Assembly (NCBI GenBank): GCA_021463515.1
Contig: JAJTYZ010000112.1
Coordinates: 1-64,000, forward strand
DNA: 64,000 nt
Direction of reading: 5' to 3'
Source: Chthoniobacterales bacterium
Lineage (GTDB): Bacteria > Verrucomicrobiota > Verrucomicrobiia > Chthoniobacterales > JACTMZ01
Numbering within the stretch: position 1 is the first letter of the stretch; each line of letters opens with the position of its first letter. The notes below the pieces were generated by a model, which saw nothing but the letters and a program-made list of their open reading frames with translations, did not search any database and was not told the origin of the DNA. This document shows positions 1-64,000 of the stretch, one piece after another. A program made the translations under genes and the position numbers.

Positions 1-1001
1 ACCAATCCCCACGTCTCCCAAGCCTCACTAGGCAAAACTAATACATCCGCTATGGCATACGCTTTGGAAATTTCTGATTGATTCAAAAAGCCAACAAAGG
101 AAGCTGACGGGCGAGGTGGGAGGGGACTTTGAAAATTGGAAATTTGAGGGCATTTTTGATCTACGTCGAACCTTACATCGCATGCTTTACGCAATTCAGC
201 ACCCAATTCACCACTCCCTACAAACAGGAGGTGCCACGGATGCGCCGCACCCTGCGTTTGGTGCGCTTGTGCAGCATGAATTATATCCATGGGGCGTTTT
301 TTAGGAATAAATTTCCCACAAAACATCACTATTTTTGTATCTTCAGGGATATTCCACGCTCGTCGTATTCCGTCTGTTCCAGCCTTCCGGTATTTTTCTG
401 CCTCACGTCGAAAAAACTCATTATCCACACAATAGGGAGCATTCAACAACTTCCGCTCGGGAACTCCATGCTTTAAATAAAAGCGCCGACTCGCCTGCCC
501 TATTGCTAAAAAATAATCAACTTTAGTGAAAAGCCAATGAAGCATCACCTTTCGAAAAAGTCCAAAGGGGCCACCTTTCTCTGAAATTTTATCACTCGCC
601 TCTCCTCTCATCAATACTGTCAGGCCTATCTTCTTCGCCGCAAAAACGGCATCCCAAAATGGCTTAAGCCGCCATCCTTCCACCCAAAGAGCCGTTGCCC
701 CCGCTACACGCAACTGCGCACCAAGGGATTTTGCAAGTTCAATCCCCCGAAATTTCCTTAAATCCCAAGCACCCTTCAACTCAAGAAACCGATGAGGGTA
801 GCCGCTCATTAAATCTACATCCCATGCAAAAGTTGCTCCAAACCCCTGATCTACTGACCGTTTTACTCCTTGATCCGTTAAAAACCAGACCTCGAAATCT
901 AACTTCGTCTTTGCAATCTCTCGCCAAAGTGGCACCTGATACTGAATGGGATGCGAAGTCAGAACGATCAACTTCGGAGCGCAATGTAATTGTTTTGACA
1001 T
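1..1001 (-). CDS. Glycosyltransferase family 4 protein (3' end cut by window edge)
   Basis: I translated this frame by hand; it is open from the ATG at 999-1001 to base 1 (333 codons) with no stop, so the C-terminus lies outside the window. The start reads MSKQLHCAPKLIVLTSHPIQ, a GT-B N-terminal strand. Later come a donor-domain glycine motif (LLFVGSGELGAELR, around residue 263) and, at the window edge, PSEAWETWGLV, the acidic nucleotide-sugar motif of GT4 enzymes. It should transfer a sugar to the surface glycan at the cytoplasmic face. It lies 11 bp downstream of the preceding GT4 gene in the same operon. Residues around 278-300 (QKCPQISNF) look like a low-complexity insertion between the two donor-domain motifs. 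The donor and acceptor sugars cannot be read from sequence. Confidence 0.87.
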   Translation of the reverse strand, partial: MSKQLHCAPKLIVLTSHPIQYQVPLWREIAKTKLDFEVWFLTDQGVKRSVDQGFGATFAWDVDLMSGYPHRFLELKGAWDLRKFRGIELAKSLGAQLRVAGATALWVEGWRLKPFWDAVFAAKKIGLTVLMRGEASDKISEKGGPFGLFRKVMLHWLFTKVDYFLAIGQASRRFYLKHGVPERKLLNAPYCVDNEFFRREAEKYRKAGTDGIRRAWNIPEDTKIVMFCGKFIPKKRPMDIIHAAQAHQTQGAAHPWHLLFVGSGELGAELRKACDVRFDVDQKCPQISNFQSPLPPRPSASFVGFLNQSEISKAYAIADVLVLPSEAWETWGL

Positions 1002-1012
1002 TTTGAAAAATG

Positions 1013-2239
1013 TCAGAGGTCAAACAAAACCTCTGCATAAGCGCGTCCCCACCTTTTCCAGCTGAACATTTGAGCCTTTTCATGCGCTGCCTCTCCCAAT
1101 TTTTTTATTCGCTCAAAATCAGACATCAACGATTCCATGGCTTGCTGCAAACTCTCCACATTTCCGGGTGCAATAATCATCCCCTCTTTCCCATCTTCCA
1201 TTAAATCCGGCCCTGCTGTATTAGCCGTCGTTATCACGGCTAATCCAGCTGCCATCGCTTCTAAAATCACTAGGCCAAACCCCTCAAAGAGACTAGGAAA
1301 GACAAACACATCCGCCTCTGCCATTTCCTGCAATAAATCTCTCCGTGAAGTTTGCCCCAGTAGCCTCACACCTTTCGGCACACGCCCCTCCCACCTCCCC
1401 CCTCCTATCAAGCATAATTCCGCTTCCTCATGCTCCATTTTATCCCACGCTTCCAATAAAAACCCAACCCCTTTCCTTCGCCCCAGATGCCCCGCATACA
1501 AAAACCGCACGGATTTACGCTTTCTTCCCATCTGCGCGTGCCTACTCGCACACCCACGTTTAAATCGCTGACTTCCAATCTCCAAAAACTCATCAGCCAC
1601 ACCATACGGAAGCAACCTAATCTTCTCCTCGGAGACGCCGTTTTCTAACAGCGTCCTCCTGGAAAACGAACTTGCTACAATAATCGCATCAGCCAATTCG
1701 TGTTCTCTACGTTCCGCCCATGTCACTATTTCGAGCCGCGGTACAAATGCCTCCGGCCACACACTTTTATTCCCTCCTGCCTCCATCACCGCATTCGCTC
1801 GAGACAAGGGATGCCCCACACTCTGATCCAGTACAAATTTCTTACCCACCTTCTTTGCTCTTTCCCCGATCACCCATGATGCCGTATCAAAACCGATGAC
1901 AACATCCACCGCCCCAATCTCACTCTGTGGAATAAGTTTCTGAAAGAGCCAGTTTCGCCAATGCCACAGCCTCTCCCGCTTAATCGGAAGCCTCGCCAAC
2001 CCCAGAGCTAGTATTTCCACCCAAGAAATCGTCCGCAATTTTTCAATCGGAATATCAATCATCCGCCTTCTCGGTCGGCTACACTTCCCTCGAACCACCC
2101 CTATCCCCGTCCAAAACCGCCATAAAAGTCCCCGCCTCTCCAATTCTGTCGCCAATCGTGGCGCATGTTGCGTCCCCGGATGAACCAACAATACACGTAG
2201 CAAGCCTCGATTTGGGCTCTTTGCAATATCCGGATTCAT
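1013..2239 (-). CDS. Glycosyltransferase family 4
   Basis: A 408-residue GT-B glycosyltransferase if the ATG at 2237-2239 is used (MNPDIAKSPNRGLLRVLLVH). The longer frame back to 2329 overlaps the upstream FkbM gene and adds no domain, so I prefer the internal ATG. The donor domain shows FLYAGHLGRRKGVGFLLEAW and the GT4 acidic motif FVFPSLFEGFGLVILEAMAA. A tail of about 60 residues follows that is usual for the family. It probably adds one sugar of the surface polysaccharide. It follows the FkbM methyltransferase by 34 bp and precedes another GT4 by 11 bp. Confidence 0.88.
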   Translation of the reverse strand: MNPDIAKSPNRGLLRVLLVHPGTQHAPRLATELERRGLLWRFWTGIGVVRGKCSRPRRRMIDIPIEKLRTISWVEILALGLARLPIKRERLWHWRNWLFQKLIPQSEIGAVDVVIGFDTASWVIGERAKKVGKKFVLDQSVGHPLSRANAVMEAGGNKSVWPEAFVPRLEIVTWAERREHELADAIIVASSFSRRTLLENGVSEEKIRLLPYGVADEFLEIGSQRFKRGCASRHAQMGRKRKSVRFLYAGHLGRRKGVGFLLEAWDKMEHEEAELCLIGGGRWEGRVPKGVRLLGQTSRRDLLQEMAEADVFVFPSLFEGFGLVILEAMAAGLAVITTANTAGPDLMEDGKEGMIIAPGNVESLQQAMESLMSDFERIKKLGEAAHEKAQMFSWKRWGRAYAEVLFDL

Positions 2240-2273
2240 AGGTGTTGTCAAAACCCCAAAGACAAAAAATCGC

Positions 2274-2927
2274 TTAGTGCTTCGCCCAAAGCCATTGGTT
2301 AAAACCAATCGGTCGCCTCTCTGGCGCAAACCTTCTCCACCACGCTTTCGGCACAGAGTTCACAACAAATCCGAGGCATTCCAAAAAGCGACGACACTCT
2401 GTGTCTAAGGACTTTGAATGTGTTTCAAGCAAGAGAAAAATTCGCTTCTGACTTAAAAAATCGTGAATCTCATGCAGTACTTTTAGTTCCGCACCATCTA
2501 TATCAATTTTGATGAGCACAGGCTCCGGCAAAGCCAAGAGCGACACCACCACGCTCTCACTCCCTGGAAAAAAATCCTGATAAATCAACAACCTTGGATC
2601 GTCCCTAAATCCATTGAGACTCATATTTTCCTGAAAGATCGGCCATCTTTCCAGTTTAGGATCAAAAGCCAGCACCTTTTCCACATTAGGGTGTTTCAAA
2701 GCCCATGCCGCCATCTCCCCATAACCGGCTCCTACATCAACCATGCTTCTCATCACTCCCCCAGCCCTCCTCAAAAATGGTGTTGTTTCTGCTTCATAAA
2801 GTCCTAGCAGCAAGGTTATTTCACATGAAGAGTCAATGAACAGTCTCAAGCCGCCATACAATCCCGCCCACACCCAACGCGGTCGCCGCCCTGAGCCCCA
2901 AAGGATTTTTTTAACGCAAGCCTTCAT
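2274..2927 (-). CDS. FkbM-family SAM methyltransferase
   Basis: 217 residues with a class I SAM-binding motif (SMVDVGAGYGEMAAWAL) and the FkbM-type acidic strand VLIKIDIDGAEL, followed by LLLETHSKS. It probably O-methylates a sugar of the glycan. It is clearly paralogous to the gene at 24630-25301: both share the ends WWR(R/K) and RPIGFNQWL and the segment LYEAET/TYEAET. The two copies lie 22 kb apart in the same cluster. Being next to GT4 genes suggests action on a terminal or near-terminal sugar, but the substrate is unknown. Confidence 0.83.
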   Translation of the reverse strand: MKACVKKILWGSGRRPRWVWAGLYGGLRLFIDSSCEITLLLGLYEAETTPFLRRAGGVMRSMVDVGAGYGEMAAWALKHPNVEKVLAFDPKLERWPIFQENMSLNGFRDDPRLLIYQDFFPGSESVVVSLLALPEPVLIKIDIDGAELKVLHEIHDFLSQKRIFLLLETHSKSLDTECRRFLECLGFVVNSVPKAWWRRFAPERRPIGFNQWLWAKH

Positions 2928-2935
2928 GATGCTCT

Positions 2936-3865
2936 TTACCTAATCTCACCCTGCCATCCTTTTGGTTTAGCAGCGTGTCGGCCACTGATAAAAAACTTGC
3001 GAAATGTCACCCGCTTCACAGGTTGTCGTTTTTTCCAATAACTCGATGCTAATTTTAGGAAATCCCAGACACCAAACAATCCGGAGTAAAACTCCTCTCC
3101 TCCCCCTTTCCATCCCCAACACACTTGGTTAATAGCTTTCCCTGGCAAATAATATAACACCTGCGGCATGGGGACACGCAGTAATGCAAAAATCAAATCA
3201 TTCAATGTCCCGGAGCGATGCTGCTTTCCCCAATTCCGCCCACTCGTAGTTTTATCATGCCAAACATGCACTCCGGGCAAAAATCGAACAACCCATCTAT
3301 GATCCAAAAATCGCAGGCACAAATCCTTTTCTTCCGAACCATAATACCCAGGAAACTCCGCATAATTTCCCACTTCTAAAGTATAACTTCGTCTCAAAAC
3401 ATGCCCACATCCCACATAACCCAAAGCATCCTTACCCACCTCACGTGCCACCTTCTTCGGGCGATCCGGTGACAAAATATCAAATGCTACTCCCGCTACT
3501 TTGGTATCCTTCTCAAACTCACGCGCAGCCATCTCAATCTCATCTCCCCGCATAAACCAAGCATCATCGTCCAAGCTACAAAACAAATCAAACCCCTCCA
3601 TCTCCAACATCCGAGCCCGCGAATCAATCAACGACAACTCCTCTTCCGGCACAAAATGCCGAATCCCCGGAAATCGTGCGATAATCTTCCCATTCTCCCT
3701 CCGCATCTCCTCTGTCCCGGAGTTATCCCACACCATCACATCAATCAATCCATAAGACTGCTCCAAACACGATTCCAAACACTTAGGCAAATATTCCGGT
3801 CTATCCTTCGTCACAATCCCCACACGCACCCGCAACTGCCCACTAATTTCCTCTTCTTTCAGCAT
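2936..3865 (-). CDS. Glycosyltransferase family 2
   Basis: A GT-A enzyme of about 309 residues. The fold begins at VRVGIVTKDRPEYLPKCLES and the nucleotide/metal-binding acidic motif is FCSLDDDAWF. A typical C-terminal half with WHDKTTSGRNW follows. I chose ATG 3863-3865 because a G-rich stretch (GGGGGGGAGA) lies a few bases upstream. The frame stays open to a TTG at 3895. Both possible N-termini are encoded by the repeat array at 3832-3898, so about the first 15 residues are probably repeat-derived and not part of the fold. It is 33 bp (or 3 bp from the TTG) after an acetyltransferase gene. Confidence 0.87.
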   Translation of the reverse strand: MLKEEEISGQLRVRVGIVTKDRPEYLPKCLESCLEQSYGLIDVMVWDNSGTEEMRRENGKIIARFPGIRHFVPEEELSLIDSRARMLEMEGFDLFCSLDDDAWFMRGDEIEMAAREFEKDTKVAGVAFDILSPDRPKKVAREVGKDALGYVGCGHVLRRSYTLEVGNYAEFPGYYGSEEKDLCLRFLDHRWVVRFLPGVHVWHDKTTSGRNWGKQHRSGTLNDLIFALLRVPMPQVLYYLPGKAINQVCWGWKGGGEEFYSGLFGVWDFLKLASSYWKKRQPVKRVTFRKFFISGRHAAKPKGWQGEIR

Positions 3866-3898
3866 CTCAATCTCCCCCCCACTGACAACTGCCAACTT
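3832..3898 (-). repeat. Heptamer/octamer array across the acetyltransferase-GT2 junction
   Basis: Read on the minus strand this holds GTTGGCAGTTGTCAGTGGG, then GCTGAAAG-like octamer material (GAGATGCTGAAAGAAG), then GTGGGCAGTTGCGG. The 7-base unit is CAGTTGG/CAGTGGG and the 8-base unit GCTGAAAN. The array starts at the acetyltransferase stop codon and supplies the start region of the GT2 gene. Related arrays lie at 5598, 6141, 15061, 15978, 16141, 16531 and 17494. Confidence 0.75.
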
Positions 3899-4450
3899 TC
3901 ATACCTTCCCCCCAATTTCCCTCGCTGGAATCCCAGCAACTACGGTTTCGGCAGGCACATCTTTAGTCACCACGGCACCAGCTCCCACCACCGCGAATTT
4001 GCCAATACGAACATTCCGTAAAACTTTAACACCCGCGCCCAGCCAAACTCCATCTTCAATGATCGTCTCCCCGAGTCTCATCGGTTGACTTTTCACATCT
4101 TTTCCTTCCACCGGCGTATGGTCCGAGTCCGTGATAAAACACATCGGTCCGATCATCACATTCGATCCTATCCAAAGTTTGTTGGATGCATCAAGAATCG
4201 TGTGGCGGTTAATATACGTGCCACAGCCGATCCGAATTTTATCCTTTTTGGGTAGCCCGCTCGCCAAAATTGTCACCCCACGATCAAGAGCACATCCCTT
4301 GAGTGTAATATCCGCCCAATGACGAGGAATTTCAATCTGGCGCATCCAACAATACTTTTCAATATTCACCCCTAATGCTCGGTAATAGAGATTGCGCCAG
4401 CGCGAAGCACTTCCCATACAGAGACGATGGAGGAGATGGATTGGATTCAT
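3899..4450 (-). CDS. Hexapeptide-repeat O-acetyltransferase (WcaF/LacA type)
   Basis: 183 residues forming a left-handed beta-helix: repeated I/V-G-x-x motifs (IRIGCGTYINRHTIL, LWIGSNVMIGPMCFI) end in the usual GAGAVVTKDVPAETVVAGIPA closing segment. The catalytic histidine of this family is probably that in SDHTPVEG. The enzyme should acetylate a sugar or sugar nucleotide in the cytoplasm. It lies between two GT2 genes with a 4-bp gap upstream, consistent with one operon. Its stop codon adjoins the repeat array at 3832-3898. Confidence 0.86.
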   Translation of the reverse strand: MNPIHLLHRLCMGSASRWRNLYYRALGVNIEKYCWMRQIEIPRHWADITLKGCALDRGVTILASGLPKKDKIRIGCGTYINRHTILDASNKLWIGSNVMIGPMCFITDSDHTPVEGKDVKSQPMRLGETIIEDGVWLGAGVKVLRNVRIGKFAVVGAGAVVTKDVPAETVVAGIPAREIGGKV

Positions 4451-4454
4451 AACT

Positions 4455-5405
4455 TCAAAATGGCGGCAAAGACCGCCCTACCAAAATATCAAAGTATCCG
4501 AGAAGCGAACCTTTCAGAACTCGCCACTGTTTTGGATTGTGTAGGCTCCCAATCATTGTAGCGATCATTTGAAATGCGCCCCAGATCATAAGCCAAACCC
4601 AATATCTAAATCCTTGAATTCCCTGCACGCGGCGCGCCACAAAATCTCTATTAACCACGCCCATCCTCGCCACCCTTGCAAGATCAGATTTATGGCTTCC
4701 TGTTTGAGTATCATGAAAAATCCGTGCCGTTCGCGCATTGACCAATTTCCATTTTCTAGCCACCACCAATGACAAAGCCACATCTTCCATCATCGAATAT
4801 CCGGTGAACATTGGATCAAATGGAGGATCAGGCAAAGCCTCACGACGATACAGTGTAAGTCCCAAATTTAGCCACCCCACCGAAACCACGTCCGGCATTT
4901 CTTCACGATCTGCTGGAAGAAGATTCACCGCAGGCCCAAAAATCTTTCCCGCATAATCCGGTCCTAAGCCACCACCAATCAGCCGGTAAACAAGCCGCGA
5001 AACTCTGCCAGGTTCATGATATTTCTGATTCGTAATCATTGCGCTGGCACCACCGTTATCCGAAGCCAAGTGTAAAGCATTCCAAACGCGCTCCAAAGCA
5101 TGTGCCTCCAGAACAACATCATCATCCGCAAAACCAATAACATTCTCACGCACCAGACCCACTCCTTGATTTCGCTGAGCCGCAGCACCCCGCTGCTTGG
5201 CTGGAATACATAGTACCCTCGCGAACAAATCAAACCGTTCCTGCATCACACGGCATACCTCTACGGTTTGAGTGTCCGACGAAGCATCCACCACCATGAT
5301 TTCGCGTGGCCACACACCTTGAATCAATACAGATTCCAACATCTGTTGCAAAACAGCAGAACGCCCCGAAGTCGGGATCACCAGACTAAGGGGCAACACC
5401 TTCAA
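4455..5405 (-). CDS. Glycosyltransferase family 2
   Basis: 316 residues. The GT-A start is LSLVIPTSGRSAVLQQMLES, followed by VVDASSDTQT and the metal-binding motif VIGFADDDVV. A C-terminal hydrophobic segment (FRYWVWLMIWGAFQMIATMI) could anchor it to the inner membrane. Its start overlaps the end of the upstream glycosyltransferase by 4 bp (ATGA-type), so the two are translationally coupled. It probably extends the polysaccharide; the sugar specificity is not visible. Confidence 0.87.
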   Translation of the reverse strand: MKVLPLSLVIPTSGRSAVLQQMLESVLIQGVWPREIMVVDASSDTQTVEVCRVMQERFDLFARVLCIPAKQRGAAAQRNQGVGLVRENVIGFADDDVVLEAHALERVWNALHLASDNGGASAMITNQKYHEPGRVSRLVYRLIGGGLGPDYAGKIFGPAVNLLPADREEMPDVVSVGWLNLGLTLYRREALPDPPFDPMFTGYSMMEDVALSLVVARKWKLVNARTARIFHDTQTGSHKSDLARVARMGVVNRDFVARRVQGIQGFRYWVWLMIWGAFQMIATMIGSLHNPKQWRVLKGSLLGYFDILVGRSLPPF

Positions 5406-6139
5406 GTTGTGACCTCCCTAAGCACCCGCCAAAATCCCTCCCGAATCTTCACCGGGTCAAAATCGCGTCTCCCTGCCTCTACAGCCCGCTTCGCCAGCCC
5501 AACCCTCAACTCTCCATCTGTCTTCAATCTTTGTAAGCACGCCACCAATTCCTCACGCGTGGTGCACGAAACCACCCCATTGGGGTAAAAATTGAGAAAT
5601 TCTAAAACGCTAAAACGTTGCAATAATCCAACCCTTTCAGCATTTCCATTTTTCAGCTTTTCAGTTTCTTCACCTTTCAGCTTTCCCTCCCCTGTCAACT
5701 GCCCACTGCCAACTGCCAACTCCTCTACCCCACGCCCATATCTCACTCCGGTAGCAAACTCCGGCCCCGACACCACCACGGGCATCCCCAGTCCCAAATA
5801 CTCCGTTAACTTACTTGGAAAATGCGTACGGTAAAGCATCTCATTATCTCCAGCAGGATTTGAATAAGGTAAAATCATCACATCCGCCCGTTCCTGCATC
5901 GTGCGCCACATTTCTAGGATATTCATACGATGCGGCATCCATTCCACAACATCCGTCGCCTCCAATAATCCCTTTAACTTATACGGCGGTCGCGGTGTCG
6001 AAGTCAAAACCTTAGCATTCACCTCCCGCAACACCGGAATCAACGCCATCAACGCTTCCCCATATCCATAAGCCACCGATCCTGCATATCCCAGCGTCAA
6101 AGTCCCCACCCCATTTCCAGTATTCTCCTCTTGCTTCAT
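5402..6139 (-). CDS. C-terminal half of a split GT-B glycosyltransferase, with an in-frame repeat insertion
   Basis: 245 residues that read only as the donor-binding half of a GT-B enzyme: LTLGYAGSVAYGYGEAL begins a Rossmann domain and HFPSKLTEYLGLGMPVVVSG is the family's sugar-nucleotide segment. Residues 139-182 are an insertion encoded by the repeat array at 5598-5726 (ELAVGSGQLTG, then a Lys/Glu-rich stretch). The reading frame is the same as that of the upstream gene at 6215-6856, and the 75 bases between them are repeat array with three in-frame stops. The ATG at 6137-6139 would allow reinitiation. Whether two polypeptides assemble or the gene is dead cannot be told. Confidence 0.72.
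   Translation of the reverse strand: MKQEENTGNGVGTLTLGYAGSVAYGYGEALMALIPVLREVNAKVLTSTPRPPYKLKGLLEATDVVEWMPHRMNILEMWRTMQERADVMILPYSNPAGDNEMLYRTHFPSKLTEYLGLGMPVVVSGPEFATGVRYGRGVEELAVGSGQLTGEGKLKGEETEKLKNGNAERVGLLQRFSVLEFLNFYPNGVVSCTTREELVACLQRLKTDGELRVGLAKRAVEAGRRDFDPVKIREGFWRVLREVTT
5598..5726 (-). repeat. Composite octamer/heptamer array inside a glycosyltransferase frame
   Basis: On the minus strand the heptamers read GAGTTGGCAGTTGGCAGTGG and onward to CAGTTGACAG. They are followed by an 8-base series: GCTGAAAG, GTGAAGAA, ACTGAAAA, GCTGAAAA, ATGGAAAT, GCTGAAAG. The array lies wholly within the coding region 5402-6139 without introducing a stop, giving residues of about 139-182. Confidence 0.8.
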
Positions 6140-6140
6140 T

Positions 6141-6230
6141 TCAAAATTTTAGTCTTTCAGCCTCTCTCTGCCAACTGACTACTGATTCCTGCCAACTCCT
6201 CTCCTTCCAGCATTTTAGCCTTTCATCATT
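6141..6230 (-). repeat. Composite array splitting a glycosyltransferase
   Basis: On the minus strand it reads GATGAAAG, GCTAAAAT, GCTGGAAG (8-mers), then GAGTTGGCAGGAATCAGTAG and TCAGTTGGCAG (7-mers), then GCTGAAAG, ACTAAAAT, TTTGAAAT (8-mers). It joins the two halves of one glycosyltransferase in a single frame but carries stops at 6215-6217 (TAA), 6179-6181 (TAG) and 6149-6151 (TAA), all in that frame. Confidence 0.82.
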
Positions 6231-6856
6231 GCAGCCCGAAGTACTCTCGACATTTCGGGCGAGCGTGGCTGCAAATCCTCACTCCGATTCGGATACATCA
6301 CCTCACCCCTCACACTATACCGATTCGCTAGATAATCTTCCATTTCCGGGCTCACGCACAATCTCCTTGCTGCTGCTCGATATACCCTTCGGTTTTGTTC
6401 AAATAATCCCCGCTTCGCCCAAGAAAAAACTTTCTCAAATTCCTCGTTAAGATCGTGGACAATCAATACAAGCGGTACACCTAATAATCGTGCTGTCCGT
6501 TCCGCCGTCAGAATCCATGGCGTGCTCACCATCACCGCAACAACAATCCTTGGTTTAAAACTTCCCAATAAACTCAAAATCCTTCGATGTGTTGGCAAAG
6601 GAATCAACCCTGTTGCCGCCCATGATCGCTTATACATGCTAAATCGGGTATTATCAAAGCGCGCCATCGGCATTTTTAACTCACAGTAAGAACACGGTAG
6701 CACCTTTGCCCCATGATCTGTAGGCGGTCCCATAACGCACAGCGAATCTATGGGATACTCCGAAAAAAGGTGATACAACAATATCGCGCCTGCGTTTCGC
6801 GTTTGAGGAACTTCACCAGAAAGAATGAGCACATACGGCTTAATCATTGTCGGCAT
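6215..6856 (-). CDS. N-terminal half of a split GT-B glycosyltransferase
   Basis: 213 residues forming the acceptor domain of a GT4-like enzyme: YVLILSGEVPQTRNAGAIL, then TARLLGVPLVLIVHDLNEEF, then RLCVSPEMEDYLANRYSVRG. The last is the segment that normally precedes the interdomain linker. The frame stops in the repeat array (last residues AAMMKG), and the missing donor domain is the next gene downstream in the same frame. The likely start is MIKPYVLILSG, three codons inside the longest frame. It follows a 492-residue membrane protein by 51 bp. It is either the first of two co-translated halves or a pseudogene fragment. Confidence 0.7.
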   Translation of the reverse strand: MPTMIKPYVLILSGEVPQTRNAGAILLYHLFSEYPIDSLCVMGPPTDHGAKVLPCSYCELKMPMARFDNTRFSMYKRSWAATGLIPLPTHRRILSLLGSFKPRIVVAVMVSTPWILTAERTARLLGVPLVLIVHDLNEEFEKVFSWAKRGLFEQNRRVYRAAARRLCVSPEMEDYLANRYSVRGEVMYPNRSEDLQPRSPEMSRVLRAAMMKG

Positions 6857-6907
6857 AATTATCTCTCGACTGTTATACTTTTAAGAAAGTTATCTATTGA
6901 ACTACCT

Positions 6908-8386
6908 CTACCTTAATTCAACGACAATACTATCATCATCATCCTTGATTCTACCATCACGAACAATACTTACATTAATACTTTTCCTCAACACCTGTTC
7001 AAGCCTATATTTCAACCACCCAGCATTCTTCTCCTCATAAAAATCAACCTCTCCATTCGTGAGCTTTTTCCGAACTATAACGACAAGTGATAAAGCTTCT
7101 GGATTGCGTGCTAATTTAGCTAGCGCGAGATCAAATACGACTTGTTCCTCCTGAACATTGCGTGATGTGTGCCAAGCTTCACCCCTTGTAGAAATAATAT
7201 TAAAAAGACAAAACAAAATAATTAAAATTGAATACAATATCGGACGATTCAAGTGCCGAATCATCCACAAATAGGCAATAGCTACTATCCCTAATGTAAT
7301 GCCCATGTCAGCACCATAATTAAGGCGAGTTTGCGTTGAAATCGCACCCTGTGCTATAAATGTCCCTCGAAATCCGGCAAATAATACATAAGAAAACAAC
7401 AAAATCCAAAGTATTGAAATTTTCCTTATGCCCCCTTCAGCTTTATCACTTTTAAGAAGAATAGCTCCACCCGAAAGGGCAAAGATGCCGATCAGACCCC
7501 ATATAGGAAGGGTGATAGAATCTATTCCTTGATTCAACAGATCCCTCCAAGGAATGAGCCACAATGAATGCAGCCATCGTAGGTGAACGGAGATGAGTGC
7601 TATAAACTTCCTTTCTATCCCGCCCCCCGGTGTCCGAGCACCAGAATCTAAAGGATATGTTACCAAATATGCTCCCACCCAAATCATATAAGGAAGCAAC
7701 ATCCATCCCGATAACTTTAAAGCCGCCCAAATTCCCGCGCGCCACTCTCCTCGTGTAATTTTATCCTTGCTCTTTGAATGTAATAATGCGATGGCAAAAA
7801 AGACTATCCATGACGCTAAAGCCTGTTCATAAATTAAAAGTGAGGCAAAAACTAAAGTTTGAGCATAAATCAAATAACGTATATGACCTATTTGCATCCA
7901 CTCTTGAAATGAAATTAAGGCTAATAAAAAGAAGGCCATAGATAAGCGTTGATGTACACAAACCCACCAGACAACGGTCTGCGTATGCCAAGGGGCAGTC
8001 ACAAAGAGAAGAGTTGCTCCCAACGCAACAGCAGCAGGAAATCGCATTCGATGGAGAAAAATTAATAGAAGAACACCATTTACAGCGTGCCCTAAAATAC
8101 CCACACACATAGCACCAAATTCACCGAGTATCCACCCACCATACCCAATTATTATTAAAGAAAATGGACGTGCTACTGAATAACTGCCAGCTCCACTTTT
8201 TCTAATAGATTCAGATAAACTCGGCCACGTACCACCCGGCTGCCCAAAAACAAACATATAATCATCACTAAACCACCCACCACCATAAAGGAGTGGACTA
8301 TAACTTAAAATGGCAGCAAAGATGACCAAGAGAATTCCTGGCCACCTCTCCCTTATCCCCCATAACTCAGAACACGCTACACTCAC
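6908..8386 (-). CDS. Polytopic membrane protein, possibly a GT-C-like glycosyltransferase
   Basis: 492 residues with about ten hydrophobic segments. The first, around residues 15-35 (ILLVIFAAILSYSPLLYGGG), is followed by an Asp pair in WFSDDYMFV, the position where GT-C (PMT/ArnT-like) transferases carry catalytic acidic residues. A hydrophilic C-terminal tail of about 90 residues follows. This would fit a lipid-linked-sugar-dependent transferase or a polymerase-like protein of the glycan pathway. No family is clear enough to name it. Its start overlaps the epimerase gene by 4 bp. The DNA here looks more AT-rich than at 26-30 kb (impression, not computed). Confidence 0.7.
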   Translation of the reverse strand: MSVACSELWGIRERWPGILLVIFAAILSYSPLLYGGGWFSDDYMFVFGQPGGTWPSLSESIRKSGAGSYSVARPFSLIIIGYGGWILGEFGAMCVGILGHAVNGVLLLIFLHRMRFPAAVALGATLLFVTAPWHTQTVVWWVCVHQRLSMAFFLLALISFQEWMQIGHIRYLIYAQTLVFASLLIYEQALASWIVFFAIALLHSKSKDKITRGEWRAGIWAALKLSGWMLLPYMIWVGAYLVTYPLDSGARTPGGGIERKFIALISVHLRWLHSLWLIPWRDLLNQGIDSITLPIWGLIGIFALSGGAILLKSDKAEGGIRKISILWILLFSYVLFAGFRGTFIAQGAISTQTRLNYGADMGITLGIVAIAYLWMIRHLNRPILYSILIILFCLFNIISTRGEAWHTSRNVQEEQVVFDLALAKLARNPEALSLVVIVRKKLTNGEVDFYEEKNAGWLKYRLEQVLRKSINVSIVRDGRIKDDDDSIVVELR

Positions 8387-9366
8387 AAATAGTTTTGAAA
8401 ATGATGTTGATAAAATTTCATTATAGCACTAAGCCCACTTCGCAACGAAACTTTGGGAACCCATTCCAAAACTTTAGTTGCCCTTTGAAAATCGGCATAG
8501 TAATCCCCGATATCAATTTGCATTCGATCGGCGGGATAAGGCTTCACCTCGAATGCTCCTCCCCCATGAGCCTGAATCAACAATGTCGCTAAATCCAACA
8601 AAGTCACAGGAGGAGGCCCCCCTATATTGAATATCTGACCATCAGCTAGTGGATTCTCAGCAGCTAATAGCAGCGCGTCAACTGCATCATCAACATAGGT
8701 AAAATCACGCAGTTGTGAGCCACCCCAAACTTCAAAAGGTTTTCCTTCAAGCAACAATCGAATCCACACCCCAAGAAAGGTCTGCCGCGCATCCTTAATA
8801 CGCATACCAGGTCCAATCGTATTAGTTAATCGCAGCACCGCAGCCTTTATCCCATATACATTATTGTACAAAATATGGTAAAACTCACCGGCCATTTTAT
8901 TGATTCCATTGACATCCACCGGCCGCAGTGGATGATTTTCGTCAACAGGCAGATAATCAGGTTTTCCATAAATCTGCCGTGTACTAGCAAATACCACCTT
9001 GATCGTTGGATTAAATTGGCGGCACGCCTCTAACATCGATAATTGCGCTCGCGCATTTATTTCTAGATCTGTATTCGGATCACTCATTGAATCCATATGA
9101 CTCGTCTGACCAGCCAGATTAAATAGCACATCTTTCCCTTGGATTAAGTATTTCATGCTAAACCGATCTCGAACATCCGAGATATTCACATGAACCCTTC
9201 TTGAAAAATCCGTGATGTTACACCAATTGCCTCCATATTCAGGAATGAGACTATCTACAATGGACACATCAGCACCGAGATCAACAAGACGCCGTGCAAG
9301 GTTTGAGCCTATGAATCCTAGACCTCCGGTAATAAGCACTTTTCTTCCACTATAAAACTTGTTCAT
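8383..9366 (-). CDS. NAD-dependent sugar-nucleotide epimerase/dehydratase (extended SDR)
   Basis: 327 residues. It opens with the Rossmann NAD motif VLITGGLGFIGSNLA and has the SDR strand VFNLAGQTSHMDSM-like region and the serine strand KVVFASTRQIYG. At the usual Y-x-x-x-K catalytic site it reads N-G-I-N-K (DVNGINKMAGEFYH), so Asn replaces the catalytic Tyr. A downstream region RLTNTIGPGMR is normal for the family. It overlaps its downstream neighbour and is 4 bp from the DegT aminotransferase start, suggesting the two enzymes act together on a nucleotide sugar. Confidence 0.85.
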   Translation of the reverse strand: MNKFYSGRKVLITGGLGFIGSNLARRLVDLGADVSIVDSLIPEYGGNWCNITDFSRRVHVNISDVRDRFSMKYLIQGKDVLFNLAGQTSHMDSMSDPNTDLEINARAQLSMLEACRQFNPTIKVVFASTRQIYGKPDYLPVDENHPLRPVDVNGINKMAGEFYHILYNNVYGIKAAVLRLTNTIGPGMRIKDARQTFLGVWIRLLLEGKPFEVWGGSQLRDFTYVDDAVDALLLAAENPLADGQIFNIGGPPPVTLLDLATLLIQAHGGGAFEVKPYPADRMQIDIGDYYADFQRATKVLEWVPKVSLRSGLSAIMKFYQHHFQNYL

Positions 9367-10460
9367 GGTTGATAAGCTTCCTGTAAAGCCTTTGCTACAA
9401 AGCTAACTTCGTCGTCCTCCATCTCTGGAAAACTGGGAATAGTAAACACTGTACGACAGCATTCTTCCGTAAGAGAAAGGTGAACATTCTTGAAGTGTTC
9501 CTTTAACACCCGTTGTTGATAATCTGGAACAGGAAAGTGTACATCACTCGCAACACCTCTATGTGCTAACTGTTGGATCACTTCTTTCCTTTTCGTACTT
9601 CGAAGCACATAGTGATGCACTATGAAATTATCATTACGTGAAAATGGCAAACGCGGTACAACACTTGACAGAGCCTCATGATAAATACTAGCAATCTGAC
9701 GACGCCGCTTATTCATAGAATCCAGATGATCGAGCTTCACATTGAGAACAGCAGCCTGCATTTCATCCATTCTACTGTTTGTTCCTCCTGGCATATTCAC
9801 ATAGTATTTATTTGCCCAGCCATATTGCCGTAACGAACGCAAACGTTGGGCGAAATCATCGTTATGGCTTACAACAGCACCTGCATCCCCATAAGCTCCA
9901 AGATTTTTTGTGGGGTAAAAGCTAAAACACCCGGCAATCCCAAAACTACCTGTCATCCTCCCTTCCCACCGTGCGCCATGTGATTCAGCACAATCTTCAA
10001 TCAGAGGAATTCCTGCTTCATTGCAAATTGTTGCTATACTGCCCATATCTGCAGCTTGCCCATAAAGGTGAGTGGCAATAATTGCTCGCGTTCGAGAGGT
10101 TATTGCCTTCCTTAAAGCTTGAGGATTCATTGTCATTAACTCCGAATCAATTTCACAGTATACAGGATGTAACTTAGCATTAAGGATGGCACATGTCGCA
10201 TACATCCCCGCATTAGCTACTGTAATAACCTCTCCTCCACAGCAGTCCAATGCCCGTAATGCCAATTCGATAGCCTGAGTTCCATTAGCAACACCAACAA
10301 CATGAGGCACACCAAGATACTTCGCAAAACGTTTTTCAAATTCTGTTACCTCTGGGCCAAGGATAAAGTTCGCACGTGTATGAACAGTATGTAAGCGTGC
10401 GGCGACAGCATCCTTGAAGGATGCGACATGACGCGAAAAGTCTTGTAAGGGAATCTTCAT
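9363..10460 (-). CDS. DegT/DnrJ/EryC1 family sugar aminotransferase
   Basis: A PLP-dependent enzyme of about 365 residues. The cofactor-binding segments are VGVANGTQAIELALRAL and PLIEDCAESHGARW, and the Schiff-base lysine is in FYPTKNLGAYGDAGA. It should transfer an amino group to a keto-sugar nucleotide, plausibly the product of the adjacent epimerase/dehydratase. I chose the ATG at 10458-10460 (MKIPLQDF) over the TTG nine bases upstream because family members start at this motif. It overlaps the epimerase start by 4 bp. The exact sugar (3- or 4-amino) cannot be told. Confidence 0.88.
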   Translation of the reverse strand: MKIPLQDFSRHVASFKDAVAARLHTVHTRANFILGPEVTEFEKRFAKYLGVPHVVGVANGTQAIELALRALDCCGGEVITVANAGMYATCAILNAKLHPVYCEIDSELMTMNPQALRKAITSRTRAIIATHLYGQAADMGSIATICNEAGIPLIEDCAESHGARWEGRMTGSFGIAGCFSFYPTKNLGAYGDAGAVVSHNDDFAQRLRSLRQYGWANKYYVNMPGGTNSRMDEMQAAVLNVKLDHLDSMNKRRRQIASIYHEALSSVVPRLPFSRNDNFIVHHYVLRSTKRKEVIQQLAHRGVASDVHFPVPDYQQRVLKEHFKNVHLSLTEECCRTVFTIPSFPEMEDDEVSFVAKALQEAYQP

Positions 10461-10482
10461 TAAGATCAATTATTAACTCCAC

Positions 10483-11451
10483 TCAGTTGGGCTTGTGCTC
10501 CTGAATAGTACGCACCAGCGATTGAGGACGCCCCGCGAGTGTTAAATAGGTGCGCCCTAAGTATTCACCAATCACTCCAAGCATTAACAGCTGTGCGCCG
10601 GAAAATACACTAATAGCAGCCATTAAAGAGGCCCACCCCTTTATAGGCTCTCCATATAGAAATTTTTCACCTATAACTAAAATGACCAGCACAAATCCTA
10701 ACGTACAAAGCCCCGTCCCCATCAAACTTGCTAATCGAAGAGGCATCACACTAAAATTAAAAAACATATTCATCCACAATCGAACGAGTCGCCTTAATGT
10801 ATATCCACTTTGACCTTCAACTCGTTTTGCATGCTCTACTTGCAAGCGATCAATACGATTGGTGGCTCCAAGAATCAACCCATCAATATATGGAAACGGC
10901 CCACGATAACTCGTAATACGCTCTACTAATTCTCTACGCATTCCCCGAAAACTACATAAGTAGAGGTCCTTCGGTTTATCAAGAAGATAAGTTGCTACAA
11001 CATTGGTAAACCAACTCCCAAAATTGCGCAATGGATGATGCTTTTTCTCCGTAAACCAAGTGTACACGACATCGCAATCATGACTTTTAAGATATTCGAC
11101 AATTTTTAAGGCCTCAGAAACAGGATTTTGAAGATCATCATCAAGATTTACAATATACCGTCCTTTTGCCTGGCGAAACCCCTCTAAGACAGCAGCATGC
11201 TCGCCATAATTTTTAGCCATATCAATAAAAACGACAGGATAAGGTAATTTCGAAATTCTTTCCGTCACTCGCTGCCCCGTTCCATCGGAGCTGGCATCAT
11301 TCACCAAAACTAATTCCCAGCCTCCTTCGATCGGCAAGTCTCGAAAGGCATCTAGTAACTTATGTAAAAAGCTTCCTGTGTTATAAAGTGGCACAACAAA
11401 ACTAACTAGGGGCATATCTGCTGAATGAATCATAATAATTTCTTCCATCAA
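10483..11451 (-). CDS. Polyprenyl-phosphate-type glycosyltransferase family 2 (ArnC/GtrB-like)
   Basis: 322 residues. The GT-A domain starts at LVSFVVPLYNTGSFLHKLL, with LVNDASSDGT and the acidic motif YIVNLDDDLQNPV. Two C-terminal membrane hairpins (PLRLASLMGTGLCTLGFVLV; WASLMAAISVFSGAQLLMLG) and the ending GEYLGRTYL are typical of ArnC/GtrB enzymes, which make undecaprenyl-phosphate sugars for GT-C partners. Its 4-bp overlap with the methyltransferase upstream indicates coupling. The membrane protein at 6908-8386 could be the GT-C partner (inference). Confidence 0.87.
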   Translation of the reverse strand: MMEEIIMIHSADMPLVSFVVPLYNTGSFLHKLLDAFRDLPIEGGWELVLVNDASSDGTGQRVTERISKLPYPVVFIDMAKNYGEHAAVLEGFRQAKGRYIVNLDDDLQNPVSEALKIVEYLKSHDCDVVYTWFTEKKHHPLRNFGSWFTNVVATYLLDKPKDLYLCSFRGMRRELVERITSYRGPFPYIDGLILGATNRIDRLQVEHAKRVEGQSGYTLRRLVRLWMNMFFNFSVMPLRLASLMGTGLCTLGFVLVILVIGEKFLYGEPIKGWASLMAAISVFSGAQLLMLGVIGEYLGRTYLTLAGRPQSLVRTIQEHKPN

Positions 11452-12209
11452 GATGTAGCTCTTCTCTGAGCAATACTAAATACAGAGGTTCCTATAGGGC
11501 ATTTTATGGCTTTACAAACTCGAGACTCCCAAGTTCCTACCCTAGTAAGGAATGCATTGGCCCAAACAGGAGGAGGCACAAGGTCTGATTTGGCCTCTAT
11601 TAAAGACGTAAGCTTATGGCGCTTACTTATTTGCCTCCAAAATAAGATCGGTAAAAAAAGCCATGCATTCCAACAAAACACATGATTGACAACGAATTCA
11701 TGTCTTTGGTGTAAGTTCTTCACACCCTGGGGTGTATATCGTCTCGCACTATACACTGCCACATCGTGTTGCCCACGCAAACAACGATAGGCAGGAAGAT
11801 TCATAATCAATTTTCCATCGCGACGAAGTACACGGCAGAATTCTTTCATAGAGCGCTCTTGATTGACTCCCTCGGAACAAAGGACATCGAGGGATACAAT
11901 CACATCCAGAGACGCATCAGGAAGAGGTATCTCATCAACACTCGCTTGAAAAACGTCATGAAATCCTCGCTCACGCGTATGCTCTAAAGCTAGAGGCGAA
12001 ACATCAAAGCCGTTCAGTTTCCAAGAATCTTTCCTCTCACGCAGGACCGCTAATGTCCCACCAGTTCCGCATCCAGCATCAAGAAGATGTGCGATGGGGT
12101 TACTAACTGTCGCTCGAACAACTTCATTAGCTGTCATCTCTCGTAATACCTTATACCACCAATACCCATCCTCCACTGAACGCATCGTTTGATATTCTTG
12201 ATCAAGCAT
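11448..12209 (-). CDS. Class I SAM-dependent methyltransferase
   Basis: 253 residues. SAM motif I is HLLDAGCGTGGTLAVL, and motif II/III follow around DVIVSLDVLCSEGV and LRRDGKLIMNLPAYRCLRG. The last pattern resembles methyltransferases acting on lipid-linked or cell-wall intermediates. It starts 11 bp after the FkbM gene and overlaps the GT2 gene. It is one of ten methyltransferases in the cluster; the substrate is unknown. Confidence 0.83.
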   Translation of the reverse strand: MLDQEYQTMRSVEDGYWWYKVLREMTANEVVRATVSNPIAHLLDAGCGTGGTLAVLRERKDSWKLNGFDVSPLALEHTRERGFHDVFQASVDEIPLPDASLDVIVSLDVLCSEGVNQERSMKEFCRVLRRDGKLIMNLPAYRCLRGQHDVAVYSARRYTPQGVKNLHQRHEFVVNHVFCWNAWLFLPILFWRQISKRHKLTSLIEAKSDLVPPPVWANAFLTRVGTWESRVCKAIKCPIGTSVFSIAQRRATS

Positions 12210-12220
12210 AACAATTCATC

Positions 12221-13102
12221 TTAAACACTAGCCCCAAAAAGAGCTTTCTCAAAATCAGACTTACCACTCGCAAAAAGAGCATTCCCCTCTATAAACGCTG
12301 CGCTTGTATCACTCTCCGTCAGCACCCTCATATCAGCCCCGAATGCTGTAAATTCACGATCTTTCATGAATGCCAACTTCTCAGCCCAGAAAGGCTCGGC
12401 TTCCATGAGAATAAAACTTGGACGTAAATTCTCAAAGTCAAAACCCTCTAACGCGGAAAGTTCAGAACCTTCAACATCCAATTTTACAACAGTTGGTGCT
12501 CCCGAACCAAATTCATGGACGACTTCGCGAAATACGACTGCTGGTATCCAATAATCTGGTTTCTCATGATCAAGCACTCCATGCGACCAAGCCGTCATCC
12601 CTTCCGCTAGTCCCCCATGGCACCAAGGAATTAAGCCCGCCTTATCACCAAGTGCCGCGTGAACTAAATGGGCATCCGAGACCTGATTACGATTGATATT
12701 ATCATGCAACTGCAAGAATGACGCAGGATTGGGCTCAAAACACAAAATCTTTAGTTCAGGGATCGAAGACATAACACACGAGAATAGCCCATGGTGAGCA
12801 CCTATATCTGCAAACCACCCCTTATGGTGCCTAAGAAGATCGCGGCAGAGGTTGATGGAATGTGGTTCGAAAGCTCCTTTCGTCAAAATATTCCATCCGA
12901 TAAAATCGGATGGATCAGCACAAAACAATGTTCCACTTGATCCCTCACGATAGACCCATGCATTTGATGGAAGGCGTCTGAAAAGAATCTTTAATATCCG
13001 TATTTTCGATGGATGCGCAGGGATTTTCCGAGCATAAATGGCCAAAGCTTTCACGAAAGGATGTAGAGGAACCCAGTGATATATCCTTGTAGTAGTTTTC
13101 AC
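12221..13102 (-). CDS. FkbM-family SAM methyltransferase
   Basis: 293 residues with SAM motif I as GWFADIGAHHGLFSCVM, the acidic loop ILCFEPNPASFLQLHDNI and the FkbM strand VVKLDVEGSELSALEGF. It is probably an O-methyltransferase of the surface glycan. It is not a close copy of the two paralogous FkbM genes at 2274 and 24630: it is longer and has a different N-terminus. About 60 bp separate it from the upstream methyltransferase gene. Confidence 0.85.
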   Translation of the reverse strand: MKTTTRIYHWVPLHPFVKALAIYARKIPAHPSKIRILKILFRRLPSNAWVYREGSSGTLFCADPSDFIGWNILTKGAFEPHSINLCRDLLRHHKGWFADIGAHHGLFSCVMSSIPELKILCFEPNPASFLQLHDNINRNQVSDAHLVHAALGDKAGLIPWCHGGLAEGMTAWSHGVLDHEKPDYWIPAVVFREVVHEFGSGAPTVVKLDVEGSELSALEGFDFENLRPSFILMEAEPFWAEKLAFMKDREFTAFGADMRVLTESDTSAAFIEGNALFASGKSDFEKALFGASV

Positions 13103-13163
13103 ATTTCCTCCTCTAAATAACTATGCCATCAGCATCTTTACGATTCCTGTAAGATGAATACCT

Positions 13164-13874
13164 TTAAAAGTTAACAAAAGGCACATTCCAATCTCTCGGC
13201 GGTTCACCTTTCTTTGTGAAGCCACACAATTGCCTTACACCTAGCAAGTTTCCCACTCTCTTCTTTAGTGACTTATGAGGATTTTCTAGCACACGATAGT
13301 CAATTTCATTTAGAATCTGGCCATAATTCGTGCGAATAAACTTTATCACCTTGCAGACATGCGGATCGCAACAATCGTCAAACAACATAATCCCACCAAG
13401 CCTCAAAACACGTAACGCATAGTAAAAATCTATGAAAGCATCTTCAAAAACGTGAGAGCCATCAATATAAATGATATCGAATTGCTCATTACTTCGACAA
13501 ATCTCAGGAAGCACGAGAGAGGAATAATCCTCATGCAAAGTAAAATTCCCAGAAAACCCGCAATCCGAAATGGCTCTTACAGCACTTCCCCCCCACCCTT
13601 TGCTTTGGAAAGGATCAATGGCACTATGATGGAAACCATCAACTGACACCTCCTTCAAAGTCGCCAGAAATGCAAGTGCCGATCCACCAAAGGCCAAACC
13701 AATCTCCAATGTTCTCGATGGACGCCCACGAAGGATTAATTCTCGTATAATCCGAATATTATTAAGCGTCGAAATGCCTCCAATCTGAACCACATTACCA
13801 GAGAGATCAAGAGATTTCCCGGACTCCATCATCTTCCGTAATTTCGGGCAAAAATCTAAATATGTTGCATCCAT
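13164..13874 (-). CDS. Class I SAM methyltransferase (Methyltransf_24 type)
   Basis: 236 residues. The SAM motif is RTLEIGLAFGGSALAFL, followed by IDPFQSKGWGG and the acidic strand FDIIYIDGSHVFEDAF, a metal-dependent catechol/macrocin-like arrangement. LRLGGIMLFDDCCDP completes motif III. The gene lies between an FkbM methyltransferase and a putative glycosyltransferase. It probably methylates a sugar hydroxyl; specificity cannot be read. Confidence 0.8.
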   Translation of the reverse strand: MDATYLDFCPKLRKMMESGKSLDLSGNVVQIGGISTLNNIRIIRELILRGRPSRTLEIGLAFGGSALAFLATLKEVSVDGFHHSAIDPFQSKGWGGSAVRAISDCGFSGNFTLHEDYSSLVLPEICRSNEQFDIIYIDGSHVFEDAFIDFYYALRVLRLGGIMLFDDCCDPHVCKVIKFIRTNYGQILNEIDYRVLENPHKSLKKRVGNLLGVRQLCGFTKKGEPPRDWNVPFVNF

Positions 13875-13920
13875 AATCTAACAAACCTGATGAAAAACGC
13901 CAAATAAAACCACTATTATC

Positions 13921-15054
13921 TCATCCACCGCCGGCCAACTCTAAAAATCTCCGCGCCATGGCGGCAGGTGAATAATTCGCAATCACCCAATCATGTCCCT
14001 CAACAGCCACCTTACCCAAAATTTCAGGCTCATCTTTAATACGTTCAAGAGTTTTCTTCGGTTGCGCCAAATCAACTCCAATATAGTGTTTCCAATTCTC
14101 CGGCATTACCGGAAGATCAACTCCATACATCTCTAAATCCAGATTGATCACCACACACCCGGCCACCCAAGCCTCCCACGCTCGAAAACTATCCCACTGA
14201 ATAGACCGCCGAGGTCGCAGATCAAACTTAGCTATAAAATCAAAAAAATGCCGTTTCAATTTTGCCTTATTCCCTCCCACCATATAGCTTTGCGGATTCC
14301 ACGGCATCGGCGGAATAAGTTCACCACAAAAGCAAGCAACGGCTTGGCTACTCTTTAGGCGATTGTAATAGTTTTGCGAAAACCTCATCCCCGTCTGTTC
14401 CCACATAAGCCGCTCATAAGGATTAGAAGGTTCTTTCTTGAGATCATCTTTCGTCGTATCGAATGGGATTATCTTTTCTAATTGCGGCAAAAATTTCTTC
14501 TCGGCTTCAATTCGCGCTCCATGCCCATAGGGATGCGAGGCTCCAAAGTTCACCGACACAACACGCCGCCGCTCGGCAAACGACAACGCTCCTGACGTAG
14601 CTTGCACAATACGGTTGGTGAACCCTAAAACCCACGGACGCATGTTTTCCGGATGCCACGCACGGCGGTTCAACTTAGAACGCAAAATCAGATCAAACTT
14701 CCGGTATTCAGGTTCCCAAGATTCTGTCCAATACCCATCATGGTTGTCCATACACACCGTCACATACCTCCTTCCTTTCTTAAATAAGCCTTCCGGCAAA
14801 GGGCGCTTTAGAACCTCAAAACTCCCTGGACGCATAAAAACCGACCACGTGTAACTAACCACCACAACATCGCAATCATCCGGGCTTACATCGGGGTCAT
14901 GTTTTATTAAGAAATCGTCAGACACTGCAGACTGACGCCAATAATTACAGCTTCCATAAAATGGCACGCCGAGTTTTTTTAATCCTTCCGCCAGAGTAAC
15001 TACATCCTCCTGCAGATTGAAAGGCTCATCACGACAATAGAAGTAAACCCGCAT
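13921..15054 (-). CDS. Putative glycosyltransferase (exostosin-like, GT-B)
   Basis: 377 residues if started at the ATG 15052-15054 (MRVYFYCRDEPFN). The longer frame to 15108 adds an N-terminus (TVGSWPSAGEDKK) encoded by repeat array and overlapping the upstream gene, so I do not use it. Near residue 300 it has WDSFRAWEAWVAGCVVINLD, similar to the donor motif of exostosin-type or CgeB-like glycosyltransferases, and a late segment VIANYSPAAMARRFL usual at the end of GT-B enzymes. No metal DxD is evident, as expected for GT-B. The assignment rests on the C-terminal half and the context. Confidence 0.62.
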   Translation of the reverse strand: MRVYFYCRDEPFNLQEDVVTLAEGLKKLGVPFYGSCNYWRQSAVSDDFLIKHDPDVSPDDCDVVVVSYTWSVFMRPGSFEVLKRPLPEGLFKKGRRYVTVCMDNHDGYWTESWEPEYRKFDLILRSKLNRRAWHPENMRPWVLGFTNRIVQATSGALSFAERRRVVSVNFGASHPYGHGARIEAEKKFLPQLEKIIPFDTTKDDLKKEPSNPYERLMWEQTGMRFSQNYYNRLKSSQAVACFCGELIPPMPWNPQSYMVGGNKAKLKRHFFDFIAKFDLRPRRSIQWDSFRAWEAWVAGCVVINLDLEMYGVDLPVMPENWKHYIGVDLAQPKKTLERIKDEPEILGKVAVEGHDWVIANYSPAAMARRFLELAGGG

Positions 15055-15060
15055 TTCGTT

Positions 15061-15112
15061 TTTAGCTTTCTTGTCCTCTCCTGCCGACGGCCAACTACCT
15101 ACTGTCAACTTC
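15061..15112 (-). repeat. Heptamer/octamer array at a gene junction
   Basis: On the minus strand it reads AAGTTGACAGTAGGTAGTTGG, then CCGTCGGCAGG, then GACAAGAAAGCTAAAA just before the downstream ATG. The variant unit CAGTAGGTAG supplies the TAG stop of the upstream GT2 gene, whose last residues VDSR are repeat-encoded. Confidence 0.75.
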
Positions 15113-16153
15113 CCTGCTCAGTTTTTCGGCCTTTTCTCCCAGTGCTGCAGCATAAGCTCCTAAGTCATGCTGACCGGCTCTAATCTCCCTTACAGCTTTC
15201 CACATGCCGCGCCTTCGTGACATTGTCATCTCCCATTCCAAACGCCTCAGTCGCCCCCTTCGCATAAAGGACATAATCCAGAATCGCCAATCGTTGCGCG
15301 GATGCAAGATGCGCCCATTCTCAACAAATCCATGCAATACAGTTGAATAGGCATTGGCCTCCGCATTTTTCAGCAAATATTCATCAGAGCAACGACCCAC
15401 AGGGATCAAATGATCCATCAACAACTTCTTAAATACACCCTTTCCATACCCTGATTGACACCCCACATAAGATAAGTCGGAATCTCCTCCGAAGCCAGCA
15501 CTTTTTGGAGTCGGATCTAGCAGCCGACGCATCGGATTATCCAAAACACGTTGTCGGTAAAGTTTTAAGGTCTCCCTCCGTGCACATAGTCCTGCTCCCC
15601 ATGGGGTGGAATCATGATGCTCAATCACATTGGACCAAATATCCTGTGTTAATTCACGCGCACACAAAGCACCCCGCAGCCAGGTATCAGGTGCCTTATC
15701 CGGCTCATCAAACTTTAGTAAAATTTGCCCACCCCAAGTTCCTAGGTGAGGGAAATCCCTAGAAATTTTGACAACCTCCTCAAGATAATCCGCCCGCAAA
15801 GCATTATCCTGATCCACAAAAACAAAGACATCTCCCTTCCCCAACTCAAACCCATACAGTCTGGAACTCACCAACCCAATCCCCTCCCGCTTCCGGTCCG
15901 TCTGCACAAGCCGCGCATTGGGATGCCATCCCAAATCCACAACCACCCTCCCTTCCTCCTCCCTCACCAACTCATCCCCTGCCCACTGCCCACTGCCAAC
16001 TGTCAACTTCTTCCTCGACGCATCATCAATAACGATCAGCTCCCATTGATCCTTAGGCAGCGTCTGACTCATAAGTGCCTCCAGCACAATCCCCAAATGC
16101 CGCACTCCAGGATTGCAGCAGGGCATGATAACGGAAATGAAGTTGGCAGACAT
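15095..16153 (-). CDS. Glycosyltransferase family 2 with an in-frame repeat insertion
   Basis: 352 residues. The GT-A domain reads FISVIMPCCNPGVRHLGIVL, then ELIVIDDASRKK, then residues 49-59 (KLTVGSGQWAG), which are encoded by the repeat array at 15978-16009, then HPNARLVQTDRKREGIG and the metal motif VFVDQDNALR. The insert and the acidic stretch after it lie in a loop position where related enzymes are shorter. The start ATG and residues 2-4 are encoded by the array at 16141-16170, and the last four codons plus stop by the array at 15061-15112. No Shine-Dalgarno sequence is visible before the ATG; only 17 bases of repeat separate it from the preceding stop. Confidence 0.84.
   Translation of the reverse strand: MSANFISVIMPCCNPGVRHLGIVLEALMSQTLPKDQWELIVIDDASRKKLTVGSGQWAGDELVREEEGRVVVDLGWHPNARLVQTDRKREGIGLVSSRLYGFELGKGDVFVFVDQDNALRADYLEEVVKISRDFPHLGTWGGQILLKFDEPDKAPDTWLRGALCARELTQDIWSNVIEHHDSTPWGAGLCARRETLKLYRQRVLDNPMRRLLDPTPKSAGFGGDSDLSYVGCQSGYGKGVFKKLLMDHLIPVGRCSDEYLLKNAEANAYSTVLHGFVENGRILHPRNDWRFWIMSFMRRGRLRRLEWEMTMSRRRGMWKAVREIRAGQHDLGAYAAALGEKAEKLSREVDSR
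15978..16009 (-). repeat. Heptamer array inside a GT2 coding region
   Basis: On the minus strand the units read GTTGACAG, TTGGCAG, TGGGCAG, TGGGCAG: four near-perfect 7-mers of the CAGTTGG family. It stays in frame within the GT2 gene and yields residues of about 49-59. The Gly/Ser/Val-rich translation is nearly the same as that of the array at 5693-5724. Confidence 0.82.
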
Positions 16154-16170
16154 CAGTAGTCAGTTGGCAG
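16141..16170 (+). repeat. Inverted heptamer array downstream of the four-helix-bundle gene
   Basis: On the plus strand it reads AGTTGGCAGACATCAGTAGT then CAGTTGGCAG. All other arrays of this family in the window show CAGTTGG on the minus strand; this one is inverted. It directly abuts the TAA of the four-helix-bundle gene and contains the start codon of the downstream GT2. Confidence 0.82.
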
Positions 16171-16515
16171 TTATTGCTTCAGTGAGCGTATCAAACCTTG
16201 GATCATGGCCGAAAGCTCACGACTATCGCTGATCCAGCGATCAGCAATAGAGTTTTCTAGCAAACCGGCTTTTACACCCACAGTTGCTTGTGTCCGAAAT
16301 TCCCCACATGAACCTCGAGCGTAATCAAGAAACTTCAAGCGATCGGGCAGCGATCTCCGCTCCATACCTTCAGCAATATTCGAGGGAATAGAAAGTGCCG
16401 AACGTGTTATCTGATCACGAAACCCGAAATCTACACACTTCGCAAGCTTTCTGTAAACGTTAGCACTCAGCTCTACGGAACGCTTCCAATCCTCCAAATC
16501 TTCAAAACCCGCCAT
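16171..16515 (-). CDS. Four-helix-bundle protein (S23/IVP family, TIGR02436-like)
   Basis: 114 residues from ATG 16513-16515 (MAGFEDLEDWKRSVELSANV). The family hallmarks are the W in EDWKRS, FRDQITRSALSIPSNIAEGM and FLDYARGSCGEF. Proteins of this family are known from intervening sequences of 23S rRNA and as relatives of the Avd subunit of diversity-generating retroelements. They form helical-bundle oligomers that bind nucleic acid. Here it sits alone between an rmlD-like gene and a GT2 gene, with no reverse transcriptase nearby. Heptamer arrays in opposite orientation flank it on both sides, as they do the pseudogene at 31230-31596. Its cellular role here is unknown. Confidence 0.9.
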   Translation of the reverse strand: MAGFEDLEDWKRSVELSANVYRKLAKCVDFGFRDQITRSALSIPSNIAEGMERRSLPDRLKFLDYARGSCGEFRTQATVGVKAGLLENSIADRWISDSRELSAMIQGLIRSLKQ

Positions 16516-16530
16516 ATACAAATTTCCCCT

Positions 16531-16569
16531 AGTGACTGTCTGCTGCCCGCTGATTACTGCCTACTGCCC
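16531..16569 (-). repeat. Heptamer array upstream of the four-helix-bundle gene
   Basis: On the minus strand the 7-mers run AGTAGGC, AGTAATC, AGCGGGC, AGCAGAC, AGTCACT. The upstream rmlD-like gene ends inside it: its last codons GSRQ and the TAA at 16554-16556 are repeat sequence. Orientation is opposite to the array on the other side of the four-helix-bundle gene. Just upstream lies the inverted sequence GCCCAAAATTT/AAATTTTGGGC inside the rmlD-like gene. Confidence 0.8.
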
Positions 16570-17471
16570 AAAATTTCCCTGAAATTTTGGGCATATTCCG
16601 CAAGACACACCTTCCAATCCCGCATATAATTAATCCCTCTCCACTCCAACTTCATATTAACCAGCTTCTCAGAATACGGACGCGGCGCAAAGTACTCCTC
16701 CTTCCAATAATCGGAACCCACTTCCGTCACTTTCACATCATCCTCCAGCCCTAGAAGTCTCACAAATTCCTTGGCAACATCTAAGCGGCTACAGCTTCCT
16801 CCACACACCTGATTATAGAGTCCGTAATGCCCCGTTTCCAAAACTCTAAACATCCCATTGGCAAAGTCTTTGGTATAAGTCGGCGTCCCCAACTTATCCG
16901 CCACCACAAAAAGTTCCTTCGCTCCTCCCTGAATTTGCTTAAAAATTTTATTAACAAACTTCTTGTCCTTTTTCGGGCCGCCCCCCATCATCCATCCCGC
17001 ACGAAAAATAAAATACTTGCTCATTTTCCGTTCTACAAAGCACTCTCCATAATATTTCGACTTGGCATAATGACTCGTTGGCAGAGGCATATCGAAATCT
17101 GCATAGAACTCCTGCTCGCCGCCAAAAATTCCGGCGGTACTCACATAAACCATGGTTATCCCGCGAGATTCCGCCAGCAATGCTGTATTCTCCGGCCCCA
17201 GCGCATTCGTCGCCCACGAATCCTCCGGATTTTGCTCGCAATATTCCAAATCCGTCAAAGCCCCCAAATGAAAAACTACCGTGGGCGCAAACTCATCAAA
17301 CAGCTTCTTCAACGAGAATAAATCTCGAAAGTCCTGATAAACCAACCAAGGTTCATTCACATCAATATCCGTCGCCAATACATGTTCATATCTTTGCGTT
17401 GCCACCTCAAAAACAGCGGCCCCCAACATCCCCCCAGCCCCCAACAACAATACTTTATCCTGTGTATTCAT
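16554..17471 (-). CDS. NAD(P)-dependent sugar reductase, RmlD-like
   Basis: 305 residues of the extended SDR superfamily, RmlD branch: VLLLGAGGMLGAAVFEVA binds the cofactor, VYVSTAGIFGGEQ contributes the Ser/Thr strand, and HYAKSKYYGE holds the Y-x-x-x-K pair. It resembles dTDP-4-dehydrorhamnose reductases, and an RmlC-like epimerase gene lies directly upstream, so the pair probably makes a deoxysugar nucleotide. RmlA and RmlB are not in the window. The extreme C-terminus (GSRQ) is encoded by heptamer repeat. A second, separate RmlD-like gene is at 51064. Confidence 0.85.
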   Translation of the reverse strand: MNTQDKVLLLGAGGMLGAAVFEVATQRYEHVLATDIDVNEPWLVYQDFRDLFSLKKLFDEFAPTVVFHLGALTDLEYCEQNPEDSWATNALGPENTALLAESRGITMVYVSTAGIFGGEQEFYADFDMPLPTSHYAKSKYYGECFVERKMSKYFIFRAGWMMGGGPKKDKKFVNKIFKQIQGGAKELFVVADKLGTPTYTKDFANGMFRVLETGHYGLYNQVCGGSCSRLDVAKEFVRLLGLEDDVKVTEVGSDYWKEEYFAPRPYSEKLVNMKLEWRGINYMRDWKVCLAEYAQNFREILGSRQ

Positions 17472-17493
17472 ATCTTTTATAAATTAAATTCTT

Positions 17494-17579
17494 CCCATTT
17501 TCAACATTTAAGATTTTCAGTATTTTAGCTTTTTCTCCACTCCCTCCTACCAACTGCCTACTGACTCCTGCCAACTATC
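17494..17579 (-). repeat. Composite octamer/heptamer array between rmlC and the rmlD-like gene
   Basis: On the minus strand the heptamer part reads ATAGTTGGCAGGAGTCAGTA then GGCAGTTGGTAGG. It is followed by octamers GCTAAAAT, ACTGAAAA, TCTTAAAT, GTTGAAAA. The stop codon (TAG, 17558-17560) and the last residues (GIVGRSQ) of rmlC are encoded by it. It lies 23 bp before the downstream gene. Confidence 0.82.
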
Positions 17580-18112
17580 CCTTCCCCCAAACTCCCTCCC
17601 CTCCCATCCTTTTCCGAAACAACCGGCTCTCCTTTAAGTGGCCACTGAATGCCTAATGATTTATCGTTCCAGAGAATGCAACATTCGTAAGATGGCGAAT
17701 AAAACTCCGTAGTTTTATAGGCAACATCGGCAAACTCAGAGAGCACATAAAATCCATGCGCAAAACCTTCCGGAATCCACAACATCTCTTGCGCCTCATC
17801 AGTTAATACCTCACCCACCCACTTTCCATAGGTCGCAGATTCAGGACGAATATCCACAGCGACATCGAAAATCTTCCCCCGCATCACCGTGATCAGTTTT
17901 GCCTGAGCCTTGGGTTCCACTTGATAATGCAATCCCCGCAAAACATTCCTTTTCGAACGCGAATGATTATCCTGCACAAACTCTACCTGACGATTCAATA
18001 CTTCATTTAACTTCAAGCGATTCCAAGATTCCAAAAAGAACCCTCGCTCATCACGAAAAATTTTCGGCTTAAGCAACATCACACCATCTAGCTTCGTTTG
18101 AATTACTTCCAT
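17558..18112 (-). CDS. rmlC: dTDP-4-dehydrorhamnose 3,5-epimerase
   Basis: 184 residues of the RmlC cupin family: RDERGFFLESW, the catalytic-histidine motif NVLRGLHYQ, WIPEGFAHGFYVLSEFADV and YKTTEFYSPSYE with the conserved Tyr. It epimerises a 4-keto-6-deoxy sugar nucleotide, feeding the RmlD-like reductase that follows. About 15 C-terminal residues (GGSLGEGIVGRSQ) are non-conserved, and the last seven with the stop come from the repeat array. The start ATG at 18110-18112 fits the family length. Confidence 0.9.
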   Translation of the reverse strand: MEVIQTKLDGVMLLKPKIFRDERGFFLESWNRLKLNEVLNRQVEFVQDNHSRSKRNVLRGLHYQVEPKAQAKLITVMRGKIFDVAVDIRPESATYGKWVGEVLTDEAQEMLWIPEGFAHGFYVLSEFADVAYKTTEFYSPSYECCILWNDKSLGIQWPLKGEPVVSEKDGRGGSLGEGIVGRSQ

Positions 18113-18172
18113 ATTACAAATAGGCCACGAGTGATACTAATTTCTCTGATAAGTATAGAAGGTCATTCTCCT

Positions 18173-18748
18173 TTAATTTCGTCTTTGCATTACTCGTGCA
18201 GGAATTCCCGCCACGATTTCATGGGGTGACACATCCTTCGTCACGACAGCACCTGCAGCCACCACCGCTCCATTACCAATCGTCACCCCCCCCAACACCA
18301 CAACATTTGCTCCAATCCAAACATCGCGCCCAATTTTAGTCGGCAACAAAACATCCGGTGTTTCACGAATCAGTTCCCCGGCAGACGGAATCCCATGATT
18401 GGACGAGAGAATTGTCGCTTTCATCGAAATCAAGGAATGTTCCCCAATCTCTACCCCGCCATGACCATAAATCGTGACATAAGGCCCCAAATATACATTG
18501 CTATTCAAGTTTATACTTCCATCAAACGCCCACAAGACGACACCCCGCTCCACCCATACGCTATCACCCAGAAGAATCCGGCCTTTCGCATTGTAATTTT
18601 TAAGACAATTCTTGAATCCCTTCCCCAAATTAAAATCCACATCTGGTGCCAATCGAACGCCGCGCCCCAACTTTACTCCTCGCACCCTTGCAAGCCACCG
18701 CCTCTTTAACAAAAGCAATTTATAGAATTGGTTCAACAACGTATCCAT
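18173..18748 (-). CDS. Hexapeptide-repeat acyltransferase
   Basis: 191 residues with a left-handed beta-helix: hexapeptides VKLGRGVRLAPDVDF, SNVYLGPYVTIYGHGGVEIG, RDVWIGANVVVLGGVTIGNG and the closing GAVVTKDVSPHEIVAGIPA. The histidine in SSNHGIPSAG is the probable catalytic base. It should acetylate or otherwise acylate a glycan sugar. It is 60 bp from rmlC on one side and 45 bp from a GT4 on the other. It is distinct from the acetyltransferase at 3899-4450. Confidence 0.85.
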   Translation of the reverse strand: MDTLLNQFYKLLLLKRRWLARVRGVKLGRGVRLAPDVDFNLGKGFKNCLKNYNAKGRILLGDSVWVERGVVLWAFDGSINLNSNVYLGPYVTIYGHGGVEIGEHSLISMKATILSSNHGIPSAGELIRETPDVLLPTKIGRDVWIGANVVVLGGVTIGNGAVVAAGAVVTKDVSPHEIVAGIPARVMQRRN

Positions 18749-18793
18749 ACCTATACTTTTGCAGATTTTCGCTCGCGATCAGTTTCTACTGCC

Positions 18794-19942
18794 TTACTCT
18801 GTCACAACACTATCCAGTATTCTGACAAATGTTCCTACGGGATCATTATCACGACGGGCATCAAAAGTTGCACGAGCCGATAATCCCATTTCTCGCCAAT
18901 GTTTTCGATTTGTCAGTGCTCGGCGCAACGCCTCCTCGACCAACTCGACAGAAGTTGCACCCGCCAGAAAAGCATTCTCGCCATCTTGCAACCAGTCATC
19001 TACCCCCCCCACTCGGGTCGCCAGCAACGGACGCCCACACATCATGGCTTCCAGCATAGTACTTGCACATCCCTCTGAGCGCGAAGGCAATAGAAAAAGC
19101 TCACCACGGCACCAGAAATTGTGAATGTCCTCCGGTGGAAGAAACTCTTGTATCTCCAAACGCAAAGCAACGCCATAATAGGCGGCATACTCACGAATCA
19201 ATGCCGCATCCGCCCCATGTCCCGCCAAGCGTATCACAAAATCAAATTCCTTGGCTACTCGCCCTGCTGCCGCCAGAAAAATATCCCAGCCCTTTTGCCA
19301 TAAATCTATTCGGCCTAGTGCAAACAAATCAGCAGGCCCAGCAAGATCACCCATCCAAGGCAGTGCTCCTTTTGCCGTCCAAGCAATCGGATTCTGAATG
19401 ACACTAGCGCGTGGAATAACCAATCTCATAGTATGCTCCGCTGTCATTCTATTCGCCGTAGAGACAAAAGCAGTTCGAGCAGCTTGAGAAAAAACTTTAG
19501 TCATAGAAACCTGTGCCTCTTGATTCAAAGTCGGAGCCTCTTGTGCTTGGTGACAAACCAATACATACGGCGTCCTCGAAGACAGAAGCCAGTCCATTAA
19601 ATAATGTTCTGCCGTAAAATCGAAGGTTCCACCTTGCGTCAGTATCACAAGATCCGGAGAAAACTTTGCTAACTGAGTCTCCAAATACCCTTCACGCAGC
19701 ACGGGCGTACGTCGTTGCAATTCCTTACGGCGTCCGCGAAAGATCGAGTTCTCATGACGAAGAAAAATAGAAGCCCCCGTACGTTGTAATTCCTTCACCT
19801 TTTCATGATCCGCCGTCAGCGGACTAATTCCCACGAAAACTTCATCCCCGCGCTCTTGCATTCGCAACGCCGCCTCTGTCCACAAACGATCGGGACCGCC
19901 CCACGGATAACCGAGAATGCAAGATATAAAAGCGACCTTCAT
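18794..19942 (-). CDS. Glycosyltransferase family 4
   Basis: 382 residues. The N-terminal acceptor domain opens with VAFISCILGYPWGGPDRLW. The donor domain has FALGRIDLWQKGWDIFLAA and the GT4 motif LFLLPSRSEGCASTMLEAM, with E-x7-E spacing. The start overlaps nothing, and 17 bp separate it from the methyltransferase upstream. It probably adds one sugar of the repeat unit on the cytoplasmic side. Confidence 0.9.
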   Translation of the reverse strand: MKVAFISCILGYPWGGPDRLWTEAALRMQERGDEVFVGISPLTADHEKVKELQRTGASIFLRHENSIFRGRRKELQRRTPVLREGYLETQLAKFSPDLVILTQGGTFDFTAEHYLMDWLLSSRTPYVLVCHQAQEAPTLNQEAQVSMTKVFSQAARTAFVSTANRMTAEHTMRLVIPRASVIQNPIAWTAKGALPWMGDLAGPADLFALGRIDLWQKGWDIFLAAAGRVAKEFDFVIRLAGHGADAALIREYAAYYGVALRLEIQEFLPPEDIHNFWCRGELFLLPSRSEGCASTMLEAMMCGRPLLATRVGGVDDWLQDGENAFLAGATSVELVEEALRRALTNRKHWREMGLSARATFDARRDNDPVGTFVRILDSVVTE

Positions 19943-19959
19943 GAATTACTCCGACTCCT

Positions 19960-20814
19960 TCACCGCCTCCTCAAAACCAAATGAAATCCTCTTTCGGGAT
20001 TCTCTTCAGCATCCCAATCCCATGGGATATTGGGATTACCCGAACCTCTCGGAAAATCCTTCGATTTCCACCCATCCTTGATCTCGACAAACTCCGGGGC
20101 AATTTGGCGAATTTTAGCGAGCCACCAACCCTTAGATTGTACCGTCTGATGCCAACGCAATCCCGTTGTTGCATCACTATCTTCATAAGTCGCGACGGAT
20201 GCCGCAAAGATGCCTCCTACCGCTAAATGACGAATAATGTTTGCAAACAATCCATCAATTTTCTCTTCTGGTATATGCTCCAACACCTCCCAAGCTGTGA
20301 TGAAATCAAAGAGAACACGCCCCTCTGACTCCGTATCTTGCAAGTCAAAATCTTTCGTAATATCCGCCACAAAAAGGCGTTCTCGAATTGTTCCCCATTC
20401 CGCTCGCGTATAATGCGCACTCAAATCACTACCTTCAACACCTATTGCATCATGCCCCAAGGACAGCATGTCATAAACCAGTCCCCCTCCTGCACACCCC
20501 AAATCCAAAAAGCGAACCTTTCGCCCAAACTGCTCTTCTGCCCACACCCCCAAGCGCGGCCAACGCGTGTTATCTCGAATGGTTCCTTTCGGTAAAATAT
20601 GATCTACAGATTCTCGCGCTGGGCCTGCCGAAGATACCAAAACAACGGACGTGTTGCGAATAAGCCGATCCGCCCCAAGCAAATCTCGTCGAGTAAACTC
20701 CAATTCCTTTTGCAACAATTCAAGTTGAGCTTTCAAATCTCCAATCTGATGAACCATGAGATTCAACCCCAATAATTTTTGAATCGCCGCGCGAAGTTGA
20801 TGCTTCCAAGTCAT
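19960..20814 (-). CDS. SAM-dependent methyltransferase with N-terminal coiled coil
   Basis: 284 residues. Residues of about 22-50 (IGDLKAQLELLQKELEFTRR) have a heptad pattern typical of a coiled coil. The class I methyltransferase domain follows, with VRFLDLGCAGGGLVYDML, DFITAWEVLEHIPEEK and HLAVGGIFAASV. Coiled-coil methyltransferases in O-antigen clusters can cap chains and set their length (WbdD-like logic), but this link is inference. It lies downstream of another methyltransferase gene, with 37 bp between them. Confidence 0.82.
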   Translation of the reverse strand: MTWKHQLRAAIQKLLGLNLMVHQIGDLKAQLELLQKELEFTRRDLLGADRLIRNTSVVLVSSAGPARESVDHILPKGTIRDNTRWPRLGVWAEEQFGRKVRFLDLGCAGGGLVYDMLSLGHDAIGVEGSDLSAHYTRAEWGTIRERLFVADITKDFDLQDTESEGRVLFDFITAWEVLEHIPEEKIDGLFANIIRHLAVGGIFAASVATYEDSDATTGLRWHQTVQSKGWWLAKIRQIAPEFVEIKDGWKSKDFPRGSGNPNIPWDWDAEENPERGFHLVLRRR

Positions 20815-20851
20815 AAGTTAAAATTTTCCGCCTCAAATGAGCTGCCACCCG

Positions 20852-21604
20852 TCATAAGCTTTCACCTTTACTGCCCACCGCAAGTACACCCAGATAAATC
20901 GGGGTCGCATCCTCCTTCGCTTCTACAACAGAATAATATTGAAAATGACGATCAGCCTGCCGATTTATCCATACAATATTTCGTGTCATAATAGTTCGCA
21001 CAACATTCCAACAAGCACCAAAAACGCTCTTATTCGTCGGTCTTCCCAACCAACCATGGCGTATCAACCAAAATAAAAGCACACGCGGTCCGCAAGTGAG
21101 TTTCCATCCCTTTTCTCTCTGAAATCCCGCGTCTTCCAATTCGCAAAAAAGCCCCTCCAATGTCCAACGCCGATAATCCACAGGAACTCCGTGTTCCTCA
21201 AATAACCCATGCGTAGAAACCACGATTTTTCCGCCGTGCTTCAATAACCGCCATGCTTCTCGCAAATAAGTCTGCGGATGCCTCACATGCTCCAGCACCT
21301 GTGTCGAAAGAACTAAATCAAAAGATTCATCGGGTGCCGCTATTTTTTCGTCCTCGCCAAAATGAAAATCTAACCCAGGAATATTCACACAGTCCGCCCG
21401 CCGATAATCGGCCTTGGGGAATAGCAAACGATAGGGAGACCCGCCTGCGCCAAAATCCAGAATCCGAATGTTTTCATCACTGCGAATCAATTCCAATGCC
21501 TTTCTCAAATCAGTTAGCGCGATGAAATCCAGATCATTAACTATAGGTTGCCACCGCTTGCGATTATATTCCGCAGCGGCAAGACCATGAATATCCTGCG
21601 TCAT
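20852..21604 (-). CDS. Class I SAM methyltransferase (Methyltransf_11 type)
   Basis: 250 residues: NIRILDFGAGGSPYRLLFP (motif I), FDLVLSTQVLEHVRHPQTYL (post-motif acidic and catalytic region) and LLKHGGKIVVSTHGLFEEHG. The region HGVPVDYRRWTLEGL is often seen in methyltransferases of glycan clusters. It starts 10 bp after the TylF-like gene upstream. Substrate unknown. Confidence 0.83.
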   Translation of the reverse strand: MTQDIHGLAAAEYNRKRWQPIVNDLDFIALTDLRKALELIRSDENIRILDFGAGGSPYRLLFPKADYRRADCVNIPGLDFHFGEDEKIAAPDESFDLVLSTQVLEHVRHPQTYLREAWRLLKHGGKIVVSTHGLFEEHGVPVDYRRWTLEGLFCELEDAGFQREKGWKLTCGPRVLLFWLIRHGWLGRPTNKSVFGACWNVVRTIMTRNIVWINRQADRHFQYYSVVEAKEDATPIYLGVLAVGSKGESL

Positions 21605-21614
21605 GATAGAGTCT

Positions 21615-22421
21615 CTAACTTTTAATCAAAACCCGTGCAGAACGATCTACACGATGTAAATAATAAGGGCGCTCCATCGCCCCGAAGTATTCATCAACAG
21701 CCTGACGTGCTCCTTGCCAATAGCCATAATCATCAATTATCAAAACACCTCCAGAAACAAGTTTAGGATAGAGATGGGTTAACTCATGGCGCGTTGACTT
21801 ATACCAATCTGTATCCAATCGCAACAAAGCAATCTCGCCCTCAGGAGACTGAACGGGCAATGTTTCCTCCACCGGTCCCTTAATAAAATGGACTTTCTCC
21901 TCGGGATAGGAAGTTGAGCGAATATTCTGTCGTACATCATCCAGCCCCGCAATGCACCATACACCTTCTTTATGAACATCATGCTCAAGATGCTTCTCCG
22001 CCAAAACTCCGTCTATCGTTCGATCTCTAGCGTCTGGCGTTGTCATTCCCTGAAAAGTATCATAAAGATATAACTCTCTATCGGCAGCCATTTCCTGCAT
22101 CAACGTTAACGCCATCGCCATACTGCTTCCCCCTCTCCAAACGCCACACTCTACAAAGGCGCCCAACAAATGATGCCGTAAAATGTATCGTACGGCATTG
22201 ATGAGCGTCGCCTGCCCCTCCAATGTGGTCATGGTAAAAGGCGCCACCCGCTTCATCGTCTCGCGAGCCGCATTGTCGGCGTCTTCAGGAAAGATCAATA
22301 AAGCACTTTGTGATTTCGAATTTTGTGACCTATTTATTATTCGTCGCTTCAACCTCGACAAAATAACATCCGGTCGAAAATCCCGCATGGTCAGGTTGTT
22401 CTTCGCTTTTATAGTTGCCAT
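21615..22421 (-). CDS. TylF/MycF-family sugar O-methyltransferase
   Basis: 268 residues. The family signature GAFVECGVWRGGSSMAMAL is the SAM-binding motif, followed by YLYDTFQGMTTPD, the strand IALLRLDTDWYKSTRHEL and VSGGVLIIDDYGYWQGARQA with metal-binding aspartates. TylF/MycF enzymes are Mg-dependent methyltransferases acting on deoxysugar hydroxyls, which fits a role in decorating this glycan. It follows the ABC transporter ATPase by 18 bp. Confidence 0.9.
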   Translation of the reverse strand: MATIKAKNNLTMRDFRPDVILSRLKRRIINRSQNSKSQSALLIFPEDADNAARETMKRVAPFTMTTLEGQATLINAVRYILRHHLLGAFVECGVWRGGSSMAMALTLMQEMAADRELYLYDTFQGMTTPDARDRTIDGVLAEKHLEHDVHKEGVWCIAGLDDVRQNIRSTSYPEEKVHFIKGPVEETLPVQSPEGEIALLRLDTDWYKSTRHELTHLYPKLVSGGVLIIDDYGYWQGARQAVDEYFGAMERPYYLHRVDRSARVLIKS

Positions 22422-22439
22422 ATCTTCACTCGCAAAACT

Positions 22440-23675
22440 CTAAACCTTCCAAACTGCATCTTCTAAATATGCACAAGTTTCCGGCCTCCAACCAAAGAGC
22501 GTAGGACGGCCATGAATGACGACCTCAAAATCACAAAGATTCTCAGCGATCTCATCTACGGGTTGCCCTGGTGCTCCTCCAAGAAATGCACGCACTGTAT
22601 ATTTCCCAACATTGAGACGGCAGCACGGGATTTCACATTGCAGGGTATGTGTCCCTGATGTGCGAAGCATCGGGCGTTCCTGATCATATTGCCACAAATG
22701 CACCACAGGGCGCTCCATGGAATCTAGGATTTGAAAAGAGAATGTCTTGCCGTGCTGTCCTTCAGGCATATGAATATCAAACTCAAAAATTAAAGGAGCC
22801 GCATGATGTTGTATGGCATTATCAGCACTAGTTATCACCTCAGCTCGTGTAATGGATGGCCGCTCCAAAACGGGGTCTGCTCGGTAAACCGTTTGTTTTT
22901 GATGCCCGCTCTCGAGGTAATCCCGAATGACATCCTCTGTCTTACCTGACGATCGCAGAAGCCCATGTTCCAAGAGAATGCAGCGAGCGGTGAGCGTTGC
23001 AATAGCATTCATATTATGACTTACAAAAAGCACCGTCCGCCCACCTTTGCCACTCACTTCTCGCATTTTGCCCAAGCATTTTTTTTGGAACTCTGCATCT
23101 CCAACAGCCAGCACTTCATCCACAATAAGGATTTCCGGTTCTAAATGTGCCGCGACCGCAAAGGCGAGTCGCACATACATTCCCGAACTATATCGCTTTA
23201 CTGGCGTATCTATAAAACGATCAATCTCCGCAAATGCTACAATTTCATCAAACTTCGCCTTAATCTCACGACGCGACATTCCTAAGATCGCCCCATTGAG
23301 AAAGATGTTTTCTCGCCCTGTGAGTTCCGGATGAAACCCTGTTCCTACCTCCAATAGCGACGCCACTCGGCCCGTAATGGTAATACGACCCTTCGTAGGT
23401 TCGGTAATGCGACTTAACACCTTGAGCAGTGTACTTTTTCCCGCTCCGTTACGCCCGATAACCCCGATTACCTCCCCCTGCTTGACGTCAAAGGAAATAT
23501 CATTAAGAGCCCAAAATTCTTCGCCTTCCGCAAACTTCCCCGCCTTTCCATTCGATTGCTTCCGAAAGGGTGCCTTCACCCAAAAATCTAACTTATGCCG
23601 AAGCCCCTCCCCACTTCGATCCTTTCCAATAAAGTATCGCTTAGACAAATGCTCGACTTTAATCAGTGAATCCAT
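22440..23675 (-). CDS. wzt: O-antigen/polysaccharide ABC transporter ATP-binding protein
   Basis: 411 residues. The ABC domain has Walker A GRNGAGKST (about 74-82), the degenerate signature YSSGM (about 162-166) typical of the polysaccharide exporter subfamily, and Walker B ILIVDEVLAVGD (about 182-193). Residues of about 265-411 form an extra beta-rich domain like the Wzt C-terminal domain, which recognises the modified end of the glycan before export. With the permease just upstream (94 bp), it would flip the finished lipid-linked polysaccharide. The many methyltransferases nearby make a methyl-type terminal cap a plausible signal. Confidence 0.93.
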   Translation of the reverse strand: MDSLIKVEHLSKRYFIGKDRSGEGLRHKLDFWVKAPFRKQSNGKAGKFAEGEEFWALNDISFDVKQGEVIGVIGRNGAGKSTLLKVLSRITEPTKGRITITGRVASLLEVGTGFHPELTGRENIFLNGAILGMSRREIKAKFDEIVAFAEIDRFIDTPVKRYSSGMYVRLAFAVAAHLEPEILIVDEVLAVGDAEFQKKCLGKMREVSGKGGRTVLFVSHNMNAIATLTARCILLEHGLLRSSGKTEDVIRDYLESGHQKQTVYRADPVLERPSITRAEVITSADNAIQHHAAPLIFEFDIHMPEGQHGKTFSFQILDSMERPVVHLWQYDQERPMLRTSGTHTLQCEIPCCRLNVGKYTVRAFLGGAPGQPVDEIAENLCDFEVVIHGRPTLFGWRPETCAYLEDAVWKV

Positions 23676-23769
23676 TTTTCAATAAATGAGCATAGGCACC
23701 TTCATATCTACACTCTTTCCTATCCGTCTTATCCGTTTAATCCGTGGTCAAAATCCTCCCTATCACTTT

Positions 23770-24600
23770 TTAAATAATATCTGCAAATGTCCGTTCTGTT
23801 TTTCTAAAGAACCATATCCCCGAGGCTAAACCTATACCAACCAACGCCAGAGACACACCAAAGGCCGGCCAATAAGGTTGAACATCACCCGAGAGAATAG
23901 CCCAACGAAACCCATCAATCACACCCACCATCGGATTCAGTGAATAAAGCATAAATACGACTTCACCAAATTTTTCTCGAACAACATGACTACTGAACCC
24001 CACAGGTGAAATATACAATCCAAACTGGATAATGAATGGCAGAACATATTTAAAGTCACGGTATTTGACATTTAAAGCCGTAATCCAAAGCCCTACGCCC
24101 AGTGCTGCGGCAAAAGCCGCCAAGGTAAATAAAGGCAGGAGCACCAAACGCCATGTGGGAACGTATTGATACCATAACATCAGTACCGCAAGGAATCCTA
24201 GATTAATGCAAAAATCCACGAGGCTCACAACTACCGCACTAGCAGGAACGATCAGACGCGGAAAATAAACTTTAGAAATGAGACTCGCATTACCTACAAT
24301 ACTGCCACTTGCCCCACTGAGAGAGTTCGCAAAAAATTGCCAGGGTAACATCGCTGCAAAGACTAAAATAGGATAAGGTACGCCACCCGAAGGAAACCCG
24401 GCGAGCTTTCCAAAGATCACGGTAAAAACAATCATCGTTAGCAGGGGTTGAAGAAGTGCCCAAGTGACGCCTACCGCCGTTTGTTTGTAACGCACAAGAA
24501 TGTCGCGCCACGCAAGGAAGCCAAACAGCTCTCGATACCGCCATAGATCGCGCCAATAATGCTTCTCCGTTCGCCCCGCTTCTATAATGAGTGTCGCCAT
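23770..24600 (-). CDS. wzm: O-antigen/polysaccharide ABC transporter permease
   Basis: 276 residues, ABC-2 type, with six hydrophobic segments after an N-terminal amphipathic region (YRELFGFLAWRDILVRYKQT). WALLQPLLTMIVFTVIFGKL begins the first membrane helix, and the ending GIWFFRKTERTFADII is typical of Wzm/TagG proteins. It pairs with the ATPase downstream to export the glycan across the inner membrane. Its presence indicates an ABC-transporter-dependent route; no Wzx flippase is evident in the window. Confidence 0.92.
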   Translation of the reverse strand: MATLIIEAGRTEKHYWRDLWRYRELFGFLAWRDILVRYKQTAVGVTWALLQPLLTMIVFTVIFGKLAGFPSGGVPYPILVFAAMLPWQFFANSLSGASGSIVGNASLISKVYFPRLIVPASAVVVSLVDFCINLGFLAVLMLWYQYVPTWRLVLLPLFTLAAFAAALGVGLWITALNVKYRDFKYVLPFIIQFGLYISPVGFSSHVVREKFGEVVFMLYSLNPMVGVIDGFRWAILSGDVQPYWPAFGVSLALVGIGLASGIWFFRKTERTFADII

Positions 24601-24629
24601 GTATAGTACTGATTAGTCGAATATCCTTA

Positions 24630-25301
24630 CTACGGGGTTGCCACTAACCATTGATTAAAGCCAATGGGACGCTGCTCATTTATGAGTTTTCGCCACCAAG
24701 CAGGAGCGAGCCTTTTTACCTCATGCCCCGCATCTTTCAATAAACTGTGACATGCTTCGTCTAATTCCTTGGAGTGAGTTTCAATTAAACAAAACACCTG
24801 TTTCTGACGCAGAACGTCGCGAAGTTTTTTAAGAACTATTTCCTCGCCCCCATCTATATCCATTTTCATCAAAATAGGTTCGGGCAATTCTGCAAACAAT
24901 TGCATTGCTGCATCAGGGGCATCTCCTCCAAGAAACCAATCTTCCCGTGCCTCAAGTCGAGCATCATTTGTTAAGTAATTGAGTGCAAGATTCTCACGAA
25001 ATACAGGCCAACGCTCCGGCTTAGGATCATAAGCGAGAACGCACTTCATACGTCGCTGCTTAAGTCCCCAAACGGTCAACTCTCCATAACCTGCACCCAG
25101 ATCTATTAAACTTTGCGCTTCCTTTCCTGCCCAACGCAACCATGATGACGTCTCTGCTTCATACGTTCCGAGCCACAAACTCATTTCGCAAGCAGGATCA
25201 ATGGACAATATCAGTCCACGATACAAGCCAAAAGGAATACGACGCCCGGAGCGGCCTGTACCGAAGAGTGCTTTTTTGAAAAATGCCTTAATTTCCTTCA
25301 T
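24630..25301 (-). CDS. FkbM-family SAM methyltransferase, paralogue of the 2274 gene
   Basis: 223 residues: SLIDLGAGYGELTVWGL (SAM motif I), VLAYDPKPERWPVFRENLAL, then ILMKMDIDGGEEIVLKKL and CLIETHSKELDEACHSLL. The order and wording match the gene at 2274-2927 almost motif for motif, including the ending RPIGFNQWLVATP, so the two arose by duplication. Such pairs in one locus often methylate different residues or positions. It lies 29 bp upstream of wzm. Confidence 0.85.
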   Translation of the reverse strand: MKEIKAFFKKALFGTGRSGRRIPFGLYRGLILSIDPACEMSLWLGTYEAETSSWLRWAGKEAQSLIDLGAGYGELTVWGLKQRRMKCVLAYDPKPERWPVFRENLALNYLTNDARLEAREDWFLGGDAPDAAMQLFAELPEPILMKMDIDGGEEIVLKKLRDVLRQKQVFCLIETHSKELDEACHSLLKDAGHEVKRLAPAWWRKLINEQRPIGFNQWLVATP

Positions 25302-25358
25302 CCTTTTTGGTTAGAGCGTGTCATGCACTTTTTAGGTGCCCGCACCTCCATGAAATGA

Positions 25359-25910
25359 TCAGTTCAAGCCCAAAGCTGTCTCCCAAATTTCCCACGTTTT
25401 ATCAAGTCCGTGCCGCACAAGAATCTCTACAAACAAAGTTCTATCAAAGTCAGGCAATGCAATGAGATACACAATTCGCGCTCGATCTTTCGGTCGCCCT
25501 ACGGCTATTGCAATCGCGGCTAAATGCTCTGGGCGCATCACCCGCAAACACCCACCTTCCCACTTCCTATGCAAAGCTTGCTCGACAGCCTCAGCCTCCA
25601 AGTTTGTTGAAACCATAAGAAATTGAACGGGAAGGTCGTGAATAAGAATAGCTTCTTGATCAAATTCAGAAAACCCCATCTCTGCCAACTTCTCATAAAG
25701 AGGATTTAAGCTTACAAGAAGAGACTCGGAAGCTGAGTTCAGGAAAATAAAGACATCAACATTACGGGTTGCCAAGGGTTCGCCATAAAAACCTGCTGCC
25801 GTTGCACCTCCGATAGCATAGTTCTCCAGCGAACCGGTATGAACAAGTCGCTCTAAAATTTCACAGACTTTTTGTACTGCTGCTTTATATGCTCTAACTT
25901 TCGCGTCTCC
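25359..25910 (-). pseudogene. Remnant of a nucleotidyltransferase-like (MNT-fold) protein
   Basis: The recognisable frame runs from just after a TAG at 25911-25913 down to a stop at 25359. Family-like sequence (VCEILERLVHTGSLENYAIG, then GATAAGFYGEPLATRNVDVF) starts well before the first usable start codon, a TTG at 25773-25775, and no ATG, GTG or TTG exists between the stop and that TTG. The nucleotidyltransferase D-x-D appears as N-V-D, so one catalytic Asp is lost. A short frame just upstream in another phase (LPVLEKLQLIGQFIRETRKL, about 25900-25963) looks like the end of a companion small gene. I read this as decayed antitoxin or nucleotidyltransferase debris within the glycan cluster. 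Confidence 0.55.
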
Positions 25911-25963
25911 CTAATAAATTGACCAATAAGTTGAAGCTTCTCAAGCACCGGCAAAGACCTTTG

Positions 25964-26134
25964 TTTCGCACGTCAGCGTGGCATACCCCACTCCCTAGGC
26001 ACCGGCGTGTCAACACCTTTGCCATATGATACTGATGGTTCACTTCTACTCATACTCAACCGCCATTCTCAAGTTTCCAGCCGTATGTTCGGATAATAAA
26101 GACCCATTCAAACGTCAATCCCAATTTCCTGCTC
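25964..26134. other. Gene-free stretch beside the nucleotidyltransferase remnant
   Basis: Together with the remnant's 5' part this makes about 360 bases without an intact gene (25776-26134). I see no tRNA, clear promoter or terminator. It separates the GC-richer block at 26.1-30.2 kb from the rest of the cluster and may be a junction of two cassettes (inference). Confidence 0.4.
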
Positions 26135-26737
26135 TTATGTTTTCTCCAGCTTGAAAATGCAATGCAAACCTCTGCCAAACACCCAGGAAAGAGGCCGGAA
26201 ATATATTGGAACACGGTTTGTAGAGAACACCACACGCGCATTTACCTCATCAAAAAGGCAACTCCACTCTTTCATGGATAGATAATTCCCGGGCACCGCG
26301 ACTCCATGACGATCATTGCCCACAGCGTCCATTTTCCGAAGAATCCAATCATCGCCCCAGTTTTCGCTAAGATGATCTTTAATGAGAACCCCTTGACGTG
26401 CCACTCGAAGCATGTCCCCCAGAATCGCTCTTGGGTCTTCCGCATGATGAAAAACATCCACAGCCATAACATAATCCCAGGCTCCATCATTCCAGGGAAG
26501 GTGCCTACCATCAAAGGCACGCACCGGAATGGCCACCTCACTACGAACCAACACATCCACGCCTTCCACGGTACGAAGCTGGCGTTTCTCACGTAACATG
26601 GAGGCCAACCTTCCATCACCGCACCCCACATCCAGCAAGGTGGCTCCCTCCTGAAGCAGCGGCCCCAAAGCCGCCACGAGATTGCGGAGGCGTGTGGGGT
26701 GAATGATGCTTCCGTGGATGAATCCTGTGACTTTCAT
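26135..26737 (-). CDS. Class I SAM methyltransferase
   Basis: 200 residues from the ATG at 26735-26737 (MKVTGFIHGSIIHPTRLRNL). That ATG overlaps the TGA of the upstream gene as ATGA, so I reject the longer frame to 26773. SAM motif I is ATLLDVGCGDGRLASML, then VEGVDVLVRSEVAIPVRAFD, WDYVMAVDVFHHAEDPRAIL and VARQGVLIKDHLSENW. It belongs to the Methyltransf_11/25 group. It is coupled to a second methyltransferase, so the pair may act in sequence on the same glycan or lipid carrier. Confidence 0.83.
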   Translation of the reverse strand: MKVTGFIHGSIIHPTRLRNLVAALGPLLQEGATLLDVGCGDGRLASMLREKRQLRTVEGVDVLVRSEVAIPVRAFDGRHLPWNDGAWDYVMAVDVFHHAEDPRAILGDMLRVARQGVLIKDHLSENWGDDWILRKMDAVGNDRHGVAVPGNYLSMKEWSCLFDEVNARVVFSTNRVPIYFRPLSWVFGRGLHCIFKLEKT

Positions 26738-27429
26738 TGCCTCGGAATGCTCTTGGACCCCACAAACATCCATTTGCCCCAGGCCACTTGCTCAAGGGTG
26801 ACATCGAACCGTTTGGCCACCTCCGCGCGTATCAAACTTCCGCTGGAAAGCCACGAATAGTAGGTATCTCGCTCCTCCTCGACCATCGTGGCAAAAGCAT
26901 CGAATTTGGGAAGCAGACGCCGCGCCGGTTTCCAAAAACTGACGGCATGTACAGCCCGCAAAAACGGAGTGTCCCAAGGTTCCACCGCGCAAAAGAGGCC
27001 GCCGGGAACCAAGGATTGCGCCACCTGATCCAACACAAGGGACAGATTTGTGGGAAGCTCCGGCAAGTGATGGAGTCCTCCTTGCACCACAAAGACATCC
27101 ACCGATTGCGGCTCAAACCGCAAATCTCTACAATCGGCCACAATGCGGCGGGCGCGGTCAGGAGCCTTGGCCAACAAGGCCGGAGACAGGTCAACGCCGC
27201 TCAGATTTTGAAACCCCATCTCCTGCAATACCGCGAGGCCATTTCCCCGTCCGCAAAACAAATCAACGATGTTCAGGGAGCGTTCCAAGGAATCGAATCC
27301 CATGCGAAAAAAGCGTTCCCGGAATTTCCGCTTCTCTTCAACAGGCTGCTCGAACCCCTGATAGGCATTCTCCCAACGCGGATTGCAGCAGTGCTCGCCG
27401 GAATGCCAGTAGATCAATCCGTCTTGCAT
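26734..27429 (-). CDS. Class I SAM methyltransferase
   Basis: 231 residues from ATG 27427-27429 (MQDGLIYWHSGEHCCNPRWE), just after the stop of the upstream gene. Motif I reads LNIVDLFCGRGNGLAVLQ, then LSGVDLSPALLAKAPDRARR, SVDVFVVQGGLHHLPELPTN and LVPGGLFCAVEPWDTPFL. The frame stays open to 27501 but would overlap the glycosyltransferase by 70 bp. The substrate is probably the sugar or lipid product of the neighbouring GT2. Confidence 0.82.
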   Translation of the reverse strand: MQDGLIYWHSGEHCCNPRWENAYQGFEQPVEEKRKFRERFFRMGFDSLERSLNIVDLFCGRGNGLAVLQEMGFQNLSGVDLSPALLAKAPDRARRIVADCRDLRFEPQSVDVFVVQGGLHHLPELPTNLSLVLDQVAQSLVPGGLFCAVEPWDTPFLRAVHAVSFWKPARRLLPKFDAFATMVEEERDTYYSWLSSGSLIRAEVAKRFDVTLEQVAWGKWMFVGSKSIPRQ

Positions 27430-27431
27430 CT

Positions 27432-28601
27432 TTATTTGCGCCTCAGTGACAGGACGCTTCCCAGAAAGGCCACGAAACATAATTGCACCGCCATGACGCA
27501 CGCCGTAATGCCCGGCACCACCAACCGCATGGTTTGGGCATAATTCAGCGGGCCAAAGCCTTCACTGCTCCAACGGAAAAAAATCACCGAAATCAGCAGA
27601 ATGCCGACCATGAAAAGCCCGCTACTCAAAAGCAAACCTACCTCCAATCGCAAGAGCGCCGCTCCGGGACGCGTGCGTTTGCGCTTGGGCAAAATGCCCT
27701 CGGAGATGGCAAATTTTTCGATGAGAATTCCTAGGCAAAGCGCTTGGAATCCACAGATGATCAACATGCTCCCAACCAGCAGCGTGTGGGCGTCAAATTG
27801 AATCCCCGCAATAGCCGTCCCCGGCAAAGCCAAGGCCCACGCAACCGCGCCCAGAACGAACAAAATCACGCCTGGGATCATGAAAAGCCACTGCGGGGTG
27901 CAAAGCAAAAAGAACCTCAAGGTTCGCCATCCATCGCGCATGGTGCGCAAATGCGGAGCGTGGGAAATCCTCCCGTCTTTGTGCAACGTGATCGGAACCT
28001 CGCTGATTTTTGCTCCGCCGAGGCTGGACTTGATGATCATCTCCGTGGCGAACTCCATGCCGGTACAACGCTGATCGAGGCGGAGATAAAGATCTTTGGT
28101 GAATGCCCGCAGCCCACAATAGATATCGTGAATGGGCGCATGAAACCAACGCGCTGCGAGGGCTGAAAACATGGGGTTGCCAATCCACCGATGACTCCAC
28201 GGCATCGCCCCCGGAGCCACGCTCCCTCCCCCCGCGGGAAGGCGGCACCCCTGCACCAGCTCACACCCCTCCCGCAATTTGGCCACGAATTTTGGAATCT
28301 CCCGAAAGTCGTAGCTGTCATCCGCGTCCCCCATCACAATCCATTGTCCGCGCGCATCGGCAATTCCTCCCATGAGCGTGCTGCCGTAGCCCTTAGCCGC
28401 CACCGGAACGACGCGGGCTCCCTCTTTTTCGGCGAGAGCCTGCGAGCCATCGGTGCTTCCGTTGTCCGCCACAATGACTTCGCCAGTCAGCCCTGCTTCG
28501 CGGATACCCTCCCATGCCTTGCGAATGCACACGCCCAAGGTGTCCGACTCGTTCAGGCACGGAATCACCACGCTTAATTCGATGTTTGGATTTTCCATCA
28601 T
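27432..28601 (-). CDS. GT2 dolichyl/polyprenyl-phosphate glycosyltransferase-like membrane protein
   Basis: 389 residues. The DPM1-like GT-A domain has ELSVVIPCLNESDTLGVCI, GEVIVADNGSTDGSQALA and the metal motif WIVMGDADDSYDF. The C-terminal 150 residues carry four hydrophobic helices (from WLFMIPGVILFVLGAVAWAL). Such enzymes build polyprenyl-phosphate-linked sugars for GT-C partners, and the multi-spanning protein upstream (28605) is a natural candidate. Only 3 bp separate the two genes. Confidence 0.87.
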   Translation of the reverse strand: MMENPNIELSVVIPCLNESDTLGVCIRKAWEGIREAGLTGEVIVADNGSTDGSQALAEKEGARVVPVAAKGYGSTLMGGIADARGQWIVMGDADDSYDFREIPKFVAKLREGCELVQGCRLPAGGGSVAPGAMPWSHRWIGNPMFSALAARWFHAPIHDIYCGLRAFTKDLYLRLDQRCTGMEFATEMIIKSSLGGAKISEVPITLHKDGRISHAPHLRTMRDGWRTLRFFLLCTPQWLFMIPGVILFVLGAVAWALALPGTAIAGIQFDAHTLLVGSMLIICGFQALCLGILIEKFAISEGILPKRKRTRPGAALLRLEVGLLLSSGLFMVGILLISVIFFRWSSEGFGPLNYAQTMRLVVPGITACVMAVQLCFVAFLGSVLSLRRK

Positions 28602-28604
28602 GGC

Positions 28605-30185
28605 TTAGCTCACCCGGGAATTGTCCGTGAGCGTTTTCCAAATTGCCACAAGCAATCCGAGAATGCCTGCCAGCAGCATTCCCCATGCGGCCAACGCGAC
28701 AGCTCCTGCACGGACGCCAAATTGCGAGTAAACATGGAATGGCATGAAATTCACGCGCAGCAATCTCTCGGAAATCTCCGGCACCATGAGACGGCGTTCA
28801 CAAAATTCACCTCCCAGCATCGTGGCAAAATTCAGCCATCTCTGGCCCACAAGAAAGTATTCACGGCCCCATGCCGCCCATTGCACCTGCTCCAGGTTGC
28901 TCCAAAACAGGAGCGAGCCAATTTGGGCCGCAAGCGCATAGGCGGTCAAAATTCCACATGCGATTTTTGCCGTTTTTCCCATCCGGGGCCAAAGGTGCGC
29001 CATCAGGCCGAAGCCAAGCAGACCCAGCATGATGGCCGGCGTGGTTGTATAACGGCTGCCCCATCCTGACGCGCCGCCCGGCCACGGGTAGGGCGCGTAA
29101 AATGCAATCAATGTCAGCAATAATGCGAACAGGCAAAATCCAAGCGTTTTGATGTCCCTGGAGACGCGCCAAAAATAAAAAATCAACAACAGCGCAAAAA
29201 GCAAAATCCCCGGATCCATCCACAGGGCGGAGTCATAACCGGAAAACAGCAGCGTCCATACGCCCCGCCACCAATCGCCGCCAACGTAAAAATCCGGATT
29301 TTGCAACTGATGCGCCCCGATATAGGTGTTTGTGAACGACCCGAATCTCACCCACTGATATAAACGCTCTGCAACGACAAACAGCCCGAACACCGCGCCA
29401 AAAATTCCTGCGGCCTGAAGCCAGTTGCCGCGGCCCTTTGCCTTTCCATGCGCGTCACGGAATGCAAAAAGCAAAACCGCCATAAAAAGTCCCGCGAAGG
29501 CCGTTTCAAAGATGGTTGGGAGGCGAACCAGAAGCGCGAATCCCGCCGCTGCTCCCGCTCCGATCATATTGCCTAGGTGCCCGGTCAAGAACCATCGCAG
29601 ACAAAAAAGGAGGAGAGCCAAGAAACATAGGAGCGTAAGATTATTTTCCTGATTCACCTGCGTCCATTGCAGCAGTGTCGTTCCAAAAAGCATCCCAATC
29701 GTTCCCGTCGCCGCAGCCGTGGGTTGAAAATTCAACAACAGCAGTAAATGAAACCCAAACACCACGCACGCTGCGGTAATGAGTGGGAAAGTCGCATACA
29801 CAATGAACGCGTGTTTGATCCTACCTTTCACACTGGCCGGATCAGGCATTGTTTCTCCAAGAAGCAGCGAGCTGACCATATCCGCCGGGAACATCACCAG
29901 ACTCTGTCCTATTCCATACCACGCATGAATCACTCCATTGCGCCCGACAACGCCAAACTCAGGATAATCCCCGTCCCGAACCGGAGGCTCATCCGTCCAC
30001 AACGCGTGGGTGACCTGCAAGCGGCGCGAAGCATCTATCGAGCTGATATCTCCGTCCTCCACCGCAAACCCCGTCAGCAGAGCCATAAAAAATAATAAGA
30101 TCGTCAATCTCCTTTGAAGTCCTTTTATTTGTCCCCCTGTTCCAAACTCTGTTGGACATTGGGACAGTGATGCCATTAAACCCAT
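28605..30185 (-). CDS. Multi-spanning membrane protein, probable GT-C-type glycosyltransferase
   Basis: About 526 residues with roughly ten membrane segments, beginning after LTILLFFMALLTGFAVEDGD. The Glu/Asp cluster VEDGD in the first loop matches where GT-C enzymes place catalytic acids. WPGGASGWGSRYTTTPAIML is a loop seen in PMT-like proteins. It probably transfers a sugar from a polyprenyl carrier at the periplasmic face. A TTG at 30201-30203 overlapping the hddA stop is an alternative start; I prefer the ATG at 30183-30185. No family is certain. Confidence 0.68.
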   Translation of the reverse strand: MGLMASLSQCPTEFGTGGQIKGLQRRLTILLFFMALLTGFAVEDGDISSIDASRRLQVTHALWTDEPPVRDGDYPEFGVVGRNGVIHAWYGIGQSLVMFPADMVSSLLLGETMPDPASVKGRIKHAFIVYATFPLITAACVVFGFHLLLLLNFQPTAAATGTIGMLFGTTLLQWTQVNQENNLTLLCFLALLLFCLRWFLTGHLGNMIGAGAAAGFALLVRLPTIFETAFAGLFMAVLLFAFRDAHGKAKGRGNWLQAAGIFGAVFGLFVVAERLYQWVRFGSFTNTYIGAHQLQNPDFYVGGDWWRGVWTLLFSGYDSALWMDPGILLFALLLIFYFWRVSRDIKTLGFCLFALLLTLIAFYAPYPWPGGASGWGSRYTTTPAIMLGLLGFGLMAHLWPRMGKTAKIACGILTAYALAAQIGSLLFWSNLEQVQWAAWGREYFLVGQRWLNFATMLGGEFCERRLMVPEISERLLRVNFMPFHVYSQFGVRAGAVALAAWGMLLAGILGLLVAIWKTLTDNSRVS

Positions 30186-30199
30186 GCCTGCTTTCCGCC

Positions 30200-31180
30200 T
30201 CAATGCACAAAAATGATCCGACTCCCTTGCGGCGCAAAACGGAAAGGTGTTTCCTGTAAATTTCGGAGGGCTTGACGGACGGCAGATTGTTTATTTTGTG
30301 GGACAAGAAAAAGGAAAAAGCCACCACCACCTGCGCCCAGAATTTTTCCCCCAAGTGCTCCCGCAACACGTGCGGCATGGTAAGTGGCATTGATCGTCGG
30401 ATTTGAAATTCCCGCCGCCAAACTCTTTTTGAGGTGCCAACTTTCATCCATGGCCTCACCAAGCGTGTCCAAACGATTTGATTGTAAATCCTGTAACACA
30501 GCTTCGGCGCAAGCAACCATACGATCCATGGCCTTTATTTTGTCGCTCTCCTTAGTTAAAGTTTGCGATTGCTCTTTTAGAAGAGCCGATGCACTTCGTG
30601 TTACGCCTGTATAAAACAAGAGAAGCATAGATTGAAGCTCTTCCAATGTCTCTCGCTGACACAAAAGCTTCTGCACTTCCACCGTTTCATCAGCGTGAAA
30701 ACGGATAAAATTACTCCCCCCAAATGCTGCTGCATATTGGTCTTGCTTTCCGATAGGCTCACAACACCGTTCTATCTCTATCGCACAGGCTTCGGCTGCA
30801 AGACGTTCCGCAGAGGTATGGCGACCTTCATAAGCATGCAAGGCATTAAGCAACCCGACCGTGAATGCACTAGAACTTCCTAATCCGGTCCCTTGGGCCG
30901 GTATATCGGCCACCGAAGTGATTTCGATGCCCCCTCGAATTCCAAGCATATCTAATGCTTCGCGGACAATTGGATGTTGAACCTGTGATGCCTCACCCAC
31001 TTCCTCCATGCGAGAATAACTTACCCGCACCGCATCATCAAACTTCCGGCTCACTGTCACATAAACACATTTGTCAATAGTCGTTGAAAGAACCGCTCCG
31101 CCATTGCGCCGATAATAAGACGGCAAATCTGATCCTCCTCCCAGAAAACTAATGCGTAAAGGTGTTTGAGAAATGATCAT
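30200..31180 (-). CDS. hddA: D-glycero-D-manno-heptose 7-phosphate kinase (GHMP family)
   Basis: 326 residues. TPLRISFLGGGSDLPSYYRR is the N-terminal motif of HddA-type kinases, AQGTGLGSSSAFTVGLLNAL is the GHMP ATP-binding loop, and KILGAGGGGFFLFL is motif 3. It phosphorylates the heptose 7-phosphate made by the gmhA-like isomerase to the 1,7-bisphosphate on the way to GDP-heptose. Its ATG is only 3-4 bases after a heptamer array (31184-31225), so the usual ribosome-binding position is filled by repeat and no Shine-Dalgarno is visible. Confidence 0.9.
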   Translation of the reverse strand: MIISQTPLRISFLGGGSDLPSYYRRNGGAVLSTTIDKCVYVTVSRKFDDAVRVSYSRMEEVGEASQVQHPIVREALDMLGIRGGIEITSVADIPAQGTGLGSSSAFTVGLLNALHAYEGRHTSAERLAAEACAIEIERCCEPIGKQDQYAAAFGGSNFIRFHADETVEVQKLLCQRETLEELQSMLLLFYTGVTRSASALLKEQSQTLTKESDKIKAMDRMVACAEAVLQDLQSNRLDTLGEAMDESWHLKKSLAAGISNPTINATYHAARVAGALGGKILGAGGGGFFLFLVPQNKQSAVRQALRNLQETPFRFAPQGSRIIFVH

Positions 31181-31183
31181 GGG

Positions 31184-31225
31184 GTTCTTGGTTCTTGGTT
31201 CTTGGTGCTTGGTGCTTGGTTTTTG
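31184..31225 (+). repeat. Heptamer array (GTTCTTG) upstream of hddA
   Basis: On the plus strand six 7-mers run GTTCTTG, GTTCTTG, GTTCTTG, GTGCTTG, GTGCTTG, GTTTTTG. It lies between the stop of the four-helix-bundle pseudogene and the hddA start. The array on the far side of the pseudogene (31598-31662) is in the opposite orientation. Confidence 0.9.
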
Positions 31226-31229
31226 AAAA

Positions 31230-31596
31230 TTAATCGGCGTTGAGGAGGTATTTGATAAATCCTCCGATTTTTGCGTAAGTCAACCGGGCAAGCTCGTAGA
31301 GTTCTTCAAATTTGGATGGCGAGATATATTCCTGATCCAATGCGACATAAAGCTGACTCTGTACTTCGCTGCAGGAACGCTGGGCATAGCGGAGGAACTT
31401 GATAAACTCCGCCCTACTGCCACTATCAAACCCTTCGGCAATATTGTGCATAATGGAGCCGGCCGCCCTCGTGATCTAATCCCGCAAACCAAAGTCACGA
31501 CTAAATTTCTCCGAGGCAACAGCCGCATAAATTGAGCGCGTCAAGTTCCCTCGCCAATTTCCAAGCCTCAATCTCCTCGAACCGCGTAATTTTCAT
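31230..31596 (-). pseudogene. Decayed four-helix-bundle (S23/IVP family) gene
   Basis: From ATG 31594-31596 the frame starts MKITRFEEIEAWKLAREL. An extra base near 31542 shifts it; the next frame continues TRSIYAAVASEKFSRDFGLR. A TAG at 31476-31478 then replaces the expected Gln of the RDQIT motif, followed by ITRAAGSIMHNIAEGFDSGS and FIKFLRYAQRSCSEVQSQLY. So there is one frameshift and one nonsense change in an otherwise well-preserved family member. An internal ATG (31449-31451) would give only the last 73 residues. Heptamer arrays in inverted orientation flank it, as for the intact gene at 16171. Confidence 0.88.
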
Positions 31597-31597
31597 A

Positions 31598-31662
31598 CCC
31601 ACCAAAAACCAAAAACCAAGAACCAGGAACCAAGCACTAAGAACCAGAACCAAGAACCAAAT
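31598..31662 (-). repeat. Heptamer array (TTCTTGG) covering the hddC-gmhB stop codon
   Basis: On the minus strand it reads GTTCTTGGTTCTGGTTCTTA then GTGCTTGGTTCCTGGTTCTT then GGTTTTTGGTTTTTGG, with period 7. The TAG at 31637-31639 that ends the upstream fused gene lies in a TTCTTAG variant unit. The ATG of the four-helix-bundle pseudogene follows within a few bases. Confidence 0.9.
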
Positions 31663-32953
31663 CCACCGCTGCCCCGATATCCGCCACAACGTAATCCGGC
31701 TTGGCCTCGGGAAACTTTCCATCGCGCCCGCCCGCGCCCGTCCTAACGAGGATGGAACGCAATCCCCCACGCCGTGCCATTTCCATATCCACTGTGGTAT
31801 CTCCGACCATCCAAGAACGTGTGGGATCCAGCGCGAGGTCGCGGCAGGCTTGTTGAAGCATTCCCGTCGCGGGCTTACGACATTGGCAGGGACCTTTGAG
31901 TTCGGGACGCTCTCCGGGGAAACCATTGTCTGGGTGGTGCGGACAATAATAAATCGCATCCAGAAATGCTCCTTGCAGGCCCATCTCCCATTCCATCTTG
32001 CGGTGGATGGCAGCCACATCCTGCTCGGACGCTTCTCCACGGGCGATGACGGGCTGATTCGTGAGAACCACAAGCCGATAACCCGCTCCACGCAATTTTT
32101 TCAAGGCAGCCGCCACCCCCGGCAATAAGTCGAATTGCGCGGGCGTGCTGATAAAGCCGTTTTCTGCATTAAGCGTTCCATCACGATCCAGGAAAACCGC
32201 GGATTCACGATAGGCGTCATCGCGTAAATGAATACGGCCTTCCTGCCAATCGCGATGAACCTTCTCCAATCGCTCAGGAGTGCCCATGTCCTTAATGTAC
32301 TCGGTTGAGTTATAGGCTTCGATATGCCCACCGGCGGCAAGCAAGGCGGGCAAAACATCCTTGGCGAAGTCACGCTTGACGACCTCCCTGCTCCACGGAA
32401 GCAGAACGTCACGACGTATGACATAAAGTGCCGCATTGACGAGGTTGGCGAAGTATGGCCCTTGAGGATGAGGATAAGGATGCAGTGCGGTAACGCGCCC
32501 ATCCGTATCCGCCTCGACCAAATCGGAATCCTGCGGATGATCATTAGGATGAACAAAAGTGGTAAGATCGGCTCCTTGTGCGAGGTGCCTTCGTACAAAG
32601 CGCCCAAGGTCCACGGCCAACATGGTGTCGCCATAAAGAACGAGAAAATGCTCGGGCAGGGAATTCAACCGCTGAAGAACCGCTCCGGCACTTCCCAGCG
32701 GCTGCTCTTCGACGTCTACCGTCACCCGCAAATTAAAACGCGAGCCATCGCCTGTGAACTTGCGAATTTGATTAGCTAGGTGCCCTGCAAAAATCCGTAC
32801 ATCGTTAATGCCGTAGGCGGCAAGGAGATCGAGTTGATGTTCTAAAACCGGCTTCCCTCCGATCGAAACCAAAGCCTTCGGAATATCTCCCACAACCGCT
32901 GTGAGCCGCGTTCCCTTCCCTCCCGCTAAAATGGCCGCTGTATCAACCTTCAT
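31637..32953 (-). CDS. Fused heptose-1-phosphate guanylyltransferase (HddC-like) and heptose-1,7-bisphosphate phosphatase (GmhB-like)
   Basis: 438 residues from ATG 32951-32953 (MKVDTAAILAGGKGTRLTAV). Residues of about 1-230 are a nucleotidyltransferase domain (GGKGTR; IPKALVSIGGKPVLEHQ; LYGDTM). Residues of about 250-435 are a HAD phosphatase: AVFLDRDGTLNAENGF, VVLTNQPVIARG, the GmhB zinc-binding cysteines and histidines in YYCPHHPDNGFPGE and GPCQCRKP, and WMVGDTTVDMEMA. Together with hddA and gmhA this completes the GDP-D-glycero-D-manno-heptose route, with two of its enzymes in one chain. The last residues (LVLGSGS) and stop lie in repeat sequence. Confidence 0.88.
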   Translation of the reverse strand: MKVDTAAILAGGKGTRLTAVVGDIPKALVSIGGKPVLEHQLDLLAAYGINDVRIFAGHLANQIRKFTGDGSRFNLRVTVDVEEQPLGSAGAVLQRLNSLPEHFLVLYGDTMLAVDLGRFVRRHLAQGADLTTFVHPNDHPQDSDLVEADTDGRVTALHPYPHPQGPYFANLVNAALYVIRRDVLLPWSREVVKRDFAKDVLPALLAAGGHIEAYNSTEYIKDMGTPERLEKVHRDWQEGRIHLRDDAYRESAVFLDRDGTLNAENGFISTPAQFDLLPGVAAALKKLRGAGYRLVVLTNQPVIARGEASEQDVAAIHRKMEWEMGLQGAFLDAIYYCPHHPDNGFPGERPELKGPCQCRKPATGMLQQACRDLALDPTRSWMVGDTTVDMEMARRGGLRSILVRTGAGGRDGKFPEAKPDYVVADIGAAVDLVLGSGS

Positions 32954-32955
32954 GC

Positions 32956-33921
32956 TCACAATCCTTGCTCGCACGCCATTTCATCTATAGCGCGAATCGC
33001 CGCCTCATCGGATGTTATGCGAGGAGTCCATCCAAGCCGCTTCAGCTTTTTCGTGCTATAAGAAAACCTCGGAACATCCCCCACCCACCCACGGTCCCCT
33101 CCGGTGTAAGCAATAGACGTCCCCGGTGCTACGCGGGCGATACTTTGTTCCGCAAGAAAACGCACGAACGTCCCCTCACCGCGTGGACCGATGTTGAAGA
33201 CATTCCGCCTGTCGGTCGTGTGGGCCACGATGAACTGCATGGCATCCATCAACTCGCTCACATGCAGATAAGGTTTGCACTGGGTTCCATCCCCCAGCAC
33301 ACGCAATGTCCCCGGGTACGCCGTAAGGCGTTTCACGAAGTCATAAATTGCCCCATGTGTGGCGCGAGGCCCAATCACGTTGGGAAAGCGAAATATCCAC
33401 ACGTTTTCAAGGAAACTCTCTACCGCAGCACTCAGCAATGCCTCACTCGCCAGCTTAGTTGCGCCATAATTAGAAATGGGGAGCAAAGGCCCGCTCTCCT
33501 CTTCAAGAATATCCTCCCGCTCGCCATACACCGCTGATGTGGAAGCGAACGCTATCCGCCGCACGCCCACTTCCCGTGCTGCCTCCAATGTCCCATAGGT
33601 CGTTCCTAGCGTCCTCTTAAAGTCCACTGTCAAATCCGCAACACCCGCCAAAATATCGCTGTTCGCCGCCAGATGCCACACGAAATCAACCACTCCATGC
33701 GCTTGGACAGCTCGAGCAAAAGAATCCTTCGCAGCATCTGGATTACTCACATCAGCCTCCACGAAGTGAAATCGTGACTCCTTCCTCGCGGACGCCAAAT
33801 GCCCCTCCGTTCCAAGCGAAAAATCATCCACCCCGCTCACGAAATGCCCCTCCGCAAGCAGGCGATCCGCAAGCTGGCTGCCGATAAACCCGGCCACACC
33901 AGTAATAAAATGATGAGCCAT
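32956..33921 (-). CDS. NAD-dependent sugar-nucleotide epimerase/dehydratase
   Basis: 321 residues from ATG 33919-33921 (MAHHFITGVAGFIGSQLADR). It has the NAD-binding G-x-x-G-x-x-G, the strand RIAFASTSAVYGERED and an intact catalytic Y-x-x-x-K in SNYGATKLASEAL. It sits between gmhA and the hddC-gmhB fusion, 2 bp from the latter, so it may act on GDP-heptose or its products, for example to make a modified heptose. That substrate is inference. The longer frame to 33978 would overlap gmhA and is rejected. Confidence 0.85.
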   Translation of the reverse strand: MAHHFITGVAGFIGSQLADRLLAEGHFVSGVDDFSLGTEGHLASARKESRFHFVEADVSNPDAAKDSFARAVQAHGVVDFVWHLAANSDILAGVADLTVDFKRTLGTTYGTLEAAREVGVRRIAFASTSAVYGEREDILEEESGPLLPISNYGATKLASEALLSAAVESFLENVWIFRFPNVIGPRATHGAIYDFVKRLTAYPGTLRVLGDGTQCKPYLHVSELMDAMQFIVAHTTDRRNVFNIGPRGEGTFVRFLAEQSIARVAPGTSIAYTGGDRGWVGDVPRFSYSTKKLKRLGWTPRITSDEAAIRAIDEMACEQGL

Positions 33922-33928
33922 TAAAAAG

Positions 33929-34483
33929 TCAGGAAGTGACGCTATATTCCGACGTTCCGATGAGCATATCCACCACACCGGCGAGCAAAATCATGTGCGT
34001 GCATTCAATGATATTGTAGGCACGGCTTTCGACCCAGAAATTAATGTCGGCGGCGCTGCCCAGCGGATTGCCTTTTGCAAATCCTGTGAAGGCTGCCACA
34101 TAGAGCCCCAGTTCCTTGGCTCGATGTGCCGCTTTCACCACATTAGGAGATTTGCCGCTGCTGCTAATCAGTACCAAAATATCCTGCGGATCGGCATAAA
34201 TATCAACCGCTTTGGCAATCCAGTTCTCATACCCACAATCATTGCCAAGAGCTGTAATGAGATTCGCATCATTAAATGCCATCGCCCGAATTCTCCCGTG
34301 CTTCGCAAAGTCCGTGGCTAGATGACTCGCAATAGACGCGCTTGCCCCATTCCCCGCCAACATGAGTTTTCCTCCTTGTTCGCGAACTTGAATAATGGTC
34401 GCTTTAAAACTTTCCATCAACATACCCCACTCCGAGTTATCTAATGAACGTTGGTATTCCGAAAGATAGGATTTGATGTTCAT
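33929..34483 (-). CDS. gmhA: SIS-domain phosphoheptose isomerase
   Basis: 184 residues of the SIS family: KLMLAGNGASASIASHLATD and ILVLISSSGKSPNVVKAAHR are the two sugar-phosphate-binding segments. It converts sedoheptulose 7-phosphate to D-glycero-D-manno-heptose 7-phosphate, the first step of the GDP-heptose route encoded next to it. The length matches GmhA. It lies 31 bp downstream of the exosortase gene. Confidence 0.87.
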   Translation of the reverse strand: MNIKSYLSEYQRSLDNSEWGMLMESFKATIIQVREQGGKLMLAGNGASASIASHLATDFAKHGRIRAMAFNDANLITALGNDCGYENWIAKAVDIYADPQDILVLISSSGKSPNVVKAAHRAKELGLYVAAFTGFAKGNPLGSAADINFWVESRAYNIIECTHMILLAGVVDMLIGTSEYSVTS

Positions 34484-34514
34484 AATATGTCGCGTTTAAC
34501 AAAGGATATTATAT

Positions 34515-36104
34515 TCAATGCGTCTTCGCCGATGGACTAACAATACTCGGCAAAACTTCCAACATCGCCTTTTCGGCACGGGCTTGCTCAGATTCACCTA
34601 TAAGTGCTAATTGAAGAGATCGTTGCCCCATATTGCGCCGTCCCGCCAAAACTGCTTTAAGGCGATTCGCTGGCGTTGCCAGTTCTGCCGTGATTTCGCG
34701 CCCGTCAATTCGGTCATCATTCACAATATACATGAGATAAAACTCATGATTTTCCGCACGAACTCTATAAAGATTATAAACAATAGGAATCCCATTCACT
34801 TCGGTTTTACGCATCTCCGATTTTGAGATAATTTCTCGTCCTATCATGCGCTGACATTGTTCAGGAAGATGAGGTTGAGCATAATAAAGGCTCATACGTT
34901 TTGGCTCCCACTCCGTAAAAATTAAATGCCAGAGCCGCCCCTGTTCATCCGTCCATGAACGTTGGAATCCTCGATCATAATGTAGCATTTCCTGCACGCG
35001 CTCTAGAAGAGGCTTATCTTGTAAAACTTCTCCCGCTTGAGCAGGAAGAACTGTCCACGCGGGCGCACGAACGATACCTCGGGCTTTCCATGCAAACCAT
35101 CCCTCAGAACCCCCTATCATCAACAACATCACCCCCATGACAGCAAAACACGTCAGAGCGGGGGCACGGCCCATCTTTGCCATGCTTCCTTTTTCCTTCA
35201 ACGGAAAGGGCACCACAATAGTACCCGGAAACTTTTGCAAAATCCAACACAGCAGCCAAATGACACCGATAGTGACAAACAAAATCGCAAATCCTGCAGG
35301 ATCGTGAAATTTTTCCAAAGCATCCGATCCCCCATACGCCACAGCAACCGAAAGTAAAATCATGCGCAAGACATTGAGCGCATAAGCAACGAAAAGCCCG
35401 ACAACCACAAGAAACGTGCGATAGCTCCAACGCAATCGAAAAAGTTCTCCGAGAAACAACGCCGCCATGATACTCGACTGAAAAGAACGGATTCCGCTAC
35501 AGGCATCGTCCACCCCAAGCGTTCCGTTTCCCACGTCAATCATGGTTCCATGACACACCGCAGCAACGCCCAAGAGCGGCAAAATCCATGTCGTCATCGT
35601 TGCGGCAAGCAAGCTCAGTTCCTGCGTTAACCATCGTTCAAGAGCCGTTGGCCAAGGGATGGCTAGGAGCGCAAAGACAAAGGCAAAAAGCAGGTGTTTT
35701 CCCCATGCCCAGCCGCCCACCAGTACCGTTAGCGAGACACTCGAAGCAAACGCCGACACGCCAAGAATCCACAAAACCAAACGCCAGTCCGGATAAACAC
35801 TCGCAATGAGAACACCCAAAGCCGTTGGGGCAACGAGCAACCCGAGCACCGCATAACATACCACTCGCGAAGCACTCTCAGCAGGATGCGGCTCCGGCCG
35901 CGAAATCCACCGTTGCCAAAAAATCCATCCCGATAAAATCGGAATAAACCAACCGTGAGAGTATTGTTCGTTGACTTCCCATTCTCCGGTAAGAATAAAA
36001 AACAGCCATCCCCAAACCACCACCAACGCCGCAAGATAGGCGAAGGCTGTCATTCCCTCGGACACCATCGGCACTCTCGAATTTTGCGATACTACTCCCA
36101 CCAT
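34515..36104 (-). CDS. Exosortase with fused EpsI domain
   Basis: 529 residues. The N-terminal 300 residues are a polytopic exosortase: NEQYSHGWFIP, the catalytic Cys202 in VDDACSGIRSFQSSIMAAL, Arg247 in ALNVLRMILL and His267 in FHDPAGFAILF. Residues of about 310-529 form an EpsI-like periplasmic domain after one more membrane helix (APALTCFAVMGVMLLMIGG). Exosortases cleave proteins bearing a PEP-CTERM tail at the inner membrane and are regularly encoded with exopolysaccharide genes. A PEP-CTERM substrate is present at 57333-59270. The gene starts 3 bp after the stop of a GbsR/MarR-type regulator, so they are co-transcribed. Confidence 0.92.
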   Translation of the reverse strand: MVGVVSQNSRVPMVSEGMTAFAYLAALVVVWGWLFFILTGEWEVNEQYSHGWFIPILSGWIFWQRWISRPEPHPAESASRVVCYAVLGLLVAPTALGVLIASVYPDWRLVLWILGVSAFASSVSLTVLVGGWAWGKHLLFAFVFALLAIPWPTALERWLTQELSLLAATMTTWILPLLGVAAVCHGTMIDVGNGTLGVDDACSGIRSFQSSIMAALFLGELFRLRWSYRTFLVVVGLFVAYALNVLRMILLSVAVAYGGSDALEKFHDPAGFAILFVTIGVIWLLCWILQKFPGTIVVPFPLKEKGSMAKMGRAPALTCFAVMGVMLLMIGGSEGWFAWKARGIVRAPAWTVLPAQAGEVLQDKPLLERVQEMLHYDRGFQRSWTDEQGRLWHLIFTEWEPKRMSLYYAQPHLPEQCQRMIGREIISKSEMRKTEVNGIPIVYNLYRVRAENHEFYLMYIVNDDRIDGREITAELATPANRLKAVLAGRRNMGQRSLQLALIGESEQARAEKAMLEVLPSIVSPSAKTH

Positions 36105-36107
36105 GCC

Positions 36108-36578
36108 CTAAACTTTTTCTGTCATGGCGGTAATGAGCGGCAACATATCCGCGAGAAATCCATGCCAACGTTGCATCTGATCATAACGCGCCTGCTGAAA
36201 CTCTCTCACCGACTTTTCATCATGGACGATACTGGAACGCAAGCGCGCCAAATGATCCTTCCCATTGCTCACATGTGGCTCAACGCGCATCCTCAAAAGG
36301 TTTGTGGCCCATTTGCGTAAATTGAGAACCGCACGAAAATGCCCCTTCCTCAACCCCGGAATACGCACGCCTTCAATCATCCCCACTTCACGAAGCCACT
36401 TCATGCTTTGAAATGTTCCCCCACGACTGCTTTTAAGGAGAATGCAAATTTCGTCCAAACTTAAAGGGTCTGAGGTTGCAAAGAGTAATCCATAAATCTG
36501 CCCAACTGACGCCGGCAAAGAAAAAGCCAAAGCCGCCCGCGTGAAAGTGTCCACACATTCAGATTGAAAGGCATTCAT
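36108..36578 (-). CDS. GbsR/MarR-family transcriptional regulator
   Basis: 156 residues from ATG 36576-36578 (MNAFQSECVDTFTRAALAFS). The winged-helix domain resembles GbsR: ASVGQIYGLLFATSDPLSLD, then EICILLKSSRGGTFQSMKWL as recognition helix region. A C-terminal helical part with KDHLARLRSSIVHDEKSV follows. The frame continues to 36710 but that stretch has a different composition and includes the upstream region, so I use the internal ATG. Position at the head of the cluster, directly before the exosortase, suggests it regulates the operon. Inverted TGCGTT motifs upstream (36714-36810) are candidate operators. Confidence 0.8.
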   Translation of the reverse strand: MNAFQSECVDTFTRAALAFSLPASVGQIYGLLFATSDPLSLDEICILLKSSRGGTFQSMKWLREVGMIEGVRIPGLRKGHFRAVLNLRKWATNLLRMRVEPHVSNGKDHLARLRSSIVHDEKSVREFQQARYDQMQRWHGFLADMLPLITAMTEKV

Positions 36579-36713
36579 CTTCGATTTCCGCTCTCGAAAG
36601 GGCCCACTCCCCCCGTTTCCCGCCACTTCCGGCCATGCTACCGCACGTGGTAAGGCGTCCTTAAAACCTGACCTGTGGCGGCGTGTTGAAGTTGTAAGTG
36701 CCTTCGGCAAAAA

Positions 36714-36810
36714 TTGCGTTTGACTCTTCCCAAAAAACTTAAACGCAACATTTCAGTAAGTTCAAATAAAAAAGAACGCATTTGATAGTGTGTTATCAGG
36801 TTCTGCGTTC
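36714..36810. promoter_or_regulatory. Four TGCGTT half-sites upstream of the polysaccharide cluster
   Basis: TTGCGTTT (36714-36721) and AAACGCAA (36741-36748) form one inverted pair. GAACGCA (36774-36780) and TGCGTTC (36804-36810) form a second. All share TGCGTT/AACGCA. The region lies between the end of the haem-copper operon and the regulator gene. On the minus strand TTGAAC, 17 bases, TTAAGT could be a weak promoter between the pairs. Autoregulation by the GbsR-like protein is inference. Confidence 0.45.
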
Positions 36811-36825
36811 GCGAAAAATCATTTT

Positions 36826-37413
36826 TCAAAGTCCGTCATTCGCTTGATGAATTCCGAGAGAGCGAATAAAGACACCCACAATCGCCACCAACAAAGCGCC
36901 CCCAATCAATAGCAACGCAAGTCCTGTTTCCTGCTGCTGACTTATGGTAAATGCGCTGCAAAGGAGGATGTCAAAAGTCCGCAGCGTGAACCCTACCGCG
37001 AGCAACATGGCAGCGACCATGCCGAGAAATGCCATGCGTAATTCGACGCTTGCCCCACGGAGAGCCGTGACACAAAGAAACCCGGACACAACCATCGTGA
37101 CATGCATGATTCGATTAAAGTCCGCATCAAAAGCCGCCCAATCCACGGAGCGTGGCAGCATCCAAAAAATCAAGGTGCCCATGACAAAAATGAGAGTGGC
37201 AATTTTCCATTCAGCACTTTTGATGGTGGCGCGAGAGAATCCAAAAGCTAATCCCACACCCAACGCAAACATGATGGGTAACTGCAAGGTTTGATGCCGA
37301 GGCATGGTGAGTGAAAACCAAGCATTCGCCGTGAATGACACGAGATAAAACAGCAGGCAAAAACCACCCAAAAGCACCAGACTTCCCCACCGAGAACGTG
37401 AATAAAAAGGCAT
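36826..37413 (-). CDS. Membrane protein of the SCO/haem-copper operon (orf1-like)
   Basis: 195 residues with about six hydrophobic segments (GSLVLLGGFCLLFYLVSFTA; QLPIMFALGVGLAFGF; IATLIFVMGTLIFWML; MHVTMVVSGFLCVTAL; MAFLGMVAAMLLAVGF; LALLLIGGALLVAIVGVF). I chose ATG 37411-37413, which has GGAGGTGA eight bases upstream. The longer frame with a GTG start (to 37473) would add residues encoded by a repeat element. It is the last gene of an operon with SCO/SenC and two haem-copper subunits. It may be the counterpart of the orf1 found with norSY-senC. No family is recognised. Confidence 0.72.
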   Translation of the reverse strand: MPFYSRSRWGSLVLLGGFCLLFYLVSFTANAWFSLTMPRHQTLQLPIMFALGVGLAFGFSRATIKSAEWKIATLIFVMGTLIFWMLPRSVDWAAFDADFNRIMHVTMVVSGFLCVTALRGASVELRMAFLGMVAAMLLAVGFTLRTFDILLCSAFTISQQQETGLALLLIGGALLVAIVGVFIRSLGIHQANDGL

Positions 37414-37441
37414 CTGGAAATCACCTCCCAAAACAACCATC

Positions 37442-37492
37442 GGGTACCGCGCTCGCCTCGGGTGCCGTTTCACGCGCCCCCGCGAGAAACAT
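37442..37492. repeat. Interspersed 51-bp repeat, copy 1
   Basis: Starts GGGTACCGCGCTCGCCTCGG and ends CGCGAGAAACAT. It matches the element at 45287-45337 in 46 of 51 positions by eye. It contains a stem TTTCACGCG/CGCGAGAAA with one mismatch. It is located just upstream of the 36826 gene. Confidence 0.75.
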
Positions 37493-37524
37493 GCCTTTTC
37501 TGCCCAGAGAGTACAGGAATTTTT

Positions 37525-37556
37525 TAATCAGGGAGCACTGGCGTCTCGCCTGTGAT
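37525..37556. repeat. Half of a REP-like palindromic element
   Basis: The sequence AATCAGGGAGCACTGGCGTC then TCGCCTGTGATT matches one arm of the inverted repeat at 52096-52162 (consensus CAGGGAGCACAGGCGTCTCG). It lies between the SCO gene stop and the downstream membrane-protein gene. It may act as a transcript-stabilising hairpin or be a decayed element. Confidence 0.6.
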
Positions 37557-37593
37557 TGTTTTCCCAAAGCCAACTCAACATTCCTTAGCATCT

Positions 37594-38214
37594 TCATTTC
37601 TGAACCCACGATTTCAGCTCTTCAATAATCTGACGATCATCTTCTCGCGCAGGGTCAAACACTTTGACAATTTCCCCATTGGGCGCGACGAGAAATTGAT
37701 AGATGGAATGGTTTATGAGTGCTGTTCCTGGAACCCGACGAGCCCACACGCCCAACGTCCTAAGAAATTGATCGAAACTTTCCTGCGTCATTCCCTCTGG
37801 CAACGCAAAAGTCCAGCCACTCAAACCCTCTCCAAAAAGTTGCTTATAACTCTTGATTTTCCGCACGTCATCACGCTGCAAATCAAAACTAATCGTCAGC
37901 AATTCCAAATCTGCCGGAATAATCCCTCCTGCTAATTTCCGATAAATCCCTTCCAAACGATTGTTAATTTTATGGCAAACATCGGGACAATCCAGATAGA
38001 CAAAATTCACGAGCACAAATTTCTTTTTATCTTGAAGATGAAAAGTTGCCCCATCCTGATTCACAAACACAGCATCAGGAAATGCCCGAGGTAAGGGCCC
38101 CGCTTGATTCAACGCATAGGAAAAAACAGTGAATGCGCGAAATCCATCCGTCCATGCCCACAAAACCACCACGCAAATGACCAGTGCCGCAAGTGGTGGA
38201 AGAAAGCGTTTCAT
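37594..38214 (-). CDS. SCO1/SenC-family copper chaperone
   Basis: 206 residues: an N-terminal membrane anchor (FLPPLAALVICVVVLWAWTD) and a thioredoxin-like domain with the copper-binding C-x-x-x-C in YLDCPDVCHKI and the conserved His in ALINHSIYQFLVAPNG. It is thought to deliver copper or reduce cysteines at the CuA site of subunit II, here encoded in the same operon. It starts 27 bp after the catalytic subunit gene, with a small stem-loop between them. Confidence 0.9.
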   Translation of the reverse strand: MKRFLPPLAALVICVVVLWAWTDGFRAFTVFSYALNQAGPLPRAFPDAVFVNQDGATFHLQDKKKFVLVNFVYLDCPDVCHKINNRLEGIYRKLAGGIIPADLELLTISFDLQRDDVRKIKSYKQLFGEGLSGWTFALPEGMTQESFDQFLRTLGVWARRVPGTALINHSIYQFLVAPNGEIVKVFDPAREDDRQIIEELKSWVQK

Positions 38215-38222
38215 CGGTCAGC

Positions 38223-38241
38223 CCAATCTACAGCAGATTGG
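38223..38241. other. Intercistronic stem-loop between catalytic subunit and SCO genes
   Basis: CCAATCT, ACAGC, AGATTGG: a perfect 7-bp stem with a 5-base loop, ending directly at the stop codon of the catalytic subunit gene. There is no U-tract, so it is more likely a processing or stability element than a terminator. Confidence 0.5.
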
Positions 38242-39762
38242 CTAAGCAGACGACTCCGTCGAAGTTGCATCAGTCACCACCCAACGCATCAACCTTATGA
38301 AAATAGAAATCCCCATCGTGATAATTCCCAACAATACGAGCACCACGAAAAATACCGCAAGACGTGCCAACAATGCTCCGATTTCATGGGAGCTAGAAAT
38401 CCCCATCGTGGAATACTCGGCAAAACGACGTGGGATGCTATTCATGCCGCCGAGGTAAAACATGAGCAAAAATCCATAAGAGCCGGTGACAAATGTCCAA
38501 AACGCCCATCCGGCCTTTGGTCCGCCCTCTTTCCCTGATTGCGGTGCCGTGAGGTAGTAGAGAAATCCAAGGATAAAAAGCACCACGCCCATGAGCATGT
38601 AAGTGTGGAAATGCGCGGGAACCCACAAGGTATTGTGAAGCACTTTATTCACCGCAATCGTAGAGTCCACCACCGCCGCAATGCCGCCAATCGCCCAGCC
38701 AACGGCACCCAAGAAAAAGGACAACGGAATCACTCCCCACTTAATTTTCGAATGATACAGCTGCGCAATAACGCCAAAAATTGTCACCGCTGTCGCCGGA
38801 ACCGCACTCATATACGAAGCAAGTTGCCCTGCATACTGAATCGAAATCGGCTGCGCAAAATCCATGTAGAGATGATGAAAATAGGCAAACAAGATGAAGA
38901 GAAATGTCGCGTTCCAAGCAATCACCGTCACCTTCGTCAATTTCCATGCGCGTCCCGTGAACTCAGGGAACAGCGTGTAAACCCAACCCACGGCGCAGTA
39001 AATCGTGATGTTGACCAAGGTATGGCCAAAGAAAAACAGGATATTTTTCATCATCAGCGGATTGAATTCCAAACTCGGCTCAAAGAGCTGAAATAAAAAC
39101 ATGATCAAAAAAACCGCACCCGCCAAAAATGCGAGGATGCCGGGAACCAGACTCACCACGCTAATTAACGCAATCGGCGGCAGTTCTTCCTCAGGTTCTT
39201 TATTCCCTAAATACCGCCAGCCCATAAGCTGAAAAAATCCTCCGTACTCCAAAGACAAAGCCCGTACAATATGTACGCAACCCACAAGCCACACGACGCC
39301 GAGAATGAGGAGAGAAATAAACGTAAGACCCGACGACCATTCCGGCCAACTCGTACCTTTAAACGGAAGCGGATAAAGCAAGTACCACCCTGCGGCAAAC
39401 CCGCCAATGAGCGTCGCCACCACCAACCCAATCACCCCAACGACAACTCCGATAAAGACAAAATACCCCACCTTCACGCTCGTTCGCGCAAACCGCGTCC
39501 CCACCAAGAAATGCAAGCCCCCCAACGCAAAACTAAACAACAACCCTGCCATCCCCAACCCATGCAAAGTCATGATCGCGTAAAAGGTGTTCGGCTGAAG
39601 ATGTACCAACTCGCCCTGGTTCAACCGCATGAAAAGCCCCAGCCCAATCAACAACGGAAACAATACCAAAAGCGTCACGCCCCATGTGACCATCAAGCGT
39701 CGTTGCTTCCGAAATTCTTCGGCATCCAAAGGTTTCATGGGTTCTCGTGTTTTATTCGACAT
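38242..39762 (-). CDS. Haem-copper oxidoreductase catalytic subunit (possible sNOR NorS)
   Basis: 506 residues with about 12 membrane helices. Haem and metal ligands can be placed: His67 (TLHGLGM) and His386 for the low-spin haem, His384 (VPAHFHTYM) for the active-site haem, and His247, His296 and His297 (FFFGHTLVN; FAYFHHLYMDF) for the metal site. The oxidase cross-linked Tyr, normally four residues after the first metal His, is Asn251 here (H-T-L-V-N). Gene order (CuA subunit, this gene, SenC, membrane protein) matches the norSY-senC-orf1 clusters described from ammonia oxidisers. It could reduce NO or be an unusual B-type oxidase. It overlaps subunit II by 11 bp. Confidence 0.82.
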   Translation of the reverse strand: MSNKTREPMKPLDAEEFRKQRRLMVTWGVTLLVLFPLLIGLGLFMRLNQGELVHLQPNTFYAIMTLHGLGMAGLLFSFALGGLHFLVGTRFARTSVKVGYFVFIGVVVGVIGLVVATLIGGFAAGWYLLYPLPFKGTSWPEWSSGLTFISLLILGVVWLVGCVHIVRALSLEYGGFFQLMGWRYLGNKEPEEELPPIALISVVSLVPGILAFLAGAVFLIMFLFQLFEPSLEFNPLMMKNILFFFGHTLVNITIYCAVGWVYTLFPEFTGRAWKLTKVTVIAWNATFLFILFAYFHHLYMDFAQPISIQYAGQLASYMSAVPATAVTIFGVIAQLYHSKIKWGVIPLSFFLGAVGWAIGGIAAVVDSTIAVNKVLHNTLWVPAHFHTYMLMGVVLFILGFLYYLTAPQSGKEGGPKAGWAFWTFVTGSYGFLLMFYLGGMNSIPRRFAEYSTMGISSSHEIGALLARLAVFFVVLVLLGIITMGISIFIRLMRWVVTDATSTESSA

Positions 39763-40330
39763 GAATTTTTCCCGTCATAATTGTGTGTGGTGCCCCGCAG
39801 TATTCGAGGCAGAGAATCGGATAATCTCCTTTTTCTCGAAACCGATATTGCAAATCATTGCGATAGCCCGGCATGGCCTGCGTCTGCGCCAACAAAACAC
39901 CTCGATCGTTGTAAATGGAAAAATTGTGATTCACGTCCTCCGACGTCACTTGAAATGTGATCGGCGTATCCACAGGCAATGTGATTTGATTCGCACCCGT
40001 AAAATCCTTGGGCTTCACATCCGTAGAACCTATCCCCATTTTCCACGCCCATTGCATTCCCACAACCGTGACAATTTCGCCGGGCTTTTGCTGAAATTCT
40101 TCATAGGGCAAAAATCGTAATGTCCAAAAAAGCCCCACCGTCAGCACCACACACAAACCCCAAAAATAAAATCCGCGTACTTTGTAAACTTTCCCCTTTG
40201 CCGCGTATTTATCCTCCGTCCCCACCATCGCCGCACGCATGAGGAAAATCGCGCCAAGGAGAATAAAATACACCACCACGATTGTCACGAGCGCGGCGTA
40301 AACCTGAGTCGTCATCGCCGCAATCATCAA
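39752..40330 (-). CDS. Haem-copper oxidoreductase subunit II with CuA site (possible sNOR NorY)
   Basis: 192 residues: one or two N-terminal membrane helices (VYAALVTIVVVYFILLGAIF; GFYFWGLCVVLTVGLFWTL) and a periplasmic cupredoxin domain. All CuA ligands are visible: His135 (VNHNF), Cys174, Glu176, Cys178, His182 and Met185 in CLEYCGAPHTIM. It receives electrons from a soluble donor and passes them to the catalytic subunit. It is the first gene of the four-gene operon. A perfect palindrome 59 bp upstream of the start may be an operator. Confidence 0.87.
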   Translation of the reverse strand: MMIAAMTTQVYAALVTIVVVYFILLGAIFLMRAAMVGTEDKYAAKGKVYKVRGFYFWGLCVVLTVGLFWTLRFLPYEEFQQKPGEIVTVVGMQWAWKMGIGSTDVKPKDFTGANQITLPVDTPITFQVTSEDVNHNFSIYNDRGVLLAQTQAMPGYRNDLQYRFREKGDYPILCLEYCGAPHTIMTGKIHVE

Positions 40331-40388
40331 ACACCCTCCTCAGTCACACAAACCCACGCAGTGCGTTGCCGTAATGTCATAATCCAAC

Positions 40389-40404
40389 TCATATCGTAAT
40401 ATGA
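40389..40404. promoter_or_regulatory. Perfect palindrome in the divergent uvrB / haem-copper intergenic region
   Basis: TCATAT-CGTA-ATATGA: two perfect 6-bp arms with a 4-base centre that is nearly self-complementary. It lies 59 bp before the subunit II gene and 68 bp before uvrB. The size suits an Rrf2 or CRP/FNR-type dimeric regulator, but it matches no consensus I can name with confidence. Confidence 0.45.
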
Positions 40405-40471
40405 TATTTTTTGCAACATAAGAGCATCGCTGGCATCGGAGCGGACTCGGCGTTAAGATTGAGGGTTCGTC

Positions 40472-42619
40472 ATGTCTTTTCGCCTTTCCTCACCTCACGC
40501 ACCTTGCGGCGACCAAGGGCAGGCTATTGAAAAACTGACGCGCTCGCTCGAAGCTGGCAATCGTCATCAAACGCTACTCGGCGTCACGGGCTCGGGAAAA
40601 ACATTTACGGCGGCCAATGTCATTCGCAATCTCGATCGCCCAACGCTCGTCATTTCCCATAATAAAACACTCGCGGCGCAGCTTTATTCCGAGTTTAAGC
40701 AATTTTTCCCGGACAATGCCGTAGAGTATTTCGTCAGCTATTTCGACTACTACCAACCCGAGGCGTACATCCCACGCACCGACACGTACATCGAAAAAGA
40801 TTCCGCCATTAACGAGGAGATTGAGCGTCTGCGCCTTTCGGCTACGAGTTCGCTGCTTTCCCGTCGTGATGTGCTGATCGTCGCAAGCGTTTCCTGCATC
40901 TATGGCTTAGCGTCGCCGGAAGATTATCAGCAAATGCTTTTACCGCTCAAATCCGGCGAGGACATGTCTCGCGAAGCACTTCTCGGACGCCTCGTAGATT
41001 TGCTCTACGAGCGCAATGACATTGGTTTTGCTCGTGGAAAGTTTCGCGTTCGCGGGGATGTGGTGGAAGTTCATCCGGCAAATTTCGATGAGGAAGCCGT
41101 GCGCGTGGAGTTTTTTGGCGATACAATTGATCGCCTAAGCCTTTTCGATCCTCTCACCGGTCACGTCCTAAAATCTCTACCAGGGCTCACGATTTTTCCT
41201 GCAAAGCAATTTGTCACACCACATGAAAAGCTCCGCCGCGCATTAGGCACGATCCGCGTGGAGCTCGGCGAACGCCTTGCGGAACTTGAGTCACAGGGAA
41301 AACTTCTCGAATCCCAACGACTGAAAATTCGCACCGAATTTGATCTCGAAATGATGGAGGAAATGGGATTTTGCAGCGGGATTGAAAATTATTCGCGACA
41401 TCTCAGCGGACGCCTCCCCGGCTCGCGTCCGTTCACCCTGTTAGACTTTTTCCCTCGGGATTTCCTATGCGTCATTGATGAATCGCATACTTCCATTCCC
41501 CAAATTGGTGGCATGTATGCAGGAGACCGTTCGCGCAAGCAAGTGTTGGTAAATCACGGTTTTCGACTGCCCAGTGCCCTCGATAATCGTCCGTTGAATT
41601 TTCCGGAGTTCATGGGCATGACCAACCAGATTTTGTACATGAGCGCAACGCCCGGGGATTTTGAATTGCGCAATAGCCACGTCGGAAATCACTCATTTCT
41701 ACCTGCGGTTGACGCGGCGAATCGCCTTTCGATTGAGGAGAGCGCAGCTCTACTTGCACGTGCTCGAAGTCACTTTGCTGTTTCCGTTTCCAATGCTCCA
41801 TTGATTGTCGAACAAATCATCCGCCCCACGGGCCTCCTCGACCCCGTCATCACCGTGCGTCCACTCGCCAATCAAATTGACGAAACCATCGAACTTTGTC
41901 GTCAGCGCATTGAAAAAAATCAGCGTGTTCTCGTCACAACCCTCACCAAACGTACCGCAGAAGACCTATCGGATTACCTCCGCGACATTGGCCTTAAAGT
42001 TCGCTATCTTCACAGTGACATTGACACCATTGAACGCGTGGAAATTCTTCGCGCTCTTCGCGCCGGAGAGTTTGATATTCTCGTAGGCATCAACCTTCTT
42101 CGTGAAGGACTCGATTTGCCCGAAGTCGGTCTGGTCTGTATTCTTGACGCAGACAAAGAAGGCTATCTCCGCAGTCAAACATCCCTCATCCAAACCGCCG
42201 GACGCGCCGCTCGCCACGTGGATGGAGAAGTCGTGCTTTTTGCCGATAACATGACAAGCAGCATCCGTGCTCTCCTCGAGATCAGCGATGATCGGCGGCG
42301 GCGACAAATGGAGTACAATGAGAAACACGGCATCATTCCCCGCAGCGTTCAGCGTGCGGTGCAGGAAAGTCTTCATGTGATTCTTCGCGGAAAACCCGAC
42401 AAAACGGCCCGCGTGGCGGAGAGCAATTTGTCGCTCTCGGATTTACTCGCGGAGTTGAATCAAGAAATGGAAGAAGCTTCGTCAGCCTTGGAGTTTGAGC
42501 GTGCGGCTCTCCTCCGCGATCAAATTCTCGAACTTAAAGCCAATGCCGGCATTGAAAAAATCTCTCCCTCCCCTCGTCCGGTGACTTACGGTAAAAAGAA
42601 ACGCAAACCCAAGTTCTGA
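40472..42619 (+). CDS. uvrB: Excinuclease ABC subunit B
   Basis: 715 residues, typical for UvrB. Motif I is [17 protein letters not shown] and the beta-hairpin region is [20 protein letters not shown]. The DEAD-like box is [14 protein letters not shown], helicase motifs V/VI are [16 protein letters not shown] and [12 protein letters not shown], and a C-terminal UVR motif lies around [20 protein letters not shown]. It loads UvrC at damage found by UvrA in nucleotide-excision repair. It is followed by holA after 4 bp and diverges from the haem-copper operon. Confidence 0.98.
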
Positions 42620-42623
42620 CATC

Positions 42624-43787
42624 ATGCCTCCCGCAAAAGCCAAAAAAACCGTCACCAAAGCTGCTCCTGCAGTATCATCCGCCATTCACGTCGTGGCCGG
42701 GAATGATGAGATGGCCGTTAAAAATCGCGCTCTCGAACTTTCGACAAAACTTACACCGGGCGATGGCGGAGAATTTTCAGCGGAGATTCTCGATGCTCAT
42801 GCAGACAATGCAGAACACGCCGGCTCTATTATTCGTGAGGCCATTCTCTCACTCAGTATGCCCGGATTTCTCGCCTCCGAAAAACTCGTCTGGCTCAAAA
42901 ACATCAACTTCCTTGCGGACACCCAACTTGGCGGAAGTAAGTCAGTTCTCGAAGCACTCGAAGAGCTCCAACAATTTCTTACCGGCGGCCTTCCCGAAGG
43001 CACGCGCCTCCTGTGCAGTGCCATCAATCCTGACAAGCGTCGCGTCTTTTACAAATTCCTCACCAAACTTGGCAGTACAGAAGTTCTCGATAAGCCTGCC
43101 ACCAGCCCCCGCTTTAGCGAAGATGATGCGGCTCGCCAAGTGGCTTCTACAGCGGCTCGCGAGCGTAATTTGCATTTTACTCCGGATGCACTCGAGCGCT
43201 TTGCGGCTTACGTGGGATCAGACACGCGTCAGGTGCTCAATGAGCTGGATAAAATTGACACGTACCTCGGGAGCGAGCGGCGGAAAATCAATGAGGACGA
43301 CATTTCTCTCCTCGTTCCGGAAACGCGGCGCGGCATCATTTTTGAACTCGGCAATTGTCTTGCTCGTCGCAATCTCAAAACAGCCAGTCGCTGCCTGCAA
43401 AAACTGCTCGCGCAAGGCGAAGAACCCGTCGGCCTTCTCTACGCTGTCATCGCCCCTACGATTCAACGTCTTCTCGCTGCCGCCGTACTCATCGAACAAT
43501 ACGGCCTCCGCGTCACTCCAAGCTACCCTGCTTTCCAATCGGCCCTCGAACGCCTTCCTGTCGAAGCAGCCGATATTGTCCCGCGTAAAAAGGATGGAAC
43601 CCTTAATGCTTATGGCTTTTATAAAACCGCCGAAGAAGCGGGGCGTTTTACAGCACGTGAACTTGGAGCGGCAACCATTGCGTGTGCCAATGCCGCAACG
43701 GCCATCATGACCACCGGTTCCGATCCCGCCCTCATCCTCCAACAGCTCCTCGTGCGTATTTTATCGAAAAAGTCTAAGGAATCCTAA
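42624..43787 (+). CDS. holA: DNA polymerase III subunit delta
   Basis: 387 residues with the three-domain clamp-loader delta pattern: IHVVAGNDEMAVKNRALELS at the start, EAILSLSMPGFLASEKLVWL in the wrench region, FAAYVGSDTRQVLNELDKID in domain II, and a C-terminal helical collar (LLYAVIAPTIQRLLAAAVLI). Delta opens the beta sliding clamp during loading. It lies 4 bp after uvrB and probably shares its transcript. Its last 14 bases overlap the convergent LysM lipoprotein gene. Confidence 0.9.
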   Translation: MPPAKAKKTVTKAAPAVSSAIHVVAGNDEMAVKNRALELSTKLTPGDGGEFSAEILDAHADNAEHAGSIIREAILSLSMPGFLASEKLVWLKNINFLADTQLGGSKSVLEALEELQQFLTGGLPEGTRLLCSAINPDKRRVFYKFLTKLGSTEVLDKPATSPRFSEDDAARQVASTAARERNLHFTPDALERFAAYVGSDTRQVLNELDKIDTYLGSERRKINEDDISLLVPETRRGIIFELGNCLARRNLKTASRCLQKLLAQGEEPVGLLYAVIAPTIQRLLAAAVLIEQYGLRVTPSYPAFQSALERLPVEAADIVPRKKDGTLNAYGFYKTAEEAGRFTARELGAATIACANAATAIMTTGSDPALILQQLLVRILSKKSKES

Positions 43788-44691
43788 GAACCATCCCAGG
43801 CTTAAGCTTCGTGGGGTCGGGAAGGACGTCTTTATTTGCCTCTGCAATTTTAGGCCATTGACTCGACTTATTGTAATACTTGCGTGCAATTCCGGCGAGT
43901 GTGTCGCCTCTTGCCACCGTATGCGAACGCTCCTTTGCCGGAGGTACAACGGCGGATGTCGCAGGGCTCGGAGCAGTTGCTCCCGGCATGATGAGCTGAA
44001 CATTCGCCGTGGATGCAGCATCCGTGGCCAGCGCGGAATTGACAGGGCGGGCTGCCGAGGGAATCACAGCAACAGCGCGTCGCACTTCGGGCTCCGGTGC
44101 AGCAACGGCAGGTGCCGGCGGCGGCGTTGCGGCAACGACCATCGCAGGAGGTGCGGCAGGTGCGACGGAGCGAGTGGCAAGAAAAGTTTTCTCTGCACTT
44201 TTATCCCCTGACTTTTGCTCTCGCTTTAATTCGGCAACTTGCTTTTGCAATTCCAGATTTTCATTTTTAAGCCGCGCTGCCTCACGAGCAGGAATCACCG
44301 AACCGTCCGCTAGATTGGACACAATGGCTAACCGCAAACGCGTCGCATACGTCTTCACATCCGTCGCAAATTGACCCTGCGGCGCAAGCTCCAAATAACG
44401 TTCAAAATGATGCAAGGCGGCTACGGGATTTTTCAGCTGATCCTCATACAAAAGTCCGAGCCGATAATGGGCTTCGGCCGAAAGCATCGTCCCATCCAAC
44501 GCCGATTCGTAATACTGCACCGCACGTTGCACTTCGCCGCGCGATACCGCGTCATTGCCCTCGCGAAGGTTGCGGCTTGTTTGCGAAACCGTGAGAAGAT
44601 CGCAACCCGAGAAAAAAATCATCGTCACAACCGAAACCGTGGCGTACTGGAGAATCCGTATGCTTGCTGCTGGTTTGTTCATGCGAGGCAT
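43774..44691 (-). CDS. Lipoprotein with TPR-like region, coiled coil and C-terminal LysM domain
   Basis: 305 residues. A signal peptide with lipobox FFSGC gives a lipidated Cys near residue 29. Residues of about 35-115 look like TPR repeats (GEVQRAVQYYESALDGTMLS; PVAALHHFERYLELAPQGQF), 140-160 are coiled coil (ARLKNENLELQKQVAELKRE), a Pro/Ala-rich linker follows, and the end is LysM (HTVARGDTLAGIARKYYNKS). It probably sits in the periplasm bound to peptidoglycan. AGGAGGT lies seven bases before the ATG. The divergent lipoprotein gene starts only 15 bp away, so the two promoters must overlap coding DNA. Confidence 0.87.
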   Translation of the reverse strand: MPRMNKPAASIRILQYATVSVVTMIFFSGCDLLTVSQTSRNLREGNDAVSRGEVQRAVQYYESALDGTMLSAEAHYRLGLLYEDQLKNPVAALHHFERYLELAPQGQFATDVKTYATRLRLAIVSNLADGSVIPAREAARLKNENLELQKQVAELKREQKSGDKSAEKTFLATRSVAPAAPPAMVVAATPPPAPAVAAPEPEVRRAVAVIPSAARPVNSALATDAASTANVQLIMPGATAPSPATSAVVPPAKERSHTVARGDTLAGIARKYYNKSSQWPKIAEANKDVLPDPTKLKPGMVLRIP

Positions 44692-44706
44692 GATAAACCT
44701 CCTCGC

Positions 44707-45261
44707 ATGTCAGGCAAGGCTGTCATCACAACGTTGACCATTCTCTCATTGGCCCTCGGCGCTTGCACCAAGGTACATGAGTCTTCCGCGCCACCCCAAT
44801 CCTCCCCAGTGCCTGCTGCAAAAATCACACCAGCAAAAAATCCTGGCACCAAACCTGCACCTCGCCCAACAACAGCCAAGCCATCACGGCGCACAAATAC
44901 GACATCAGCACCATCCCGTCCCATGACACCGGCCGTCAAAAAAGTTACGCCCTCGTCCAACACTCCCTACGATGACCTTCTCCCACTCCTCAAAGGCAAC
45001 GCCTCGTGGAATACCTATGGTCACGATCTCACCGTCACCAATGGGGCGAACCCCCCCGTTCCCATTTTTCGCCAAGCCATCGTCCTCGCCGCCGTTCGCG
45101 CCACGCTTGCGGACTCACCCGTGGAGCCAACAGCCGAATTCTTAAAAGGCACACTCACCCTCAAATTTAATCACGGCACCAGTCGAGAAATCGCCGCGGA
45201 TATCAATCGAACCCTCAAAGTTCCCGAAGTTAGTACCCTTTGTATTCTTCTCGGGAGTTGA
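44707..45261 (+). CDS. Small lipoprotein of unknown function
   Basis: 184 residues from ATG 44707-44709 (MSGKAVITTLTILSLALGAC), a signal peptide ending in lipobox LGAC. A long Pro/Ala/Thr/Lys-rich region (about 20-90) would span the periplasm, followed by a compact domain of about 95 residues (YDDLLPLLKGNASWNTYGHD; TLTLKFNHGTSREIAADINR). The open frame extends upstream to 44371 over the antisense lipoprotein gene; that extension is a shadow. No Shine-Dalgarno is visible before the ATG. Family not recognised. Confidence 0.65.
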   Translation: MSGKAVITTLTILSLALGACTKVHESSAPPQSSPVPAAKITPAKNPGTKPAPRPTTAKPSRRTNTTSAPSRPMTPAVKKVTPSSNTPYDDLLPLLKGNASWNTYGHDLTVTNGANPPVPIFRQAIVLAAVRATLADSPVEPTAEFLKGTLTLKFNHGTSREIAADINRTLKVPEVSTLCILLGS

Positions 45262-45286
45262 TCCCTCGCCTTCGTTCGGGTGCAAA

Positions 45287-45337
45287 GGGTACCGCGCCCA
45301 CCTCGGGTGCCGTTTCCCGCGCCCTCGCGGGAAACAT
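45287..45337. repeat. Interspersed 51-bp repeat, copy 2
   Basis: Starts GGGTACCGCGCCCACCTCGG and ends CGCGGGAAACAT. It holds a perfect 9-bp stem TTTCCCGCG/CGCGGGAAA with loop CCCT. It is located in the gap between the small lipoprotein gene and gyrA, both of which end here. It differs from the copy at 37442-37492 at five positions. Confidence 0.75.
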
Positions 45338-45394
45338 CGAAAAAATTAACAAGTCACTGAAAAAAATCTTAGTTTGCAGGAGTTCGTATTTCCA

Positions 45395-45468
45395 TCACAG
45401 GCGAACCGGAGCCGAAGGCGGAGATGGCTCTTAGGCAACCGCCTGTGCCCCCTGATTTTTTTCTTTGG
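45395..45468. terminator. REP-like hairpin with T-tract between convergent genes
   Basis: Arms CACAGGCG (45396-45403) and CGCCTGTG (45440-45447) enclose 36 bases. The right arm continues CCCCCTGATTTTTTT, as in the REP-like element at 52096-52162. The T-tract reads in the plus direction, after the lipoprotein gene at 44707-45261, so it may serve as its terminator. Confidence 0.5.
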
Positions 45469-45473
45469 TGGTG

Positions 45474-48056
45474 TTATTCTTCTGCTTCCGCTTCCGTTTC
45501 CGCTTCGTCTTCCTGATCCTGACTTACAACGCGGGCCATGGCTTGAAGTTTCTCGCCTTCGTTAAGTCCGATAAGACGCACTCCCTGCGCATTACGTCCT
45601 GTCATGCGAATCTCCGCGACACGCGTGCGGACGCTTTGGCCGCCGGATGTGATGAGCATAATTTCATCATTACCACGCACGCTTAAAGCACCCACGACAT
45701 CACCGGTTTTATCGGTAACTTTCATGGTGATGATTCCTTTACCGCCGCGACCTTGCAGGCGGTATTCGTCAAATTCGGTGCGTTTCCCTACGCCATTGGC
45801 ACCGGCAACGAGTAAGGTGGCATCGGGAACAACGAGAGCAGCACCAATCACAAAGTCGCCCTTCGACGGGCGAATTCCCCACACGCCGGTCGCGGTACGG
45901 CCCATGTCGCGAATGTCTTCCTCGCTGAAACGAATGCTCATGCCGTCTTTGGTAATAAGGACTACTTCGTTTTGGCCATCGGTCATGAGCGCATCAATGA
46001 GCACATCACCTTCCTCGATGTTAATGGCAATGATCCCGCCCTTGCGGATATTTCGATAGGCAGAGAGGTTTGTTTTCTTAATCGTGCCGGAGCGTGTGGC
46101 AAAAAGAATGTGTAGATTCTCATCCCACGTTTCGTCTTTGTCGGCACCTGTCTTCGCGGTGATACGAAGGACAGCAGCAATTTCTTCACCGGGTTTAAAC
46201 TCCAACAAATTGGCAATAGATCGCCCTTTGGCAGCGCGTCCCATTTCGGGAATGTTGTAAGCCTTTTCCACATAACAACGACCTTTTTTCGTGAAGAATA
46301 CAAGGTAGTCGTGCGTGCTGGCTGTGAAGAGATGCTCCACAAAATCATCTTCCTCATTTTCCGCCCGTGCCTCGCGCGTTTGCATGCCAATGACCCCTTT
46401 GCCCCCGCGTTTTTGGGCGCGATAAGCACTCACAGCGGTGCGCTTGATGAAGCCGCGATGGGTGACGGTAATGATACATCCTTCGTTGGTGATGAGGTCT
46501 TCAATGTTGATCTCACCCTCGTCGGGAACGATCTCGGTGAGGCGTGGGCCGGCGTGTTTGCTTTTGATTTCACGCAGCTCGGATTTGATAATTTCTAACA
46601 CGCGCTCTTCGCGAGCAAGGATATCAAGCAAGTCCGCAATCGTAGAAAGGAGTGCCGTGTATTCTGCCAAAACCTTGTCGCTTTCGAGGCCGGTAAGTTG
46701 GTAGAGACGCAGCTCAAGGATGTCATCCACCTGCTGCTCCGTGAGCAAGTATTCCCCATCGGTGAGACGCGCTTCGTTGCGGATTTTAATGCCAAATTTT
46801 TCCACTTGTTTACGAGTGAATTCAAAGGCGAGAAGTTTAACTTTGGCCTCCTCGCGATTTTTGGAATTACGAATGATGCGGATAAACTCATCAAGATTGG
46901 CGAGCGCAATGAGAAATGCCTCGAGTTTTTCCGCCCGCACTTCCGCCTCACCAAGCAAGTGCCGCGTGCGACGCAAAACAACTTCGCGACGATGCTCGAT
47001 GTAACAAGCAATGGCGCCTTTAAGCGAAAGCAATTTCGGCTTGCCATGGTCAATGGCCAACATCGTGGTGGAAAACGAACTCTCAAGCGTCGTGTACTTG
47101 TACAGATTGTTAATGACAACCTTCGGATTGGCGTCGCGCTTTAGCTCAACGACGACGCGGGTGTTTTCATCGGACTCATCGCGAATGGCGCTGATGTCGG
47201 TGATGGTCTTTTGATTCACCAAATCCGCGATGCGCTCGACGAGCGTGGCGCGATTGACATTGTAAGGAATCTCGGTGATGACGATTTGCTCGCGATTGCC
47301 TTTGAGTTCTTCGACGCCGGCTTTACCACGCACCTTCACGGAACCGCGTCCGGTTTCGAGATATTGCCGAATCCCCGCGACGCCGCATATATGGCAGCCT
47401 GTGGGAAAATCCGGCCCCTTAACATGCTTCATCAGCCCCTCGAGTGTGATGTCGGGTTTGTCAATTTGTGCGCAAATGGCATCAATCACTTCACCAAGAT
47501 TGTGCGGCGGCATATTGGTCGCCATACCAACCGCAATGCCCGTGCCACCATTTACGAGAAGATTCGGAAATGCCGCAGGAAAAACGACGGGCTCCGTCAG
47601 GCGTTCATCGTAATTGGGAACAAAATCCACCGTGGATTTATCCATATCCGCCATGAGTGCCGTACCAAGATGCGTGAGGCGTGCCTCGGTATAACGCATG
47701 GCCGCCGGAGGATCGCCTTCCACCGAACCAAAGTTGCCTTGCCCATCCACAAGCGTCTCCCGCGTTGCCCAACTTTGCGCCATGTGAACCAACGTAGGAT
47801 AAATGACAGCTTCGCCGTGCGGGTGATAGTTACCGCTGGTGTCACCGCAAATTTTGGCGCACTTGATATGCTGCCTCCCGGGGAAAAGCCGCAGATCGTG
47901 CATCGCGTAAAGAATGCGGCGCTGCGCAGGCTTAAGACCATCACGCGCATCGGGGAGAGCACGCGAAATGATAACGGACATGGAGTAGTCGAGAAAGGAG
48001 CGAGACATCTCCTCCGCGACATCAATAGGTTCGACTTTTTCGTTCTGTGTGTACAC
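45474..48056 (-). CDS. gyrA: DNA gyrase subunit A
   Basis: 860 residues. The start EPIDVAEEMSRSFLDYSMSV and RDGLKPAQRRILYAMHDL are type IIA topoisomerase A motifs. The catalytic Tyr is in PAAMRYTEARL. The GyrA box appears as AQKRGGKGVIG (Q-K-R-G-G-K-G), supporting gyrase rather than topoisomerase IV. The C-terminal six-blade beta-pinwheel follows, with an acidic tail (EDEAETEAEAEE). In the quinolone-determining region GNYHPHGEAVIYPT, the Escherichia coli Ser83 and Asp87 positions carry Ala and Pro. It is convergent with the lipoprotein gene. Confidence 0.95.
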   Translation of the reverse strand: MYTQNEKVEPIDVAEEMSRSFLDYSMSVIISRALPDARDGLKPAQRRILYAMHDLRLFPGRQHIKCAKICGDTSGNYHPHGEAVIYPTLVHMAQSWATRETLVDGQGNFGSVEGDPPAAMRYTEARLTHLGTALMADMDKSTVDFVPNYDERLTEPVVFPAAFPNLLVNGGTGIAVGMATNMPPHNLGEVIDAICAQIDKPDITLEGLMKHVKGPDFPTGCHICGVAGIRQYLETGRGSVKVRGKAGVEELKGNREQIVITEIPYNVNRATLVERIADLVNQKTITDISAIRDESDENTRVVVELKRDANPKVVINNLYKYTTLESSFSTTMLAIDHGKPKLLSLKGAIACYIEHRREVVLRRTRHLLGEAEVRAEKLEAFLIALANLDEFIRIIRNSKNREEAKVKLLAFEFTRKQVEKFGIKIRNEARLTDGEYLLTEQQVDDILELRLYQLTGLESDKVLAEYTALLSTIADLLDILAREERVLEIIKSELREIKSKHAGPRLTEIVPDEGEINIEDLITNEGCIITVTHRGFIKRTAVSAYRAQKRGGKGVIGMQTREARAENEEDDFVEHLFTASTHDYLVFFTKKGRCYVEKAYNIPEMGRAAKGRSIANLLEFKPGEEIAAVLRITAKTGADKDETWDENLHILFATRSGTIKKTNLSAYRNIRKGGIIAINIEEGDVLIDALMTDGQNEVVLITKDGMSIRFSEEDIRDMGRTATGVWGIRPSKGDFVIGAALVVPDATLLVAGANGVGKRTEFDEYRLQGRGGKGIITMKVTDKTGDVVGALSVRGNDEIMLITSGGQSVRTRVAEIRMTGRNAQGVRLIGLNEGEKLQAMARVVSQDQEDEAETEAEAEE

Positions 48057-48214
48057 GTAAAACTTCCTTGTTGGCGGCGACGGAATCGTTACCGCGTTGA
48101 CCTTGTATCATGACCGCACCCGCTGCGTCATGCCAGTGGAAACATTCGGCAAAGTGCAATTTTTCACTTACACCGCTCTCACAATAAGAGTCAAGGCTCT
48201 GCGAAAACGAAGGA
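48057..48214. other. Intergenic region upstream of gyrA
   Basis: 158 bases between the gyrA start and the end of the cytochrome b562-like gene. It should carry the gyrA promoter on the minus strand. I see no convincing -10/-35 pair or strong hairpin. Confidence 0.3.
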
Positions 48215-48643
48215 CTACTCCCGCTCGCGCATGAACTCCTTGTGGCCGTCGCGACGGGATTGATTAAGGACGCTCATTTGCTTGCGAGCGGCATCCCATT
48301 TCCCTGCGCTAATAAGCTCCGCAAGCTCGTCAATTTCGGCAACCAAATGCTCGATGGACTTTTTATAGTCGGCCACAAACGCGGCACGTTTTGCCTCGGG
48401 AATGTCCGCTGTTTTTGCAGGCTCCAAAGCCCCCGCCGCCACCGCGGCCTCGCGTAATTTCGCGACGTGTTTGAGATTCTCCGTTTTGTCAGGCTGAGAG
48501 GCTTCGATTAAATCCGCCTTCAAATCCTTCGTCGCCTGCTTCATCACCTTCATCTTTTTTTCCAAAGGCGTCGCGTGCAGCGGCAGCGCAGGAATGAAAA
48601 CCAAGAGACTAAGAAAAAGGGCGAAGCGAAGAGTTGAGTTCAT
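48215..48643 (-). CDS. Exported cytochrome b562-like four-helix protein
   Basis: 142 residues: a signal peptide (LRFALFLSLLVFIPALPLHA) followed by an all-helical domain with the cytochrome b562 layout. The axial ligand pair appears conserved: a Met early in helix 1 (LEKKMKVMKQAT) and a His in the last helix (QSRRDGHKEFMRE, matching the family's R-x-x-x-H). Length and spacing fit the family. It could be a periplasmic haem electron carrier. There is no obvious partner, since gyrA lies on one side and an unrelated exported protein on the other. Confidence 0.72.
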   Translation of the reverse strand: MNSTLRFALFLSLLVFIPALPLHATPLEKKMKVMKQATKDLKADLIEASQPDKTENLKHVAKLREAAVAAGALEPAKTADIPEAKRAAFVADYKKSIEHLVAEIDELAELISAGKWDAARKQMSVLNQSRRDGHKEFMRERE

Positions 48644-48825
48644 GCGCCGATGGTATCCGCTGGCCTTCGCAGTTTGTCAAGCCACACGACTTTCAATTTT
48701 ACCACGCTCATTCACCCCATACGATTTCTCCAAATCGCATCCTAAAGTTTTTCCAAAAATTTCATTTTTTTCCTTGCCCCGAAATTATTCACCTCCTAAC
48801 CTCCCCCACAACGTCCAACCTCTCT

Positions 48826-49710
48826 ATGAAGAAAACCACCCTCACCCTACTCGCCTCTGCCGCTTTGGCAGCCACTACTTTCGCCTCAGCTGGTCCTGGC
48901 CCTTGGGCCAACTCCACATGGTATCCCGGAAGCCTCGATGGCAAATACCAAGCTGCCGTCTATGGCGAAAATATCTCGGGAGTCGTTGGCTTCGCCTTAA
49001 GTAGTGGTGCTCCAACTACGGCTACTACGAGCACGCTCAACATGACTAATGGCAGTTCACAATCAACCCTTACAGTTAATCCATTCCAAAATTACTACGC
49101 CATCTTTGTGGAAGGTCGGACTTACACCGGCATAGCCTTAGCAAATATTAATAATGACAATAGCTCAATAACGGGGACGCTCATCGGCGCACAACCCGAC
49201 TACACGCTTGATAGCTTTACCCTCAAAATTAAACAGCCAGCTATTACTAATATTACTCCAACTGTCACCGTTATTGGCAAAACAAACATAACCACAATAG
49301 TGCCAACAGGCTTTTATGTGACAAATGTAGTTTCGCCTGGCCCCCCCCCTGTACTACAAACTAATCAGATATTTGAAACCAACACTTCAACGATAGACGT
49401 GCTATCCACCAATTACACGACGAATATCACAGCGTCCCCTACCCTCGACAGTGATTATAAAGCATTCAATCCGCTTCCTCTTATTAATCGAGGCCTAAAT
49501 GGTGGATTTCAAGCAAAAATCACAGCAAATACTGCTACCTTCACTTTTGTAGGAAAGGGTAATTTGAGTACTCCATCGCAAACTCAGGTTATCAATATCA
49601 ACAGAGATAACCTTTCGTTCCCTGGTGATATTATTGGAACTCAGGTTCAAACCGACACCATACCCTTCATGATCAACGGTCTCCGTGTTTCTTTTACGAC
49701 ATCTCCTTAG
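48826..49710 (+). CDS. Exported Thr/Asn-rich protein of unknown function
   Basis: 294 residues from ATG 48826-48828 (MKKTTLTLLASAALAATTFA), a classical signal peptide. The mature protein is rich in Thr, Asn and Ser and looks beta-structured. Around residues 135-205 are short degenerate repeats of N-I-T and T-N (ITNITPTVTVIGKTNITTIV; STNYTTNITASP). The end TIPFMINGLRVSFTTSP has no PEP-CTERM motif. The longer frame to 48634 lacks a signal and overlaps the divergent gene's start region. A prepilin-like gene follows after 41 bp, suggesting a surface-associated pair. Family not recognised. Confidence 0.68.
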   Translation: MKKTTLTLLASAALAATTFASAGPGPWANSTWYPGSLDGKYQAAVYGENISGVVGFALSSGAPTTATTSTLNMTNGSSQSTLTVNPFQNYYAIFVEGRTYTGIALANINNDNSSITGTLIGAQPDYTLDSFTLKIKQPAITNITPTVTVIGKTNITTIVPTGFYVTNVVSPGPPPVLQTNQIFETNTSTIDVLSTNYTTNITASPTLDSDYKAFNPLPLINRGLNGGFQAKITANTATFTFVGKGNLSTPSQTQVININRDNLSFPGDIIGTQVQTDTIPFMINGLRVSFTTSP

Positions 49711-49751
49711 TTTTATTTTAAGAGGTTTTGCAAAATTACGACACCTAAATA

Positions 49752-50312
49752 ATGCCTCGTCATCATTTTGCTTTTTATTATCCTCGGAGAATTAAAAGTT
49801 TAGGGTTTACGGTTGTCGAATTGCTTGCTGTAATCGCTATCCTGATGCTTCTTGCCGTAGTTATAATCCCCAACTACGGACGTTGGATGTCTAGTGCATC
49901 ACAAGCACGATGCATGGCAAATCTGCGCTCACTCCATGTCGGTGTCGGGGCGTATCTCAACGACAATCAAAACATCTGGCCTCAAGGGCCACCACCCGAT
50001 AGCGGAGCAGAATGGTCAAGATTTTGGATTCAAACGCTTGAGCCCTTTGGAATCACCGGCAAAACATGGCAATGCCCTGCTATCGCCTCGATGCTACGCA
50101 ATTCTGACGGCAAAAAACATGCTTTCTTCGAAGCCTCCATCCACTACATGCCTACGCTGTTTGATGCAACACCCGGTATTGCTTACAAATGGCCAACGCA
50201 ACCTTGGTTCATTGAACGCGCTGATGCTCACGGAAACGGTGCTCTAATTAGCTTTACGGATGGCTCCATCAAATCATTTAATAAGGTTTTGGCAGAGCAG
50301 GGAATACGCTAA
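49752..50312 (+). CDS. Prepilin-like (type II secretion/pseudopilin) protein
   Basis: 186 residues. After a short basic leader the prepilin peptidase motif is SLGFTVVELLAVIAILMLLA: cleavage after Gly, with Glu at position 5 of the mature helix. The periplasmic part has ARCMANLRSLHVGVGAYLND and the late segment ALISFTDGSIKSFNK, the pattern of the many pseudopilin-like proteins found in Verrucomicrobiota and Planctomycetota. It should be assembled or membrane-retained by a type IV pilus/T2SS-like machine encoded elsewhere. It is 41 bp downstream of the Thr/Asn-rich exported protein. Confidence 0.87.
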   Translation: MPRHHFAFYYPRRIKSLGFTVVELLAVIAILMLLAVVIIPNYGRWMSSASQARCMANLRSLHVGVGAYLNDNQNIWPQGPPPDSGAEWSRFWIQTLEPFGITGKTWQCPAIASMLRNSDGKKHAFFEASIHYMPTLFDATPGIAYKWPTQPWFIERADAHGNGALISFTDGSIKSFNKVLAEQGIR

Positions 50313-50337
50313 GCAGGGCATCTACCCCTCACTGAAA

Positions 50338-50358
50338 GTCAATCAATCTAAGATTGAC
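50338..50358. promoter_or_regulatory. Inverted repeat upstream of the TetR gene
   Basis: GTCAATC (50338-50344) and GATTGAC (50352-50358) are perfect 7-bp arms; an inner alternative is TCAATC-TAA-GATTGA. It lies 36 bp before the GTG start of the TetR regulator, where an autoregulatory operator is expected. It could also terminate the preceding prepilin-like gene. Confidence 0.4.
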
Positions 50359-50393
50359 GTCCCTCCAAAATACGTTAGAGATAAATTATCACC

Positions 50394-51071
50394 GTGTCCG
50401 ATTCATCCACACCCGAAAAGCCGGCTCCCTCGGAAAAAAAATCTATCGAGTCCACGCGAGAGCGCATCCTTCAGGCGGCGGAGCGTATTTATGCGGCCAG
50501 CGGATTTCATGGTATGTCTCTGCGTGATGTCACGCTGCTCGCCGGTGTCAATTTAGCAGCGGTCAATTATCATTTTGGCTCGAAGGACAAACTGATCCTC
50601 GCGCTCGCAGATCGGCGGCTAACTCCGATCAATGCGGCGCGGCTGGCGCGGCTGGAAAAGCTTCGCAAAAAACACGCAGACGCCCCCATTCCCATCGCAG
50701 ACTTGATCGGTGCTTTGGTATCACCGGTTCTTGAAGCTCTCCAACAAGGGAAAAGTACCCGTGCTATCATGGTCAGATTAGCGGGACAATTGATGACCGA
50801 TGAACCCCAACGCTTCGCCCATCTCCACCGTATTTTTTACAAGGAAACGCTCGATAAATTTTGCATTGAATTGGAACGCTCCTTACCTCATCTGACCTCG
50901 CACCAAATCCACGCAAGGTTCTTTTGCGTATTCTGCACTGTTTTGGGAATGCGCCTCATGCACGAAAGTATGGAGCTTTTCCTCCACGTGCGTACGGAAA
51001 GCCGTCAAATCGAACTTCTCGAAACCGAATTGCCAGCCTTTATTCTCGGTGCTTTTACCGCCCATGCGTGA
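50394..51071 (+). CDS. TetR-family transcriptional regulator
   Basis: 225 residues starting at GTG 50394. The helix-turn-helix domain is complete: STRERILQAAERIYAASGFH, GMSLRDVTLLAGVNLAAVNY, HFGSKDKLILALADRR. The C-terminal ligand domain (about 75-225) resembles the CecR/YbiH-like group, with HLHRIFYKETLDKF and MRLMHESMELFL. Its stop overlaps the start of an rmlD-like gene (ATG at 51064, TGA at 51069-51071). The ligand is unknown. Confidence 0.88.
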   Translation: MSDSSTPEKPAPSEKKSIESTRERILQAAERIYAASGFHGMSLRDVTLLAGVNLAAVNYHFGSKDKLILALADRRLTPINAARLARLEKLRKKHADAPIPIADLIGALVSPVLEALQQGKSTRAIMVRLAGQLMTDEPQRFAHLHRIFYKETLDKFCIELERSLPHLTSHQIHARFFCVFCTVLGMRLMHESMELFLHVRTESRQIELLETELPAFILGAFTAHA

Positions 51072-52014
51072 AGCGCTTCCTCATCCCGAGAGTAATAAAG
51101 CAACATCCTCCGAGCACTCACGAAAAGTCCTCATTCTCGGCGCGAAAGGTCGCCTAGGAGCTGCACTTACCCGAGCCTATGCCAACGATTCCAATGTGAT
51201 AGCTTGGAGCCGAGAGAAGGCAAACTTTGAAAACCCCAGTGCCGTCGCCGCAGCTGTGCGAAAATCCGAAGCAGAGATTGTCATCAACTGCGCGGCACTC
51301 ACCAATGTGGACACCTGCGAAGAGAAGCAAGAATTGGCGGAAGTAGTGAACGCACGCACTCCTACGGCTGTCGCTCAAGCCTGTGCAGAAATAAGAGCAC
51401 GGATGATTCACATCAGCACCGACTATGTTTTCGATGGAAAGAGCAACGTGCCTTACACCGAGGATGACGAAACGGCACCCCTTTCCTGGTATGGCAAAAC
51501 AAAGCGAGAAGGAGAGTGCAGAGTGCTTGCTGCCGCCGCCAACCATGCTGTCGTACGAGTCTCCTGGATTTTTGGCCCCGATCGCGATTCTTTCGTGGAT
51601 AAAGCACTTCAGCTCGCACTGCGCGGAGAACCCATTCGTGCGGTGGCTGACAAATGGAGTTCACCCACTTACACGCTCGATGCCGCCGAAGCCCTCCGCG
51701 CTCTCTTCGATCCTTTTGCGCCTGGCGGAGTGTATCATTTGAGCAATCACGGCAAATGCAGTTGGCGCAATTGGGCACAACAGGCGATTGATGCGGCCCT
51801 CGCTCTTGGGATTCCCATGAAATCCCGCCACGTGGAACCGCAAAAACTTTCCGAACTTGCCGTCATGACAGCACCACGCCCAATCCACACCGTTCTGTCC
51901 TGCAAACGCCTTGAGGCACTTCTTGGCACGCCGTTACGAGGATGGCAAGAAGCGGTGGCGGACTATATTCGACTCCTGCGAGATAGTGGACGACTCCCTG
52001 TGAAAGACGCGTAA
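51064..52014 (+). CDS. rmlD: dTDP-4-dehydrorhamnose reductase-like protein
   Basis: 316 residues from ATG 51064-51066, overlapping the TetR stop. The cofactor loop is KVLILGAKGRLGAALTRAY, then EIVINCAALTNVDTCEEKQE, MIHISTDYVFDGKSNVPY, and the catalytic Y-x-x-x-K in LSWYGKTKREGE. Overall it is closer to canonical RmlD than the paralogue at 16554. It completes dTDP-L-rhamnose formation by reducing the 4-keto group, though rmlA and rmlB are not in view. Coupling to a TetR gene is unusual for this enzyme. Confidence 0.88.
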   Translation: MREALPHPESNKATSSEHSRKVLILGAKGRLGAALTRAYANDSNVIAWSREKANFENPSAVAAAVRKSEAEIVINCAALTNVDTCEEKQELAEVVNARTPTAVAQACAEIRARMIHISTDYVFDGKSNVPYTEDDETAPLSWYGKTKREGECRVLAAAANHAVVRVSWIFGPDRDSFVDKALQLALRGEPIRAVADKWSSPTYTLDAAEALRALFDPFAPGGVYHLSNHGKCSWRNWAQQAIDAALALGIPMKSRHVEPQKLSELAVMTAPRPIHTVLSCKRLEALLGTPLRGWQEAVADYIRLLRDSGRLPVKDA

Positions 52015-52095
52015 AAAAGCGGCAGCAGCGTGCCGCGGCTACAAAGCGAGAGAGAAGTATCAGGTGAATAGTTTCCATCCATGCAATGTGCTTGG

Positions 52096-52162
52096 TCAGG
52101 GGGCATGGGCGTCTCGCCCGTGTGCGTTTTTAAATCACAGGCGAGACGCCTGTGCTCCCTGA
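52096..52162. repeat. Long imperfect inverted repeat (REP/BIME-like) between convergent genes
   Basis: The left arm begins TCAGGGGGCATGGGCGTCTC (52096-52123). The right arm is TCACAGGCGAGACGCCTGTG then CTCCCTGA (52135-52162). Their reverse complements agree at most of 28 positions, with an 11-base loop. Each arm also contains a smaller palindrome around GGCGTCTCGCC. Related halves occur at 37525 and 45395. It lies between the rmlD-like gene and the methyltransferase, and probably folds as a bidirectional terminator. Confidence 0.8.
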
Positions 52163-52164
52163 TT

Positions 52165-53040
52165 TTATCCTTTACGAACTCTCCACGCAATCGCGCCGCG
52201 TGGAATCTCGGGAACATTCTCCCCAGGTTCTATAACTAATCGTTCTCCTCGCAATATCTCCACACACACTTGCCGTAAATCACGCGCTGTCCACGCTGCA
52301 AAATTGCACGAAACCAAAAGCCAGCCACCACGTTCTAAAAGATTAAAGCAACCGCGCAACGCCTCCGGCAAATCACGCGTCAGCCGAAACGTATTCCGTC
52401 CACCACGCCCAAATGTTGGCGGGTCGAGCACAATCAAATCGAAGGACTCTCCCCGGCGCACAAGCCGAGGAATAATTTTCATCGCATCCTCCGCAATAAA
52501 ACGATGACCACTGGAAGTATGGAGGTCATTAAGAGCAAAGTTCTCACGTGCCCGTGCAAGGTGGCTTTTCGCAGCATCAACGCTCAATGTTTTGCCGCCA
52601 CCCAATGCCGCACAGACAGAAAAACTTCCTGTGTAGGCAAAAAGATTAAGGGTTCGAGCCGGTTGAAGGGTACGCACCCAATGACGATTTCTACGTTGAT
52701 CGAGAAAAAGGCCGGAGGAATAGCCTCCCGCAGGTTCGACATAATAGGCCACGCCCCATTCTTTCACTCCCAATTTTCCTGGTGTCTCCCCCGCAACAAC
52801 CTTAGTCGCTTGTTGCCCTGCGGCATCTTTTGACAGCCCACGTGCCAACCATCCCCTCGGCTCAAAGCCAAAGCGTTCACGAAGCGATTTACGAAAATCC
52901 CACGCATCAAGGCGCAATCCGCTCCACACCACCCAATCCCCATAGCGATCCAACCACCCATCCCTCGCCGTTCCCAGGCGATGGGCCGTCGTTTCCTCTC
53001 GCCCAAATTGCTCCCATCGTTCCGTGCTAATCCAATCCAT
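52165..53040 (-). CDS. RlmI-like class I SAM-dependent rRNA methyltransferase
   Basis: 291 residues. The C-terminal catalytic half matches the RlmI/RlmK-like group: LFLDQRRNRHWVRTLQPART, NLFAYTGSFSVCAALGGGKT (SAM motif I), LSVDAAKSHLARARENFALN, FDLIVLDPPTFGRGGRNTF (D-P-P-x-F catalytic loop) and GGWLLVSCNFAAW. Family members methylate a cytosine or guanine in 23S rRNA. The N-terminal 100 residues would be the RNA-binding part. The start is 67 bp from the divergent ATPase gene. Confidence 0.82.
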   Translation of the reverse strand: MDWISTERWEQFGREETTAHRLGTARDGWLDRYGDWVVWSGLRLDAWDFRKSLRERFGFEPRGWLARGLSKDAAGQQATKVVAGETPGKLGVKEWGVAYYVEPAGGYSSGLFLDQRRNRHWVRTLQPARTLNLFAYTGSFSVCAALGGGKTLSVDAAKSHLARARENFALNDLHTSSGHRFIAEDAMKIIPRLVRRGESFDLIVLDPPTFGRGGRNTFRLTRDLPEALRGCFNLLERGGWLLVSCNFAAWTARDLRQVCVEILRGERLVIEPGENVPEIPRGAIAWRVRKG

Positions 53041-53107
53041 AATGTTCGCGCATCATGCCGCAGTTTTTCCATTCCGCCAAACCGATCATCACGATAACAT
53101 CCCGTTT

Positions 53108-55471
53108 ATGAATTCCTCCATTTACGAAAAACTTGGGCAATTTTATCTCGGGTGTGAAATGGAGCCGGATGGCAAACGCTCGGATCGGCCCCTGCTTTAC
53201 GATTCCCGGGATATGACAACTCACGGCGTTTGCGTGGGAATGACGGGCAGTGGTAAAACCGGGCTTTGCCTTGCGTTGCTCGAAGAAGCGGCGATGGATG
53301 GCATCCCTGCGTTGATTGTGGATCCGAAGGGCGATCTGGGAAATTTGGCTCTCACATTTCCACAAATGCGAGGCGAAGATTTTGCGCCATGGATCAATGA
53401 GGAAGATGCGCGAAAGGCGGGTGTCAATATGGAAGCCTTTGCGGAGCGCGAAGCAGAAAAATGGAAAGCGGGTCTCGCGGATTGGGGGCAAACTCCCGAA
53501 CGCATTGCGGCTCTTCGCGAGAAAGCGGACATTGCAATTTTTACTCCAGGCAGCACAGCGGGGATTCCGCTTTCTCTTCTTCGTTCATTTGCCGCGCCGG
53601 ACAAATCGCTCACTGACGATCCGGAGCTTCTCGCCGAGCGCATTCAAAGCACCACCGCCGGCCTTCTTGCGCTCCTTGGTATTGATGCCGATCCACTCCG
53701 TAGCCGTGAGTACAGTTTGCTCGCCGCCATTCTTCAAGACGCCTGGTCAAAAGAAAATTCTCCAGACCTTGCCGAACTCATTAGCCTCGTTCAAAACCCA
53801 CCCTTCGCCACTATTGGGGTACTTGCTCTCGAAGATTTTTTTCCGGCAAAGCAGCGCACAGGTCTCATTCTCGCTCTCAACAATCTCCTCGCCTCCCCCG
53901 GTTTTTCCGCATGGCGCGAAGGGCAGCCTCTCGATATCGCCTCCCTCCTGCACACCTCCACGGGCAAACCACGCCTCGCTATTTTGAGTATTGCGCATCT
54001 CTCCGATGCCGAACGCATGTTTTTCGTCACCACCCTGCTCCAAGAACTCATTGCTTGGATGCGGCGTCAGCCGGGAACGCCCTCGCTCCGCGCCTTGTTT
54101 TACATGGATGAAATTTTTGGCTATCTCCCTCCCATTGCTAATCCGCCTTCCAAAGGCCCGCTGCTTCTCCTTCTCAAACAGGCTCGCGCCTTCGGCCTCG
54201 GCCTCCTTTTTGCCACACAGAATCCAGCCGATCTTGATTATAAAGCTCTCTCCAACTGCGGAACATGGTTTATCGGACGCCTCCAAACCGACCGTGACAA
54301 ACAACGCGTCCTCGAAGGTCTCGAATCCGCAAGCGCGGGTGCCGGAGCAAACCGCACGGCACTTACGTCGCTGCTTGAGGGGTTAGGCAAACGCATCTTT
54401 CTCCTCAACAGCATCCATCTTACCGCCCCCGTTACATTTCAAACACGTTGGACCATGAGCTACCTGCGCGGACCGCTCACACGCGATCAAATCCGCACGC
54501 TGACAGACCCTATTCGCCCTGCGGTTTCCATCGAAAATGAACCGCCTACCCGCGAAAGGGCTGCTACTACCGACGATATTGCCACCTCTCCCGAGCCACC
54601 AACAGTCGAATCCGGCATCTGGCAACTTGTCACCGACGCCACAGCGACAACGCTCTTTCCATCTCTCGGCTTTAAAGCCCGTGCCACATTTTCCAGCCGC
54701 CGCCCTATCGCTGACGCCACCGCCGATGTTCTCATCAGCATTCCGTTAGGCCCGAAGGATTCTCCTGCGTGGAAAAACGCTGTTGTCGCCGGATCGTTCG
54801 ATGCCGCCAAATCTCCTGTTGCTCACGGAGGTGCTCTATTTGCCGACGCTCCCGTTGCCCTTCTTTCGACAGCATCCCATGGCACATGGAAAATGGACGC
54901 CCGACAACAGCTCGAAGACTCTCTTGAAATTACCGTTTTGCGCTTCGATAAAACAATCGGTACTCCCTTTGAAAACGAAATAGACTTCCGTCGCCGCCTC
55001 GAACAAGGAGCCCGCGAACAACGTGATGCGGAAGTCCATCGCCTCCGCGAAAAATACGCCACCAAATCTTCGGCGGCTGCGGCAAAAATTGCCCGCCTTC
55101 GTGAGACTGTCGCTCAGCAACAATCCCAAGCAACCGCTGCGAAACTTCAAACCGCCATTAGCTTTGGAACTACGATTCTTGGAGCACTCTTCGGCGGGAA
55201 AAAACTCGGTGTGGGCAACATCACCCGCGCCGGAACAGCCGCCCGTGGCGTCACCCGTGTGATGAAAGAATCCTCCGATGTCGGCACCGCCCAAGAGCGA
55301 CTTGCCGCCGCCCAAGCGGACGCCGAGGCCATTGAAAATGAAATCCAATCCCTCCTCGCCAACATCCCTTCACCCTCCGACGTCGCCAGCATTCCCGTGG
55401 AAACCCTCCGCCTCAAACTCGCTCCCGCCACCCTCCGCATCGAATCCTCCGGCATCCTCTGGGTAGGTTAA
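53108..55471 (+). CDS. HerA-like/DUF853-type P-loop ATPase
   Basis: 787 residues from ATG 53108-53110 (MNSSIYEKLGQFYLGCEMEP); the longer frame to 53024 adds nothing conserved. Walker A is GMTGSGKTGLCLALLEEA (44 onward), then GIPALIVDPKGDLGNLAL. Walker B is near SLRALFYMDEIFGYLPPIAN, and a sensor-like LGLLFATQNPADLDYKAL follows, all as in HerA/FtsK-type hexameric ATPases. From about 640 on there is a long Ala/Arg/Glu-rich coiled coil (EVHRLREKYATKSSAAAAKI) around a Gly-rich hydrophobic segment (AISFGTTILGALFGGKKLGV). It may move DNA or protein. No NurA nuclease is adjacent. Confidence 0.8.
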   Translation: MNSSIYEKLGQFYLGCEMEPDGKRSDRPLLYDSRDMTTHGVCVGMTGSGKTGLCLALLEEAAMDGIPALIVDPKGDLGNLALTFPQMRGEDFAPWINEEDARKAGVNMEAFAEREAEKWKAGLADWGQTPERIAALREKADIAIFTPGSTAGIPLSLLRSFAAPDKSLTDDPELLAERIQSTTAGLLALLGIDADPLRSREYSLLAAILQDAWSKENSPDLAELISLVQNPPFATIGVLALEDFFPAKQRTGLILALNNLLASPGFSAWREGQPLDIASLLHTSTGKPRLAILSIAHLSDAERMFFVTTLLQELIAWMRRQPGTPSLRALFYMDEIFGYLPPIANPPSKGPLLLLLKQARAFGLGLLFATQNPADLDYKALSNCGTWFIGRLQTDRDKQRVLEGLESASAGAGANRTALTSLLEGLGKRIFLLNSIHLTAPVTFQTRWTMSYLRGPLTRDQIRTLTDPIRPAVSIENEPPTRERAATTDDIATSPEPPTVESGIWQLVTDATATTLFPSLGFKARATFSSRRPIADATADVLISIPLGPKDSPAWKNAVVAGSFDAAKSPVAHGGALFADAPVALLSTASHGTWKMDARQQLEDSLEITVLRFDKTIGTPFENEIDFRRRLEQGAREQRDAEVHRLREKYATKSSAAAAKIARLRETVAQQQSQATAAKLQTAISFGTTILGALFGGKKLGVGNITRAGTAARGVTRVMKESSDVGTAQERLAAAQADAEAIENEIQSLLANIPSPSDVASIPVETLRLKLAPATLRIESSGILWVG

Positions 55472-55529
55472 TGTTCCGCATGTCTTTGATGGGCCAACGT
55501 AACGAGGGCATTAACGCCCAGAAAAAAGC

Positions 55530-55793
55530 TCACGGAAAGCCCTCCAAAAGTGCCCGTACCATGTCACTGGTAACCGGCTCCGCACCCCGATGCGCCTTGG
55601 TCACACGAAGTCCCGTCGCTGGATCTGTTATATATTTTTTAACCCGCTTTTGCGGCATTTCTGGCGTCAGCACCACCGAACCACCATGCACCAAGCACTG
55701 AAACCTAGTGCCTGGTGTCAAGTGCAGCCGACTCCGCACTAGCCGTGGCAGGACAACTTAGCCCTTACGGGAAAGAGTGGTTATCACGCCCAT
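55530..55793 (-). pseudogene. VapB/AbrB-type antitoxin gene with a nonsense mutation
   Basis: From ATG 55791-55793 the frame reads MGVITTLSRKG, then TAA at 55758-55760 where family members have Gln (K-G-Q-V-V-L-P), then VVLPRLVRSRLHLTPGTRFQ and LVHGGSVVLTPEMPQKRVKK to the stop at 55530. It is a SpoVT/AbrB-fold antitoxin of 87 residues interrupted only at codon 12. Reinitiation at GTG 55737-55739 would lose the first swapped-hairpin strand. The start is 6 bp after the end of a VapC fragment. No intact toxin follows. Confidence 0.72.
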
Positions 55794-55799
55794 GGGACA

Positions 55800-56070
55800 C
55801 TATGAGGAGAGTATTAGAAAAATGGTCGCTGGGCCGCCGGGAACCAGTGAGGCAGCTATCCCTGAATCGAAAGTCGCGAAACGTGTGCCGCACTTAACGG
55901 CGAGAGCCAGAAGGTAAAGGTCGGTAAGGTGTTGGGATGCCGGGAGTTTGGGAAAAAATCGGGGGCCCGAAAGAGAAAGCTCATCCGGCCAGAATTGATG
56001 CCCCGGAGCCGCCTTCATCGCATTTAAAAGCCTCCGTGCCTCGTCGGTTGATCTCGGACCATATGGGGCA
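55800..56070 (-). pseudogene. VapC/PIN-domain toxin remnant (C-terminal part)
   Basis: Only the last third or so of a PIN-domain RNase is recognisable: GPRSTDEARRLLNAMKAAPG, then HQFWPDELSLSGPRFFPKLP, then QHLTDLYLLALAVKCGTRFA and TFDSGIAASLVPGG, with the last conserved Asp cluster (TDLYLLALA; ATFDSGI). The N-terminal half with the first catalytic Asp (normally M-x-x-x-D-T-N) is missing. Upstream frames up to 56231 contain stops and nothing recognisable. It is a dead toxin tail next to a dead antitoxin, in the reverse of the usual vapB-vapC order. Confidence 0.65.
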
Positions 56071-56231
56071 ATCTATTGCTTTATGGGTAGGGTGCAAGGC
56101 TATGATGATGGCATATCCAACTTTCCTCTTGAAATTCTTCGCCTCAAATCTCCCGAGATTTTTTGAAGGGCCTGACATTTTTTGCAGAGTCCACTGGACG
56201 TTGTGAGGCGGGCGGATTAGGGAAGGAGGCT
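56071..56231. other. Gene-free stretch after the toxin-antitoxin debris
   Basis: With the fragments around it this makes about 440 bases (55794-56231) without an intact gene. On the plus strand it ends in GGAAGGAGGC, the ribosome-binding site of the SMP-30 gene. I see no clear promoter. Confidence 0.4.
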
Positions 56232-57113
56232 ATGAAATCTTTTAAGGCAGAGTGTGTGCTTCCAGCGCAGGCGATGTTGGGAGAAGGAGCGCGGTGGTTT
56301 TCCAACGAACAACGGCTGTATTGGGTGGATATTTTACGCTGTGAAGTTCACCGATTTAATCCGGCAACTGGACGCGATGAAATGCGAAAGACACCATGTC
56401 ATGTCTCGATGGTGCAACCAACGACACAGGGCGATTTAGTTTTAGCAACGCGAGATGGCATCGCCCGTATGGATTTTGAAAGCGGACAGTTTACCCCCCT
56501 TAACGATCCAGAAACTGACTTGCCGGGCAATCGTTTTAATGACGGCAAGCCCGACCCACGAGGGCGGTTGTTTGTGGGATCGTTGGCCTACGATGGCTCC
56601 GATAAAATGGCGAACCTCTGGCGTATCGAACCGGATTTGAGTTTTACAAAGCTGATTGACCATGTGGGAAATTCCAACGGCCTTGGATGGTCGCCGGATG
56701 AAAAAACTTTTTATTGGACGGACACCAAAACAGGCTGTGTCTTTGCCTTCGATTACGATGTGGCCACGGGAGATATTTACAATCGCCGCATCGCGGTGCA
56801 GGTAGATAAAGCCATTGGACGTCCCGATGGATTAGCCGTGGATGAAGAAGGATTTCTTTGGACGGCGCTTTGGGCGGGCGGCGGCGTAGCGCGATGGAAT
56901 CCTGCCACAGGAGCCATGGTCGCCAAGGTGGAATGTCCGGCTCTCAACGTCACGTGCCCGACCTTTGGCGGCGCGGATTTGGATGTACTTTATTTCACCA
57001 CAGCACAATTAGGCCGCGAAGGTGCTGTGGCATCGCCAGAGCCCGAAGCAGGAAATCTTTTCGCGGCCAAAGTCGGTGTCAAAGGGCGTCCGGAATTTTC
57101 CTTCGCGGGATGA
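56232..57113 (+). CDS. SMP-30/gluconolactonase/LRE-family protein
   Basis: 293 residues from ATG 56232, preceded by GGAAGGAGG. This six-bladed beta-propeller family has a divalent-metal site. Its residues are visible as the Glu in AMLGEGARWFSNEQRLYWVD, the Asn in PGNRFNDGKPDPRGRLFVGS, the Asn in GNSNGLGWSPDEKTFYWTDT and the Asp in GRPDGLAVDEEGFLWTALWA. It probably hydrolyses a sugar lactone in an oxidative sugar pathway. The sugar permease and esterase-like genes at 59-64 kb give a carbohydrate context. The longer frame to 56163 lacks homology-like sequence and is not used. Confidence 0.9.
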   Translation: MKSFKAECVLPAQAMLGEGARWFSNEQRLYWVDILRCEVHRFNPATGRDEMRKTPCHVSMVQPTTQGDLVLATRDGIARMDFESGQFTPLNDPETDLPGNRFNDGKPDPRGRLFVGSLAYDGSDKMANLWRIEPDLSFTKLIDHVGNSNGLGWSPDEKTFYWTDTKTGCVFAFDYDVATGDIYNRRIAVQVDKAIGRPDGLAVDEEGFLWTALWAGGGVARWNPATGAMVAKVECPALNVTCPTFGGADLDVLYFTTAQLGREGAVASPEPEAGNLFAAKVGVKGRPEFSFAG

Positions 57114-57310
57114 AATTAAAGGCTTTCTTGGACAACGTAGGCGACTTAATTCCTTCGGTACACTTGACCACCCAAGGATCGAAATCGCTAAACTTCGCGC
57201 AGAAATAAAGCACCGATCGGGGAGCTGTATAAAAGTAATCTTCCTGCTCTCGCCGGAAAGGAGACCCGTGCTATCTCCTACGCAGCCAATACTCCTATCT
57301 CATTTATTTC
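57114..57310 (+). pseudogene. Possible coding remnant with one frameshift
   Basis: One plus-strand frame reads RLNSFGTLDHPRIEIAKLRA then EIKHR. With a one-base shift near 57219 it continues GELYKSNLPALAGKETRAIS then YAANTPISFISEPEWARLL. The amino-acid composition of both parts looks protein-like, and the join falls at H-R-(I)-G-E-L. I do not recognise the family. It could be the tail of a carbohydrate-related gene cut off by the convergent PEP-CTERM gene. Confidence 0.3.
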
Positions 57311-57332
57311 TGAACCGGAGTGGGCGAGATTA

Positions 57333-59270
57333 TTATGCCCGGCGACGGCGGAAGAGGAAAATGCCCAAGGTTCCACCAAGGGCGAGCAGGGCGACGGTGC
57401 CCGGCTCGGGAATGGCGACGGTATCGAGCCAGACGCGATTGGAATCGTAATTGATTTGAAATGTGTTGCCGCTCAGCACGAAGGTATTTGTAGGAGAAAA
57501 TGCCCCGCTGTTGACCGTTGCAAAGGTGCCGCTCAGAGTTCCGTTTGTGTAAGTGAGCAAATCAATGTCTTCACCAAGCGTAGGCGAATATCCAAGCGTC
57601 AGCTTAAGGTCTCCGTTCAACGTGACAATCGTTCCTGAGTACCCATTGGTGTTCACTACCGATAAGGCATCAAAGGAGCCTCCGGCGAGATGCATCTGGT
57701 AGGTGGAACCTGCATCAAGGGTCAAAGTTCCTTCAATTTTGAGGGCATTCGTCGTGGAATGGCTGGCATCTAGGGTGCCTCCAGCCTGAACCGTGACCGG
57801 AGTGTACATCGTGCCTATGTTGACGTTACCACCACTCCATTGAATCCCCCCGCCAACTTCGCCGCTTCCGGAAAGGGTGGCCCCATCGCGGACATAGAGA
57901 GATTGTATCTCCTTTAATTTTCCATCGAGTTTAAACGATCCGCCTTGAATATCCGTCTTCCCGGCAAAATTCGTTGCACTCCCTGTCCAAACGGCAGCAC
58001 CAGGCCCCGTTTTGATAACGCCATAATACCGATAAGTTCCACCGGAAGAACCTCTGTTGCCAGTAAATGTCAAGGTGCCATCGGTGGAATACTGATGGAT
58101 GTAGATTCCGTTATTTCCAAAACTATCAACGCCAACGGTATAGTCACCAACGCCTTCTTCCATTAGAAAGTAGGCACTGTTTATACTATTCGTACCTCCA
58201 GACAGTGTTCCAGCACCCTGAATTGTCAGGGATTGGGCCGAGACCGCAGCCGTAAGGGCCTGACTTCCGGAAATATAGTAATTTGTATTGGCGTTGCCTC
58301 CCGAAGTCGGAAGAGAGTTTGTCGGAACATTACGAGTGACCAGACCTGTGCCCGTATCGCGTGCTGCAAATCCTGTTTTGGTTCCGTCTGTGACAGTGAC
58401 TCTTCCCGAAAAACTCGTCGTAAGAAACGAATTCCCGACACCGGTCATTACATTGTTAAGCTTTAACGCACTATTCGCAGCAGAAAGATCAATGTTTAAT
58501 GTCTGAGAATAAAACCCTCCTGTTTGAATATTGGTAAAAACCAGCGTTGTTCCATCGCCTCCATTGGAATCTACCACAATGCGATTTTCACCCGCATTAT
58601 TACCCAAGTCAATTTCTCGCCCAACATTGATTGTGGTGGTTCCCGATGCGGCACCGCGGCCTTCAATCACGGCTCCGGAAGTTTGATTAAAGAGAATCTT
58701 GCCTGCGGTGAACGAAGCACCCGCCTCAAGCACAAGTCGGCCGCCGTTTATAGAAAATTGACCCGTAAAAGTATTGCTCCCCCCTAGGGTCAAAGTGCCT
58801 GCGCCAGCTTTGATCAAAGTTTTGGAGGTGGTCTCAGAAATATCTCCCAAGATGGCCAGTTCGCCCGCAACGACGGTGAACGTACTGTTAGCATTCAGCC
58901 TGATATTATTATGAATCTTCTGTACTCCGCTGCTGTAATTGGTGATATTAAGATTAAGATCAAATGAATTCCCCCACAGCTCAAAGTCGCTTGCATTAGC
59001 CGCAAAAGTCAGCGTTCTTACACTCGTCATCGTTGTATTGGTTGCATCCAACCCGATGGATCCGGCAAAGATCAAATCTTCATTGGTGTTCGCTGGTGCC
59101 GAGCCCCCCACCCAATTTGCACCCGTATTCCAGTTGCCATTGGCACCCCCACCATTCCATGTGTGCGTGGCCGCATGAGCTGAAGATAAGGCCATGGCAA
59201 GACTTACAGCGAGGGGTACGAAGCGAATAAAAGAGTGGAGCGAGTTTTCATGATTGGCAAATTTAAGCAC
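57333..59270 (-). CDS. PEP-CTERM autotransporter-associated beta-strand repeat protein
   Basis: 645 residues starting at GTG 59268-59270, with a signal peptide (FIRFVPLAVSLAMALSSAHA). The mature start HTWNGGGANGNWNTGANWVG is a common opening of these beta-helix adhesin-like proteins. Autotransporter-associated repeats (LIKAGAGTLTLGGSNTFTGQ; VIKTGPGAAVWTGSATNFAG; GGTLDASHSTTNALKIEGTL) follow. The C-terminus is a complete PEP-CTERM signal: IPEPGTVALLALGGTLGIFL followed by FRRRRA. The exosortase at 34515 could process it. It should be secreted and surface- or matrix-associated. Confidence 0.92.
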   Translation of the reverse strand: MLKFANHENSLHSFIRFVPLAVSLAMALSSAHAATHTWNGGGANGNWNTGANWVGGSAPANTNEDLIFAGSIGLDATNTTMTSVRTLTFAANASDFELWGNSFDLNLNITNYSSGVQKIHNNIRLNANSTFTVVAGELAILGDISETTSKTLIKAGAGTLTLGGSNTFTGQFSINGGRLVLEAGASFTAGKILFNQTSGAVIEGRGAASGTTTINVGREIDLGNNAGENRIVVDSNGGDGTTLVFTNIQTGGFYSQTLNIDLSAANSALKLNNVMTGVGNSFLTTSFSGRVTVTDGTKTGFAARDTGTGLVTRNVPTNSLPTSGGNANTNYYISGSQALTAAVSAQSLTIQGAGTLSGGTNSINSAYFLMEEGVGDYTVGVDSFGNNGIYIHQYSTDGTLTFTGNRGSSGGTYRYYGVIKTGPGAAVWTGSATNFAGKTDIQGGSFKLDGKLKEIQSLYVRDGATLSGSGEVGGGIQWSGGNVNIGTMYTPVTVQAGGTLDASHSTTNALKIEGTLTLDAGSTYQMHLAGGSFDALSVVNTNGYSGTIVTLNGDLKLTLGYSPTLGEDIDLLTYTNGTLSGTFATVNSGAFSPTNTFVLSGNTFQINYDSNRVWLDTVAIPEPGTVALLALGGTLGIFLFRRRRA

Positions 59271-59422
59271 GTGAATATACGGGATGCAAGAAAATTTTTC
59301 CTAAAATTTTGATGTGGCACAAAATATTTTTTGAGGCTTGATCGCAAGCTTGTGGGAATGTCTCTCAAAATAATCATGACGATACGATACGATTTTATGG
59401 CGCAGATGGGGTGATCGCGGAA

Positions 59423-61258
59423 TTATACTTGCTTATTTTTGCGTTGCTTTTCCGCATTTAATGCTGCTCGCAATGCATCCAAATCACCCCATTGCAGGAA
59501 CCCGGGGACGAACCACGCAAGCGATTCGTCGCATTTATCCTCCAACGATTTCGGCGCGTTGATCTCGGTTATGGTGATAAGCGAATTAGGTTTTAGCGCG
59601 AGGGCGATCAAGGCCGCAAAGCTGGTTTCGGCTTCGGCTATGATTTCAATGTGTGCTCGCGGAGACTCTTGGTGAACAGCCGCACAAATAGCGGCGATAC
59701 ACTCTGCCCACTCGCCTACCAACGTGTAGCCAAGCCAGAGGCAAGCGCGCGAAGAATCATGCAATCTCGCTTCACCGACAGGAGCATTCTCCCACGCAAG
59801 TTCGCCCGTTGCGGGAAGATCGGCAGCAAGGCCAATAATTCCGGCGTCGCAGGTTTTCTGAAGTTGCTTTTCTATGAACGTGGTTTTCTTTCCGTGTGGG
59901 GAGAGAAAAAGTCGAATTTCGTGAGCGATTCCCAAATCCCCGGTCGCATAGACGGGCATCTCTATTGCGCGCGGTGAGAGGATCGAACCAATGTGCGAGC
60001 CGTCGGAGAAGGTTTGTTTGCGCGTCCATTTTGGCGTCATAGTTTCATCGAATTTCCAACCGGTGATTTCCACCAGGGTGTTGCGGTCTGGCTTTTTTCT
60101 GACGACTTGCGCGGCGAGAGTTTTTCGGTTGGCGGCATAATTGGTGCTCTTGGGTTTTTCTCCTTCCGCGTAGCAGAGAAGATCGTTTTCGGGGATCGGA
60201 CTCCACGTGGGAAGCACCGTGGGAGACGTGAAAGATTCGCCTTTGAGCCAATGCAACATCCACGCCAGCATGGCCTGAAGCGGCTGCTCCCAATATCCGT
60301 GCTTCATGTCAAAAAGGCGGGAATCAAAATGGTGTCGTGCGCCAAGCATGGTGTAGATTTCCTCAAGCTGACGACAAGTATAGGACATAGGCTCATAACC
60401 GAAAGCAGGCTCATCGTGCAGCGCGTTGAGGATGAGCAGTGGGCGTGGTGCCATGATTCCAAGCAATCCCCATTCATCCATGAGCGGTAGTCCACCGGGA
60501 AGCGTCTCGCAAACGCAGTTGCAACGCGTGACGTAGGCTTCGAAGGAGCCTACGGAAACCACCGGAACGGCCGCCTGAATGCGCTCGTCCAGCGCAGACA
60601 GCCACATAGTTTGATTGCCGCCACCGCTTGCTCCAGTGGCACCGATTTTTTGCGCATTAACAAATGGCAGTGATTGCAGAACATCCACCGCACACATGTT
60701 GTCCCGCACCTGCAGACCAAGTAGGCTGTCGCCGAAAAGGTAAAGCTGCGCCGCAAGTGCGGCACCATGATATTTCCAAGGGCGTTCCTGCGAAGCACGC
60801 TCCCCGGCCCCGGCGACATCCACGGTAAGCGTGACGATGCCGTTTTTCGCCAGAACATGCCCACGAGCCTGTACCCGCGCTGCGATTTTTCCCTGCGGCC
60901 AATGCCCATGCATGTTCAACACGGCGGGAAACGGACCGGAGCCGTTCGGAATATACAAATTTGCGGTCACACGAATCTCCGGTGCCGAGGCGAAAGACAG
61001 ACGTTGAATCTTGTAGCCGTCGAGTCGAATTTCCCCATGAATCCGTACGTCTAAGTCTTGTTTCAAACGATGGGTGATGAGCAATTTCTCATGCAACGCC
61101 GTCCGCAGCTGGGCCGCACGTTCTCGCCATTGCTCCGGCGAAACCGGCAGGGCATGGGAGCGCGAAATTTCCGTCGCCTCCCGCCGCAGGCGCTCTTGAT
61201 GCAGGTGTCCATGAGGTCGGGTCCAGAGATTGGGAATGGAAAATGAGGATACGCTCAT
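59423..61258 (-). CDS. Acetylxylan-esterase-like alpha/beta hydrolase (two-domain)
   Basis: 611 residues. The first 350 residues are an alpha/beta hydrolase of the acetylxylan-esterase/AXE1-like group: FPAVLNMHGHWPQGKIAARV (oxyanion region), the nucleophile elbow KIGATGASGGGNQTMWLSAL (G-x-S-x-G as G-A-S-G-G), LLILNALHDEPAFGYEPM (acid) and FDSRLFDMKHGYWEQP (His). Residues of about 390-611 form a second, weaker hydrolase-like domain (GYTLVGEWAECIAAICAAVH). There is no signal peptide, so it is likely cytoplasmic and would deacetylate imported oligosaccharides. Confidence 0.78.
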   Translation of the reverse strand: MSVSSFSIPNLWTRPHGHLHQERLRREATEISRSHALPVSPEQWRERAAQLRTALHEKLLITHRLKQDLDVRIHGEIRLDGYKIQRLSFASAPEIRVTANLYIPNGSGPFPAVLNMHGHWPQGKIAARVQARGHVLAKNGIVTLTVDVAGAGERASQERPWKYHGAALAAQLYLFGDSLLGLQVRDNMCAVDVLQSLPFVNAQKIGATGASGGGNQTMWLSALDERIQAAVPVVSVGSFEAYVTRCNCVCETLPGGLPLMDEWGLLGIMAPRPLLILNALHDEPAFGYEPMSYTCRQLEEIYTMLGARHHFDSRLFDMKHGYWEQPLQAMLAWMLHWLKGESFTSPTVLPTWSPIPENDLLCYAEGEKPKSTNYAANRKTLAAQVVRKKPDRNTLVEITGWKFDETMTPKWTRKQTFSDGSHIGSILSPRAIEMPVYATGDLGIAHEIRLFLSPHGKKTTFIEKQLQKTCDAGIIGLAADLPATGELAWENAPVGEARLHDSSRACLWLGYTLVGEWAECIAAICAAVHQESPRAHIEIIAEAETSFAALIALALKPNSLITITEINAPKSLEDKCDESLAWFVPGFLQWGDLDALRAALNAEKQRKNKQV

Positions 61259-61397
61259 AACATTGCTTGAGACCTTTAATAATAATTATGGATAAATAGC
61301 TTTAACTATATACTCGATCGAGATGTATATTTTCATTGAGGATCGTTTGGAGTCCTACCTTTTGATCACACCGATAATATTGCCAGCCCTCAAAGTA
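61259..61397. other. Intergenic region between hydrolase and 719-residue protein genes
   Basis: 139 bases, AT-rich. On the minus strand this is the space before the hydrolase start and could hold its own promoter. I find no strong hairpin. Confidence 0.3.
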
Positions 61398-63557
61398 TTA
61401 CCGCAATCCGCTTATGCTTGCCTCGAACATACGAAATTCCGCCGCCTGCAATTCTACACGTTCGCAACGGCCAAAGGCATGTAAAAAAACGCTGTGTTGG
61501 CGAGCCGGATCAATATTGTAGAGGCAAATTTTTCCTGCTTCAGGAAAGTAGGAAACATTGAGGTATTCGCATTCCGTGCGGGGCTCATCACCATCATCGG
61601 TGATCCACACCAGACCTCGTGCATTCTTCGCGATGTGGCGATAAAGCATACCCACAAGTCCCGGGGAGGTGCGTGTACTTCCCGGGCCAAAGTCCTGATC
61701 AAACGCACCTGGATAGGCCCAGGAATTAAGGAAGTAAACTGCACCCGCTCCAAGTTTGTGTCGCAATACCAAGGGATAGGCTTGCTCGTCATCCACAGCA
61801 AGCACCTCGATGTCAGCATCTACAATTTCAATCTTTCCCATCGGCGTTGCCAGAATTCCAAATCGGCGCGGAAAGCGAAAACCAAGCTTTTCATTGTTAT
61901 CGGGGGCCGTTGCCCAGTAAATACGCTCACCGCGTCCGAGCACTCTTACCCCGCACAGCTCCGAGAAATCCCCGCCATGAACGAGCTCTCCCACCTCGTA
62001 ATTATTAAAATTGCGCGTCATGTTGGTGGAAAGCTGTGGGATTGAGATGAAAAGCACACCACCCTCTCGAACATATTCTGTGAGGATGGAGTACTGTCGC
62101 GGTGACGCTGTATTCCACCCCGCAAAAAGGAGTGCCTTGTAATTTGCATGGAGGAACTTCGCCTCGAGGCGATCCTGTGCAAATGAAACGATGTCCACCT
62201 GCCCAAATGGAGTTCCAGAAAGAAAAGGATTTTCAAAGGGATCGATCACATTGGGTGTAGGATAAAAAACTCTTTTCACAATGTTCCATCCGCGCTCAGG
62301 AACGCCCTCGTACCATGCTGGGTTCTGATCCGCCAAAGTATAGGCACCGGCGATGGCATACTGCGGGCTGAAGCGGAAATTGCAAAGGTCGTAGTTGCCC
62401 TTGGCGATGGCGATCGTACTCTCCGGCTGTCCCTGCGGCGTACCGTTTGCTTTCACAAAATCGTAAAAGTCAGAAATTTCACGACGGTAGCGGCATGCAA
62501 TCGGCGCGTTGTAATTAATCTTACCAAAGTGCCTCCGAGCGTCCTCGATGTAAGGAATGTATTGGATCGGCTTATGTCCACCCCAATCTGCCTCCCCCGG
62601 CGCAAGCGGCACTCGTGGAAGCGAATGCTTTGGGGAATCTTCGCACAATGAGGCTTCAACAAACCAGTTGCCGCTTTCGTTAAGAATGATTTTGCAGCCA
62701 CTCATATATTTCATATACATGGCGCCCCTCAACAAATGCCATTTGTGCTCACTGGCATTAGGTATCCAAGAATAGTGCTCATGCGCCAAGTGACTGCCCC
62801 ATAACGGCAGGTTGTATTGACGATAAAGTCCGCGAGAAAGCGCGGAGGCAATGTTTAATGGTGAGAATGCGAAGTCCTCCAGCAATGGCACATCTGTACC
62901 GGCGGCAATTTCATAATCGACGTAGAAATTACCACTCGTCGCATAGATGGGACCCCAACCTGCAGCACGACGAGCGTCCACATGCTCGCGCACTCGTTCC
63001 ATAAGGTCATCCACAAAAGCCTTCAATGTGACCTTTTCTAGAGGATTCGAATCATCAAGTCGAAAGGTGTAGCGCTCGCCAAAATCATACCCGAGATAAA
63101 ACTTCCCGGAGTTCTGAAACTGCTTTGCCCACTCCGGATTAGCACTAACATAAATCAGCATAGTATAAATACCGCGTTGGGCCGCCTCACGAATAAAGCG
63201 GAGAACACCGGCACCATTACGTTCAGGATGTGCCTTGATCACCTCACACTCGTGTGCTTTAAGGTTTGTCTGTTTCTCCCAATCTGGCTCTGGCACATGA
63301 ACGCCGATTTCATCCAAAGCATACTGCCATTCGGCAATAGTCGCCGGTGAATAGCCACGCGCTGTACCCCACAGTTGCGCGACATTACCCTGATTATCCT
63401 CGATAATTTTTTCAATCATCTCCTGGGGTGTAAAACTCTGAGGCATCCACGATTGATGGCCGTGCAAGGTGCATAATAAATAGTCCTTACTCATGGGATA
63501 AATACCACTTCCTAAGAGTAAACCACAGGGAGGCAGTTCGATTTTGAATTTATTCAT
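61398..63557 (-). CDS. Unrecognised 719-residue protein, possibly glycoside-hydrolase-like
   Basis: 719 residues without signal peptide. The N-terminal 380 residues read like a TIM-barrel: LHGHQSWMPQSFTPQEMIEK, YTMLIYVSANPEWAKQFQNS, YVDYEIAAGTDVPLLEDFAF, LPLWGSHLAHEHYSWIPNAS and SGCKIILNESGNWFVEASLC, with acidic residues at strand ends. Residues of about 480-620 look like a glutamine-amidotransferase-like domain as in the trimerisation region of GH42 beta-galactosidases (LHANYKALLFAGWNTASPRQ; YVREGGVLFISIPQLSTN; LRHKLGAGAVYFLNSWAYPG). A small beta domain ends it (CLYNIDPARQHSVFLHAFGR). The context is a sugar ABC permease upstream. The function is inference. Confidence 0.7.
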   Translation of the reverse strand: MNKFKIELPPCGLLLGSGIYPMSKDYLLCTLHGHQSWMPQSFTPQEMIEKIIEDNQGNVAQLWGTARGYSPATIAEWQYALDEIGVHVPEPDWEKQTNLKAHECEVIKAHPERNGAGVLRFIREAAQRGIYTMLIYVSANPEWAKQFQNSGKFYLGYDFGERYTFRLDDSNPLEKVTLKAFVDDLMERVREHVDARRAAGWGPIYATSGNFYVDYEIAAGTDVPLLEDFAFSPLNIASALSRGLYRQYNLPLWGSHLAHEHYSWIPNASEHKWHLLRGAMYMKYMSGCKIILNESGNWFVEASLCEDSPKHSLPRVPLAPGEADWGGHKPIQYIPYIEDARRHFGKINYNAPIACRYRREISDFYDFVKANGTPQGQPESTIAIAKGNYDLCNFRFSPQYAIAGAYTLADQNPAWYEGVPERGWNIVKRVFYPTPNVIDPFENPFLSGTPFGQVDIVSFAQDRLEAKFLHANYKALLFAGWNTASPRQYSILTEYVREGGVLFISIPQLSTNMTRNFNNYEVGELVHGGDFSELCGVRVLGRGERIYWATAPDNNEKLGFRFPRRFGILATPMGKIEIVDADIEVLAVDDEQAYPLVLRHKLGAGAVYFLNSWAYPGAFDQDFGPGSTRTSPGLVGMLYRHIAKNARGLVWITDDGDEPRTECEYLNVSYFPEAGKICLYNIDPARQHSVFLHAFGRCERVELQAAEFRMFEASISGLR

Positions 63558-63696
63558 AGTATGAAAAGCAATAAGAAACCTGCATTTGCCAGTATTTAAA
63601 GGGTGAGAAAGCTTCCAAACGTGTTAAAGCAGCACTTTTAAGAGTATTTTCAGAAATTTTGGATAAAATTCCCATGGGGGTTCGTATTTATAAGTA

Positions 63697-64000
63697 TTAT
63701 TTATCTGAAGGGACGACGATACCCCGAAGGATGATGTTTTGGCAAAAAATAAAGACAAGGAGAGTCGGAATAGCGGTTAACACGAGCGAAGCATAGACTA
63801 CGGGCGAGTCAACCATGGAGCGAAGTTGGTAAATATAAACCATGATTGTCCACATTTTAGGATCAGGTGCTAAAATGAGGGCGTAAAAGAAAGTTCCATA
63901 GGCGGCCGTAAATGCGCCTAAAGCAATGACAGCTAATATCGGTTTAGAGAGATTCATTCCGATTTGCCAAAACATAGTCCACTCATTGGCACCATCTAAC
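63697..64000 (-). CDS. Carbohydrate ABC transporter permease, MalG type (5' end cut by window edge)
   Basis: The frame is open to the right window edge, giving 100 residues of C-terminus. The conserved EAA-type cytoplasmic loop is visible at the edge as LDGANEWTMFWQIGMNLSKP, followed by three hydrophobic helices (ILAVIALGAFTAAYGTFFYA; VVYASLVLTAIPTLLVFIFC). The end is QNIILRGIVVPSDK, typical for MalG-like permeases, which usually finish K-G after this motif. It would import a sugar or oligosaccharide used by the enzymes encoded downstream (719-residue protein, esterase-like hydrolase). Confidence 0.88.
   Translation of the reverse strand, partial: LDGANEWTMFWQIGMNLSKPILAVIALGAFTAAYGTFFYALILAPDPKMWTIMVYIYQLRSMVDSPVVYASLVLTAIPTLLVFIFCQNIILRGIVVPSDK

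Follow-up and report, generated by a model that had tools for sequence, protein, structure and literature searches.

Introduction

Cyanobacterial genomes contain heptameric tandem repeats known as STRR. REP/REPIN elements with their RAYT, and MITEs, are short palindromic sequences whose non-autonomous copies have a gene-carrying relative. Heptameric repeats have also been described in Beggiatoaceae (TAACTGA; PMC4679880) and, as GGGAATC, in Xanthomonas and Nostoc, with 70 and 75 convergent inverted pairs in two Xanthomonas genomes (extract of PMC4692102). IVS of the 23S rRNA that carry an S23p ORF are regarded as selfish elements whose former mobility has been hypothesised, and the Coxiella IVS has a 28-bp terminal stem that is cut by RNase III (extract of PMC4990558). 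The S23 family, PF05635, resembles the DGR accessory protein Avd (extract of PMC10053308). In the mainly open-access journal literature that we covered, no link of PF05635/S23 four-helix-bundle genes to heptad arrays or inverted repeats was found.

Here we analyse a stretch of 64,000 nucleotides (the window) from a metagenome-assembled genome (MAG) that is 66% complete. A glycosyltransferase (GT) gene in it was, judging from sequence comparisons, probably split by the insertion of a repeat family related to the arms of S23 elements.

Results

The two ORFs correspond to the halves of one GT-B enzyme

Two minus-strand ORFs, 6856→6215 (213 aa, closed by the TAA at 6217-6215) and 6139→5402 (245 aa, with its own ATG at 6139), lie in one frame, separated by a gap (6214-6140) of 75 nt, or exactly 25 codons, that contains two further in-frame stops, TAG 6181-6179 and TAA 6151-6149. 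This arrangement of frame, spacing, stops and start codon, as given in the preliminary description, was borne out in the sequence, and with three in-frame stops the locus does not encode a single polypeptide. The ORFs had been read as the acceptor and donor halves of a GT-B enzyme. Profile searches uphold the first assignment (PF13439, E 7e-11, 42.8 bits against a cut-off of 28.5; PF13579, E 9e-11) but leave the second below threshold, since PF13692 reached 17.7 bits in the donor half against a cut-off of 27; the intact relative in the congener VE1 is similarly weak (19.9 bits). Because a phmmer search of the PDB with the VE1 enzyme returned zero matches at E<=0.01, the fold was assigned by structure search instead. 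The predicted structure of a read-through model of both halves is a two-Rossmann GT-B fold (mean pLDDT 66), and its best Foldseek matches were GT4 enzymes (E 3e-13). The model thus has the fold of the GT4 family GT-B enzymes BshA, MshA, PimB' and GlgM, whereas the chain of the window enzyme is broken in the linker.

The common frame alone is a one-in-three coincidence; judged by sequence, it is the intact ortholog, encoded as a single chain, that marks the two ORFs as one gene. In VE1 (G009) this GT-B (GT4-type) enzyme is a single chain of 424 aa (66% identity), and the local gene order rmlD-S23-GT2-GT is common to VE1 and the window. Among the 236 genomes searched, all four other genomes with a match (G009/VE1, G032, G169 and G287) encode a single chain without internal stops, so homologues are not always encoded as two genes, and a second genome with a split GT was not found. 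Since the enzyme is single-chain in VE1 and in three more distant relatives, the split is the derived state, which supports the earlier proposal that repeat insertion split one ancestral protein.

Two inserts are missing from the VE1 gene: insert 1, which lies in the linker between the domains and spans about 41 codons, and insert 2, about 42 codons in frame within the donor half. In the alignment to VE1, insert 1 extends past the gap into both ORFs, covering 4 codons at the end of the first and about 11 codons of the second; the 25 codons of repeat described earlier are therefore exact for the gap but fall short of the insert, which is net 41 codons long. Both the ortholog alignment and the read-through model place the join, as had been proposed to be done with single-chain homologues, in the inter-domain linker. 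On the GT-B fold the inserts occupy this linker and a loop, both with pLDDT<50 (residues 210-249 and 370-424).

Table 1 Features of the split gene, the dispersed repeats and the S23 elements in the window
Feature	Position	Strand	Description	Basis
Acceptor half	6215..6856	-	N-terminal half of GT4-type GT-B glycosyltransferase	PF13439/PF13579 above cut-off; 65% aa identity to VE1 residues 11-218
Donor half	5402..6139	-	C-terminal half, own ATG	66% identity to VE1; PF13692 17.7 bits, below cut-off
Insert 1	6107..6229	-	About 123 nt of heptad/octad repeat; stops TAA 6217-6215, TAG 6181-6179, TAA 6151-6149; absent from VE1	Ortholog alignment
Mini-ORF	6157..6213	-	18 codons; ATG 6213 (1 nt past the first stop), TGA 6159-6157; possible re-initiation relay	Sequence
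Insert 2	5585..5749	-	GTTGGCA heptads, GCTGAAA octads and inverted TTTTAGCG octads; open, in frame, net 42 codons	Absent from VE1
Composite repeat	17482..17585	-	Between rmlC-like and rmlD-like genes	Array alignment
Composite repeat	3838..3905	-	At start of GT2 gene 2936-3895	Array alignment
Heptad array	15965..16022	-	Inside GT2 gene 15095-16153, about 17 codons, in frame; not in VE1	Ortholog and array alignment
S23 element A, gene	16171..16515	-	Intact PF05635/TIGR02436 four-helix-bundle gene (S23, IVP), 114 aa	Profile and PDB matches
S23 element A, upstream arm	16534..16569	-	GGGCAGTAGGCAGT...	Sequence
S23 element A, downstream arm	16139..16170	-	Inverted heptads; holds the GT2 gene start codon	Sequence, 35-mer match
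S23 element B	31181..31665	-	Decayed PF05635 gene between inverted GGTTCTT/AAGAACC arrays	Sequence; fold z -6.28

The inserts belong to a dispersed composite repeat

The inserts are built of a composite repeat in which a block of GTTGGCA heptads is followed by a GCTGAAA block; it was found at five sites within 14 kb (Table 1). All five arrays align, and the heptad-then-GCTGAAA order is kept in four of them. A 35-mer of insert 1 (6202-6168) matched 30/35 positions, inverted, at 16136-16170, one arm of the intact PF05635 gene, and 28/35 at both 5692 and 17547, against a chance level of 22-23 for the best match (15 shuffled queries over 2 x 631 kb). The TAG of insert 1 is common to two other copies. 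On these alignments, the array belongs to a composite repeat that is dispersed in several copies and related to the arms of a PF05635 element, a point that the preliminary description had missed. A loose scan for the heptad plus GCTGAAA pattern, weak if taken alone, gave 26 matches in the window versus 1-9 in shuffles, and the tandem repeats of 631 kb are dominated by heptads (11 lag-7 arrays versus 0 in one shuffle). Degenerate tandem 7-nt units are accordingly dispersed in this genome, as in STRR-type repeats. Insert 1 is an array in one orientation and not a palindrome, and insert 2 can form a hairpin (fold z -2.67). An RNA intron with a long hairpin was rejected as an interpretation of insert 1, with a fold z of just -1.97, and Rfam gave no matches within the window at gathering scores.

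PF05635 genes are generally flanked by inverted heptad arms

Two S23 elements were found in the window, both between protein genes, with a PF05635 gene as the only gene found between their arms. The element A gene matched PF05635 (E 1.9e-27), TIGR02436 (E 3e-28) and PDB 2GSC (E 1.6e-14). Its arms match each other weakly, with an inverted score of 13 against a pooled 99% threshold of 16, and the score for element B is 34. It is the 30/35 copy of one element A arm that, by the sequence matches, connects the insert in the GT gene with a complete element.

Matched inverted heptad arms flank 41/56 PF05635 loci in the order, 22/30 in the rest of the phylum and 10/15 on plasmids, many of these loci being orthologous and not independent, compared with 4/150 control gene flanks; 15/56, 8/30 and 5/15 loci failed the test. 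The heptad unit varies between elements and matches within one. The arms co-vary within elements, and on either strand the unit is for the most part rich in G when read from the host inwards. Heptad arms also occur at gene ends without S23. The metK-ahcY site is filled in 6, holds a remnant in 1 and is empty in 4 of 11 cases, and the sdhA-sdhB site is filled in 4, truncated in 1 and without the element in 23 of 28 readable cases. Filled and empty versions of both sites occur within one genus and are patchy on the tree. Terminal inverted repeats and empty sites, the features of classical transposons and MITEs, are thus both found. Inspected by eye, the filled/empty pairs of these two sites showed no target-site duplication, and their gaps are too short or too divergent to align. 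To our knowledge, no recombinase has been described for PF05635.

Discussion

We propose that a short composite repeat, of the same family as the arms of the nearby PF05635 element, inserted into and interrupted an ancestral single-chain GT-B gene in a surface-polysaccharide cluster. The insertion activity may have come from the S23 element, or from the S23 protein together with a host enzyme, and arrays without S23, such as that in the GT gene, would be non-autonomous or one-armed products of this element. Because the insert has in-frame stops and its TAG is shared with two other copies, insertion itself probably split the chain. Synthesis would then yield the acceptor domain alone, and the donor half could arise solely by re-initiation at ATG 6139, for which the mini-ORF might act as a relay.

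Reduced or lost activity appears, from the sequence, somewhat likelier than a working two-subunit enzyme. We lean slightly towards a recent pseudogene, in which insertion stopped synthesis of the donor domain and the rest has not decayed yet: the insertion itself was probably disruptive, with its shared TAG in frame, and a search of the MAG (66% complete) at E<=1e-30 gave no intact paralogue, although both ORFs are otherwise intact, without lesions beyond the inserts, and insert 2 remains open and in frame. That the halves work as two reassembling subunits, as bipartite GT-B enzymes such as Alg13/Alg14 reportedly do, seems unlikely. It would suit the coincidence of each half with a whole domain, the join in the linker, the position of ATG 6139 13 codons ahead of the first donor strand, the mini-ORF start 1 nt past the first stop, a donor half whose only lesion is the open, in-frame insert 2, and a divergence from VE1 (65% and 66% identity) equal to that of the neighbouring intact genes (67%, 75% and 57%). 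However, there are three in-frame stops, a good Shine-Dalgarno sequence was not seen by eye at 6139, and the split turned up in no second genome of the 236 searched; moreover, since synonymous sites are saturated, recent death would be indistinguishable from function.

The S23 arms might instead be an RNA stem around S23, serving RNase III processing or autoregulation and maintained by compensatory change, with the GT array unrelated. The co-variation of arms, the strong fold of element B (z -6.28) and the RNase III-cut terminal stem of the Coxiella IVS (extract of PMC4990558) are in line with this, but arms exist at gene ends without S23, presence at sites is patchy, element A folds weakly (z -1.68) and the GT insert matches an S23 arm at 30/35 positions, and we regard it as doubtful. 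Slippage, by which heptad copy number would toggle a fused enzyme, is very improbable and was rejected as the main reading: in its favour are a unit length that is no multiple of three and a gene that encodes a surface-glycan GT, but the array is degenerate, with no more than two perfect copies in tandem, and with the ORFs in the same frame and three different stops a simple copy change cannot restore the chain. By its sequence the array is not a local slippage product, the composite repeat being dispersed and its heptad order shared with distant copies. An assembly error at repeats in an incomplete short-read MAG with several similar arrays within 14 kb is least probable of all, as frame and identity are kept in both halves, the array copies differ at many positions and the local gene order is that of VE1.

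More tentatively, PF05635 genes with matched inverted heptad arms may constitute a widespread, undescribed class of mobile element, with dispersed heptad repeats as its S23-less products and the GT gene cut by such an event, which perhaps made it a two-subunit enzyme. Since the two arms of an element carry one heptad, which changes from element to element and is mostly G-rich from host to element, the arms may arise at insertion sites if a 7-nt unit is added, from a template, to both 3' ends. This would join the role of stand-alone PF05635 four-helix-bundle proteins to the origin of bacterial heptad repeats, those of cyanobacteria, Xanthomonas and other bacteria then deriving from PF05635 elements, and it bears on the ways in which polysaccharide genes acquire in-frame repeat peptides or become split. 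According to the arm rule, the GGGAATC arrays described for the Xanthomonas campestris genome should bracket XCC0516, whose protein structure has been solved as 2GSC, and the mobile-element hypothesis is testable in cyanobacteria.

The elements resemble REP/REPIN elements and MITEs in having non-autonomous short copies alongside a gene-carrying relative, but their arm sequence is not fixed and the protein between the arms is a small four-helix bundle, not a recognised transposase; a Nostoc S23 also matches bAvd, below cut-off. Like the 23S rRNA IVS of Coxiella and Leptospira, as far as these are described in PMC4990558, they have a PF05635 ORF between terminal inverted repeats, whereas here they sit between or inside protein genes and not in 23S rRNA, and their arms consist of heptads in tandem, the unit being specific to the element; arrays of a similar kind also occur without the ORF. 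The heptameric repeats of STRR, Beggiatoaceae and Xanthomonas/Nostoc are likewise dispersed degenerate arrays, mostly intergenic and some in ORFs. The main texts of PMC4679880 and PMC4692102 contain 0 occurrences of S23 or helix-bundle proteins; here, in contrast to the published repeats, S23 genes sit between the paired arrays.

A glycosyltransferase gene interrupted by a repeat

The preliminary description had read two ORFs, the acceptor and donor halves of a GT-B glycosyltransferase, as a single protein cut in two by an inserted repeat. The ORFs share a frame, and the second ATG follows the first stop after 25 codons that hold two more stops. This arrangement was confirmed on the minus strand, and the splitting is borne out by the congener Chthoniobacterales isolate VE1 (contig JACSRX010000055.1), in which the ortholog is one 424-aa chain without either insert. 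An FkbM-type gene adjoins the VE1 gene, and the same gene lies some genes upstream in the window. Matches to the VE1 protein at E ≤ 1e-30 were found in 5 of the 236 genomes of the class searched. The window's own genome (66% complete) has the enzyme in two pieces; the other four (VE1 itself and three with 31–32% identity) each have a single-chain frame free of stops, showing that the enzyme is not always encoded by two genes.

Alignment with VE1 placed the join in the inter-domain linker, between ...LRAA and LTLGYAG, where insert 1 adds a net 41 codons; insert 2 adds a net 42 codons after GVRY. In a structure model of the read-through protein (5 sequences, mean pLDDT 66, pTM 0.65), pLDDT fell below 50 at residues 210–249 and 370–424, which are the two inserts. 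Together, the alignment and the model place the split in the linker between the two Rossmann domains. The model's best PDB matches (Foldseek), GlgM, BshA and MshA among them, were GT4 enzymes; the title of 2jjm names GT4, and we take the label to hold for the others.

Copies of a dispersed composite repeat

At the strictest setting, lag-7 arrays occurred at only four places in the window and in none of five shuffles. We searched 631 kb of the window's genome and of genome G010 with the 35-mer 6202–6168 from insert 1, and the best other matches were at 16136 (30/35), 5692 (28/35), 17547 (28/35) and 15979 (24/35), against 22–23 for 15 shuffled queries. Five repeat segments align with one another, and in four a GCTGAAA-like block stands behind the GTTGGCA heptads. 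The inserted array is thus one copy of a dispersed repeat. A two-heptad pattern with one mismatch allowed had no match in VE1.

Features of the split gene, the repeat and the PF05635 elements (window positions unless stated)
Feature	Position	Remark
Acceptor ORF	6856–6215	minus strand
Donor ORF	6139–5402	minus strand
Insert 1	about 6229–6107	composite repeat with GCTGAAA-like block
Insert 2	about 5585–5749	composite repeat with GCTGAAA-like block
Mini-ORF	ATG 6213–TGA 6157	starts just past first stop, ends 17 nt ahead of ATG 6139
GT2 gene start	3895	composite repeat with GCTGAAA-like block
rmlC-like–rmlD-like gap		composite repeat with GCTGAAA-like block
GT2 gene	15095–16153	fifth aligned array, no clear GCTGAAA-like block; in-frame insert of about 17 codons, absent in VE1
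Its start codon and first codons (MSAN...)	16139–16153	inside downstream arm of the intact PF05635 element; VE1 has MPFISV...
First codons of ORF 13921–15108 (MTVGSWPSAGEDKKAKNE)	15063–15115	heptad-like too; VE1 ortholog begins MRVYFY
Intact PF05635/TIGR02436 gene	16171–16515	PF05635 E 1.9e-27; PDB 2GSC E 1.6e-14
Decayed PF05635 gene	31230–31596	between inverted GGTTCTT arrays
Its upstream arm	31596–31665	C-terminus of ORF 31637–32974 (...VDLVLGSGS)
CTTTCGA heptad array	G000:C16:97325–97366 (same contig)	no PF05635 gene nearby

The TAG of insert 1 sits in CAGTAG, which is common to the copies at 16136 and 17547, suggesting that the stop probably arrived with the inserted sequence. The two halves are 65% and 66% identical to VE1 and the neighbours 67%, 75% and 57%, in a comparison whose synonymous sites are saturated. 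As for the fate of the enzyme, we lean slightly toward a recent null allele. A two-subunit enzyme is somewhat less likely; here the mini-ORF would be a possible re-initiation relay to the second ATG.

PF05635 genes between heptad arms

The copy at 16136 (30/35) forms the downstream arm of the intact PF05635 (S23, four-helix-bundle) gene, and GGCAGT-type heptads also lie on its other side. Beyond the split itself, the larger result is that the repeat inserted in the GT-B gene is the same kind of repeat as the arms of PF05635 elements. The decayed element folds into a single long stem (z −6.28). At the same rmlD–GT2 site (L036, L009:444–900), the PF05635 gene of VE1 contains an in-frame stop, differs visibly in sequence from the window's and has other arm heptads.

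We examined the flanks of 58 PF05635 loci of the order (59 fetched; L014 was dropped as the second piece of L013), 56 of which had enough flank, and scored how well the 140 nt on the upstream side complement the 140 nt on the downstream side, with the 99th percentile of per-locus shuffles as the threshold. Inverted arms passed at 41/56 loci and same-strand similarity at 6/56. With a pooled threshold, 36/56 were inverted; flanks at a distance of about 560–700 nt passed in 1/47 cases and cross-locus pairs in 5.4%. Thirty further loci from a phylum search gave 22 inverted, 4 direct and 2 far (cross-locus 6.4%), and 15 plasmid loci (14 cyanobacterial, one Azospirillum), taken from the 21 records that had a match, gave 10, 2 and 0; flanks of 150 ordinary ORFs, drawn from 331 in G010, passed in 4. 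These counts are not independent, because the fetched loci were the best-scoring matches and many are orthologous. Flank identity was 0.30–0.40 at lags 7, 14 and 21 and mostly 0.24–0.31 at other lags or further out. The heptad varies among elements (GTTGAGA, GTGACGA, GTCGAGG, GGGAGTA and others) and matches within one element. The upstream arm was G-rich at 47/57 and 26/30 loci (far flanks of the first set, 19/53) and the downstream arm C-rich at 49/57 and 26/30 (23/51). Pseudanabaena locus L113 is an exception, with direct AAAGCTA/AAAGCCA arrays on both sides. Three of the 15 plasmid loci (L111, L113, L114) lie within cyanobacterial CRISPR-cas operons, ordered cas6–S23–cas4 twice and cas10–S23–cmr3 once.

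Filled and empty sites

Between metK and ahcY, 11 congeners carried a PF05635 element (6), a remnant (1) or an empty gap of 40–62 nt (4). Two heptad types occur at this one site, with both arms changed together, and the corresponding proteins are 53–55% identical. Between sdhA and sdhB, 28 of 30 loci were readable, with an element in 4, a truncated element with arms in 1 and none in 23; on an SdhB tree, at least three changes are required to account for the four filled congeners, even if the enforced branches are limited to the well-supported ones. Arms at sdhA–sdhB are largely interchangeable from one congener to another, and this site therefore adds no co-variation signal. Some arrays have no PF05635 gene; in 400 kb of G010, for example, five GTTGAGG arrays lie at the ends of genes.

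Relation to known elements

Heptad repeats have been described in Beggiatoaceae (PMC4679880) and in Xanthomonas and Nostoc (PMC4692102), the counts of convergent inverted pairs being 70 and 75 for two genomes of Xanthomonas; the main text of both papers contains neither 'S23' nor 'helix bundle'. Our literature searches, with most subscription papers and all bioRxiv preprints outside their scope, found no report tying PF05635 genes to heptad arrays. The Avd protein of DGRs resembles PF05635 (PMC10053308). In Coxiella, an intervening sequence (IVS) within the 23S rRNA carries an S23p ORF flanked by terminal inverted repeats, and mobility hypotheses for IVSs are cited in the same paper (PMC4990558). 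We file the PF05635 elements described here as IVS-like S23 elements outside rRNA, with heptad arms.
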